Shown: positions 1 through 64,000 of the stretch, one piece after another | How positions within the stretch are numbered: position 1 is the first letter of the stretch | Layout: each line of letters starts with the position of its first letter | DNA from: Bugula neritina | Taxonomy: Eukaryota; Bryozoa; Gymnolaemata; Cheilostomatida; Bugulidae | Direction of reading: 5' to 3' | DNA: 64,000 bases | Assembly: GCA_964035545.1 (NCBI GenBank) | Contig: OZ037768.1 | Span: 4,331,241 to 4,395,240 of the forward strand | Position numbers and translations under genes: made by a program | The notes under the pieces: generated by a model | Databases searched by the model: none | Told to the model about the DNA's origin: nothing | The model's input: only the letters and a program-made list of their open reading frames with translations

Positions 1-190
1 TGGGTATGTGTATAGTGTGGGTATGTGTATAGTGTGGGTATGTGTATAGTGTGGGTATGTGTATAGTGTGGGTATGTGTATAGTGTGGGTATGTATTGTG
101 TGTTGTGGGTATGTGTATAGTGTGGGTATGTGTATAGTGTGGGTATGTGTATAGTGTGGGTATGTGTATAGTGTGGGTATGGTGTGTCTG
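1..190. repeat. 17-bp minisatellite, GT-rich
   Basis: About ten head-to-tail copies of a unit reading tgggtatgtgtatagtg, with one disrupted copy near 86–110, then a GT/GC-rich tail to about 215. It lies in an intron of the PDXDC1-like gene upstream of the first visible exon. No coding frame or RNA structure is apparent. Confidence 0.9.
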
Positions 191-215
191 TGTGTGCGTG
201 CGCGCGTGTGTATGT

Positions 216-595
216 GTTGTGGGTGTATAGTGTAGAGGTTTACATATGTTGGTTTCATTTAGATTTTAAAGAACCAGTGAAGTTGCTGTAAAGTAGATAT
301 TCAATTAAATTATGTCTTATCGTCTATCCGCTATAGTTTAGTCACCAACAGTATTCCAAATTGTATACATTTATTAATAATTATAGATTATATGATATTA
401 AAAGTGTTGCAGGCATATATATATATATGACTAAGTCAGGTGAAGTATGTGATGTATACTAGTGTACAGTGTACAGTGTGCACATTCTGCTGGTATTAAA
501 TATGCATTCAAAGTACAAACATAAAAGCAAGTTTGTTTCGAGTTTATGCCTCTCCACTTCTCTATTAACTCACGAGTGTCTCAAATTGCTTGCAG
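216..595. other. intron sequence, PDXDC1-like gene
   Basis: AT-rich sequence with a short (AT)n run near 417–428. It ends in a polypyrimidine-rich stretch and a TTGCAG acceptor at 590–595. I see no exon or other feature. Confidence 0.6.
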
Positions 596-1899
596 GACAC
601 GGAGGCATTTGAGTCGTTAGTCGGTGACCACATGGCATCTACGAGGGAGCCAGTGCTTCTCTTGGCGTATGCGAGTATGTCTGCACGCGTCTACACATGG
701 TGCTGTAGTGTGTACTGTACACACATCAGCACACTGTACTGTAGTATATACTGTACATACCTCAACACACTGTACTGTGGTGTATGCCGTACTGTAGTGT
801 ATGCTGTGCACATATCAAAACTTTGTGTGTTGTAGTGTATACTGTTTACATATTCAGCTAGTGTTTACATAAAGTTAATAGATTGTTATTGTAGAGTGAT
901 AACTATATATTTTTGTGGTTCTGGCATATAGTAATAGTACAGTTGGCTAGTTTAGTTGCATTAACTGAGTATTCACTCATTGTGGTTGAAGTATAGGTTT
1001 GAGTGAAGTAATGGACACTGAGCCTTTACACTAGAGCTGATAACTCGTGAGCTTCAAACGTCTAAACATGAAAACTCTTTTTATTCTCCTGAGTGATTGA
1101 GATTTGTCTTCTCGTAATTAGTTGGCATACTATGCTATACTAGCCATGTAAGCTATGACTCATAGACTAGGAACTTTATACTCCAATGTTCATGGTTTAG
1201 GTACTCCTATGTTGGCTGCTGTCGATCCACTTCAGAAGCTGAAAGCAGTTTGTAAAGCTAAGAATATCTGGCTACATGTTGAAGGGTTAGTGATACATAT
1301 CAGCTTGACGTGTGTGTGCGTGTGTGCGTGTGTGTGTGTGTGTATAAAACACATTTGTTGTGTGATTCCATAGCACCTGTGGGTGACATTACAATCTATT
1401 TCATTCCTATGTTTCTTGCAGCCTCAACCTAGCCACACTGTGTCTGATGAGCATACCAACCAACATAGTGTCCGCGCGTACCAGTGACAGCTGCACTCTG
1501 GACATGGCCTCCTGGTTCAGCTTCCCCGGCTCACCCAGCGTCACGCTCTACAGGAAGGAGAGCGAACCCACTGCCCAGTTGCTCAATCTCACTAATGAAT
1601 CTAAAACACAGAAACTTAAGTGTCTCCCACTCTGGATTGCCTTGCAAGCTGTTGGAGTGGACGGCATGATAGAGCGGGTGAAATCTGCAGTACAAATGGT
1701 ATGTCTGATCTCTCTTTCAGTCTCCCTCCCTCCCTCCCTCCCTCCCTCTCTCTCTCTCTCTCTCACTCTCTCTCTCCCTCCCTCCCTCCCTCCCTCTCCC
1801 TCCCTCCCTCTCCCTCCCTCCCTCCATCCCTCTCCCTCCCTCCCTCCCTCCCTCCGTCCCTCCCTCCCTCCCTCTCTCTTTCCCTCCCTCTCTCTCTCT

Positions 1900-1961
<62 letters not shown>

Positions 1962-4900
1962 GTCTCACTCTCTCCTCCTGTATGGTATTTCCTGGCCAAT
2001 AGTTACTCAATCTACCCCTAGAAACTCGTAGTTATACGCATTTCAACTCGATTTAATCTCTTGGATGAGTTGCTCGTAAAAATATTGTTATTGGTTGGAT
2101 CCGTGCATTAAAAGACTCATTATCCGTTAATAAAATCTTTTCATTCTTATTTTAGCCACAATTTTTGTGTATAAAACACGAATGTCTTTTTATAAGAACT
2201 TGAGAAGTATTTAGACTCACTTAAGCTGCTGTTGAGTAATACGTGTTGATTCGTATGTTTGTAGACTGCAGACGTATTACAGTTCCTGTCAAAGATCCCG
2301 GCTGTACATATCTTGGTAAGTGATTTCATCAGTCAATCGCATTGGGTAACTTTTAGCTATGGTGGTGGGTGCTCTTCTATCAGCTCAACATTCTAGCCAA
2401 CTAACACGCTCTCCCAGCTTGTAAATATTGCTTTGCTTAATGTTTACTAGCTCTGCCACTGATTTGTACAAAGTGAGAATCTTGGATGTCACATGTTTTA
2501 TTTGTTTAAAATTAACTGCCATTAGAGGCAAAGCTCTATTCATTAACATTGCATGAAGTAATGCTCATTTCAAGTTTTAAATATTTATTAAGTTTAGTTT
2601 CTTATATAAACGCTCCTGCTGCAATTTTACGGAAAAGTAGCATTTTATTGATTGTTTTACGTAATAATGAAAAAATAAGTGATGTTTTGCATAGTTACAA
2701 CTCTAGCATAAAGTCTATAAGCTAATGTAGGAAGCATAGGGGTGGGAACTTTCAACTTTCAACAAGCTAATGGAAACTATTTTTGGTCTTACTTTTCCGT
2801 GGGAATGTTTAACCTCTTCCTGTTGGCTGGAATGCTGCTAATCCGTGATGGCGGTGACTTGATTGTAGAACAAAAAAGCCAAGGAACAAACTAAAAAGGG
2901 TGTAACTGAGTATTCTGGCCTGGGGGATCTGCTGGGTCAACTTTTGTCTGCCATTGTGAGTATTGACTGAGTGGTCTTAACTGAGTGCTGCCGTAGTGTG
3001 CTGCTGCTGCCGTGATCTTAGCTGAGTGCTGTTGCTGCTAGCTCTTCTATCTGCTATTTTGACAGTAATTGGTAATGCTGTAGGGTGGTAGTTGTCTGCC
3101 CCTGAAATTTGTGTGATTCATTATAATCTAATGCATGCATTCTCCGCATGCTCTAACCAATTAACATGTTTACAGAAAATGATTTCTTTTGCTTCTCTCT
3201 ATTACCTATGTTAAGATATATCTTTAGAAATATTAACCTTCACCTCGGACTAGGTCTTTCAAGTTTTTCCCTTAGCCTTAAATCTCACAATGCTTGTGAG
3301 ATTTTAGTACTAGTACTTTAGTACTAGTGTAATAAAACTATTTCTTTATAAGATAGTAAGTATTCATTTTTTCTAATTATTGCAGCAATTGGTCATCAAT
3401 TTGCACTGGCTAAAATATTGCATTTTTGCAATAATTTCGGGAAATTTTATATATTTTACATTTTAGTTGGTGTTTGAAATGGCCACTCCAGTTGTGATAT
3501 TCAAGTACGGGAAATCTCGAGAGGCGCCCGTTCCAGGTATGTTGTGCTATGTATTCTAGTGTAGTGTTATTCTATATAGTTTTGTGTCTTATGTAGTGAT
3601 GTGTGTTATGTAGGGTTGTATGTATCGTGTGATTAAGTAACATATGTGTAAGTTTTCTTCCATGAATTTGGAATTGCCCTCTTTAGTTCCTGGCGCTGAA
3701 TAATTTATTGCCGAGAATCCTACAGTTTTCCACTCATTTTCAAAGTTTTATTGTAATAATTTACTTTATGAGGATGTGTAGTGCTCAACACTTTCTTTTT
3801 TATTTTATAACTCCCAGACAAATAGTCCAATCAGTTAAATATATTGCTTCACTCTGTATACATGTAGTAAAGTTGTAAAAACGGCATAATTTAAAACTAA
3901 TTTTCCATTTTTGAAAAAGAGATGGTGCTGAATTTGGAATTGTATTCTTTTTTATGCTTAATCTGGCTGTTTATATACTAAACTCATAGTATAAGTATTT
4001 TTGTTACTCCCAATGCAATTTGCATATAGTGTAAAATAAGCATATATTTTGTCACTGGTGGAATTTTGGAGTTGTTGCACCTTGCAAGTACAAGTACATG
4101 CGCGTTTAATGATTCAGTGCAGAGTTGTATTTGGATGCTGTAATTGCTGTCAACATATTCCTGCAGAAGTTGCTCCGTATGCTGCTAGTCAAGATCCAGC
4201 ACCTCAGAAAGAGGCTGATGGTGACAATGACGAGAGGTTGAACAGATATCTGGAGTGTCTCAACATCTGGGTGAGTTGTAACTTTGTGTTGAGATGACAG
4301 GATTGAAATGATTGGGCGATCAGTGTTTTTATGTTTGGTTGTATTTTAGTTGCATGTGGTAATGAAAACATAATAATATAATATAAGTTTTATATTATGC
4401 TATAGACATAATAGTATAATATAAGCATAATAATATAACATAGCCGAATAAACTGTTAATTCTGAATTATCGTCAATTCCAAAGTTTTATTAATGAGTAA
4501 TCAATATTGTTTTAATAATTTTCTAAGCTTCTAATAAGAGTTTTTGATTCCTTTAAATCTGCACAAAATCTATGAGTATTTTGAGTAGATACAAGCCTTC
4601 AGTTACATTCACTAATTAACTGTATAATTCAACAATACTGTAAACAATACCTGCTCAGTCGTATTGCCACTAGGTATCAACTTGTGCATTGCCTTTATTG
4701 ATTGATTCCCCACCTATTGATTAGCTGTGAATTGAAAAGACCTTTGCTATTCTCTGTAATTGAAACAATGCTTGCAAATAGAATTGTTGATATTTTGTCT
4801 ACAACCCGTAATGAACAGTCTATTCATCGCAACTCATACAACTTTTTGCCTAAATCCAAAATCATTTTATAAAATAAACAGTGACTGTGTAAAGCATGCT

Positions 4901-7900
4901 TTTGTCCTGTTATAGATTGCAAATCTCCGTTGCTGTAGCTATGCCTGTATGCTTAGTTTACATTCCTTACGCAATATCTCTGCAATAAGCAAATACCCAA
5001 CACTTACAGCTTAGACTATATCAGTCAAAACTTTCATACTGTAACCCATGTAATTCAGTGATGGATAATTTTTAATGTTTATTATCATTTTTACTCAAAA
5101 ATAATTGACTATTCATGGTAGTTTTATGATCATGTCACGTGTTTTCTGGTGTCTTTAGTTTGTGGAGACTGTAAAGAGAGATTGCCCGCACGTGTACCTT
5201 GAAACAGTAACCCTAGAAGATGGTACTCTGGCTATCAAGTTTTCTCCCCTTGAATATGCATACGGTATGCTTCTCTATTCCGGATATAATAGCATAACCA
5301 TGGGTCAACTGATTGCTACTACTTTATGTGCCAACTTAATTCTTAGCCAAGTATACCTAATTCTTGAAAATTTGCTTTGTAGCCTTAGGGACTACAGAAG
5401 ATCATGTTAAAGAGTTCATAGGGGTAGCTCAAAGACAGTTGGTGAGTGATTGCATTTTATCAAAGTATTTTATATAAGATGCACAATCAAGTGACACAAA
5501 AATCGTTTTATCTTTAACTTTTATTGTTGTGCCTGTTCTAAAGTCTTTGGGAATGCTTCGTGAGATAAATGCTACTATGTCACAAATATACTCATAGTGA
5601 CTATTACTACTACTATACTCATAGTGACTGTTACTACTACTATACTCGTAGTGACTGTCACTATATTGTTAATACTGTTGTACATACAGAGTATGATTTA
5701 TTTGTGTCCAGAGCATAATGGATGCCACAGTTAGTCACCGGGAATCATTCATAGCAGTTGTGGAGGCACAAGACAATCTGACGTACATAGAAATACCCGG
5801 ATATGCTGGCATCGGTGCTGTTCAGTAAGTCGTCTGCTGAATTTTCTTTCACAGTTTGTCAACATTTTACTGTGTGAGGTGTTGTGTGTGTTATGCGTGT
5901 GTGTGGTGTGCTGTACAAGATGCAATCATACAAATCCACATTAAGATTTTGCTGCATGTTTTATGTGAATGATAAATATATTGGCGTAACACGAACAACA
6001 TTTCTGATGTCTAGTGCTAACCTCCTTTCTTCTTTCATACACACTGTTCTTCATTGGTTCATTTCTATATGAAACTTGCTTTTAGAGATGCTTTTAGTAT
6101 TTCACTCACTCATTATGCTTCAAGTCGAGCGGACTGGTCAAATTCAGTGTGATTTGAGTGGCTGTTTTATCAGAGATGGTAATGTGTGTATAAATAAGTA
6201 GGCAGACTACACTCATATCATATCTCTACTCACACCCAGGTACATACCCACTGATTGGCTGGAGCACCTGTCCAACCTGCCACCCAAAGGTAAGGATGAG
6301 ATAGACAAGATCAACATGGAGCTGGTGCATCAGCTGAAGTCTAGTGACTCAGCATTCACTCTGGGATATACTAAAGACAACCTGGCGTGTGCGAGGTTTG
6401 GTCTTATCTCTCAGGACACTGATATGGAGGAGCTGCTGGGACTAGTCTACACTACTGGCAAAGACATAGAAGAGTCGTCTAGGGTGAGTGTGACTACAGA
6501 GTATCACTGAGTGTGACTATAGAGTCTCACTGAGTGTGAGTACAGAGTTTCACTGAGTATGACTACAAGTACTGTGTAGAGTATCATTGAGTGACTACAA
6601 GTATTACCGGGTGTGACTGCATATACTGTTATCTTTACTAGTTTATGGAGCAAATGGCAGAGCTGGTAAAGAAAGGAATACAGCAGGCCAACGTTGATCT
6701 GGAGAAAGAGAATGAGTCAAGACTACTTCAAGAGGTGTGTGTCATGTGTTATGAGTCATGTGACATGTGTTATGTGACATGTGTTATGGGTCATGTGGCA
6801 TGTGTTATGTGACATGTGTTATGTGACATGTGTCATGGGTCAATACTAGTACTACTTATACTACTAATACTAGCTTTTTGTTTCTATTGCTATATGGTTT
6901 CTACAGGTGTGTATGTCTAATACTGCCTTAATGTTGACAAAGAACTTGGGCTATTATAAGTTGCTAATAAATTTATTTAGCATTAAATGGGTTACCTTAT
7001 GTACACTGCAATATACTATTGGATTTTTATTAAATACAATGGAAGTTGAACAATGAATTTGCAGGTTACCGCCAAAGTCACGGTAAACTATTTGGCATTA
7101 AAGATGTTGAGTTTAACATGTTGTTTCTGATGATAATTATTTACCCTAGATTTGTTAGCTTTTCCTTGTGAAATCTGTAAGTTTTAGCTGGTAAAACGTT
7201 GTGCCACATGTTCTAGGTATAGGATGTGCGTATGCCAATCTGTGTGCGACAATATCCAGTATGTCATCATCTCCTCATGCTTTGTGTTGTCTTTCACAGG
7301 GAGTCCTGAGACAGATTCCGGTGGTCAGTTCTTTTGTCAACTGGTTCTCCCCTCCACCCAAAGAGGTCTCCAATATCAAAGGACGAGCTTTCAACTTGAA
7401 TTCAGGTACAACTACTGCATCCATATTTGAAATGTTAAACAATTTAATAGAAAAAACACAATTTGCTTGAATCAGTAGTTTTGTCTCAAGACAAAAGTAA
7501 AACTGCAATGTGTTGTACTGCTAATATTTCTGTGGCCATTTTGTTTTCTCAATAGGAACGGTGAAGAGCACAGAGCAGACGTATAAACACCACATGCAGA
7601 TATTAGAGCAGCAGCCTGTCACCCCTAAACGGCAGCAGCCGCTCAAAACTATTCTCAAACCCCCAGCCGGGTCTGTCAGCACCCCTCCGTCCTCCCCTTC
7701 CACTCAGCACAACAACTCCCCTATTGCCAGTACGTCAAGTCTATACTTGATTCGTAATCTTGTCTTACTAAGTCATGATGAAACACCCATGTGACTGCAA
7801 TTTTTATTAGTAGATAATACATCATTTCCTGTTTCAGTTCGCAATCTTAACTAGGTTTTTTTCCCTAAGCATTCCTCTACAAGTGGAAGCTCTAGTTTAT

Positions 7901-8129
7901 GTTATCCAATGACTAGTTGCCTATTTCAGATGTAGCAGTTAGTTCTGCCTCTGCCACAGTAGCTGCGTCCTCCACTCTCCCAGCCACTCCTTCCACCAGT
8001 GAGAGTGATACCTCCACCACTGCTACTTCTTCCGATTCCAACACTTCTGGCTCAACACTCGAGACTGTAACTTCTCCAGAGGTCAGCCCTAGGGACCCAC
8101 CCTCTACCTCCCACACCAAAGAGGTATAG
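596..8129 (+). CDS. PDXDC1: PDXDC1-like pyridoxal-decarboxylase-domain protein, 3' part
   Basis: Fifteen exons give 615 residues in one frame: 596–674, 1201–1285, 1422–1698, 2265–2315, 2869–2955, 3467–3536, 4167–4270, 5159–5264, 5383–5441, 5712–5824, 6240–6483, 6642–6734, 7300–7405, 7556–7729 and 7930–8129. Segments matching PDXDC1 as I recall it include NIWLHVEG, the GVLRQIPVV..NWFSP block, and the helical block with LVKKGIQQA. The C-terminus is Ser/Thr/Pro-rich and low in complexity. Family knowledge: group II PLP-decarboxylase fold; cellular role poorly defined. The Lys that binds PLP in active relatives is absent: the site reads SDSCTLDMAS. Exons before 596 lie outside the window. The reading frame stops at 8129, but a GT at 8124 could instead splice to 8462–8476 and end in VDLK. 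Confidence 0.93.
690..840. repeat. imperfect tandem repeat just after an exon donor
   Basis: About three imperfect copies of a 45-bp unit containing gtgtactgtacacac and cacactgtactgt. The array starts about 15 bp after the splice donor at 675. The longest frame through it is an artefact of the repeat. Confidence 0.7.
1308..1344. repeat. (GT)n/(GTGC)n microsatellite
   Basis: A short GT-rich simple repeat with GC interruptions, lying in the intron shortly after the exon that ends at 1285. Confidence 0.85.
1711..1962. repeat. 250-bp pure pyrimidine tract (CCCT)n/(CT)n
   Basis: CCCT, CCCTCT and CT repeats run almost uninterrupted, ending in a (CT)n stretch. The array begins 12 bp after the donor at 1699. 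Translations of both strands through it (Ser/Leu/Pro or Arg/Glu) are repeat artefacts. Confidence 0.95.
4362..4445. repeat. AT-rich ATAATATA-type simple repeat
   Basis: Short degenerate repeats of ataatataatataag in the intron between exons ending at 4270 and starting at 5159. The rest of that intron is unremarkable AT-rich sequence. Confidence 0.6.
5572..5672. repeat. about 33-bp tandem repeat, three copies
   Basis: Three imperfect copies of a unit containing tactatactcatagtgact in the intron before the exon at 5712. Confidence 0.75.
6484..6630. repeat. tandem repeat whose first unit is the splice donor
   Basis: The donor gtgagtgtgactacagag after the exon ending at 6483 is followed by about five imperfect 26–27-bp copies of the same sequence, so donor-like GAGTGTGA strings recur through the intron up to the next exon at 6642. 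Confidence 0.8.
6735..6842. repeat. ATGTGTTATGTGAC-type tandem repeat starting at a donor
   Basis: Roughly 16–19-bp units (catgtgttatgtga) repeat from the splice donor at 6735 onward. The remainder of this intron to 7299 is unremarkable. Confidence 0.8.
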
Positions 8130-9007
8130 AAACTCTACTATTGTGTCTATTATTGCTAACTACTGTTTGGGGTGTGTATTATATCCATTGCTTTGTGTGT
8201 TTTAATTAGACAGATGAAGTTTTCAGTGAAAATTATTTTCTTGGTATTGATTTTTAAACTAAGCCCGGTATCAGTGACACACACTAGTGTAAGACTTGGC
8301 ATGCTGTGTAGTGATGGCTGTTTACATTGCACTTGTCAGTGTGTCATGTGCCTATATATAGGTGTTTACTATTGTGCTGTATGTATTTGTCAACAGTAGC
8401 TGTGTTGTGGTTATCGCCAATGTGTAGGGCAATGCTATAAGTTCAGTTTGTAATATTTCAGGTTGACTTGAAGTGAACTATTGGTACAGAGTATGTATGA
8501 GGACAGAACAACTGTGGTAATATCATCATGTATATGCACTAGAAGACTGCACTGTGATATTATATTAATCTAAAACAGTAACAATAAAACAAATCAAGTA
8601 CATAAAATATCAACACTTCCCAGAATAAATACAGTTTATGCTCATTACGGAATATGTTACTCCTGGTGTAATAATTTTTTTCTTTTGGTAATTTAAATGT
8701 TCTATTATAACATTCCACATTAGCAATTTCCGGTTTCTTCTAATTTTCACTATGATATTATAAAAATATTATAATACAATTAAATTATTGGTTCAATACA
8801 TTACAATAAATTATTAATCAATTTAATACCCATTATATTGAAGACATTGATTTTTATTGTTATATAATTACTAGCATTAATTTATTGTCTGCTAAAATGC
8901 CAAGGCATTGTATACACAATTGCCGACAGTAAATATATAGTCTGAGATTCCTTGAATGCAGGCAGGTCTCTAAGATAAAGCTACACAACTGTTTGGTTCC
9001 TAGTAGA
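8130..9007. other. convergent intergenic gap with poly(A) signals on both strands
   Basis: This gap lies between the PDXDC1-like stop and the receptor stop on the other strand. Candidate plus-strand AATAAA signals are at 8583–8588 and 8624–8629. A minus-strand signal (TTTATT on plus) is at 8881–8886, about 120 bp past the receptor stop. A possible last PDXDC1-like exon is at 8462–8476. I see no other gene. Confidence 0.6.
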
Positions 9008-9505
9008 CTATGTTCCCCGGGGAAACATAGTTGCCAGTGATACTACAATAGATATCGTGTAGAGGCAGAAGAATGTTCTGTCCAGAACTAAGGCTACGGC
9101 CCTCCACTCCCCTCTCACCTTCTCTAGACTCTCCTGTGCCCTCTGTTTGTATATTAATGTCTTGATAAACCTTCTTATCTCCTTGACGTCTGACTCAAGG
9201 CTCTGGTACAGGTGTATAGGAGACAAGTCAGGTGACTGATCTACGTTCTCCTTGATAGAGTTCTTACTAGTGTGGGTGTGGTTGTTGTGGTTATTAGCAT
9301 TGGCTTGGTTCACTCTGTAGGTGCACGGTGAATCTGTTAGAGAAGACAACTCACGTGGCTGATACTTATTGTATTTCATTTCGTGAGCCTTTATTTTCTT
9401 TAGTTCCTTCCTAATTCTAGGGTCTGTTTCAAATTGAGAAGGTGGTTTGTCTTTTGGGACGTAATTTGTCATGAAAACTACTCGTGCTAAGCCCACCAAC
9501 ACAAT
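9008..9505 (-). CDS. receptor last exon: intracellular loop and TM4
   Basis: 166 codons including the stop. It opens with [11 protein letters not shown], continuing the post-TM3 PYWVKR motif. The loop is polar and low in complexity (Asn/His-rich). TM4 follows the conserved [11 protein letters not shown] motif. Confidence 0.9.
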   Translation of the reverse strand: MVLVGLARVVFMTNYVPKDKPPSQFETDPRIRKELKKIKAHEMKYNKYQPRELSSLTDSPCTYRVNQANANNHNNHTHTSKNSIKENVDQSPDLSPIHLYQSLESDVKEIRRFIKTLIYKQRAQESLEKVRGEWRAVALVLDRTFFCLYTISIVVSLATMFPRGT

Positions 9506-12500
9506 CTACAAGGACATGCATAGTTGCTTTACACTCTGCAGTATTTTCCTGTTGAAATTGAAAATCAATGGTGCTTAAACCATCATGAAAATAACTATTT
9601 GCATTTGTGATATAGATAAACATTAAACAATGTTCAATATTTTACGTAGACCTTGAAATTTCTATACATGTTAAGTAAATCACTTGTATAATTTATGACT
9701 ACACCCATACTAATCCTATAACAGAGATACTCCCAAATACACATTTGAAAACTATCAAAACTTACTCGTTTAACCCAATAAGGAACTTTATTGGTTCGTG
9801 GACCGCGAAAATACAAGTGAATGACTACAACAGCTAAAAATGTCGATAAGGTTATCATAATCATGTTCAGACAGTAGTAGGCCCCTGCAATAGAGTAAAT
9901 AGAGAATATTATAACATAAGTAGAGAGGTTGCCCAATTTATTCAGCATTGTATATATGTATAGCTTGAGAAAAAATTGTCTGCCATAGTACTAAACATAT
10001 TTTTTTAATGTTATGTATAATGTGCATTAAAAATTCTAAAATTTTCTTCTGGTACCAAAAGTAATGATATATAGAGTTCTCATAGCAGACATTTTGAATT
10101 GCTAACTTTGTTTAATTTAATAACTTGAAATCACTAGAGTAGCATTTCCTTACAATAAGTGGTATATTGATTTCAAAAACTATACCTGTATAGTTAGCAG
10201 CCGACAATTATGTAAAAATCAAGTGTTAGTTATAAAAGAAAATAATATTAGTATTGAACTGTTAAACACCAAACTGGGTCACACAAACTATAATATGCGA
10301 AGTACTAAATATTGAAAATTAGTAAAGCATGCAAAAGCAGCAACCAAAAATCAATAGATAGAGTCAGGCTTTACAGCATTTCAATTTGTACAATGTGCTA
10401 TATGTGCATGTAGCTTGTGGGCAATAAACTGTTTAAATGCATTCAATGAACTCGATTTTTTCATTAGGTTAAATTAGAACCTTTCTATGTCAGTTAAACA
10501 AACCAATCAAATAATCATAAACATAAAATGTGAAGCACTCAAACAGATTTGTCATCTAACCTAATGTTTAATTGGCCAATTAATTTTGATTGCGATCTTG
10601 AAACTCAAACTATGCTGGTTTGATAATCAGGTCCTCTGTCTTGCTTTTAGCCCAAATAAGCAATTAACTGCAGCATAAGCATGTAACTTGAATTGAAGTA
10701 AATAATTAAATGTTATTTCAGAAAGTCAATTAGAATTGAAATGCTAGTGCCAATCTAAAAATGAATCAGTACCTATGCGGGGTATACTCTCTGAATCAGC
10801 AGGACACGAATCAGCTAACAGTAGTAACAACACAAAAAAGGCCACAAATATACTCATGCCTACAAATAGAGAATATTAATACAAGCCAACAGACTAAATA
10901 TTATATAAATCACTCTCATACATGTATTTTATAACTGGTACTTCAGATGTGCTGGGCTCCACAACTTCACTAACTTGACAAAATAAACTAATAATTATTT
11001 AGCCAGCGTTGAATTACCAGTTATTTCTATACATGTACAAAATCATAAGGGGGTGCTAACACTTCAAACAGTGATGTGCTTAATGCAACACTTTAAACCA
11101 GCTTGATGCAAAGCATAATTCCCTCATCAACTAATTGAAAGACATTTTCAGGACAACCCATGGTAATTAATGCTGATTCAGTCAAGCTGGTTAAAAGCAT
11201 TGCGTTTGCGAGTGGTGGAGTGAGTGACGTGGGGGTCTGCACAATGCTGCTGTTACCTATTAGCGGAATTGCTGCCGCAGCAGGTGGCGTGTTATCAGTC
11301 AATAACAGAAGTAGTAGAAAAAACGCCACAAAGATGTTCATTCCTAAAATTATATAACAATAATTTAAAATAAATAGTATACTAGTTTCTTGAACACAAA
11401 CAGGAATGTAATGGCTTTGCTTTGTTTTGTGTGAATGTCAAAGAATCATTCATGCAGTGGATAATGACTTGACATTGAGAATAGCTCTGCTTCTTCAATG
11501 ATATTTTGACCAGATTTTCTCAACTAATGCAAAATTATTGTTAAAATATACAAAAACTACTTATCAATAATTGCTAGTAATAATTTCTACACAAAGTGGT
11601 GTATTTCAAGTCTTTATATTCCAACAGCTGGCAATTTTAAATAATTTTCAAAATGCAGAGTAAAATATTATTTGTATCATAATATATAGTACATTTCATC
11701 ATACGAAAGCGATGAAAAAACGAGTAACATGTTAAATGGAACTTTCAGAATATATATATAAAGTGCATGATGCTTGCATATAATACCATGTAAAACATGA
11801 ACTGAAAATGCTATAAGGGCATTTACTCAGATTGTGTGTAAATGTACATTTACAGATGAAATTGCAATTGTACATTACCTGCTTGTTATTTTATAATTTA
11901 AATTTATTTATGATCATACGCACATCTAAATGCATGCGGATTTGCATTATGTCATCTACAATCAAGTTAAATTTGTACCATTGCATATTTTTTAAATGTT
12001 CAATACACGACTCAGAGTTTGTTCTGTGTAGAAAAGAAAGTTTGTGTAACACTAGAATGTTTCCCTAAAGACAAAACTAATGGTTTATAATTCTATTTAG
12101 TGGAAAAAGGAATAAATAATTATGATAAGAAAAGCACATCAAGCTTATTCCTTCTTCTGGAAGCCCAGTGTTACATTAGTAAAGTTTCTTTATGCTGTTG
12201 AAGTGTTAGGATAAAGTTTTCAAAACAATTAGTTGTACTAAAACAACTTCACTCCAACTGCATAATATGTTATAAAGTTAAGCTATTAGTCTGCACTGTG
12301 CTTATTGTATGAAACAGTCTAAGTAAGCATATATGCTGAGAAATATGCTTATTGTTGGTTATAGCACAGGTAATTCGTGCGGAGAGATAGTTGCACAAAA
12401 CTGAGCGAATCTAATGGGAAAAGGCACAACAAAGCTGATCTGCTGACAGCTACAAGAGGGACAGCTTACCCAGCTGCATTTTAGCAGCAGATTCTGGTGG

Positions 12501-15500
12501 CAGCCAGAATAGAATCATTGTCAGCAGGGAGAGCAGAACGCAGGGCAATATCAGAATGTAGTTGTAAAAAGCCACCTACAAAACCCAACCTATCATGAAG
12601 AAAATTAGTAAAGTTGACCTTGAGACAAGGTATACCAATAATTCCAGAGCTCTGATATGACTATTTATGTAATCAGTTCAACTGTGAGTCTCAGACTTAG
12701 AAAGTTGAGTTGTGACTTAAGTTTTATGACTTGCAGAGCTCTAGAAATGTATTGGTATGCCTTCAACGGCCTGATTTGTAACTTTGGCCGACACAAACTC
12801 ACCCATCTGCATCTTAGCAGGAGACTCAGGGGGCAGCCAGAAAAGCACCATAGTCAGTAATGAGAGTAGCACACAGGGTAATATCAGTATGTAACTGTAA
12901 AAGGCCACCTAAAAACTCATCACCAATAGTACAAGCATAAATTTATTTGCATTGAAATTTGTTCATTTCACTCCTAAAAGTATCATATATTTTATTTAGT
13001 TTAATATTTTATCTAATTATGATCAAATGTCACTGAAAAGCAGGAAAAGCTATGTTTCCTATAACAAGGCACTGTAATTTAATTTATGTGTTACAATGTA
13101 AATAATACAAGTTTTAACTCCACAAATGTCCACAAAGTCAAAGTATTTTGACTTCACAGCAATTTCCAACATACTAATCTGTTATATAACATGAAGCAGC
13201 ACAAGGTTGAATTTCTAACCAATAATTTTGATAGGATAAATCATTTGACTTTGGTGCTTGAACTTGCATCACATTAGTTTGAAGAGTTAAAAGTATCGAT
13301 TTTACCTGCCGTTTAATGACCACTGTAAAAGTGAGGTCAGGAAATGGCTGAGTGCAACACGGGTAGAAAATGACGTTCTTTCTACCGGGGTGAGCTAACA
13401 CGTCCCACTCATTACTAGGAACATAGTCCGTCAGAGAAATGTGCGGAGAATCCTAATAAAAAATACAGTTTCTAATTAGTGAGCCACATAATGGAATAAG
13501 AGTTCAAACACCCCCAGCAAACTATTGAGAGAGAGATGGAGTTATAAACCTGATTCTTAATTATATTATATAGAAATGCTTGTGGAGATCATTTATCTTG
13601 ATATTAAACTACTATAATTGAAAAATCAATGTCCATATCAGAGCTGCTTATGAAAGTATACAACAGCCCATACAGTGAAAAAAAGGCTGCACTGAAGTTA
13701 TATTAGACATGAGTGACCACTATTTGAAATATATAGTTATAGGAATATCTTACTTGATAGAAATCTATATCCAATTTTAATCCATCGTAAGACCAGGAGC
13801 CAAACTTGAGATGGCAGATTTGGGAGTCAAACGGGAAGTTTGTAATATCAATTGAGCAGGCGCTTTTAAATATACTCGTTGGAATCCAAAGCACTTCACC
13901 ATTCTCTGACACCACACAGAGAGCATCGCGGAACTCTGACAGTCGGTCATCAGCGCTGTAAATGTTACCATGACAACATGTAAACACATTTTGAATGTTA
14001 TCTGGAAGGTTTACGATATTACTTTGTTTGCTGATCGCAAATCTTTGAAAAAAAACTAATTTTTTAAATAGTAGTGTTGACAAAGTTGAGTTATAATGTT
14101 AAATTTCTGCCTAATTTATTTATAAAAAATGTAAGTAAACAGCAACTAACATGTAAAATCAAATACATCATTTTCTTTTATAAACAACTGTGAGTTATAT
14201 ATTGAAGGACACTGCTGGACCTAAGCAAATAAGTTGCCCACTTTTGTTTAAAATTGTTCCACATTTGTACCATACCCTTGTTTTTAAATACAAATTAGAA
14301 GTACATAATATATAGATCATTTTTGTATTCTGTAATTATGCATATGAAAAATTTCAATAGTTTCATTCTTATTAACACTGGTGAGAAAACTAATTGCACT
14401 TATATATAGAATACTTACCTTTGTTATATTACATATGCAATGCAATTGTTGTGTAAGTGGTTAATAATTAACAAAAGTTCTTTTCAAGCCTATAGCTTCC
14501 ATTCATATAATTACCTCTATTGTATGATCATGGGAATTGCCATAGGCAGTATGAGCATGATGCAGTTATGAGAAGACGCTATATCCACATACGTAGTAGG
14601 TGTGGGTGGAAAATTTACATTGTACTTATAGTAAATAGTAACAGTACTAAAAGAATGTATTATGTAAGCTGAGAGTTGAGCCTTACAGAAATGAAATAAA
14701 TTGAAATAAACCAACAAACTAAAGTTATAAAATTTAAAAAATTTTTGCATTTAAACTGTTTAGTATTTTTGATATTTGACACTTTCAAATAGAATTAAGG
14801 GATCTCGTCATAGGAAGGTAATATTAAGTACTCAATATACGAACTAGTTGTAAAGCACTAAGTCAGGTCTCCAAATATCTTTAGCAGGAACTCGAACTTC
14901 ACTGACTCCACCATAATCACTTGAGTTCCAGCTGAGTAGATAGTCTGTCCAAATCTGTTATAAGAATAATATTACTATCACAGACTATAAGCATTTCTGT
15001 ATATATAGTATTGATCATTTTCAAGAACTTGATTCTAACTGAACTAAATCTGCATTAAAAAACTGCTTGTATTTATATTTATTGTGGTTATTCCACATTA
15101 TGTGATGGTACGTTAATAAAATTTAACGAAGATGGTAGTATGATTTGGCAAACTCTACATTGTCATATCTAAAAGCAATTTAACAGCATGCAACAGTATC
15201 TTTGTATATCTTCACTAAAAATTACCACATGGAAAAAAACCGCTTTAATAATGCATGAAATTTGGAAGCCAACCGGTATTTAGATATAGTAGTTGTTACC
15301 AGACGGTTCCAAGCCCTGATAGTCAGTACTTGATTCTTCTCATCTAGTCTAAGAATCTGCACTAAGCCAAGTCCATATTTGAGAGAGATTGGTTCAGAGG
15401 AGTTTTTGACGGGTCTACCGGTAACTCCAGCCTCCTTGTATGTGTCTATGAGATCTTTTATCAGCCTCTTTTCATGCGAGAGCGCTAGATTACCTACCAA

Positions 15501-18500
15501 TAAAATCCAATTGTTGGTGAGTTTGATAATATCACACGCAAAAAAAACACATCATATTTTGGTAGAAAGCTGTAATGCATATTCGTAACCAAACTTTTAA
15601 ACATAAGCTATTCAGATATATAAATTATTCAAACGGCAACTTATTGAGGTTTTCAGAGTAATTCTATCTTGTTGAACGTTTAGAGCACATATTCAGTTTA
15701 ATTAAACATAATTCTACAGACTAAATATTAAATATTTATTTCCAAAACTTTAATTGTAATTAGTTGCTTACATTCAGTGAACTCTCAATATAAAAAGCAA
15801 GCAATGACATAAGAAAGAAAAGTGTATATATATTGAAAAATTCAATTAGGCTTTCTTACACTGCTATATAAAGTATACATGCAGCAAAATATTTCCCCTT
15901 ATTCAAAGATAGGTCATTCAGTAGCAAGGCAAGCTAATAAATAATATAGCTAAATATAGCAAACTCCATAAATGCAGAAGACTATCTTCAGTATGGCAAA
16001 GCAGCGTAGGCAATGAAGCATAACTTATATGACTTCTAACCTCACAAACTACGTTGCAGTTACACCTATAAAAAAAGCTTGTACAACCATTATAAAGGGC
16101 TTTTCATCTATATTTTGAATACTATTTTTATTAATGAAATTAATAAAAACATGCGCAGTGCAACAGCAAGCAAGCATAAGCGAGCTCTGACATGAAAAAC
16201 CTGTAACTGCATCTCATTCTATAGAATATGATTATAGATTTACACAACAGCTTGATGTTTACTTGATAACGAATTTGCATAGAGAATGTGCGAACTGGAT
16301 GTTGGTATGTTTTACTAAAACCGCTTCAAGGTGACAAGTAGTACCTGAGTGTAGATTTAATAGGAAATCAATCCACTCTGAATTATAAGGTGACACAAAC
16401 ACAGCTTATTGTGCTTAGCTGTCATTTCAAACACACAAATATGTAATAAATACATTATGCTATACTATGCTACAGTATACCATACTATGCTAAACTATAC
16501 TATACTATGCTGTGCTATGCTATGCTATGCTATGCTATGCTATGCTATGCTACAGTAAACCATGCTACTCTATGCCGTACTACAGTATACCATACTATGC
16601 TATGCTATACTATGCTGTAGCTATGCTATGCTATGCTATATTATGCTCTACTATGCTGTAGCTATGCTATGCTATGTTACATTATAATATTATATGATTT
16701 TGGGAATAGAACTATTAAATATGGAAATCTCTTGGATTAATGCAACTGTTGTAATAGTGGTGATAGCTAAATTCCCAGTTGGTTGAGCTAATGGTGTGTG
16801 GAGTAGATAGGACACCCCATCTAGCTGCAGATGAGCCACTTCTAAATCACTAAATCATATTATGGAAGAATCACTATATTGAGATATCCTGATTTTTGTC
16901 CCATTTACATACACACCAAGTTTATACTTGTATCTAGTCTAGGGAATTTTAATAATAGCTGCAAATGCTAATCAAACGGCCAACATAGTCATGTATACTG
17001 ACCCTATAGTTGAGCCTGTTTAGCTGAGTAAACACGAATATAGATGATAATTAGATAATCTGGGGACCAATCAATATATCCCAAATAATACTAAGTGTTA
17101 GTTGCATAGCAGACGCCTCCCCTTTGAATATATTGTGTTTCCACTGACCAGTATTGCATAATAAGTTATTTACACTTGATCTAGTTTTTACCCAACATTT
17201 TGGTAGATTCAAAAATGCTCGACTAACGCTCGCTTACAATCCCCGTTCTAAACAAGCTTCATAGAAATCCACATACACAATAAAACTAGTTATAGTGTAT
17301 AAACTGGCCAAATAACCTGTCAATATCCTTACCTTTAACTATTTTTCTACAAACTAGACACACTGATGTTAATTAAATAGATGTTAATTAAATAGAATTT
17401 ATATTTTTGAAATATGTTATCTATAAGACAAATAAGATTATTTTAAAATAAAACTGATTTAGTTTAATCAAAAGCCTGAAATCAAGTTTATAAATGTGTG
17501 TTGACAGTTAAAAGGGGATTAAACTTTTTCTAAAATAACCTCGATAATATTTACTGCATATGATGTTTTAATATTGTAATATAAAATATGTTATTTCAAA
17601 AAAGTAGAGTAGTGTGGGATAGAGGCATTCATGTCAATTTACTATGAGATCATGAATTAATCAGCTATGATATACCTTGATTTGCAAACAGGTGAAGTTA
17701 ATTAGTAAATTAGCTCATACGCTGTCTAATGGCCAATGTTCAATGAACTGTCTGCTGCCGTTACAAACATGGATTTGCACTAATTGCCTTAACTTTCAAA
17801 CTCAGTACAACGCAAGCTGAGCATGTTGATAAATATTTTTCAAAGTTAACTTCTATTCAAGATAGTTATTAGCCTCTAATTAGAATAACAATCTCATTGT
17901 TTTGGGAGGTACAAACAAGAATTCTTATATGACAAGTTGAAAAATTAAAGCATTGTTTTAAGGCATGACAGAGATGGTGTGATTTAGTAAGTTATAAGTC
18001 AAAGAGCTGGTTCTTTGAGTGCAGTCACTCAACCTGGTAAATTACCATTCTATTGAATATAACAGCCATGTGGATACTTGGGTGTTGGCATTAATTTTAC
18101 TTATAACTATTCAATTATATTTAAAAAATATGCCAGAAGTTTGAATTAAGTGGTTAATAACAGTTTTGCCAAATTTATCAGCATTCTAAAATTTACTTTT
18201 GATACGTAAATTTAGTAAATTACTTGCAATGATATGAAGCAACTGTATTGTAATAGGATATATTGCATTGGGAGAATAAGATGATTAAAATGTAGTAATT
18301 GCAACCAAATAATACCAAGTAATCATTTTGTACCATGAAATAACGCTCAAATACAATTAGCTGTAACCAGAAAAACCAAAACCATCAAAAAATCCAGTTA
18401 ATTTTTTATCTCAAAGTTGTTTAAATGTTATAAGAAAAAAATTTCCGTATTATATAATCTATTTCAAATGTAATATAGGATTATGATATCAGATTTTAAG

Positions 18501-21500
18501 CATATGGTACATTTTAAATAATCAGTTGTTAGTAATAATATAAAATAAATTTAAGAGAAAAAGATGTTGTTTAAATTAAAGCATGAAGCAATAAATATTA
18601 TATTTCAAATAAAACAACTGTAGAACAATTGTTGAATAATTACTATATGAAATCTTACGTACTATGTACCACATGGTTGTTACTTCTAAACAGATAAATT
18701 CTAGTCTTTCCTTACTGAATATGTCAATAAACACCATATTAGAAAGTTTTCTTACCTTTACCAACTCTTGATCCGGGAATGGAAAGATGCTTGTTAGTGT
18801 TACATAAATGCAGAAGACATAACAATACTAATAATACTCCTGTATACGTTGAACACATGACAAGGCATTCAGCTCATGGTGGTACCCAACACAGCAGTAC
18901 CAAAATCTTTTTTAACAATAATGCCTTTCTAAAACATGGCTGCTGAGCTGATCTGATGAAGGTACGGTGGCAGCAAGCAGTGCTACACAATACAATGCAT
19001 TAGCCAACAGTTAGTGGTCACTCCCAGCTTCATAGTGAAATGGGATCAATCACAACTGCATGCAGTAAATTGTTTTCCAATAAATATAGGAAGTCAACTA
19101 TAGGCTTGATTCAACTCAACCACGCGTGAACTCTATAGTAGATTAGCATAGGATTTCTATTTATAATTCAGTATAAATACTCATACTGTATTTCAGATAG
19201 AAACTACCGTGAAAAACAAATAAACAAGTTTTAAGGCTGAGTGTTTAGCGATGTCTGTTTTTATGAAAATATTATTTATTCGAAAAATAAAAAAATAAAG
19301 TTTGAATTATTTTGCTACACATAATATAAATTCATATTATACACTGTTTAGAAATTTTTCAACTTAATTTTGTCTATTAGTTTCACTTTTAATAAATAAT
19401 ATAAACAAGGCACTAATGAGAAGCTTTCATTTATGTCAGCAAATGTTTTGATATTCAAACTATGATTCTAGGATGGCATTATCTGGTTTTATTATAAAAT
19501 TATATAGCAAAAGTAATTTTTAATGAAAAAAGTGTCAATATTATCAAATCAGCCAAAACTACTTCTCATTCTATTTTTTGACATTGTATGGTGTAAGTTA
19601 TAGTACATGTGTACCAAGAGGTTCGGTAGATGCAAGAGAAACTAACTCCAAACAAGTATTTTTTATAAATAATTATGCAATAAAAATATATGTAGTGCAT
19701 TTAATTGAAGTATAAAGAAATGGAACATCAAAAATATGATACTTTATTAAAGTAAATGTTATTGGTGTAAAAACTAAAATAGAGGTAAAGCAAATTAAAT
19801 ATGTTCCTTTGATAAAAGTTCTTCTTTCACACTTGTTTAGTTTTCAAGAAAAATGCATTTTATGATTCATGAATATTGAACATAAATGCCATATTACATG
19901 TCAGTATGCAATTTACCTACATGTGCAGGTAAAAGTAAAGTTTTTAATGTATTTAATAATCAAATTGCATTATGATTTATTATCTGCAGGGTGAGAGTTC
20001 AAAGTTCGATGTTTAAGTCTTGAAATTTCAATCATAAATTGGAATTTTTTCTATAGTCTACGCAGTCTATGCAGTGATGAGTTATTCAGCAACATGAGCA
20101 CAAGCAATAGACAAAGCATATTTTTAGTTTTTACAACAGCGCTTGGATATGCATGCAAAACTATGCACAACAAAGCTACACAACTATATTAGATTATATT
20201 ATTATGCAGCTGGAATAATAATACAACAGTATCCAATACACAAACCTTACCATGGGATCAGTTTTAAAGAAATCCAAAGCGGTATATTTCATTAAAAAAC
20301 AAAAAGTTAGCTTAAGTAACATTTACATAAAATTTGCAAAATTTATTCTCTGTGAAACAATTGCTGGCTATAACAAGCTAACGGAGGGGTGAAATATCTC
20401 AAGATTTTTCAAAAACATCTTTTATACATTCAACACCAAAATTTTGCTTATGAACTGCCAGAATTTTAAATAATTCCTAATTAACGTGTCATTTTTTTGC
20501 AGACAAAATTAAGAATCAAACAAAGTCTTGCGTGTGCACGTGGCTCAGGCTATTTGCAGTGTTGAGTAAATGTTGGTAACAGTCATAGGTAAGGAAGCAA
20601 TTTCTTTAGACGAATCACTTATTGTTTTTTATTCTATATGGTGTTTTAGTAGTCTGTTGAAATATTTAAAAAAGTTTTTTTAGATATTTTTGCTCATCAC
20701 TAATTATTAAGATAATGATGAAATGCCACTGCTGCACAAAAGTTATTTTCTCACTGCAAAAGAGTGAGCACAATTCCCAAAAATTGCAAATCTAAATGAA
20801 AAATAAAGCTCTAAAACCAAAAAGGACACCATGCATTAAGGCATTTACTTAGTAAATTACAGTATATTTGTTAATTACAGTACTTAGTAAAAGTAGCGAG
20901 TCTTTGTAAAGACATGTGCTTGCTTGTAAATACTTTATTTTTAACTGTATTTAATCAGCTAATTACTAATATATTAAAAGTTTTCCCATGAACGACTATG
21001 ATGCAAGACAACTTTGCATTTCTCAGACACATTCCATTAATATGAACAATTTTTAGAATAATAGAAAACCTAAGTAAATTATGCAATATTAACACGCCTA
21101 ACTCAAAAACACTTTTTATGAGCAATTTACTTTAACAGAACTAAGGTTAGGCTGATAAAAATGCGTGAATTTTTGTTTTGAAATGAAAGTTTGCGCAAAG
21201 TATTTAGTATTAAATTCTGCTATTGTTCTGCACATAGACATTGCATTCATATCACAGCTAGCCATACATATTCATAAGTGCTAAAAAGAGTCAGTTGAAC
21301 ATAATATCTAAGCAAAGCTTAAAGTTTAATACATTAAATCGTTAAATCTGGATGACCTTTTAATTGTATAACAAAATTTGTTGTTGACCAGTTTTAGAAC
21401 CAGATGAGTTATTTACACTTACTAGGTTTATTTTTATAGATCAATAAATGTAGAAGCAGTTATAATAGCATGTGTTTATTTGATTCTTCAAGTACGTGCA

Positions 21501-24500
21501 TATACATACATGCTACAACGGCTATTGGTCATATGACACCAGATAACCTGGCTAAACTTATAGCAATTGATTGTCAATGTAGAGATTGATGAAAAGTAAA
21601 CAACCAGAAATTAAACTTAAAGTCAACATTTGCTTTTAATTTAGTTAGCAGTATAATCTGCAACATGCATAGTATAAATCAATTTATATCAATTTATTGT
21701 ACAGTTGGTAAGTCATTGTGAAATTGGTATTGCAACAGCGACTGGTTTTAAAATGCTTTAAAGTATTATATATTATAGCAGTTTTTATGTTAACCAGCCC
21801 ATAACCATAACTCTGATCTCAGCATAAGATAGACTTGAGTTTTCTAAATATATTACAATTACAAAAAGGCACAATATAATGTAATACACAAACAAATAAA
21901 ATTACTTCGAGATTTTTATTTTTACAATAAATATATAGGATAGATAGATTAAGCATTGTATATACTAGAAAGGATCTAATAGCAGACTTGGGTATAACTG
22001 TTACGTAAACTGCTTGAATATTTTCTTTAGGAATTCATACTGGGCAACCCGCGAAGGCCAGCCTTGCTAATTAATAGCAGATGTTTCAGCACGTAGAGGC
22101 TCAAACAGTGCTCACAGTGGTAGACTGGGTATTGCCTCTAAACTGATACCTTTAGATTAATCTAAACTTCTAGCAAAACTTTTGACTGCAACATTTTTTG
22201 GCTAAGTTGGTAAAGAATCTTTAAAGTTGAAGTAATTGAAATTTTAAGTGGCCTAGTATTTTTTCACTTTTTCATTTCAAAATTAAAAAACAAATTAAAC
22301 ATGTATATTAGAAAGTCCTGATGAAATGATTTAAGTTAGCCACTGTAATTATTAGCTAATTGCTCTTTTGACATAATAAGATGGTATTACACTTGCATTA
22401 ATTAACATGCATCTTAAAACTATTTCTGTGCACTTCAGAAGAGAACTATAAATCTATGAAGGGAAATACAAAAGCTTGATTGGATCCTTCAACCATAATT
22501 TCGATGAATGATTTGAAAAAAAGTAACAATGTTTTATTATTGAAATCACATGCCATATTAACTCTATTCAACTAAGCAACAGCTTTGATGAAGCATGTAT
22601 TTTATATTTTCAATGTCATAACTTCACTTTATTGAATATTTAAAACACATTTTAATTTTTGCACCGCTATAAGTGGCTGTTCACTATATTATACTCTATT
22701 TTTAAAGTTGTAGTTTTGATTCTTAATTCTTCATTGGAAAAGAATACATACGCTTCTAGTAAATGACTGCTTATATTTTTGTTCTTATAGGTCAGGTTTT
22801 AGCCATATAATTTTTACTTTGACATGATTTCTCAAATAACTAACTCACTCTGTTGTGTTGGTGCCCAAAAAATTTATTCTACTTTGTACTCAATCTCTAC
22901 AGTTACTTCATGTAGCCCTAGTTCCAATGCCCAGACAATAAATGCTACAAGTATATACTAATACAACATCAGCCTTAAGATTAAACCTAGATTCAGCTAG
23001 TACTCGACTATGATCAATTTGTTTTAACTTTCTATAGAAAGCATTATTTTATAATCTTAAAAACACGCAATAAAATAATTTCTAACAAAATGCTGATGAG
23101 TTTCTTATTGACTAAAATACAGAACTTTAAGTAGAAAATGTGCAAGTTCACCATAATATAAACTATAGATTATTTAAACCTGGTAGCCAAAGTTGTCTTC
23201 TCTATAGAAAATAATGGTTTCCCCCTCATGTGTTTTCCCTTGTTAAGCAAGAAGGCAGAGTTTTATTTGTGATTATCTATATGACTGCAATGTGAAATCG
23301 AGTAACAAAAATAAGAAGTTAACTTGCCAGACATGCTAAATGACAACTTAACAATACAACTTTGCGCTTCCTATATTAAATTCTCAATACTACCTCGTTT
23401 CCTGTAATACTAAGCTCCTTATGGTTAGTCTGAGATCTCTGTAGTCATTAGCCTGAGAGCCAGAGTTACACTCTATATCTTACAGCCTACCGGATTTGTA
23501 ATCTTAGTCACTACCATTATGTGCAACTTATTTTTTGAGTTCAGCCTTCAACCATGCAAACAATCCAAAGCTAATAATGAAATTTTCATCAAAGCTACTT
23601 TTTATCGCTTAAATAGTTCATTTTTATTAATTGCAGTCAAGTATTTGACCAGAAGCAAAACTTTAATGCTATGGTTACCAGTTTTTCTGTCCTAGCACCT
23701 CTGCATTAAAAAACCAATTTCAAGCCAAAACTGACTATAAGTAGCTCAAATAAATATTAGGTGAATAAAAACCTTGCTAATATTCTAATAACTATAATAA
23801 AATCACTTTAAATCCTAAATTGCCTGTGTGTACAAAGTCAAGTTTGCTAGCTGTTAAGGTGTTGGGTCCTAAGTGTGCATGAAACGTTAGCAATAGAAAA
23901 AATAGTAAGCTATACCAGGTCCTGATTGCCTATAATAGGCCTCTACGTAGTTTTGAACTTCCAGAATAAATCTGGTGCAGATTAGAGTAGCTACTAATAG
24001 TTCAAGTTGTACAAACTTGGTTTGGGGGTCAAATTGGACGTCTAAATTGCCAGCTGTTGACTCACCGCAATGAAAAGGAAACGGAGATTAGCATTCATGT
24101 TGTCAATAAGCAAGCAGCACCGTAATCATTAAGTGCAGAAATTCATAACACTATCAATAATTTCTATAGTAGTCCCGAGTGTTTACGCAAGTCAAGTATC
24201 ATTAACATAAATAAATCAATGCCTCCTAAACACTGCTGGTAATTATTACTTTATTATAACCTAATTTTATATACTCTGCACTTTGATTTATGTTTAAACT
24301 TTTTATTGCAACTCGTACAAGTGAGTGCATAATACTATAATTATCCTTTGACATGCAAAACTGTAGTTTTTACAGAATCGGGTATCAATACCGGTAGCTT
24401 TTTTAAAACCAAGCTATCGTTAGTAAGCAAACTTTATTAATGTGCTATGTATTGTGCTTCTATCTATATCAGGACTTTGACTACTGCACAGTGTTCATGT

Positions 24501-24668
24501 AATCATGTCATCAACTTGATTTTTTGCCCTACTATTTGGAAATGATGCAACACCAGGGTAAAGGAGGCTTACCTGGTTTGAGAAAGTTTCCATTGCTAGA
24601 GGAAGTTAGAAACAGTACCACTGAGCATACATAAATATAAACCTTCATTTCCAGTCTCTTCCCCACGA
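9008..24668 (-). CDS. nicotinic-acetylcholine-receptor-type Cys-loop channel subunit
   Basis: Nine coding exons (minus strand, 5' to 3') give 512 residues: 24573–24648 (start Met), 15300–15493, 14845–14954, 13754–13955, 13306–13452, one TM1 exon, one TM2 exon, 9766–9884 and 9008–9505. Residues 1–20 form a signal peptide ([14 protein letters not shown]). Seen directly: loop A WRPDLVLY; the Cys-loop pair C160/C174, 13 residues apart; loop B W181; a loop C vicinal pair YPCC (226–227), the mark of agonist-binding alpha subunits; TM1–TM3; a cytoplasmic loop of about 110 residues; TM4 before the C-terminal FPRGT. Potential N-glycosylation sites are in KNSSEP and WNSSDY. The usual -1' Glu before TM2 is missing. 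The first intron is 9 kb. The range includes 20 bp of 5' UTR after an acceptor at 24669–24670. Ligand and ion selectivity are unknown. Confidence 0.93.
10773..10859 (-). CDS. receptor TM2 exon, copy B
   Basis: An 87-nt exon with a good acceptor (tttgtag) and donor (gtactg), phase 1 to phase 1, encoding TM2 from position 4' onward plus the TM2–TM3 loop: [14 protein letters not shown] then [15 protein letters not shown]. It differs from copy A at 11 of 29 residues, mostly in the TM2–TM3 loop, which here carries D, E and R. It is likely used instead of copy A. Confidence 0.85.
11257..11343 (-). CDS. receptor TM2 exon, copy A
   Basis: An 87-nt exon with acceptor attttag and donor gtaaca, and the same phases and length as copy B. 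It encodes [14 protein letters not shown] then [15 protein letters not shown]. Position 9' is Val instead of the usual Leu, and 20' is Asp. The loop after TM2 is neutral. Its many Leu and initial Met make it resemble a signal peptide, but phase and position place it in the pore. Confidence 0.87.
12470..12575 (-). CDS. receptor TM1 exon, copy B
   Basis: A 106-nt exon (phase 0 to 1) with acceptor tttgtag and donor gtaagc. It encodes TM1 with the conserved [14 protein letters not shown] core and ends ESAAKMQL, which supplies positions -2' to 3' of TM2. Splicing both TM1 copies in series would shift the frame, so they must be alternatives. Confidence 0.88.
12803..12908 (-). CDS. receptor TM1 exon, copy A
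   Basis: A 106-nt exon (phase 0 to 1) with acceptor tttttag and donor gtgagt. It encodes the same TM1 with only four changes from copy B in 35 residues, and ends ESPAKMQM. At the selectivity filter this gives P(-2') A(-1') K(0'), reminiscent of the P-A-R motif of anion channels. Confidence 0.88.
15494..24572 (-). other. 9-kb first intron of the receptor gene
   Basis: AT-rich and almost featureless. I find no conserved exon on either strand. Short open frames inside (for example 18576–18764) show no recognisable protein. The only clear structure is a CTATG-type microsatellite at 16445–16685. The length suggests regulatory content, but I cannot identify elements. Confidence 0.6.
16445..16685. 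repeat. CTATG/CTATA pentanucleotide microsatellite
   Basis: Dozens of tatgc and tatac pentamers in a row, with occasional tacagta interruptions, inside the receptor's first intron. Confidence 0.92.
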
Positions 24669-24745
24669 CTAAAATATATTATATTATATTACATCATAAT
24701 ATATTATATTATATTATACTAATATTACTATACTATATTGATAAC
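24669..24745. repeat. TATAT simple repeat beside the receptor start exon
   Basis: AT-only repeats of atattatatt immediately upstream (minus-strand sense) of the acceptor at 24669–24670 that precedes the start codon exon. Confidence 0.8.
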
Positions 24746-25802
24746 AAAAAGCTAAGCTGGTGGTCTGCTGCTCAATGTAGTCATTTTCAGTTTCATTTGT
24801 CAATTACCGGGTAACTTAAATTAAAAACAAAAAGAAATAAACTGTAATTTTGACTATACTCGTAACATCAGTTGATGTGTTTACATAATTGAAAACATTT
24901 AAAAACCTTTACTGCATTTGGCAGGCTAAAATGAGAGAGAGGTTGCTTGCAAGAGATAATGTTGTGTAAAATCATGAAACAATCGAAAACAAAGCATTAC
25001 CAATTGAAGCTCCGATACTTATTATTAAATTTTGAGTATTAAGCCCTGACCCTGATAAGAGATTAGGCAGCGAAAATGTCCTGACTGGAAGCATCGAATT
25101 TGTAAACAAACATTTAAAAGTGTTAGAGTTTTAATTTAGACAAACAAAATTATAATGTGTGCGGAAGATATAATATAGCATTAGAAAAAGGTATATAAAA
25201 CCACAATACACCTGGGATATTGTAGCTGGGAGATGTTATATACTGGAGTTTGTCTAGAAATTAACTACTCAGTAATTTGATTGTTTTAATTTAAGATTTC
25301 TTTCTCAAGGATACAGAAGCATCTTGCATGCACAAGCAATAGAAATGATACAGCTACTCCTTGGAATAAGATAATTGTTATAAAGTTATAAATTTTCTTA
25401 GTTGTATTAAAATTAAGTCCACATCCTCATGAATAATTGCCTAGAATTACCATAGATTAATGTAGTGCTTTATACAATAATAAAACTGGCTGTAGCAGAT
25501 ATAAATTATTTTTGATTTAACTTTAGATAATATAAAACAGCAAAATTTATAAATATAACATTTATTGCTATACCTAGTCTAGTCCTAAACAGATGCGCAG
25601 CACACGCCGAAGACTTGCATCCAGTAGTTTAGTTGAAACTTTCCGCACTTAGTAGCCTTAGGTCTACAAGCATAAGTAATTAAACTCAAAGTAAACATTA
25701 ATATTAGAATGTGTAGAAATGTAATGACAGTAAGTCCTCAGAGAAATACTTGAGATAAATCTAATCTCTAGGTTCAAGTATTAACTGATTGATGATGCTT
25801 AC

Positions 25803-25862
25803 CTGTGCAGGCAGCGTCCCCTGGCAGCAATGCTTCTATCTGCCCGGCAGCAATGCACTAAG
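25803..25862 (-). other. candidate 5' UTR exon of the receptor gene
   Basis: A 60-nt GC-rich island in AT-rich DNA, bounded on the minus strand by a tttaatacag acceptor and a consensus gtaagc donor. It has no ATG, and it contains two copies of GCATTGCTGCC. The start-codon exon begins with an acceptor 20 bp before its ATG, so an upstream noncoding exon is expected; this is the best candidate I found. RNA data would be needed to confirm. Confidence 0.4.
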
Positions 25863-28800
25863 CTGTATTAAAATATTCACTGCAAACACGCCAGCTGATT
25901 CCTACTGCGTCTAATCTACAGAGCAAAAGATTTATTGGGAATATCAGAACTCAAATCTAATTGCAATTTTCCTCCGCTCCATTGTACTTTTATTGATATA
26001 AGGAGAAATGACAGAGATAAATAGTTAAATCACGAATAAACATTAAACCACTTTTTTTTTGTAAAACAGATTTATTTATTCTTTAAAAACCTGTTGAGCT
26101 AAATCAAAAATTTAATTAGTTGTTCAAATAGTTATACAAGAGATTATCTAACTTACCGGCTGCTGGTTGACATGTGATACGTATAGTAATGCTGAAAATA
26201 TTAACTTTGTGTATGCTCAAGTTGATCAAGTTTCCATATTGATCTTTGATAAATTTCAAAAAACAAGCGGTTAAAAAATGGAACAGTTGTACAGTAAAAT
26301 TGCAATTGTAACAATTTGTATGGTAGAATAGCTTATTAGATAAATTACATAGTAAACAACTTCGTTTTTTTCACAGGTTACAGCACATTCAGTCGCAAAA
26401 GAGCATGCCAACATTGTTTTAATATTATAACAGCAAAAGTTTTCAAAAGCTATATCAATTGTAATAAGCCATCAAACAAACTTTAAATTGACAAAAAAGT
26501 TTAAGTATACAATTTTTTTAAGGATAACATTACAATTTCATACTGTCTTGCATTATTATTAGTAATAACTTAACGTATCTGCAGCATTGTGTATAAAAAC
26601 CAACTCTTATAATTTTGTCAAATTTGAATTTTAAAGAAGTTTTTTCTATGCTACATACAATTTAAATCACCAAACATGAATAATCATGAGTCATTACTAA
26701 CCTTATAAACACTCTCAACAACTACATAGTGCGTGTTTGGTGGAAGCATGAAGCTTACTGCTACTCATTGTTATTCTGTGGTGTGTATACTGCAGCACAA
26801 GTTGCTAAACTGCTGCCTATCTATTAACACTTCGTTAAGAGTTGAATTAATTATATAAGGCTGGGCTACAAATACCCAATGACCAACCACTGATAGTACT
26901 GCTGGTTACAATAATATATCACCGCAGCACTGCTGTTACCAAAGCAGCTTATATCATATTGGAGAGAGCAACTTCTAAATTAGATTTATGGCAATTATAT
27001 CTATGCCTAATTGCATTTAGGTACTTTCAATACACATATGATCCATTGAAGATCATTGACAACTGGCTGAGATTTTTTGTCGGAGTGTTAAAAGTGTTTA
27101 GGGCAAGATATAAATATAGTTCCACCAAGATATCGCTGCAAACCACAAGCCAATAACAGCCTAGATAAATAATTCTATACAATCAAAAACACAATTATGA
27201 TAACCAAATCTATGCAAGTATTATTATATATTATTACAATCATTAGCATGTAAATTCTGTAGCATATTACAACATGGTTATTTTAAGCAATGTTGCTAAA
27301 TGTTAAGCATATTAATTTTTTTACACTACACATATCTAGCTATGAAATTTTGTATTTATACTTACCAACAATAACTTTATAGAGTGTAGAAGACTAGGTC
27401 AGCTTGAATGGTCAGCGAGTAGGCAAATGAGACACTTTCATGCTCTACTTTTAGCATGCAGTATTTGCAGTTTAAATTAAATTTCTAATCACTTAAGGTT
27501 GAGTGGTGACTGGTTACAATGAAACAGCAACACTCTTCTTGATTAGTAGCAATTATTTTAATTAGCATGTCCTCTCATAATGTCAAGTGAATTCATCTCC
27601 AAGGAAAATTAAATTAAATAGTATTTACATCTATTGACTCTGTTAGCTGGGTGTGTACATACACTTGAGATAAAGCTTTCTCATCAAACCAGTTCCTAGA
27701 TGGTGTAACTGTTTTCTTTCTTCAAAGTTGCTGCCACATAAAACAACTAAACAGGTCTTTTGCTAATGTAATATGCTAATGTCATAATGGTAAAAATTTT
27801 GACTGAATATCTGCGAAAATTTTTAGCAGTTGAGATACAATTGGCTGGTCCCTGTTTAGCAAGCCCAATTTTTTGTTTTAGTTTTACATTTATTTTATTC
27901 AAATTGCTTATTATTGAAACTAGCTGGCAAGATTTCAAATAGAAATAATTTATAACTTCGGCAGTAAAGCCATTGCCAAATACAATTAACTAATTGAATT
28001 TCCACTGACATTTTGCATAAGGCAGATAACTCCTGCAGTTGGTTTTACGTTTTAACCGGATGCAGAAGTTCTGCTCTGTGTGGCTTGATAAAACTGTATG
28101 CAAACTTCAACTTAATGTAGCTATAGCAGCTGTTTAAGTAAATTTAGGAAAATTGAGCACTTAAAACTTACGGATCAATAGAGAAAGTTTAACATTAATT
28201 ATTTTGTTTTAAACATAATTAACGAAAAGGTGCATGCAGAAGTAATCAGCAAGTTATCAATATAATGCAAGGCATTATTTACACAAGTTATAGAAATTAA
28301 GCTGCATAGCTGCTAGCGCTAATTTAAAATATAAAGTTATATTATTTCAATGGTTGTTACATCATGTTTTTAGTATTCATAAGGAAAGCAGTTACTGGGG
28401 CATTCAATTAAAGGTAGCGCAACTCCCAATAATATCACAAGTAGACTATTAATGTTCTGCAATATTGATAGGCTGAGAGCAAACAATTGATGAACAATAC
28501 ACTGGCAGTAAAACTACTATATAACCAAGTCTTACACAGATCAGCGCTAAATGAAGTAAAGTAATTTGCTGTATTTTTGATTATATTATTAATGCATGCT
28601 ATTTTTCTTGAAATCATTCTTTTATTAGAGATCAAAATAGACAAGCAATTTTTTATATATAATATTGATATAGTTCAGCAAGCAATGAATTTGTAGTAGT
28701 TGATGTTATGAACTGACTAATGCAGCTAAATATACACACACATAATGTATATATCACAAATAACAATATTTATGTACACAACATGTTTATACTGTTGTGT

Positions 28801-29974
28801 GATCTTTTGGTTGTTGGAGAAAGCAATAATATATTTAATTAGTGATTAAATAGATTTCGTTCTATTCAGAAAACATGGAGGAGAAAACATGAAGGTTCAC
28901 AATTAGTCAATAATTATGTACATCTAATTTACCATGAGAAGATGATTCTAAATAATGATACAAAAGCTTTCAGTTATACCTGCAACAAATTTCTAGACTT
29001 ATGAAAGTTGTGAATATCCATAATGCCAGTTTTCACATAGGAGTTTTAACCTGAAACTAAGAATTTATTAGAGATTCACAAGAGCTTTATTTATTTAAAA
29101 CTTTATTTTTCTACATAACATAAATTTATATATGTAATATCTTGCATAAATAGGTGACCACTTTAACAGACACAATTACATAAAACTACATAAGATCATG
29201 ATGAGCAATGACTGTAATCAACAGTAAACATAGTCACATAATATATCTTATGCATAATGCACCGGTATAAAAACTGTTTACATTTGCCAAAAAACTTAAT
29301 AGCTACTCCGTAGCTGATTAAAGCAAAGCCTAAACTGCAAGCAATTTTCTCCATTTGTATGATCCAAGATTAAGTGTAACAATTCTGTTTACAGGAAGCG
29401 CTAAAAAGAGTTTGCACCTCGTTGGTAACTAATTGACTAATGATAACTTCCACGAAAGCCTTGCAAAAATGTTAGAAATTCAGGTTTCATAGTTTTGCTC
29501 TGCAGAATGGGCTTTACCTTTCTTCTGGTATATTTTCAAGATTCCCTCAAATGAATGTTTAATATAATAAACTACACATGGCGTGTAGGCTTGAGATAAT
29601 AGCTTTACAGTTTAGATGCACGGACAGAAGAAGTTTTTCGAGAGGACAACTTTAAAAATATAAAATTATTTATATATATGGAGTTTCTAGTTTCACAAGA
29701 AGTTGAAAATAAAAAGTTTGTTGACTCAAACCCGAACTGAAGTATGAGAAATGCACATAGTCAAACTTCAAGAACCCTAGAAATGAGGATGCAGTTTGTA
29801 TTACTACTTTTGTACCTGTTCCTCAATCTACAACAAAGCAATTTGCATTCATTATTCTCAGCTTAAAAATTTCTTCAAACACAGTATTCAGCTTATAAAA
29901 ATTTGATAGGATTTGTCTATTGGCAATATTATTTCAAATGATTTTTAATATGTAATGGTAATGTGCATAGCATG
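25863..29974. other. gene-free stretch between receptor and TRIM-like genes
   Basis: About 4 kb of AT-rich DNA with no conserved coding segment on either strand. Open frames at 26959–27156, 27747–27938 and 28435–28644 look random. It should hold the receptor promoter and the 3' UTR of the TRIM-like gene, but no element can be pinned down. Confidence 0.5.
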
Positions 29975-32900
29975 TTACACAAAATTGTTGTTCAAAATAA
30001 AAATGGAGCTTTTTGCCCAACATAACATGTTTTTACAACTTCTTCCAAAAGTTAAGAGAAAATACTGATTACTGACTGAGTTTAGATTACCATATGCAAT
30101 TTTGGTCAATACCTTATACAGGAAGACAGCGCTTTCAGAGCCACAAGCAATGGCTAGAGTTTGTTTTGATATCGCCATATCATAGCCAAGAAAATCTTTA
30201 GGTAGGTCTATGGCTAAACATCCAAACCGCTTTCCTACAACCATATCACATGTACTTGAAAAGGTCAAGTCAAAATTTCACACTTTTATAGACAGCACTG
30301 GGTACACATTAGAGCACAAAATTGAAATTCAGTTGGGACATCACAACGCTTCAAATTTAAAGGAAATATTACTTTTATAGATGCAACTTGTAAAGAAGCA
30401 GAATAAGGCCAACCAGAAAAAATATGCTTATAAACTACACTTGAAATAAGAAATAATACAAGTAGTTTGCAGTCTTATAACTAATAAATGCAATATGACC
30501 AGCACAGACTTGCTTGAAGTTGTTGATATTTGGATACTCAGACTCTCACAAACCTGTAGTTAAATCATACACTTTAATGGCGCCGTCTTTCTTGCTATAA
30601 GCAAAGAGATATTTTCCTTTATAGCAGTGTATACCAAGTAGTTGGTCCGTACAATGGTGGATCCACATGACAACATTGCTGCTAATGTCTAACCTGTACA
30701 GTCTACCGGAAAGAGAATCATTGATAACCACAGAGGTTTCATCTACAGCTGCGATGGAGATGAAGCCTTGGCTAAGAAAGGGACAAGATATGGTCTTACG
30801 TACTCCGCCCTTTGTGGGTAGCACCACTAGCATCTTGTTGGGCCTGTCTGGCACCACAAGTTGATAGTTTACGACCACAAAGTTCATAGAGCTTTCAGTT
30901 GTATCTCCATTAATGATGGCCCAGCGTCTATCTGGTTTACCGTTGGACTTGTGTGTATAAACTATGAACGTGTTTTCTTTTTTTGTCAATGTGTAAAATG
31001 TACCACGGCATTCGGAGATGTGACATATCTCCTCATCAAATCCCTCTACAACCGGCCCGCCTAACTCTAATCCTTTTTCGATTCGAATTATTGTTTGATT
31101 ACGACCAACATATATCCTGTTTTTAGTCGAACACACAGATATCCCATTCTTGCTGGGAGAGAATTCAAATTGATGTATTGGAGACAAGAGTGCAGAAAAC
31201 ACCACCAGAGACTGCTGGGATTCCATCAACTTGCAGATATTAGATGGATTCGGTTTCCTAACCAGAGAAACAGATTTTTTCAAAGATGGTAAATTTTCCA
31301 GGTTTACAAGTTCTATTGGTGACATTTCCAGTTCTAAAGTTGGAGGGTGGTCTGAAAAAGTACAATGCAGAAATACTTGTAGAATATCTATAGTCAATAT
31401 GAACGAACTTGAGAAGGTCTTGCATAGGATTTTATCGGTTTGATTTCTAATTTACAGAATACATGTAAGATAGTGCTAATCTTCAAAGCTTATACGATGT
31501 ACATTTGCAAATCGAGATTACAACACTACCTGGGAGTTTCAATTTCACCGACTGTATGCGTAGAGGAGACAAATCTTCATTTGTTACACTTTGAATGTTG
31601 TCTTTCGTCTGTTTAAAACTTTTAATAATATCAACCTAAAATAAGAACAGACCAGAAAGGCTGATGTTAAACTATAAAATTGTGCTGCAATCACATCTCC
31701 ACTAAGCATATTATAAACATAACAGCTTGTCCAGTTTGAACACACAGCAAACAACATGAGTTACTGAGCCTCTACCTCATCAGACTAACATTAAATAAAG
31801 AAGGAAATTTCTTGCACAGTTCAGAATATTATATACTTTCCAGACAAATAGTAACAAAATAACAAGCTAGATAGCTATTCATATGCATGCTGAACATCTA
31901 GATGGCGTTATATTATGCTACCTTGTGACAATATTTTCTCCCTGATTGGATACACAGCCTATACTGGGTTAGTTTAGCCAATGACTGTCCCAGATTCTTT
32001 TCAGCATAATCTACCAGCTCATCTTGTGTTTTCTTTCTTTTCTCCACCAGTTGACTCTCCAACTTTGCATAGTGTGCTTTAATCGCATTCAACTGTGTAC
32101 AGAATAACCAGGAAATAAACAAAAACAATAACATGCTCTTATCTACACATGGAGCCAGGTCTTTTTTTCTAAAACTTATAAGTAAATGTTTCACTTGAAA
32201 CAGGAAAAAGGAAACATATTCAAAATACATGATGTTGTTAGTATGCTGTGGGTCACAAAAATTAATCAAATAGCCACATCAAAGTCACATCTCATTGTTT
32301 AAAAAGTGCCAGCGATAAGGATATAACTAAAACATTGCAAATCTAAACTAATTTTATATACCTGTTGGTCTTTAGTTTTTCGCACCAGTTTAACCATCTC
32401 CTTTGTGTCTTCCTCGTAGTTCGAGACACTCACAGAGATTTTCTTAATGAGTGTAGAAATTATCTTCTCTTTGCCCAGAGCTTCAGCTGACAACTGGTCT
32501 AGTAGTTGAAGCAGTTCCTCAAACAGATCATCTAGTGGTAGCAGCTGGTGTGCCTTCCCTAGACCCAAACAATACACCCAACTACTGCTAATCCCGAGTG
32601 GATAACTCCAAGTGCTACAGTATTATGGCTAAAGGTTAGCCATGTCTGTTTTTATAACATAAGTGCGGCAATAATGCTCCTAACCTACACCTAATAAAAG
32701 AAAGTGCAGTGCTTGAGTGACATTATGGACACTTGATTTTCTGACTCACCCTCAGAGCACTGTGCAAGACCTGCCAGACATTTCACACAGAACAACTCTT
32801 GGCATGCTCTGCATCCAACTGTGTATGGTAGCTCCTCATGCGTTGCGCAACTTTTCACTTCTAACCTCTTAGCCTGAACTTTATACTCCTCTATGCTGAT

Positions 32901-34177
32901 ACCCTGATGACTTACAAAGACCTCATTGTGCAACTGCAACATAAACCTTGGCTAACTCATCCAATGAGCAGACTTTTAACTCTTTCAACTAACAGAATTT
33001 CATAGTGTTAATAAAATGTACAACTTATAAACATAATCTAATATATAGGAATAAATCAAAGAGGAAATAGAAAATCGAGTAATGCTAAGAAGTGCTTTAA
33101 CCATAATGTTGATACCTACATTAATGACTTGAGCCTGTAGTTAGTAGTATATAGTTATCTGTGTTGAGATAACATATTGAACAGCGTAAAACAAGTACTT
33201 AGTATCAATATCAAGTATCAATGCGTAGAACAGGTGTACTTAGCTTACCTTCTGGTGTGCAGGACAACACTTGACTGGGCAGGTTGGACAGTAAACCACG
33301 GCAGCCACATTGCTGACACCTTTTTGGAAACAGGAATCACAGGCTATGATAGGCTCAGGTTCAAGATTGTAGTCTGGTAGGCTGTCTACTGAGACATCAA
33401 ATGCTTCACTGCCAAACATTCAACAATAAGCAGTAGACTAGAACTTGGCTATTTACCAGTCAGCAAAGCTTTAGTAAACTCTGTACCAGAAACACTTCAG
33501 CTAAATCTTTTCATCCATCTAAGATATTCCTCTATTTTAGTAAATAGTTTAGGAATAGAGGCTATTAACTGATAACATAGATTAGGTTTCTTCAATGAAT
33601 TTATTGCATACAGTTCACTGCTTAGTTGCAGGCTAAGTGGCAACAAGGCTCTGATCAGTAAATAGTAAAGTATTTTTCAAGTGTCTACTGATGGGTCCAA
33701 TCTAACCCTTGAACTCTGGAGCAATAAGATTTTACAGAAACTGCTAGTTGCAATATTTCTTACAGATAGCTTTCTAAAATCTAAGCCTTGAAATTTAGGA
33801 AACTAGAAATGGCAATTTAACCCATCACCATACCTACCTACAAAACCACATTATCATTGTTAATATGCGCTCTTTTAGAAACATGCTAGTATATTAAAAA
33901 CGTGAACTTATTTATTTATTTTAAAATTAAAGATATGTTAAAATGATTATACAAAATGACGTTATTTGTACTTTTTGAACATTTTGCAATTTTATAAAAC
34001 ATATCACCTGCAAGTTGGACATTGAATCAGATTGTAGGTTTCGTAAATGCTTATTAAACACTCTTCACAGTGTATATGAGAGCACGGCAAATGCTTTGGG
34101 TTAACTAGAGAATCTTCTGTGCGCAAGCAAAGAGCACACTCGACTCGGTCAGTTGGGGTTGCTGCACCTTCAGCCAT
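29975..34177 (-). CDS. TRIM-like RING/B-box/coiled-coil protein
   Basis: Eight exons (5' to 3': 34008–34177, 33249–33408, 32750–32933, 32362–32558, 31922–32092, 31530–31635, 30554–31351, 29975–30234) give 681 residues. Residues 13–57 form a RING finger (CALC, then CSHIHC and EEC, ending CPTC), suggesting E3 ubiquitin ligase activity. A B-box1-like Cys/His cluster follows at about 80–109 (CDSC, YCPTC, CPAH) and a B-box2 at about 134–168 (CATHEE, CRAC, CVKC). Residues 172–330 are heptad-like coiled coil. The last 350 residues are beta-strand-rich repeats (IYVGRNQTIIRI, GRLYRLDI, GAIKVYDL) resembling an NHL/WD-type propeller, not a SPRY domain. Substrate and subfamily are unknown; no named orthologue is claimed. 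Confidence 0.85.
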
Positions 34178-34499
34178 GCTTCAGTGAAGATACTTTAAAT
34201 AGAAGTTATACCCGTCAAAATTTTTCAAGCTTCAAGATTAAACTTGATATATAAACTTACATCGTCAGTTACAAATAGTAATTAGTAACTGACAGCTCGA
34301 GACTGTAACCTATTAGCTCACTTACACTAACTCTCCCAAATATTTAACTAACCAACTCTTGGAGTAAAAATGGTAGCATCAATATCATATTCTCTTCATC
34401 ATAAAGTGATCATGTTGCGATTATCACCATACAGTTAGACATAAGCCTAAGCCCAAGATTTTAGTGACAGATATTGCTCATTCAGTCATTGCTGGTATG

Positions 34500-36060
34500 A
34501 TTGAATTTGCAATACTTATAGTCATACTTGAAGTAGTCATTGAGTTTGACATAGGACTAGGAGTAGGTGATAGGGAATGATGTTATTATGATTATGATTT
34601 TCGCTATGAATAATACTACATGTCTATAACTATTACTATGACTTATGAGTAAGAGTTTGAGCATCTTTATCAGTATAACTATAAGTATATATCCGTAGAA
34701 CTCTATGAATAACTGTAAGACTCAAAACAACGCTAACACTAACAGTAACAACTAGTACTACAAGCACAGGTATTGCAATAAAATTCAAATAAATAATTAT
34801 AAAATCAAGTCAAATTGAAATTGCCACGTTAAGTCTAATACTAAATCTAATAGTTATACTTATACTTATAGTAATTTACATTCACTTTCAGATTACTCAG
34901 CTACACTTACACTTACAGTTACTGCTAGCCTTAAATTAAAGTTACTGTCACACTTAGTGAGTGACTTACAGCATCTAGTACAATAAATCAACAACAATTA
35001 CAATGTGAATACTAGTATTAGTATGACTATCACTCTGACTATGAGATAATCATAATCATAATGATAATCACTTTATGATAATGTAAATGAGCAAGTGTTA
35101 GTGTAACACTAACAGTAACAGCAAAACTAAGTCTTAGTCTAACAGTAACACTGTAACACCAACAGTAACTGAAATTCAAATTGAAATAGAATTTTTTTAT
35201 TTGAAATTTAGAGAAAACGCATGAAAACATATTTGAATTAACACTTGTCTGTTGTCATAGGGGTGATAGGCCTCAAGTAATGCTTGAATCGAGGATGAGA
35301 ATCATGTGCGAAATTTTGAATGCAACCACGTGTGACGACAAAGAAAACGCCCATGTGCAATGGCGTATGATTGGTTGATTTCTTTACGAACGTTTGACAA
35401 ATAGTTATAGAGTTATCTTCCTTCGGGAAACTAATGCTATGAAATAGTAAAAACCCAAAAAGAATTTGGCTGAATTGTAGCTAGTCAAATATAAAATTTT
35501 CTTTAAATACTTATTAATAAATATTATATTTAATAATAAATAATTGTTGTACCTTTCATTGTGATTGTGTACAATAATACTTTAATATAGTATAGCGTGT
35601 CAATAGTAGCAGTTATATTAACATTGTGATTGTTATTGTAAGTTATTAATATTTATTGTTTGTATTGATGTATGGGGATATTATATACATATTCATATTG
35701 ATAAGACATTGTGATTGTGATTGATATTGATAATTGGTTATTAATTGACATAGTTATACTTATAGTTATAGTAATAGTTTACGTGCTGGGTTAAATAACT
35801 AAATTTAAATCAATTTTAATCATAACTCATAACAGATAGCTCATAATACTAACTCTAAGTCATAAGTGATAAGACATAATGATAATGATAATCAGTATCA
35901 CTGATGTTGATAATGATAATCATAATGTTAGTGTTTAGTTATGAGTTGATAACATTAACTATAAGTTATAATTATGATTATTATGATTATAAGTGTAAGT
36001 ATTGGTATGAGTATCAGTGTCACTATTACTATAACTATAAGTATAGGTATACTTAATAAT
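34500..36060. repeat. cryptic simple sequence of short degenerate motifs
   Basis: Words such as actataagtat, taacactaacagtaac, gattgtgatt and gataatgataatcat recur in changing order and on both strands, with no fixed period. The stretch at about 35220–35570 is less repetitive. The same sequence style recurs at 47580–48560 and 49190–49400. Confidence 0.7.
35321..35380. promoter_or_regulatory. candidate promoter cluster: E-box and CCAAT box
   Basis: A palindromic CACGTG is at 35327–35332 and an inverted CCAAT box (ATTGG) at 35370–35374, inside a locally GC-richer, non-repetitive patch between divergent genes. Position and motifs suit a bidirectional promoter for the TRIM-like gene and SMG9. 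Motif-only evidence. Confidence 0.3.
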
Positions 36061-36287
36061 TATCATAGCAGAGATAGCCCTAAACGGAAACCTACAAAAC
36101 AAAGTAAAATTTTGTCATAATCATTTTGAACTTGATGTTTATCATTGTGATTGTCTGTATCTTATGTTAAATTGACACAATTTGAAATTAATTTGGATTT
36201 GAGAACTTATAAAGTCCATCTGAATACTAACATTTTATTCAAGACTGTTTCAAGACTGAACCATCGTGTGAACTTATCAAAGCAGCC

Positions 36288-36353
36288 TAGCATAGCTCAG
36301 TGGTACCGCAAAGCAATAGTAAACCGTATTGTGATTTCCAAATCATGCTAAAG
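36288..36353 (+). tRNA. degenerate tRNA-like sequence (probable relic)
   Basis: It has a perfect A-box-type tagctcagtgg, an anticodon-like arm with a 5-bp caata/tattg stem and 8-nt loop, a T-arm-like gtgat/atcat hairpin, and closing ends tagcat/atgcta. The D-stem does not pair and loop sizes are off, so this is more likely a tRNA-derived relic than a functional gene. Confidence 0.35.
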
Positions 36354-37172
36354 GTAAGATCAAGATTACAATTGAATTTGAAATTCAACATTTGCAAATT
36401 GGTATTGATCAAATAATATTTGGTAGTATTTACCCAAATTAATCACTACTTCATCATAACTACTACTTCTACTGCCACTGTGATTCATTAAAATTCTGTA
36501 CACCAATAAAAATGTTCAGTTAATTTGAAGTATGGGCAGGTCTAAGATTTTTCAGAATTTAGGAGCTGTCTTGTACTAGAAGTTTCAACTTAATTACTTT
36601 TAAATTCATGTAACGCTATAAGATTCATTATTCATCCTAAAATGATTATGTGGCCTTAACCTCTTGAGTCTGTTTTCAATCTTTGTGATTCTCTTTAATC
36701 AGAATGTGTGATAATAAAAACTCGAAACATTGCGATTTGAGAACTTTCATTATTTTTTAACAGTTATAAAAAATCAATCTGTTTTCTGGTACACTCACAT
36801 TTAAAGTAATAAAGTTATCTAAATAGCACATGTTATATGGCCGTTCAAAATCATTAGAGTGCATAAAGGTATGTAGCACTGGGTTAAGCATAGTCTGTAT
36901 TTTCCAACAAACAGCTCAGGTCTGTAGGTGGCATAAATCGCTTGTTTTAAACTGTAAGTGTTAGTTCATAATCTAGTTTGATAAGCATTTAATTTAACAG
37001 CATTTTCCACTAAAGAAAATTACTGAATGTAACTCATATGTTTTATTTAATATAATATACTGTACTAAAGTATAATTTAATATGCTACAATATAATATAA
37101 TGTAATATAATGCATTATCATATAGTATAATACAATATCATACACTATAATATAACATGACCTGGTTTGTAG

Positions 37173-40100
37173 ACCGGCACTACCAATACTCAACCCGAGC
37201 ATGGTTCTCCTGTTAAAACTCCTATAATTCTTGCAAAGCATGAAAAGGTACGTAGCATACACTTTATTACACAATATAGACTTTTTGTTATCTTCTAATA
37301 GTTTTACGATTAAATGAATGTAACTCAGCCTCATGATTGTCCTTTGTAGTTACAGAAAAAATTGTGTTAATAATTGAAATTCTACCAGCTTACCACACCT
37401 AATTTTGTGTGCAAGTGGCACTACATTTGAGTGTATGGAAGATGTTTGTTGCACATTGCAATAAAATTTGTCTCATTTCACGATTTTTGTGTAGCTTTTA
37501 GTGCCTATCCTATCCACACGCTTTGTTTTGGTCTTGATTGTGATTGTGATGATTATTATTGGTATAGTTTATGTGAAACACTGGCGATACAATTTATCAT
37601 TGTATAATTCTAGTATGGCTAGTTATTGACCCTTAGAACAAATCTGTTTCTACCAAAATAAAGTTTGATTTACTCAGTTCGTATTGTAGTCCATGTGATG
37701 TTGATAAACTTTGTAGAAAAACTCATGAGCTACATGAGCTGTATCAAACTTTATTAATCATTTTTCCATGAAACGTTTTTACCATCTTGTATTGTATCAT
37801 TGTTCATATTTACTTATAATATTGTAGCCCGGGGTCTCTAGTGAGTTACGCGTTAGTTCGGGCAGGTTATGGAAGCCCCGAGGTGATACTGATGTGAGAC
37901 TGGCGACTAGTCCTAAACACTCTATACCTACTCTGCTACAATCTGGAGAGCTGCCGTCCACTCCCCAGCAACCTTCATATAAGATACAGCAGAGAAATGA
38001 TGTCAAGCCTCAGCCAGGTCAGTAGGTCACATGTTTCTATGATGACATCATACAGTTTGAGAAAGCAGTTGGTGTATGATAATTCCTTAGACAGTTGAAA
38101 CTCATGTTTGTTTAAAGTCTCCATTTATGTGAAAGCCCCTTATGTAATTTTTTAATAAATGAATATATGTGCATGCTGTAGCGCAAGAGCTAGTATGATT
38201 GGATGCTCTTACTAGCACCACTAATGGTTATGCCGGGATTCAAACCTCAGTCTTAGTGCAAGCTAAGCATTACACCACAGCTACTCCCAGCTACTTACAC
38301 TTTTGTCATAAAATATTGATATTAAATTTCTCTCTTACCAATGTATTGCATAAAGTTATTGATTGAAATTATGCAGTATTAAATACAATGGCTGGTGTGT
38401 CATCAAAGTCTTGATTTAGTGACTTAACAGCCTCAAGTATTACTTATTGAATATATTCAACAACCTGACTTGCAACTGCCGTTACCTACCTACTTGGTAG
38501 AAACTGATGACAGGTGTGTAAAACTTACGTTATAGGTTGCTAGATTCAATTAGTAATTACTCTAGACTCTAGAGGTTGATAAATATTGAAATATAAAGCT
38601 GTGACATACAATTAGAGTATTGCTTGTCTATAGATTCTGATTGGACACACAGCACTTCACAAACTACATCTGTGAAGATTATAGATGAGTACATGAATTG
38701 GTGTCCTGATGTTCTTTCAGAGTTCCTCTTAGACCAGAATGACTACCGGTAAACTACCAACAGTTGTTATTTCTTTACTCTTGAAAGTGGGATTTTTAAT
38801 GTGTTTTGTGTAACTGTGTTTTGTGTAACTGTGTTTTGTGTAACTGTGTTTTGTGTAACTGTGTTTTGTGTAGCTGTGTTTTGTGTAACTGTGTTTTGTG
38901 TAACTGTGTTTTGTGTAACTGTGTTTTGTGTAACTGTGTTTTGTGTAGCTGTGTTTTGTGAAACTGTGTAAACACTGCTTTAAGTCCTCACCGCATACCC
39001 TTATATAGCTGCCTGCCTATCAGCAAATTAGTATAAAAAGTGCTGTCACTGTATTCTCCTCCCAGCTTTCACAAGGTGACCAAATAATTTCAGTTTCTTG
39101 CACAACCAAGCTACATACATGTGATATAAACTGGTATTTTACAATTGTAGTACAACAATAATTGCGGTAGAGTTGTGTCCTCCTGACATCACCTGTTTAC
39201 TGTAGAGTTGTGTCCTCCTGACCTCACCTGTTTACTGTAGAGTTGTGTCCTCCTGACCTCACCTGTTTACTGTAGAGTTATTGGTGTCCTAGGACTGGAG
39301 GGGGTAGGCAAGACATATATTATGAATCTACTAGCCACTCGGCCCAAGTCCTCCGCACCACCATTCAAAGCAGAGAGAACCGGACCTGATGGTGCCGGTC
39401 ACTCCACGTTTGGGATGAATGCTTACGTCACTCCAGAGAGAGTCATTCTTTTAGGTTACTATTTACTGCTTTTATTTCAGTTGACTGCAGGTTCTGTTTA
39501 GTTATATACTGCTTGTTGCTATATCTATAGTCTGGTAATGTTGCTTGTTGGTATATATTCTGTTTCACAATGTTGTTTGCCGAAATATATTTGTTATAGT
39601 TTTGCTTGCTGCCATATATTTAGTAAAGTGTTATTTGCTGCTTTATATTTATCGTAGTGTTACTTGTTGCTATATATTTATTGCAGTGTTACTTGTTGCT
39701 GTATATTTATCATAATGTTACTTGTTGTTATATATTTATTATAGTGTTATTTGTTGCTATATATTTATTATAGTGTTACTTGTTGCTATATTGAGTAAAC
39801 ATGACTGATTTATTATAGACTGCCAGCCATTGTTCAGCTCGGCTGTACTCGATCATATCCACTCTAATGAGAGGAAGTTTAACTTCAATGGAGATCTCTC
39901 TAGCGGAGAGGACCTGTGTGATGCAATCAACATGCAGCTCACCATGTTCATGCTCTCTGTCTGCCATATTGTCATCATTGCAGAAAACTGGTTCACTGAC
40001 CCCAACCTTCACAGGTCAGCAGTTGTCTTCTCTTTGCAATATGATTGGTTAACAACAATAAACGAATGCTAAATTGACTACCAAATTGTCATTAGTTTGT

Positions 40101-42347
40101 TTGGAGCTGAACTCAATGTTTAATTGCAGGTTTTTTCTAGTTAAATTACAGCGTAAATTTGAACAGTTGCCTGAAACTTTACTTTTACTTGTATGTTTTA
40201 TTATCAATTTTGACTAAATGTTGTACTGATTTGAACCAAATTTCTCTCAAAATTTAATGTTACCAGCGTAATCTTTATTAGAAATGTAGTTTATAGAAAC
40301 CTTCTTTTAGCCAACATGCTTTAAAGTGAATGTAGATTTGTCTAAGCTCTGAATTATCTTCAATATACCATATTTGCACACGCAAGCTGTGAAACCGATA
40401 CACTGTAACATTTGCTAGTATGTAAGAGTAATACTGTTGTGTACTGCAGAGTACTACAAGCTGTGGAAATGCTTAAACCTCCTCAACTGTCCAATGAGAA
40501 ATCTGAAGACCATCCAGACTTTACATCCCGTATCGGTGAGTCATGAAGACCGGTTAGGATCAAATGAAACGTTACATTGTAAACACTAGCGATATTTTTC
40601 AGTTTTGATCTAGAATTTTTTTTCTCTTTTTGCTGGTGTAGTTGACATTCATTATTTTAGTGCCCATTTTGAGTCATTAAGTTACAATCACAATCTGCAA
40701 CTAAAATCTTTATGCTACAAATAGTTTATTACTGCTAAAGGTTGTTGCTGCTACGGTTGTAAATGTTTGTTTCAATAATTATTACATTCAAATTTTCTTG
40801 AGCTTCTATTATTAAAATTTTTTTATTTCTATTTTACTAAAACTAGAAGTAGGAAATTATATATATATATTTCTTCTATTTTTAGCTCTAGTTGTGGTAT
40901 TAATGTAATTATCAAACGTAGTAAATGTTAGAAAACACCAAACTACATGTATCTGTCTGTAGGTGTTAACTTAGATAATTTAGCATGATGTAAGGTAGAG
41001 CAATGATAGAATAATAAAAGTATTAAATAATTCATTGTGATGAGATTCTGCACATATTTAGTATAACCCAAGTTCTGAAAACTGTACTTTGTCGTTTGCT
41101 ATTTTAGATAGCTTCAATTCTATGCATGTTTCTAAGCATACGACTTGTTATTTCGGAATAACTATTTTCTGGTTAACATGTTTTAGTGTTTGTACAGAAC
41201 ATGTGTGCAGCTAACGACCCCGATGTGTATGATACTAGATTAATGGAGGAGAGCCTGTGTAGTATATATAGCTCCTCAAACCTCCGCATATCTCGCCGTA
41301 AGAATGTCCTTTTATTCAATTATTGCTTTCTAAATTATTGGATTTTCTAAAGCTAAATAATTTTATTGAAATCATTTAGTTTTTAATGCCATATTGTAAA
41401 GAATTCATAAAGTTTACCTGTACATACATGTATGTTCTTTTTGTGAATGTTATGCTTAAACTTGATCTGAAAATTGTATTTTGCTGTAATGAATTTAATC
41501 ATTGGTGATAAACTCATCTCTTTGCCAGTAACTTTACACATTGAGTGGTACTAAATCTTGATTAAAGTATTTTCTTAAGATGCTGTGGTAAGCCCTGTTT
41601 ACCTTTTGTAGATAAGTCAAACGGAAAAGTAAAAATACTTTCTTTGGCACTGAACAAGTCCGAAGGTAATGAATGACTAGTTTTCATTTTATTATCTAAT
41701 TTTTAGTTTATAATGTTCCACCAATAAAATATCTAGTAATGGTGTTCCAGGTAGCGACATTGAAAGAGTCGTATGCACCAAGTTAGAACAGAAGTTTCTG
41801 CAGGATATAATGGCAATGCACATTTTTCCTATTGTGAGCAAAACAACGCTGACAGAAAAGAACTGGTAAGAGATAAAATAAAACTAGTCAACCAAAGGTA
41901 GGCTGTATGGCTGTTGCTTCTAGTGGAGTTGATAATAAAGTAGATTAGCCAAATAAATTGGCTCCTTATAATTCGTATGTATCAAATTTCAACTGGAATA
42001 ACATGTTGAATTTTTCTCAATTTGGAATATAAGCTGCTCGGAATATATTACCTTGCCTCTTTTTATAACCAAGCTGCCTCATCCTCTCGCACTATAGTTC
42101 GATAGTTGTAGCATATTTGAAATAATAGTTATTAAAACAATAATAATTGCTTATGTATGCGCATGTAGTGCTGGTGTATTCTACTTAGCCATGAAAGAGT
42201 ACCTAGGTGATACACATTACTTTTAGTCAAAGTTGGTGTACATTTGCTGTGCATACATGTTGTAGGTACCTGTATGCATGCAAGTTGTGGGATGCAGTAA
42301 AAAAGTCGCCGTTTATCTCAGAGTACATTCGCTTATTGATCATGTGA
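37173..42347 (+). CDS. SMG9: SMG9, nonsense-mediated mRNA decay factor
   Basis: Ten exons give 400 residues to the stop: 37173–37247, 37828–38017, 38634–38748, 39276–39454, 39819–40014, 40450–40535, 41187–41297, 41612–41665, 41751–41865 and 42266–42347. Recognised segments: KTPIILAK near the N-terminus; VKIIDEYMNWC; a P-loop GLEGVGKT in RVIGVLGLEGVGKT; ENWFTDPNLHR; and the C-terminal TLTEKNW..LWDAVKKS block. Family knowledge: SMG9 is a G-domain protein that pairs with SMG8 and restrains the SMG1 kinase, which phosphorylates UPF1 during decay of transcripts with premature stops. The human protein is about 520 residues, so the first exon or exons are missing; 36345–36353 (MLK) fits the phase but is unproven. 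The acceptor of the P-loop exon is preceded by three decoy copies. Confidence 0.93.
38228..38290 (-). mobile_element. tRNA-derived SINE head or tRNA pseudogene
   Basis: On the minus strand this reads an A-box-like tgtggtgtaatgcttagc followed by a B-box ggtttgaatcc (10 of 11 bases match the pol III consensus). Spacing is that of a tRNA internal promoter. No acceptor stem or CCA is evident, as expected for a SINE. It lies in an SMG9 intron. Confidence 0.55.
38805..38968. repeat. 15-bp minisatellite, about ten copies
   Basis: Near-perfect tandem units of tgtgttttgtgtaac with occasional a-to-g change, in the SMG9 intron after the exon ending at 38748. There are no spacers, so it is not CRISPR-like. 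Confidence 0.95.
39164..39290 (+). repeat. 35-bp repeat duplicating a splice acceptor and exon start
   Basis: Three 35-bp units, each containing gtag followed by agttgtgtcctcctga, precede the true exon start at 39276 (agttattggtgtcctagga). Acceptor-like AG sites therefore sit at exact 35-bp spacing, with would-be exon starts at 39171, 39206, 39241 and the real 39276. Confidence 0.9.
39510..39790. repeat. about 29–35-bp tandem repeat
   Basis: Seven or more imperfect copies of a unit like gttacttgttgctatatatt fill the SMG9 intron between exons ending at 39454 and starting at 39819. Confidence 0.85.
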
Positions 42348-43144
42348 CGGAACTGATGCTGATTGGTCAGAATTTGAGAGTGAGTAGTAGAACTGCTTGC
42401 GACACCAAGCAAAAAGTTCGACACGCTACTGGGAAAGATTTAGTACAAAGAATTAACTTCTCTTCACTCATGTGTGAAAAAAATTAAAAAGTTGCTGAGC
42501 AAGAAATAGGAAACCAACTTTGTTTGAGATCAAGTGACTGAGTTATAATGGACGTTTGTTGTTGAGCTCTTTATTATATGGAAATATTTTTACAATATTT
42601 ATTTATTATTTTAGTTTTGGCACTTCCTTGGAGTTCTGTGCAGATTATTATAAAACCTTATCAGTTATATCTCTTCAGGTTTTTTATTAAAGTTCTCAGC
42701 ACAGCGTATACTTGTAGTGATGATATCGACCATAATTAAAATGTTATATAATAAATGCAGAATAAATAAGTATGGAATAAAATATATTGCAGCTAATACC
42801 ATACATATGCGGTATAATGTAAAGTGCCACACCAATGAAATATAATTTTACAGTTAGGATATAAATAAAATCTGTCTTGCTATAAATAAAAATTTAGTGC
42901 TCTAAGCTCACCACAAATGTTAAGGAATGTTGAAAGATAATAGTGGTATATAATTAAATGCTTAGAAAGGCCCATAAAGATTTTAAATTAAAAAGATCAG
43001 AAATATTATTATTTACAAAAAACTTCATTGAGCGATGTGAAAACAGCTACACTACCATAAATATGTAAATGACAATATCACAGCTTTCTGTAAGAATGAC
43101 TAGTACAAGTAATGACTGGGTGAGGTTAGAAGCAGCACACCGGC
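42348..43144. other. convergent gap between SMG9 and Greatwall kinase genes
   Basis: AT-rich 3' UTR-like sequence. A candidate SMG9 poly(A) signal AATAAA is at 42750–42755, with more AATAAA-like words just downstream. I see no coding segment. Confidence 0.6.
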
Positions 43145-46100
43145 CTATTGAATGCCAATATCTGACAGCTGAATGTTTTGAAGGTTATTTCTTGGTTGAA
43201 AGTAGCAAGTATCTGTATCATTATCAGGTTGGGGTATGAAGGGTGCCTCTATATTCCGTAAGTTATCCCAGTCTAATCCCTAGAATAACAACCAGGTTTA
43301 TAGAAAATCTATCAAATTACTGTACTTTTTATTCTACTATGATGTAAGTAAAATAACGTTAAAATCGAATTTGAATTGCTGCCAACATGATTCTATATAT
43401 AGAATAAACCTACTTGAAATAATGGATGATGTTTCAAAGAGTTTAAGTTGGCCCTTGAACATGGGTTGTGACAGAGCAAGGATAAAATGCACGACTGGGC
43501 AGGGGAAGACAATTCCTCATCTCCTTCAGGCCACTCGATGTTATTGGATAGAATGTTGTCAAATATCTTCTCTACGGTCTTGTCACAGAATGGAGGAAAT
43601 CCAGTGAGAAATTCATACAGACACACCTAAGTAACACCCACAACAAAATAGCGGACGTGACAGCGAGTTGAAAAGCAATGAATTTGTCATTGTCTTTCGT
43701 AAGAGAAGGAATTTGAGAGAGGAAAGAAGCTTAAAATGAGAATATTAGTTAATACACACAAGGAAATTTAATTTAGCGAGTGCTTTAGCCTGCAAGAATC
43801 TCGTGCAACATTGAATATTTTACACTGAAAGACTAAATGAAATATAATATCAAACAGGCATTGCTTATATTAAACAAGATTCTGTGATATAAAACTGGTA
43901 CGGATGAAACCGCTTGAGCTGTTACTTTACGTTCATGACTCATCATAATTAGTGACTCACCCCCAAAGCCCAGAAATCGACTGCAGGTCCGTGAGGCTTC
44001 CTAAGGAGCAGCTCTGGGCTCAGATAGTCTGGGGTACCAAGAATCTGCGGTAACTCATTCTGAGTCTTCTTTGTACTTTTAGGTGTTCTCTTGGGAGTTA
44101 CCTTACCTTTGTGTGGGGCCGGTGTTAGGAACACTAATTATCAGAAAATAGATCAATACAGTAGACTGATTATCAAAAAATAAATAAATACAGTAGACAA
44201 ATAAATGTTATCACAAGACTGCTGTTTTACATGACTTTTATGAGTATTCTGGTTTTTAGACTTGTACTTTATAGCAAACCATTCCAGATTGTATCTTTTT
44301 CATAGATTTACAAAATGAAAACTACACCTACATCATCAGGTACACTTTTTTGCTACAACCAGTACAAGAACAGGTATAATCTACCGGGTAAATTATCCAC
44401 CATCTTCAGTGGGAATTGCTGCTCAAGGTTGGAAGAGTATGACCTCACAGCGCTGTGGAATCGGGTCCTCTTGGCATTTGGAATCTTGGATGGCGGCGTA
44501 ACGTCTTTCAAGTTTTGCGCCGGAGCCTTTAGTGAATCCCTTTCTCCGATGCTTGGACTGACGTTCTCCTTGTCTGACGGCTCAGGTGAGAACTTGCTAG
44601 AAGTGTTGATAGACGGGCAAGACGCCAGACTGGTGTCTTTCAGGGAGTCTGACGACTGATTTGTAGAATTAACATACTTCAAAGAAGTTTCTAGAACCAC
44701 CATGTGACCGTCTGAGGTTTCTAAAGATTCCAGAAAATGGCAACCGGATGAATTAGCACTACTGTCTGTGGTCTTGATAGAAGTGAAAGCTTGGCTGAAT
44801 GAGTCATCAGTCAAGTCTTTGTTATTGCTGTTCAGATCAGGACTGGAAGAACACCAGCCTTTACTGAAGGGGGATATAGGGCCGGCTTGAGGTGACAGAG
44901 AGAAGGGTATGGGTCCCCCTTCACCTGCTATAGGAGACGTCATTGGGTGAGTGCGTGTGGTGAATGGGGGTGAAACCTAAAACACAACAGTATATAAGTC
45001 TCCAGTGGAATGTGAAGTTATGTATACAGCTGATACTTAGTTTGTACCAATATGTATTAGGTAATAGGTACTAGGTTAACTGCACATAATATTATGGTAC
45101 AGACAATTGGGAGATTTTAGTTTATTTGAAAACATCAGCAAATATAAGATTAGGTAAGCTAAAGAGCTGGAAACTGTAGCTGTAATAAAACAGCTAGACG
45201 ATTTAGCATCATTCACACTGGTCATATCAACCCTACAGTTTACAATTATATCAAAAGCTATACCTGCAGAGTCTGAGATGTTTTGGTACAGCAATCACCA
45301 CCCGCTATGTTCAAAGACGCATTTCTAAATATATCTTCATTCATATGTTCAAGAATGGCAGAAGATGGGGCGTCTCTAAGCTTCTCCATACTACTACAAG
45401 ATGCAAATGAAGGACCAAGGCTTGGTTCTTCCATTAAAGCAGTGTGATTCTTGTGTGCAGGAGGTACAATATTAACGTCATTGAATATTGCTGTCAACCC
45501 TGAACTAACTCTTTCCTATGCAACACAAAATAAATTCATAGAAATAGAAGAATTGGTAGCAGAGTATATCCTAAATCTCAGGGAAATTAAGTCCTTTTAT
45601 GTGCAAATCAATGAGAGAATTTGCTAATTAGCTAAATAACTAACACATTTCACAGATAGAATTTTAGTTTTAAACCATTTTACTTAAAACTACAAAACTT
45701 AACATTTTAATGAAGCAAAATCTACTTTCGCTTGCACAACATATAATACTAAAATTACCAGTTTTTAAAAAATATTGGACATTACATTTTTATTAGAGCT
45801 TTTCCACTGTTCTGCTCTTGAAAACTGCATAGGTCTCAAAATTGTCTTGTTTTGTAAACTTGCCTATAAAGCCTTTCACAATCTACGCTGTATAGCAAAT
45901 ATGCCACTGTGCACACAATCTGTCAGATGATTTACTATACAAACTATACGAACACATAACAACCTGGATAGGACTGCTTTGAGTGATGTCATCATAGCAA
46001 CGTTTGCGTCTTTTAGGTTCGAGTTCTGGTGACCAATCAGGTCTGGGCACAGGCAATCTGTCATCGACTGCCTTAATGTCCTCCCCACCCTGAGGAGTGA

Positions 46101-47353
46101 AAGCCAATTTGCTAGTGAGAGACAGAAGCTGGCCTGGTGTGCGGTAATTCTCCTTCTGGATAGCCTAAGAGTGACCAAGCAGAGTATAAATGTGACATGT
46201 TGTGACAACTCCAGTAACTTGTAACGTTTTGAAATCAATTAGTAGACTTTTGAACACTGAATAACGTAAATATACATAAGCTTTGAGTAAATCTTGCACT
46301 AACACCTTAAAATACTTACTATCTTTTGAATAGTGTTGAAATATTCACTTACTCTGGTTGTCTGGCCAATTCTAGGTGTAAGGAGAAGATCTTTAACATT
46401 TAATTTATGATCCACGTCAATCTTTGACAAACCAAAGTCACTGAGCTTAACATGGCCGTCACAGGCAATAAGCATGTTGTCTGGTTTGATGTCTCGGTGT
46501 ATGATGTCACGGCTGTGCAGGTAACTTAACGCCATTGCAATTTCAGCTGTGAAATGCACAAAACTATATTTTCATAAATATTGTGTAACAGCATTGTAAG
46601 ATTTTTGAGACAATGTCTTTAGATGAGTAACATTGTAACATGCACATACAGCTCTAACAAACAGAGAAGACTTTAAAAAATTGGTCTCAAATGACAGAGA
46701 AAATTACATAACTAACCACCTCTGCGTTATTAACATTGTATTTGGTCAATAAAGGTTGAAAAGCCCAAAACTGTTTGCTTATCTTTCCAGTGCATGCAGC
46801 ATAAAATTATTATATAATAATACTTGTAACACAAAAATACTAACTAATTACTAACCAATGTAGTGAACAGCCATGTTCTCGTCAAAGTACCCATACATGG
46901 TAAGCAAGGATTTCAAATCCCCTCCAATCATATAGTCCATCACCAAATAAATGTTAACACTACTCTGCAGCGAATAGTACAGCCTGACTACAAAGTCACT
47001 TTTGGTGAGTGCAAGTGCTGCCCTTTCAGCTAACACTTGACTCTGCATGTTCTTGTTCACCATTTCTCTCTTTTTCATTACCTAAACAACAAGTTGCATG
47101 TTTACAAAAATCACACCTAAAAATATCGATGTTGAAGATATAGTCAAAGACAACACAATGAATTAATTCTCAAGTGTACCTTAATCGCATAAAACTTAGT
47201 AGGGTCATTTTGCTTAGTCCCTAAATATACTTTTGCGTAGGCCCCTCGGCTAATAGGTTTTATAATGTTGAAATCTTCAATTGTTGGCAATAGCATACAT
47301 GACGAGCCAGGCCTATCAGCTTCTGAGAGTGATTGAGCTGGAACAAGTGCCAT
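43145..47353 (-). CDS. MASTL: Greatwall/MASTL kinase
   Basis: Nine exons (5' to 3': 47180–47353, 46856–47081, 46353–46546, 45964–46164, 45264–45515, 44385–44976, 43961–44133, 43414–43626, 43145–43279) give 719 residues. The AGC-kinase domain is split as in all Greatwall kinases. The N-lobe through HRDIKPDN and DFGLSK (residues about 28–198) is separated by a long, Ser/Pro-rich, poorly conserved insert of about 370 residues from the rest of the activation segment ([14 protein letters not shown]) and C-lobe (residues about 570–675). A tail with [16 protein letters not shown] follows. Retained TP sites in YRTPGQ and LTP suit CDK1 control. Known role: phosphorylates ENSA/ARPP19 to inhibit PP2A-B55 and permit mitosis. 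The insert is shorter than in vertebrates (about 879 residues total there). An in-frame upstream ATG at 47371 is possible but spans a tttatag acceptor-like site. Confidence 0.95.
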
Positions 47354-49024
47354 TCTATAAAACAAAGACATGAAAAAGATTAAAACAACAATTACTTGAT
47401 AAAGTGTCCATTATTCGCCTTATTTGTAACTAATTACATGTGAAATATAATATAGAAACAGCCAAATTGTTATACAGCATTTTCATCAATTGACAATTTT
47501 TATAGTTATTCATTAATGTAGTAGTCCTTGTATTTAGGTTTAGAGCCTTTGTTGTGAAGTTTACTATAACATGATCTTGATCTATGACTATGGGTTATGT
47601 CTATAACTATAAAACATTATGATAATGACAATTATAAACTGATAATCATGATGATTAAACAAGAATAATAATAATCATCATCATCATAATCAGAATAATA
47701 AGCCTGGGGCATTTATTTCAACTTAGCTTACATTACTGTGATAACATTTTTATCACTGCTCGTTCCCGTTTTAGTGCAAAACATATTGATATACTAAATA
47801 ACAATAACTATTCATTATGATTATAATTATTTTTTGACACTACTCAAATAGTGATACTAAAAAGTAATGAGTCATACTCATAGAATAAGTATCATTATCA
47901 TAAGTAGTCAATATGATAGTGATACTGATAGTCTTAGTCTAAGATTCTAATTATTAAGTCTTTAGTTAAAGTGAATAGCTATAAGTCATACTATAATTAT
48001 TTTCTAAGAAGAGCTAGGGTAACTCAAATTGCAACGTGCAAGACCAAGTGTAAGTCTTACTCACACTCACAATGACAATCACTAAGTTACTGTTAGTGTT
48101 ATGTGTTAGTCTAACTCTAAGTTTAACTCTTACTCTAACAGTAACTGTAAGTCTATGATGTTCAATAATTCATGTCTCGTACTGATACTCATACTGTCTA
48201 TGAGCTTGGTCTTGTACTTGTACTTTTTTAGGTTAGTAGTTATGTTCTATTAGTAAGAGCGCCGGCTTTATAGTTCGCACAAAGTCACTGGTGATGCTAG
48301 CAGATGCATCAAGTTGTAGTGACTGTGAGACTATCAGTATCACTATGAATATCACTATCAGCCTATTTCAGCATGAGTATCAGTAACTGTAAGACTGAGA
48401 GTGAGTATAACTATAACTGTATAAGTTATTAGGTATAAGTATTTGATTTTCCTTTTGTATTTTTAAAAACATAACTTTTTAAGAATACTTTGAGAGTAAA
48501 CTAATACTAATACTAATAGTATACTGTTTAATAACATCACAGTTAATGATTACTAATATTAGCGACATACTAATTTAGTAATAAGATAACAGAAAGGTTG
48601 TTAACAACTTAATGTAAATGTTTTAAGTCTAAGTTTCAAAATACAGATGTTAGAGTTTCTACACTTCAAACTTCCCACTGATAATTTTTTAAATTTATAG
48701 AAGTGGGACACACGAATTGAGCCTGCTTTTAAATAATACAAAATTTAACACAAAAATCATATGTATAAGCAAAAGTTTTGTTGGGAACAGAGGCTATTGC
48801 ACCCACATTGATATTTATTTTGCAATACTTACGAATAATTTTTTTGGATTTGGTAGTTCAGCAGCCAATGAAAACTTCCGGAGCGGAATAGTGAAGATAC
48901 TATGTAAAATCAATTTGCAGGCACAGTTTCAGTTTGAGTATCAAATTCATGTCATTTCGAAGAAGTGTGGAGAGCAATTATTTTTCTGCTTATGCAAGAA
49001 TTTGCTTAGGATTTGAACAAAATA
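47354..49024. other. divergent intergenic region (Greatwall kinase / phosphatase)
   Basis: A 1.7-kb gap between two start codons. It is dominated by degenerate repeats at 47580–48560. Promoters for both genes should be here, but no specific element stands out. An open frame at 48717–49016 has no recognisable protein. Confidence 0.55.
47580..48560. repeat. cryptic simple sequence, same style as 34500–36060
   Basis: Recurring words such as ataatcatcatcatcat, taactctaagtttaactc, agtaactgtaag and actatgaatatcacta occur without fixed period on both strands. Confidence 0.7.
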
Positions 49025-52000
49025 ATGGGTTCACTTATTGAAGAAGAGTATGAGACGTACACCCATGAGCGAAAGTGGAAACAGGTTTATGATGTAAGCA
49101 TTCATTTTGATTTTCAATTTCAATTTGAATTTCAATGTTCGTTCATCTCTTTGTTGTCAGATTGACTTTGACTTTAAAATTCGTTATAAGTATTGCTGTA
49201 ATTATCAGTATCATTATCATCATTAGTATTAAACTCTATAAAACTCTTAATTTTGTAATAAATATCCTCACAGTCACACTCACACTGACACTGAGTGTGA
49301 GCAATCATCATCATGATCATGATCACCATCACCATCATGGACTTCATGATAATATTAATATTAATAGTAATAGTATTACTAATAGTATTAATTAGTAAAT
49401 TATAGTATTGGTCGAGTCTCACTGGTCAGTCATTACTAACTACTAAGAGTAAGTCTCACACTATTACAATTTGAAATTTATTCTCAGTCGTAAGCTATTG
49501 CTGTACAACAAAAAATTTGCCACGCTTTTAGTTATACTCATAATGATTGCCACAGTAAAATTGTTACTTACTCATAGTCAGCAAGTAGTTAATAATCCTT
49601 CAGTGTCCGAGTTTTCATTTGATTTATATTAATCATGCAAATACTAATATTTTGAATGTCAGATTGAAAATATCTAGATTATTATTGTCTTAGTTATACC
49701 AATACTGGTGATAGAATCTAAACCAAATTAATTACACACTGAAATCTACTTTTTGATCTAAACTGAGGTTCAAGTAGACTCGAAGTCGTGTTACATATAT
49801 TCAACTATAACTAATACTTATCAACTTTTAGTGTAGCCTTTTATTAAATATATTTTGTATTACTATGGCAACTAGTGTAAACGATTTATTTGTGATCTAC
49901 TTGAGTCCCAAGTTTGATGATCAACTTATTACCACCAAACTTAGTCTTCGATTTTTCTCAAGTCAAGAAGTTGTTTTAGCTGATGTACAATTTCCAAATA
50001 AACGTTGACCTAAATTGTTCAAACTCTTTATTTTAATTACTGTTTGTTATAACAAATTTTTTATTTCAAATAATTCAGTGAATTTTATTAATATTAATTT
50101 TCTACTTGAATTTTAATTTTTATTTCTGAAAAACCGACATCGAGTATATTACTTTTCTTGAACTTTCTTTTCAGGTAATACAAAATGAGGCATATGCGTT
50201 ACATAATTCCTCTTCACAACTGGCAAAGTTACCTGAGAATAGGAGCAGGAATCGTTATAGAGATGTGAGTCCATGTAAGTATATGGTTGTATATTTTTCC
50301 TCATTTGCTACACAAGCGTTAGTCATGTGACATAATGAGGATATTTTTATCCTGGATATATTGTAGATGACGATTACAGAGTGGTACTCAACGACTCCTT
50401 GAATAACTATATCAACGCTAGTCGTATAGAGGTCCCACTCTCAAAGAGGTCATATATATTGACTCAGGTAGGTCAACTTGTCAAACTAATTTATCTTCTG
50501 TACTCTTGTCAGTGCATTGCATGCTTGCAATCCTTTGTTAATTCATTCTCTATTAGAAGCGCTGTGTTTGTAGGGTCCTTTACCAAACACTTCTGGCCAT
50601 TTCTGGTTAATGATTTGGCAACAGAATACTAAAGGAATTATGATGCTCAATAAAATTATAGAAGATGGCCGAGTAAGTAGAAGTTGCATGAATTCTTCCA
50701 GTTTGTCTCAGTAATCTACAGTTTACTAAATCATTAGTTTTTTCCTGAAAAACTAGATGACAAAGTTGTGCAGTTCATTTAAACATTTTGGTTTTATTCT
50801 TTAAAAAGCTATTAAGTTTTTTCTGTACATTTTATAAACATGTTTGACTGTATGTAAAGCGTAGCATTCTCGGTGTGCCACATACAGTGCTGTGAAAAAG
50901 TTTGAGGACGCTTGCAGAAATTTTTATGTATTTCTATGTATTGTTTAATAGGCATTTCTTGGAAGTTCTTAGTATTTTCCTGCAAGTTCTATATATCAAA
51001 AGGACCCTTAGAATGTGCACTACAATTTCCACCTTATAAATTCCCACTGCTGTGATGTTTTCTACCTATTTTCGGGCTAACTATACAAGCAGCTAGGAAA
51101 GCGCAACTCCTGTGTTTTTATGTTTCCAAAGTTTATCGCTTCTGACAATCACAAAAGGCTAAACAGTGAAATTTGACTTTGTACATAGCATCATGATACC
51201 ATAAAGTATGACTTTCTTCCATAACTTGAAATCTGTCATTTAGTTGTAAGCTTTTACATGGTGTCCACTTAGGTGCTGCGCATAGACAAAATGAGGGCTG
51301 TAAATCTTACTTCAAAAGCAAGGTTTGTAATAATTATTTTGCATAACGAAGGTTATTCAATTAGGAAAATATTTAAAAAGGTTGGCAAAGCAAAGACAAC
51401 TGTTTATCAAATTATCAAGAAGTTCATGGAGACTGGCAGTGTAGCAGATCGACCTGGAAGTGGACGACCAAGAATAAGCACACTCGGGAATGACAAGGTT
51501 TTCATTAGGATTAGCAAGAAAGATTGCAATAAAACAAGTCCTGAGTTGGCAAAAAAAAGATCAGAATCAACAGGAACAACAACTTCGACATCCCTGATAA
51601 GGCGAGGACTGCTGAGCCATGGTCTATGTGTCTGCAAAGCAAGAAGGGAGCCTCTTCTAACCGAGAAGTAGCGAAAAAACCGGCTACGGTGGGCCAAGGA
51701 GCATGGTAGTTAGACAGTGAATGATTAGAAAAAAGTAATTATTTCAGATAAATCTACATTTAATGTGAGCAATCATGCTGGAAACTGTCTTGTTAGAAGA
51801 TATCAGTATGAGGAATATAACCCCTAATGTATTCTTACAACAATTAAGCACCTTATTGGTGTTATGTTCTGGGGTTGTATAACATCAAAAGGTGTAGGTC
51901 GACTCAGTAATTGCTCTGGAATGATATTAATGCCCAAAAATATATAGAGAATCTCAATGCTAAACTTCTTCCAATCATAAAAAAACTTCTTTTTAAATGA

Positions 52001-55000
52001 AATTAACATGTTTGAAGATGACAATGCACCATGCCATTGGGCAAAAACTGTTAAAGAGTGAATGAAAAAGCAGAGGGTCTCAACGCTTAACTGGCCAGCC
52101 CAAAGCTGGGACTTGAACCCAATAAGAAATTCATGGTCAAGAATGGCTAAAATAGTTTCTTCACAGAAGCCAACAACTAAGGTGACACTCGTAGAGTCTG
52201 TAATTCATGCATAGCATCATGTTGTGACTGAAAACGAGTTGGAGAAACTGTACGAGTCGATGCCTCATCGCTGCCGACTAGTGATTGAGAATAAAGACTG
52301 GTCAACAAAACATTGATACTAAAATTTAAAGCACTGTGTGTTGCAATGCTGCTATAATGTGTAGAACAAATCACATACAATATTTTTCTATGTTTCAAGT
52401 AAAATATTCTGATATCCTACAGTATACACAAATTGTGAGAACATTGAATAATTCCCATATATGCATAGTATCTCATTATTTTACCCATATTTTAGAAGGA
52501 AGTGAAAAAAGACACTAATGATTTATATAAATGAGATAAGGAGATCTTAAGGATCATTTTGATAGGCATCATGCCTATGGAAATGCTTTTGTTATGTCTT
52601 AAAATTAGCTTGGAACATTGCTATTATGGAAAACAATGAGGCGTCCTTAAACTTTTTCACAGCACTGTACTTAGACAATGTCATGTGACCTATATATCTT
52701 GAACTGTGTAGCTGAAATGCCATCCCTACTTCCCTATGGGTGCTGAATTTGGAGCAGAGGACTCGCTGACCTACGCTGATGTCAGCATACGAGTGGACTA
52801 CTTGAAATGTGAAGACTACGGTTATTTTGTTATACGCACGTTCAAGCTTGTACACTTAGAGGTAGCCTCACATTTCTGTATCTTATATTTATATGCTTCT
52901 AGTAATTTATGTTGCTTTAGTAGCATATGTTGTAAATTTTGTCTGCATTTTTGCTGATTTTTCATTTTTAATTTTAATTAGTGGCTGTGTTGCTGGAATT
53001 TTAGGTTTACATTGTGTATGGACATCGTCGCAGTTTCTCTATTTATTGATTACTACATTACCATAATGGTTCCAACTACCTTGTAGCTATGAAATAAATC
53101 TTGTATTGTAGACACAAGAAGAAAAGTCTGTCTTACAATTCCATTATATGGATTGGCCAGATTTTGGTATTCCAAAGAATTCAGAGTCATTTTTAAATTT
53201 CCTTTATGCTGTCCGACAATCTGGCGTAATCCCATCAGCTGAGGGGTCTTCAGACACATCCAGTTCCAGGGTCTGTGGCCCACCGGTTATACACTGCAGT
53301 GCTGGTATTGGTCGCTCTGGCACTTTCATTCTCGTCGACTCGGCTTTAGTCCTGGTAAGCTCTGCTTGTGGCATTTAAATATGATATAATACTGTTGTGG
53401 TGATTGTGTTTAGATGATGCTATATACTAACACCTTATTCGTTTCTATCTCAAGACATCACTCAATATTTACGCATCATTGCTGTGTTATTTCACTCTTT
53501 TATATAGTTAAAAGCAATTTTTAAGTTTATTTTAATATTTTTATCTTCAGTTTATCAAACAGAGTTCCGATCAGGAAGCAGTTTAACTTCTACACTCCAA
53601 GGGAGAAATTGACATTTACTGACTAGTAGATAGAATTACATAAGCAGCTGCCGCTGTCTAACTATTTGTATTTCTTCGTAGGTGGAGCGGCAAAAAAGTC
53701 TGGCCACTCTCGACCTAAAGTCCATGTTGATAGACATGAGAAAGTACAGGTAATATCTTGTAGCTTCATGCAACATGTTAGAAACATGTAGGTTTGAAAT
53801 TGTAGGTAGAAATGTGTAGGAACCCTCACAGCATTTACTTGAGTGGAGAGGTGTTTGAGTAGTATCAGCATTTTATTCACCAGTACTACTAGACTTGTAC
53901 AATCACAAGGCTTTTATCATTATGTGAAGGGAGTAGCTCTTAATAATGTGATATAAGTTATATAACTTCAGTGTACTCTTTGTGTACTCTTTGTGTATTC
54001 TGAGAAGATAGCAGTGACATTTATTCTGGTTTATTGATAACTCATAACATGAACTCAACATTTGCGTCGAGGCTTTGATTTGTTGTGCCAGTTTGACTAT
54101 TAATGCAGTAGTCTAATTGGTGTCTAGCAGTTTAACTAATCTATTTATCTCATTTTAGAAAACAATTAGACACTCGAGTCATAGCAGACAATTATCTTTC
54201 TTGATGACGTGTCATACAATGCCCTGGTATATTCTTAGTTTCATTTATGTTGAACATTGTAATGGTCAATGTTTAGCGTTAACCGAGCACTTGACTATAT
54301 TTTAATTCGCTAGCATATAATGCTGCTGTGTTACCGACTTGTTACTCCCCGGTTGGTAACTAAGTTTTAATTGAAGTGGCCATTCATAGTCTTGTTTCTG
54401 CAGATGCGGTTTGATACAGCGACCGGAGCAGCTGCAGTTTTCCTACATGGCTATCTTAGACGGAGCTCAAGCTATACTTAACTCGCCAGTTCCCTCCCCT
54501 GATAAACTTGTTGCAGATGAGGAAGTGATCAGTGATGTTGACAGTGATGACACCGACATTCTACTACAACACAATGGTGGTGTTGAAGAAGAAGTCAAAG
54601 ATGTCGATGATCAGGTAACACAGGAGTTGTCTTCCTTCAATCAGCTTCTTCGTGTCATTGAAATTCTATACAGAAAGTTTATTTCCTTGTGTAGCACATT
54701 GCTTGCTATTTACTCGATCTTGTGTTTAAAGATGAGAAAACTCGATAACTTGTTTATTCTAATCTATGCTAACTTTTATAAACCTAATGATTGTGTTCTG
54801 GAGTTATTAACTAAGTAATCAGGTGCTAAGTTGTGTTGATAGAGCAGCGGATATATTCTTTGTTGAGGAATTGTAATGTGACTTATAACAACAGGAACGT
54901 TTATTTGTCGACACTTCACCACTACCCGAAGCTGAGCCTGGCCCTGAGCCTGAGGTGGTGGAGGAGCAGCATACAGTCCCGAAGGCACAAGAAACAGCAC

Positions 55001-56585
55001 CTAGTATAGAGGTTAACAAGGATATCCCTGATCCACCAAAACGTACATCAAGTCTGAACAAGGCTACCTCGGTACGTTTGTACTCTGGTATAATGCATAG
55101 AATGCATGCAGCCTACTCTATATATTGACATTATGCTGTCAGCAAAATCTACTTATTTGTTTTAATTTCTATTTTGTTTTATTAGTTATTTTTACATTTT
55201 ACTACGAGTTGTTAGTTTACCTTGACCTACTTAGCAGACCGTCATAGAATATATTTTAGCTGTTTATGTGGCTGTGTTACAGCTATATATGCGTATGTTG
55301 TGCATAACATTTTACTCTGTGTAGCTGGATGAACATCCTCCCCCTGTACCACCTCGGCCACCATCCGCTTTCGACAGACAGAAATCTGCTCCTCCCGTGC
55401 CAGAGGAGGGATCTTCCAGCTCTCAGTCTCTGCGAGATAACTCCGAGGAAGATAGCTACTATGAAAACATATCCTCAAAGTAATTATCCCCCCTACTCTT
55501 GGTTTACTCCCTACTTTGTAGTAATTAGTTATCCTTCTGTTGTGTAGGAAATAGTCATGGAATAGTAACCGTGGTTGCAGCTTTACTTGGGGGAACGCAG
55601 ATGTTTTATGATCAGTAAATCATTGTAAAATTAATATGCATTTTTAAATGATTTTTTTATGTATTATGTTATATTTGTATATGCTCAGACCTATTGCTAT
55701 AAGCAAGAAGTAAGTATGCCACTATGGCTTGGCAAAGGCTGCTGTTATGATTTGTTATACATTAATATGGTTTACATTTGTACTATGCTACTCATAGTTT
55801 TCTGCTACAGTGATGGTTTAAACAGGCTTTAGCTGTAGACTTGCATGCGGTTCTCTAGCATTACTTAGCCATCAGGTTGTACCTGCTTTTGCTTGCATAA
55901 GTCAATGTCTGTTCAGTTTTAGCTTATTCCAGTTTAACAAACCTACACTTGCTTGAAGTTGCTGCTTGGTCACATAGCTTTTGTTGAGTTTTTCATCTCA
56001 CGTAGCTGATGGTGGGCGTATTATGGCTCTCTTATAATGTTTGGCATTGGTTGGTTGGGTGGGTTAGTTATGAATACTGACCAGATAACACTGGCCGTCG
56101 GTAATGAGTTTTACTAAAATATGTCTCATTCTAACCACCAGTGATGTATGTTTCAGTCCGATGAAACGAAAAAGAGAGGAGGCTGTGAAGAAGACGAAGG
56201 AGAAGATAGAGATGATGAGGGCCAAGCAACGAGCTGCAGGTACGGTGCGTGTTACTTACACATTCTGCTGTTTACTTGGCTGTAATCTACCTACCTTGTA
56301 AGTACAGTATTGGAATATAAATAGTAATCGTTTGCTGTGTAACTTCTCTTCATATACGATTAGTCAACTTAACATATTGATGCTATAGTTTATAACTTTC
56401 TACAATATTGTTTTATTTAATCTGTGTGCGTTTTCTAATTGCAAATTTTTAATTATGGTTCTTTTGTAGAAGAGGCAAAAAACAGAAGAGACGTGTTCCC
56501 ATCAAGAAGAGTCATGATTGGTGCAGGACTGACCATTGCCTTTGCCATAGGAGTCATGTACTGCGTTAGATCATATGGATTATAG
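49025..56585 (+). CDS. PTP1B/TCPTP-type tyrosine phosphatase, tail-anchored
   Basis: Thirteen exons: 49025–49093, 50175–50274, 50367–50467, 50574–50672, 52712–52861, 53112–53354, 53682–53749, 54404–54614, 54895–55071, 55325–55479, optional 55689–55709, 56157–56239 and 56470–56585. They give 530 residues (523 without the microexon). Catalytic features: pTyr loop NRYRDVSP, WPD loop with D190, P-loop HCSAGIGRSGT with C235 and R241, and Q-loop EQLQFSY. These match PTPN1/PTPN2. The C-terminal 180 residues hold an acidic stretch, a proline-rich HPPPVPPRPP (SH3-type ligand), a YYENI motif, a basic KRKREE helix, and a final hydrophobic helix (MIGAGLTIAFAIGVMYC). The last is a tail anchor, as in ER-bound PTP1B. 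Likely role: dephosphorylation of receptor and JAK-type kinases at the ER surface. Single PTPN1/2 co-orthologue is an inference. Confidence 0.94.
49190..49400. repeat. degenerate ATC/AATATT simple repeats in phosphatase intron 1
   Basis: Runs such as catcatcatgatcatgatca and aatattaatattaatag form local simple sequence, in the same style as the neighbouring intergenic repeat. The rest of intron 1 to 50174 is plain AT-rich sequence. Confidence 0.65.
50885..52667 (+). mobile_element. Tc1-like DNA transposon, complete but dead
   Basis: A 1,783-bp element flanked by TA on both sides (50883–50884 and 52668–52669), the target-site duplication of Tc1/mariner elements. The 27-bp terminal inverted repeats begin CAGTGCTGTGAAAAAGTTT and differ at one base. 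It is inserted in the phosphatase intron between exons ending at 50672 and starting at 52712, in the same orientation. It carries a transposase relic with in-frame stops. Confidence 0.93.
51273..52316 (+). pseudogene. Tc1-like transposase relic
   Basis: The first 132 residues are open and include the paired helix-turn-helix region (GYSIRKIFKK, GSGRPR). A stop at 51669–51671 ends that part. Beyond it, the catalytic region continues in the same frame with several stops. It shows a first Asp in ISDKSTF (GAT 51747), a second in FEDDNAPCH (52020), and NPIRNSW, where the third catalytic Glu is replaced by Arg (52125–52127). No frameshift was noticed between the start and 52127, so decay is mostly by point mutation. 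It cannot encode an active enzyme. Confidence 0.9.
55689..55709 (+). CDS. 21-nt microexon of the phosphatase
   Basis: Bounded by a tgctcag acceptor and a consensus gtaagt donor. It enters and leaves in phase 2, so including or skipping it keeps the frame. It would add seven residues (PIAISKK, by inclusion) between the YENI segment and the basic helix. Located in the intron between exons ending at 55479 and starting at 56157. Confidence 0.6.
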
Positions 56586-57492
56586 CTGTGCACTAACTAC
56601 AACACAATACATCTATAGACCCCAACACTGTCCTCTCTGTATTCTTTAACATTTCATAGTATATCACCTGGTTAAGTGTTGAAATATATTTGACAGCATT
56701 TTCTAGTACAGTACATACCTCTCAGTGTAGATCTCTTGTTCAGATTATCTTCAGACAATATTTGTACAAGGAGTAATTTTGTTAATTTCTTTTCATAAAA
56801 AATCTTTACTTTAACCGGGAAGGAAAATTCATGTTTAAAGGCAGTTTTATACCTGAAATATAATATAATTGATTCACCTGTTGCTAGCTATAGTTATACA
56901 TTGCAGTTAACTTTTCACAACTTCTGGAGTGTTTTGAAAGTAGGTAAATGTGCAACACGCTATACACAGATATAGGTAATACTTGTAATGCTCTGTTATA
57001 AAGTTCTACATCTTATATTTTGCTGCACTTTTTTTCTGTTTTGTTTGTTTGGTACAATAACTAACTGTACCGGACAGGCTAATGACTGTATGACTCCATA
57101 ATATTAATATGTGGGGACATTTTTTTTCTGTATTCTGAAAGTTTGTAAAATGATACGTTTTTTACAAGTAATGCAAGATTTATTCTCAGAAATAAATTAT
57201 TTCTATAAAAAAATATAGTTCATCCTTTCAAAGTGAAAGCATCAGTCAAACAAAATATAAATCACATCTATTGAGTATTGGATGTTTTGAGTAAGATTGG
57301 CTGAGCTAATACAAGTCATACTTTTTCAGCCTCAATATATAATACAATTTCTGCATATACATTGTATACAAATTAACAAAAATAATATACTATATTTTTA
57401 CTAGTGCTACTTCCTTTTTTAATTATCTGAAAAGTATTCTTAGTCTAATAGCATTGAAGTCTCACAAGCTAAGTAAACTGTAAGTTACAGTA
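56586..57492. other. convergent gap between phosphatase and adenylyl cyclase genes
   Basis: AT-rich 3' UTR sequence with no coding segment. A plus-strand AATAAA at 57191–57196 and a minus-strand one (TTTATT on plus) at 57179–57184 lie within 18 bp. If used, the two transcripts end at almost the same place. Confidence 0.55.
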
Positions 57493-60400
57493 TCACTTGC
57501 TCTCTCGAACAGATGCTGAACGTACTGACGGGTGTTGCAGGGGCTTGAGTAGATATGTTGTCATCAGTTCGTGCTTCCCCTTGACCGTTATCTGGCCCCG
57601 GCACTCTATTGGATAATTCTCTGCTTCTAATATTGCTGCAGTATTTTCTGTCATCTTAATTACAAAATATGCACCATTAGTTTACAGCATATCAGCATTA
57701 GTTGATTAGGGACTGATCATGTGACTCCAGCAGGAAGTATGACTAATATAATAACTACACACGGATTCCTGATGCCAAGATAATATCTGCAGTGTACTTT
57801 CATCAAAACATTGTTTACATACAGAAATATCTAATCTATGGACTCATTCTGAAACAAGCTACTAGGTTGCATACATAGTGGTGTTGGCGCGACAACTCTA
57901 CAATCACTAACTATCTCTACAACCATCTTTCACCTCTACAACCACCTTTTACCTCTACAACCACCATCTACCTCTACACTGCTGATGATATTTGTAGCTG
58001 AGTGTGGTTTTAAACCAGTTTTAATAAAAGATAAGTTTTTAATTAATGCCTTTTAAATTTAACAGCTGTCCTTGAAACTTCATAGCTCATGTTAACAATT
58101 TAAAAGATGACCCCAACTAACCTGTATAGCATCTACTACACCCTCCGAGTCCATTCGACTAGCCATATTGACAGTGTTTCCCCACACATCATACTGCGGT
58201 TTTTGAGCTCCCACAACTCCAGCTATTACAGGTCCGTGACTCAAGCCTAAAATTCAGTTTTTAGTTTTATTTTATAGTGTCTTACAAAGTGAACATGAAG
58301 CCTTTTATCAAATAAACAGTTATTTTTGTTTGACTTACCTATCCTGAGCTGAAAGTTGTTGAAAGAGTGTTTATTTATACTGTCCAACACTGAGTAAAAT
58401 GCTATGGCAAAGTCTACCATTGTCTTCACTAACTGGTGAGTGGTGCTGCTACAACACACCAACAGTAAATGTCTTACAAGCATTGTAAAGTATTTACATG
58501 CAAATAACTAAATTATAAGTATATTGGCGCATAATCTGCTCTGTTGTTTCCCAATATGTCTCCTTCACTTTGTTCTGTTACTGAATTTTTCATTGGATAT
58601 ATAAGGCCAGTGTCAATCGAGTGAAACCATAACCAAAAATCCATTTGAAGCATGAGAACTTGGTGTTGTTAGCTTTTGTTTAACCAATGCTCATACTTGA
58701 TATTTCATTACTTATAGTATACTCACACTGTAGACTCATTCACAATGTCGCCATATCCTGCGTCTGCGTAAATCTGAAGTCCGGCTGCTGCCATGTAGGT
58801 GCTGCCTACTGTCTTCATCTTCTCAATAGAACTAAACTTGGGCTTAGACAGCAGCTGTTTAAATTATAACACACAATAGGCCTATTATTATAACATACTA
58901 TAGTACACTATATCATAACATATTATAATACACTATATCATATTATAATGCACTTTATTATAACTTGTTATAATGCACAATCATAACCAATTATGATACA
59001 TTGTTGTAAGTTGTAACACATTATAATACAATATAGTATAATCTATTATAATATAATTATAAAGTGACTCATCCAAATATTCTAGCTAGCAAATAGCAAA
59101 CTTTATGCATGATCTGTAATTATAGCCATTTGAAATTCAATATGCTTTCTTTTCGAATGCCAACTCAAATGACAGGACAGTATGATGATATATTAATAAT
59201 TACATACATATATATGACACATTTTTTCATAGCTTATATTAGAAAATACGTGTTTATTAAATTAGGTGTGAAATTCCTAGATTCTTTGTAAATCCCTTTT
59301 GATAGTTCCCATAAAATAAGTGCAATATTTGAGATACATTCACTCACATGGAAATTGTCTTCTCATTATTACATACCAAATCAAAGTCGCCTATTATCTC
59401 GTTCAGAAGTCGTAAGCTCTGATTTTCCTTGTCATAATCACTGCTCATGTGAAAGAATTGATCAAAGTTTACGACTGTAGCAAACATAATGCACACATTG
59501 TCGTAGCTTTCATGGTACAACTCCTATCAATATAATAACATATATGCTTGCTGTAATAAACTGCTTATATTAGCAACAAATTTACTTATTATTTAAGTTT
59601 TTCTATAACCCAGTCAAAAATGGTTAATACATCTATAAAATTTTGGATTCACAAAATTGAAAAAGTTTTCAAGGTTAACAATTTTACATACTGTGCATAT
59701 TCACACAAAACACTATTCAAGCTAGACTATGGTGGACACATCTATGTTTACACGCTTTTATGCTTTTTAATGAAAGTGAGCTTTTTATATGATGTCTTAT
59801 AAAACTTACATTGGAAGATATTAGGTGTAATTTATTTAACAATAGGCTTACACTGATTATTATTGGACTAATTTTTTATAATTGTTCGCAGATATGAAGG
59901 AGCTTGTAACAGCATATAAATATAAACTCAAATGTATGTAAGTGTAGAACTTAGTATAAAATGGTGGCAATTTAAAATTCAAGTTAGGGAGTGCCACCAT
60001 ACAACCTTATTTCTATTCGTTCATGTGTCAGCTGCTGAAACAACACTATTCAAGCATTAGTGTAGTTATAAGTAACAAGTAATACTATTGGAGCATTAAT
60101 GTAGTTATATATGTAACAAACAATACTATTGGAGCATTAGTGTAGTTATATGTAACAAACAATACTATTGGGGCATTGGTGTAGTTAGAAGAAATAACCA
60201 ATATGATTATCTCACCCCAAGCAGCCGTCTCTCAAAGTAGTAGCTGGCCACATGTTGAGGCAGGATATTCATAAGTAGAAGCTTTGTTAAACTCTTCATT
60301 TTCTCAACCTCCAAATTTTCTACACTAAACTGAGTCCTCCATTCTCTCAAGGCTTGGCAGCCATTTTCCATCTATATGCAAAGTTAATACACTTTATGTG

Positions 60401-63331
60401 ATTCAGAAAAAACTCATAGTGCATGGTGATAAGTTATTATAAGACTTTTTCTGGAAAATTGCATGTTAAGAAACAAAACGAAAAGTCATTTTTAAGATAT
60501 TCCTAATGGATCATTGGTGTAAACGCCTATCTATAAAACCATGTTATATATATTGTTTATATTTTTAGACAACAGCTATATTACTAGTATTTGTATTGCG
60601 TGGACATAATATTTAGAAATATTAAGGGTCACCTAGCATACGCCCCTCAAACTTGATGAATGAGTATTGAATTCTGCATGCTACTAGACCCTTATGAACC
60701 TCACTGTTCTACTATTTGGTAAAAATATATGATGGTTTAGAGATTTTATATTAAATATTAGTAAATGATTAATACTAGATAAGTTCATTTACCTGCTTAG
60801 AATATAGACACATGACTGTACTTATAAATATATAGCAAACCACTGCCACCACCAAGGTTGGGATAACTCTTTCATGACTGTAACCAAAATTTATATCATG
60901 GATAAATATATCACAATGTTATATATTATTATGTATGTTGCAATAACAATGGTCATATTGCTATTATAGTTACTGATGTCACATTTACTTAATATAAAAT
61001 GAAGTTACTGCAGTCTTGGACTAAAATTTAAAAGCTGAATTTTCGAGCTATAAAATGTTTAGAAAATATTTATTGTGTAATGTTTTGGATTGATTAACCT
61101 GCAAAGTCCAAAGAGTAGTTATGATTCATTGAAAGTTATGAAATAAAAACCTAGTCTCAGTACCATCAGACTAAAGATAATTCCATGCATATTAAAATTC
61201 TACAGTATAATTTACAACTATTTTAGAGGATTTTGCAGTCGAATAGTAAACGGCAGTCTTAAGATCAGATATTTTGTCAATTTACATTATAAATAATTAA
61301 AATGTTGCTCCAGGTTCGCTAAGTGTTGACTAAACAAATCTTATTTAATTTATGGTTTGTTTTTGCAAGTTACTAAAATTTATTTATTTTATAAAGTATC
61401 ATATAATGCTTCAATACCTGTGTAATTAAGTAGAGGTTTGTTATTTTTTGGCAAAATTAGTTGATTTTACCTTTCAAGTCTGAGCAGTTCTTTATAAGGA
61501 AGAAAGTACATGGCATCTCTGCTCAGTAATAGTGGTATCAGTATAGCCAGTAGAATACTGTTTATGATTAGTTTAATTAAGGTGTTGGTATAGATAAATA
61601 AGTAGATGGGTAGTATTAACAGCATATCCCCTCCTCTAGATATCTACAAACAGTTCTTCATATGTATGCACATGTATGCTGCAACAGATAACAATGACTA
61701 TAAAAGTTATAAAATGATTGTTTGATATGGCATGATAGACAATAACAGACAATAAATAGCTGCCAATTATTATTTATTGTAGTGGCCAGCATAGTAATTA
61801 GTCCAAATAAGTAATCTACATGTAGTTTATTATAGATATATTCCTATACACATTCACATTGCCTACAACACAAATACTGCCTCATCTATATTATTATTCA
61901 TGCAGGGTGCAGAAGTGTCCTTCATTTGACAGAGGAAGAAATCTGCAAAAATATAATCCACAACTTTTACCACACCCTCTGCCATTAAACATACTAATTT
62001 ATACTCAGCAAATATGCATCTATACGTTGAAAGGGAACATGCAGTCAGGGGGATTACAAATTAGTAATGTAATGGCTATGGTATAAATAACACCAACTCT
62101 ATACCTCCAAATCACAAGAAATAAATAAAACTTTTTTAATAAAAAATTGTGACCAAATAAACAACCCATATGCTGATAACAATAATTATTTACAAATTAT
62201 CTTGTTCCTTCTCAATCAAAATCTAGGTAATTTAATAAATAATAGTTATATAAAAACACTTTGAACTATCAAATTTTAAATATACAACACAGGTAAGACA
62301 TTAGAAAATTAAACCTAATATTACATCACAGTTTTCTAGGGTGATCCTTTTTTTAAAAAATAGGTGTCATCATAATGTGAATTTTATTCGAGATGATGAA
62401 ATCAAATATTTTATTTCCGTGCATTGGAATGTGGATTGTATGTAATTTATAGCAGCAAGGTAATAGCTGTTTACTGCAATATGAACTTGACGTCACTAAA
62501 AATTATATATTTGCAAAAAATATAAAAAAGTAGATGATAAATGTTTTAATACATCATCAAAAATTGGCAAAATCTTGAGCTATAAGCCATTTAAAATTGA
62601 CTAAAAACCCTTTAATGTTAGTTTTGCAATAATAATATGACCATTAAATTTATAATACTACTGAAGGTATGCTAAATGCCTGCATACTTCAATGTAGTGA
62701 CGTACAATGTTTACCTTTGAGTTATCAACACAGACATATAGATATGTTGATACAGATAACTTACCATAAGTAGGTCAGCATCTCTGCCCACTATTTCCTT
62801 TGTGTACTCTGAGGTACAATTGGTCAGATTTGGCTCTAACGTAATCCCTATATACTACAAGAGACAGCATACAGTTGTAGTCCAAGTACAGCATGTCCTT
62901 AAATGGTGTATCAAAATAGTCAAAGGATCTCTAATAATTAGCATGTGAAATTTTAAAATTATTCAAAATCTCGCACACTTACCCAGTTATACAACTACTA
63001 CTTAACTTATTTTCATGTTATATTTTGTTTGTTTTCTTGTATAGCAAATCAGAAATACCTCATTAAATAAAGTACTGCAAAATGTAGGTAAAATCTGAAA
63101 AAATTACCAGACTAACCATAATAATATATTTTTTATTCCTTATGGTTTCATAAAGTAATATTTAAGTTATTTCACTTCTTCACAGTGTTTGAACTGCTGG
63201 TTATAAGATAGTATAGTAAGGTGCATAATATTTACCTGAGTAATTAATATGTAGGATGTGTGGATTAGGACACTGTAAGTTAATAACAAGTAGTAGGCTA
63301 TCAGCAAATACTTCTTCCGTGGTTTTCTGCC
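57493..63331 (-). CDS. transmembrane adenylyl cyclase, 3' part (M2 and C2)
   Basis: Ten exons (5' to 3': 63236–63331, 62765–62854, 61471–61643, 60793–60877, 60216–60371, 59377–59523, 58727–58854, 58339–58448, 58122–58246, 57493–57654) give about 420 residues ending in a stop. The first four exons encode hydrophobic membrane helices with an extracellular NLTNCTSEY segment (two N-glycosylation sequons). The rest form the C2 catalytic domain: [39 protein letters not shown] (adenine-binding Lys), [14 protein letters not shown] (conserved Asp, Asn and Arg) and TVKGKHEL (phosphate-contacting Lys). Closest in style to the ADCY2/4/7 group. With its C1 domain it would make cAMP downstream of Gs. C1 and the first membrane cassette lie beyond 64000. 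Confidence 0.93.
57893..57978. repeat. CTCTACAACCAC short tandem repeat
   Basis: About five imperfect 17–19-bp units containing ctctacaaccac in a cyclase intron. No coding role is seen. Confidence 0.75.
58868..59060. repeat. TATAATACAC-type AT-rich tandem repeat
   Basis: Degenerate units of ataacatattataatacac fill the cyclase intron just upstream (minus sense) of the exon at 58727–58854. The repeat begins about 15 bp from that exon's acceptor. Confidence 0.8.
60045..60190. repeat. about 37-bp minisatellite, four copies
   Basis: Units containing aatactattggagcattag and tgtagttatatgtaac repeat four times, ending about 25 bp before the exon boundary at 60216. The array lies downstream of that exon's donor in the minus sense. 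Confidence 0.85.
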
Positions 63332-64000
63332 CTGGAAGTAGATTTAAAATGAGCTCATCAACAGGGAGTTACATGGTGTTTTCTTCTCTATGGTATAATA
63401 TATAGATCACTTCTAAACAGACTGGACATCTACTGCATACTTCTAAAATATTTTGTCATCAGTATATAAACTGATAATTCTTTTCTTAGGGCCACACGTT
63501 ACAAGGTCAAGTAAAAATTATGCCATACCTATATAAGTTGTATAACTGTTTATGGCTTGATTGAAATTACTAAAAGCATATAAAACAAAATTATTCTCGC
63601 TGCATTTGAAATAAAGTCTACATCGCCCCGTAGGTGCATTAATTAACTGTGTGGGCATTTTAAGTTAACTATATATATTTGATTAATGACCTTTGAAAAT
63701 AAGGCATAGAATCAATTAAAGGTGGACGTACTGTGAAGAAACTGCAAGTAAAGTTAAAACTGTTAATCAAGACAAGTTCTTATCCGAGTAAAGTCCTGGT
63801 CAAGTTTAGCAACAACTTAAGTTTAATGAGTCAATTCAAATAAATTGGTGAGCAAATCAGTGTGCCTGGGTGTATACATGTATTAGGACGAATATTAAAT
63901 CCTAAAAGCCTGTCAACATTATTAACGATTCATATTTTTTAGATTCATGTCCATAATTTTTGCCAATAATTCATCCTTAATTTTCAACTACAAATATGAA
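63332..64000. other. intron of the adenylyl cyclase gene
   Basis: AT-rich sequence upstream (minus sense) of the first visible cyclase exon. I see no further exon before the window ends. Confidence 0.55.

Follow-up and report, generated by a model that had tools for sequence, protein, structure and literature searches.

Doubled TM1 and TM2 exons in a single receptor gene

On the minus strand of Bugula neritina chromosome 4, a nicotinic-type receptor gene carries exons in the order TM1a, TM1b, TM2a, TM2b (12908-10773), raising the question of whether both copies of each exon serve as alternatives and what a choice between them would do to the pore. We analyzed the 64,000-nucleotide stretch of DNA around this gene (the window; Table 1). 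Judged from its sequence, the gene encodes a Cys-loop/nicotinic receptor subunit with an alpha-type loop C. Matches to Neur_chan_LBD and Neur_chan_memb exceeded the curated cut-offs in both the a/a form (200.7 and 124 bits) and the b/b form (200.7 and 120 bits), and the marks of Cys-loop receptors were present as YPCC in exon 13452-13306 and as cysteines 13 residues apart in exon 13955-13754. Ligand-binding exon 2, which carries loops D/A, has the weak donor gttcgt, versus gtaagt at the corresponding donor of a paralogue on chromosome 5.

Across the 64 kb, tblastn with the exon translations found two strong places for TM1 and two for TM2, and the four ligand-binding exons, TM3, and TM4 each matched at a single place, bearing out the initial annotation that this is not a tandem receptor gene. 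The same search gave no convincing sign that the gene has a further copy of TM1 or TM2, or that any ligand-binding exon is doubled. The exon coordinates, lengths, equal phases, and intact splice sites of that annotation proved exact, with AG directly 5' and GT directly 3' of every copy. Alignment of the copies likewise reproduced its residue differences: TM1a and TM1b are identical at 85/106 nt and differ at 4/35 residues, and TM2a and TM2b are identical at 51/87 nt and differ at 11/29 residues, mostly in the TM2-TM3 loop. Because similarity is confined to the exons, phases are identical, and TM1 shows a third-codon-position bias, the doubling as read from the sequence is not due to chance. 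Nothing was found to favor an assembly artefact merging two haplotypes or two genes. The copies are only 80% (TM1) and 59% (TM2) identical, their order is TM1-TM1-TM2-TM2 and not TM1-TM2-TM1-TM2, repeat similarity stops near the exon borders, and the assembly QV is 53.7 (PMC11480708), which together make such an artefact exceedingly improbable.

Table 1. Exons and introns of the receptor gene (positions in the window)
Feature	Position	Strand	Remarks
Ligand-binding exon 1 (N-terminal part)	15300..15493	-	AG 5', GT 3', frame continues
Ligand-binding exon 2	14845..14954	-	Splice sites, in-frame translation; donor AACTA/gttcgt weak
Ligand-binding exon 3 (Cys-loop, loop B)	13754..13955	-	PF02931 match
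Ligand-binding exon 4 (loop C, vicinal cysteines YPCC)	13306..13452	-	tblastn, in-frame translation
TM1a exon	12803..12908	-	106 nt; filter PPESPAK (Pro-Ala)
TM1a-TM1b intron	12576..12802	-	227 nt; long stem predicted (arms at 12771-12742 and 12646-12616); z -3.59
TM1b exon	12470..12575	-	106 nt; filter PPESAAK (Ala-Ala)
TM1b-TM2a intron	11344..12469	-	1,126 nt; fold z -2.59
TM2a exon	11257..11343	-	87 nt; a-type loop
TM2a-TM2b intron	10860..11256	-	397 nt; z -2.73
Two predicted long stems of the TM2a-TM2b intron	arms 11203-11174/11112-11085 and 11040-11010/10945-10916	-	
TM2b exon	10773..10859	-	87 nt; divergent loop
TM3 exon, single copy	9766..9884	-	tblastn, in-frame translation
Single-copy exon for the TM3-TM4 loop and TM4 (includes stop codon)	9008..9505	-	

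All four TM1/TM2 combinations gave a single open frame of 487 residues with the stop at its end (excluding the signal-peptide exon, not located upstream), in agreement with the earlier proposal of up to four pore versions on one ligand-binding domain. The accompanying claim that the frame forces a choice held for TM1, where joining the 106-nt copies shifts the frame into stops and skipping TM1 also loses the frame. It failed for TM2, because TM2a and TM2b joined, or both skipped, remain in frame (87 nt). The published criteria for predicting mutually exclusive exons are that candidates match in length, phase, and splice sites and are homologous (PMC3228551). Since the copies share all of these, we consider it likely that TM1a/b and TM2a/b form two tandem sets of mutually exclusive exons, so that a single ligand-binding domain could be paired with as many as four pores. 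The loop-C exon would be joined to one TM1 copy, then to one TM2 copy, and then to TM3, leaving the binding domain unchanged; the TM1 choice would fix the -2' filter residue as Pro or Ala, and the TM2 choice would decide both the outer pore and the loop from TM2 to TM3, which couples binding to gating. Both exclusive use and its regulation are what we infer here, and at TM1 part of the suggested device is that the frameshift would spoil a doubled product.

Inclusion of both TM2 exons together, adding a hydrophobic segment, would fit their in-frame doubling and two annotated proteins, P0006 (Dimorphilus) and P0086 (Pinctada), which have two TM2 segments in tandem. However, a doubled TM2 would break the four-helix topology, these annotations may have merged alternative exons, P0006 having extra residues just before the pair as well, and P0157, an orthologue-like protein (71% identity to the window gene versus 62% to the paralogue), has a single a-type TM2 joined straight to TM3 and TM4. 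We therefore regard joint inclusion as very improbable.

Filter residues and the pore

The initial annotation stressed the TM2-TM3 loop, and its divergence is real, but in our view the main point lies in TM1, where the filter proline is replaced in copy b. TM1a has the filter SPAK, usual for its clade, and TM1b has SAAK, which replaces the hallmark -2' proline and retains the -1' Ala and 0' Lys common to both copies. We scored 7,991, 124, and 522 candidates in three protein queries, with at most the best 120 of each listed. The three listings comprised 261 proteins, of which 28 lacked a pattern-readable filter and were dropped; SPAK was present in 215 of the remaining 233, and the hallmark proline was replaced in only 3/233. 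A SIWK read in P0016 was rejected as a false site beside the true SPAK. At least 120 best relatives among the matches listed all had both receptor domains. Transcript evidence was sought with full-length, region, and 171-residue queries of the protein database, the last chosen for its fit to short fragments; among the matches listed, none was a Bugula protein of this gene, which weighs against the mutually exclusive reading.

In TM1a, Pro-Ala stands in place of the intermediate-ring Glu, as in the acetylcholine-gated chloride channel clade; this replacement is the motif of Lymnaea/SmACC-type chloride channels (PMC4055736). Over the region from loop C to TM3 (153 residues), the window gene groups with the Pro-Ala nAChRs and is separated at 100% support from Glu-type nAChRs, the comparison set being six Glu-type sequences of Bugula plus two segments from fish. 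On this sequence evidence, we place the gene in the Pro-Ala (anion-type) clade of spiralian nAChRs, alongside the acetylcholine-gated chloride channels of snails and schistosomes, and its channel is probably gated by acetylcholine and of chloride type. In TM1b the Glu is replaced and the Pro of Pro-Ala is absent, so we do not file TM1b forms as chloride channels. The D, E, and R charges ascribed earlier to TM2b are indeed added in that copy, as D25', E27', and R31'; TM2a, described as neutral, is not fully so, as D at 20' is common to both.

The electrical effect of choosing between copies would most likely be one of degree, with an anion channel varying in its conductance, size cut-off, selectivity, and gating. 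A splice-coded sign switch, in which TM1a would form an anion pore and TM1b a cation-permissive or poorly selective one while TM2 tunes gating, appears doubtful. The -2' residue of anion-selective GABA-A beta subunits is Ala, and this, together with the 0' Lys and -1' Ala in both copies, weakens the sign-switch reading. It keeps some weight because alpha7 with the Glu removed and no proline added was still cationic (PMC6800317). If true, a single gene could let acetylcholine inhibit some cells and excite others.

Constraint and age of the copies

TM1a and TM1b differ by codon position as 4/1/16, and their 21 nt changes cause 4 residue changes versus 13.5 expected without selection, with 0/20,000 simulations at or below that number. 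Along the inferred TM1b branch, 15 changes cause 3 residue changes versus 9.9 expected (again 0/20,000 as low), a clear sequence signature of purifying selection on TM1b. Since the TM1a-TM1b dS of 1.40 (NG86) is similar to that between TM1a and the chromosome-5 paralogue (1.80 by NG86, 1.15 by YN00), the TM1 copies are old yet intact. Decay of the second copy, earlier named as refuting evidence if met in relatives, was not seen in the b exons of B. neritina. These findings bear on whether neither b copy reaches the protein, both being old relics or decoys, with TM1b inclusion at most shutting the gene off by frameshift. The b copies have no RNA backing, and TM1b placed after TM1a yields a frameshift and stop, as in poison-exon control. 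Residues of a pure poison exon need not be conserved, whereas amino-acid constraint on TM1b is strong, and relics at dS > 1 are expected to decay; we thus find this explanation quite improbable.

Alternatively, only TM1 may be a true alternative pair, with TM2b relaxed or dying and rarely or never used. Substitutions found only in TM2b are spread evenly across codon positions (7/7/5, no third-position excess, P 0.81), and TM2b differs from the paralogue at 11/29 residues, the same count as from TM2a. Its loop is absent from all retrieved relatives, among which no matching b-type TM2 was found, and P0157 uses an a-type TM2. Nonetheless, TM2b has an open frame, exact length, and AG/GT sites, and residue changes on its own branch are modestly fewer than neutral (helix, P 0.03; loop, P 0.04), with constraint of the helix against the paralogue at P 0.0015. 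Moreover, rotifer relatives, with one TM2 per annotated protein and SPSK filters, have IPRIG-type loops as in TM2b. We accordingly consider disuse of TM2b unlikely, and read the exon as open, partly constrained, and perhaps relaxed, with a fast-diverged loop.

In the paralogue the TM1 and TM2 exons are each present once, a point against the mutually exclusive reading, and no hidden b copies were found in it at E 0.05. Because the paralogue is 83% identical to the Watersipora sequence versus 65% between window gene and paralogue, the gene/paralogue split predates that of Bugula and Watersipora. TM1b and TM2b carry N5, V13', and A19', which relatives have most often at these sites, and this hints that the exons were duplicated before the gene split; TM1a and TM2a share S5, L13', and T19' with Watersipora and the paralogue, and these three residues are too few to decide.

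Intron folding and known systems

The introns among the doubled exons are a possible exclusivity-enforcing device under the mutually exclusive reading, although the evidence from modeled folds is weak. The three introns between TM1a and TM2b have low fold z values (Table 1), versus -0.62 to +1.12 in the six other introns of the gene and +0.08 to +1.47 in four paralogue introns. Random window pieces were as low in z in 3/120 cases for the TM1a-TM1b intron and in 2/60 for the TM2a-TM2b intron, and a comparable stem occurred in 26/300 random pieces. The TM1b-TM2a intron separates no duplicate pair, and its z of -2.59 rules out that unusual folding is limited to the two between-copy introns. A transposon origin of the stems was rejected, as each between-copy intron matched the genome once, at itself, in a search that skips very common words.

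Steric hindrance can make exons exclusive where the donor-branch distance in the between-copy intron is below about 50 nt (PMC7969005). From the TM1a donor to the TM1b branch adenine, guessed from CTAAT, the linear distance is ~198 nt, reduced to ~71 nt, above the threshold, with the stem core alone. A fully formed stem would bring it to ~42 nt, below the threshold; pair probability in the outer part of the stem is about 0.45-0.7.

Should the exons be used in this way, the gene would provide a natural two-by-two pore set in which the filter proline and gating loop are swapped while the binding site stays fixed, and splicing would widen the range of one receptor gene in an animal whose nervous system is simple. 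The part of proline in anion selectivity has been probed by engineered mutants (PMC4055736, PMC6800317), and evolution may have kept both proline versions side by side in one gene. In the open-licence literature, covered by title and abstract start, we found no pentameric receptor described with a duplicated TM1 exon and nothing on bryozoan nAChR splicing. Within that coverage, TM2 doubling is known from insect alpha6, and appears in two annotated spiralian proteins, whereas a doubled TM1/filter exon, or both doublings together, was not found. The two proteins, Dimorphilus DgyrCDS7085 (P0006) and Pinctada FSP39_006302 (P0086), belong to the same family and have the tandem TM2 segments that a merged duplicated TM2 exon would give; unlike the window gene, they have no doubled TM1, as far as annotated proteins alone reveal.

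Unlike the window gene, insect nAChR alpha6 is a cation-type receptor with Glu that swaps no filter proline, and its second cluster lies at exon 3, within the ligand-binding region and not at TM1. Like the window gene, it has tandem TM2-exon duplicates (8a/8b/8c), usually picked singly, plus a second alternative cluster (3a/3b), and all six combinations were detected by RT-PCR in Tribolium (PMC2064938, PMC1919356). NALCN exons 15a/15b of Lymnaea and other invertebrates resemble TM1a/b in being mutually exclusive and changing selectivity-filter residues (PMC3557258), but NALCN is a four-domain channel with one such cluster and not a ligand-gated pentamer. The anionic nAChRs of Lymnaea and SmACC share the Pro-Ala clade and the filter of TM1a; the available part of PMC4055736 mentions no alternative pore exon in them, and to this filter the window gene adds an Ala-Ala exon.

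Paired pore exons in one receptor gene

The receptor gene encodes a protein in which both receptor domains exceed curated cut-offs and loop C reads YPCC. Its closest relative among the matches listed was a Watersipora subatra "alpha-10-like" nAChR (66%), and the signal-peptide exon expected upstream of 15493 was not located. The TM1a/TM1b (106 nt each) and TM2a/TM2b (87 nt each) exons all matched the initial annotation in length, phase, AG/GT borders, and residue differences. Confirming that only the pore exons are doubled, tblastn of the exon translations against the window gave two strong places each for TM1 and TM2 and one each for the ligand-binding exons, TM3, and TM4. A repeat finder returned a 118-nt pair, 81% alike, extending barely past the TM1 exons; the TM2 pair was under its threshold. 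We observed an open frame in all four single-choice exon combinations. TM1a+TM1b and TM1-less forms were out of frame, whereas TM2a+TM2b and TM2-less forms were in frame. Thus, the proposal that frame forces a choice holds for TM1 but not for TM2, as frame alone bars doubling only at TM1.

Constraint is clear for the TM1 pair and less clear for TM2b. TM1a and TM1b differ at 21 of 105 nucleotides, 16 of them at third positions (dN 0.059, dS 1.40), and a dS above 1 indicates that these copies are old. Only 4 residues are altered, against a mean of 13.5 under random change of equal amount (0 of 20,000 simulations as low). With the ancestor for b-branch tests assigned by majority, the TM1b branch carries 15 changes that alter 3 residues versus 9.9 expected (again 0 of 20,000 as low), and we read TM1b as functional on this pattern. 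TM2a and TM2b differ at 36 nucleotides and 11 residues, versus 19.3 residues expected, with no simulation as low; dS for this pair was mostly not computable due to saturation. Changes specific to the TM2b branch fall 7/7/5 over codon positions, and constraint tests on this branch gave P values of 0.0017 for the exon as a whole, 0.028 for its helix part, and 0.040 for its loop part. TM2b is probably functional, with a fast-changing loop.

Positions of the receptor gene, other doubled exons, and clusters of receptor-domain matches
Feature	Sequence	Position	Strand
Receptor gene	C4, window 4,331,241-4,395,240	15493 to 9008 (window)	minus
Loop D/loop A exon, two copies	L024 (C7 about 3,097,346-3,097,819)	3347-3451 and 3716-3820 (L024)	
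Loop D/loop A exon, two copies	L025 (C5 about 4,809,776-4,810,308)	1777-1881 and 2205-2309 (L025)	
Tandem nAChR-type genes	C4	16.18-16.24 Mb	
Tandem nAChR-type genes	C1	3.84-3.90 Mb	
Tandem nAChR-type genes	C4	4.313-4.322 Mb	

Family placement and residues differing between exon copies

When the whole genome (215,847,546 bases, 295 contigs) was searched with TM1a-TM2a, a single close second gene emerged, on chromosome 5, at 87% over the TM1 match and 87% over the TM2 match. This paralogue has a single TM1 (SPAK) and a single TM2, both a-type. Its identity is 83% to the Watersipora protein versus 65% to the window gene, implying that the two genes had already separated when the genera diverged. 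A tree built on the region from loop C to TM3 places these three among Pro-Ala nAChRs, which are set apart at 100% support from two fish segments and six Bugula sequences of Glu type; the grouping of the a/a with the b/b form is uninformative here because both have common loop C and TM3. Two tandem nAChR-type genes also lie ~20 kb from the window gene.

With K as 0', the filter reads S-P-A-K in TM1a and S-A-A-K in TM1b. Aligned human-type alpha7/alpha3 have S-G-E-K or C-G-E-K at the same place, with length unchanged, and Pro-Ala replacing Glu is reported to mark the anion-type nAChRs found in Lymnaea and in schistosomes (PMC4055736). Among the 261 proteins in three listings, 233 had a readable motif: SPAK in 215, SPSK in 13, SAAK in 3, and SSAK in 2. 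SAAK was the sole motif read in three relatives outside the Bugula gene, P0007, P0175, and P0224; P0007 adjoins bryozoan sequences in two trees, with support of 0.93 and 91, and may itself be bryozoan. In the TM2 helix, copy b departs from copy a at 6', 13', and 19'; in the TM2-TM3 loop, it additionally carries D25', E27', and R31'.

In alpha7, anion selectivity required an added proline, and removing Glu without proline left the channel cationic, according to PMC6800317. Given this proline requirement, the TM1a/TM1b pair offers a naturally occurring test of the role of this residue. We consider it unlikely that TM1 exon choice acts as a sign switch, a reading kept viable by alpha7 staying cationic without proline.

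Intron folding and a possible basis for exclusive choice

The fold energy of the TM1a-TM1b intron is -61.2 kcal/mol (z -3.59), and the TM2a-TM2b intron has a z of -2.73. Good folding is not limited to these two, since the TM1b-TM2a intron, which separates no duplicate pair, reached -2.59 (24 shuffles). Given values of -0.62 to +1.12 for the remaining six introns and +0.08 to +1.47 for four introns of the paralogue, the well-folding introns are all three between the first and last alternative exon, a pattern noticed post hoc. Random window pieces reached z -3.59 in 3 of 120 cases (227 nt) and z -2.73 in 2 of 60 (397 nt), and 26 of 300 held a comparable long stem, so each fold alone is only suggestive. 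A genome search found no second copy of the TM1a-TM1b or TM2a-TM2b intron.

The TM1 intron stem may set the TM1a donor too near a putative TM1b branch adenine, which would enforce exclusivity sterically. The predicted stem, fully formed, would leave ~42 nt between the donor and the branch-point-like adenine of a CTAAT motif, and its core only would leave ~71 nt. As these distances straddle the ~50 nt threshold proposed in PMC7969005, the steric model is possible.

Relatives and known exclusive exons

No Bugula protein of the window gene was among the matches listed in three protein searches. P0157, a relative from a JGI contig (71% to the window gene versus 62% to the paralogue), starts within an a-type TM2, leaving TM1 uncovered, and runs unbroken through TM3 to TM4. 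The TM2-TM3 and TM3-TM4 junctions both hold introns in both Bugula genes, so P0157 is most likely from spliced RNA and most likely represents single use of an a-type TM2 in a relative. Separately, the short predicted proteins P0246 and P0248-P0251 have a TM3 exon ~93% identical to that of the window gene, so other sequenced species, perhaps bryozoans, probably carry orthologues.

In two Glu-type Bugula nAChR paralogues, L024 and L025, the ligand-binding exon that covers loop D/loop A is doubled, with copies of equal length and AG and GT borders. These pairs are candidates for further exclusive exons, in the binding site.

Among the papers listed in our literature search, judged by titles and abstract openings, none described a TM1/filter exon present twice in a pentameric receptor, or a gene in which both pore exons are duplicated. 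Earlier reports already describe exclusive selectivity-filter exons in NALCN (PMC3557258) and exclusive TM2 exons in insect nAChR alpha6 (PMC2064938, PMC1919356). Annotated proteins of Dimorphilus gyrociliatus (P0006) and Pinctada imbricata (P0086) have two TM2 segments one after the other, probably merged alternative exons. TM2 doubling thus seems to recur in the family of the window gene, similarly to exon 8 of insect alpha6.
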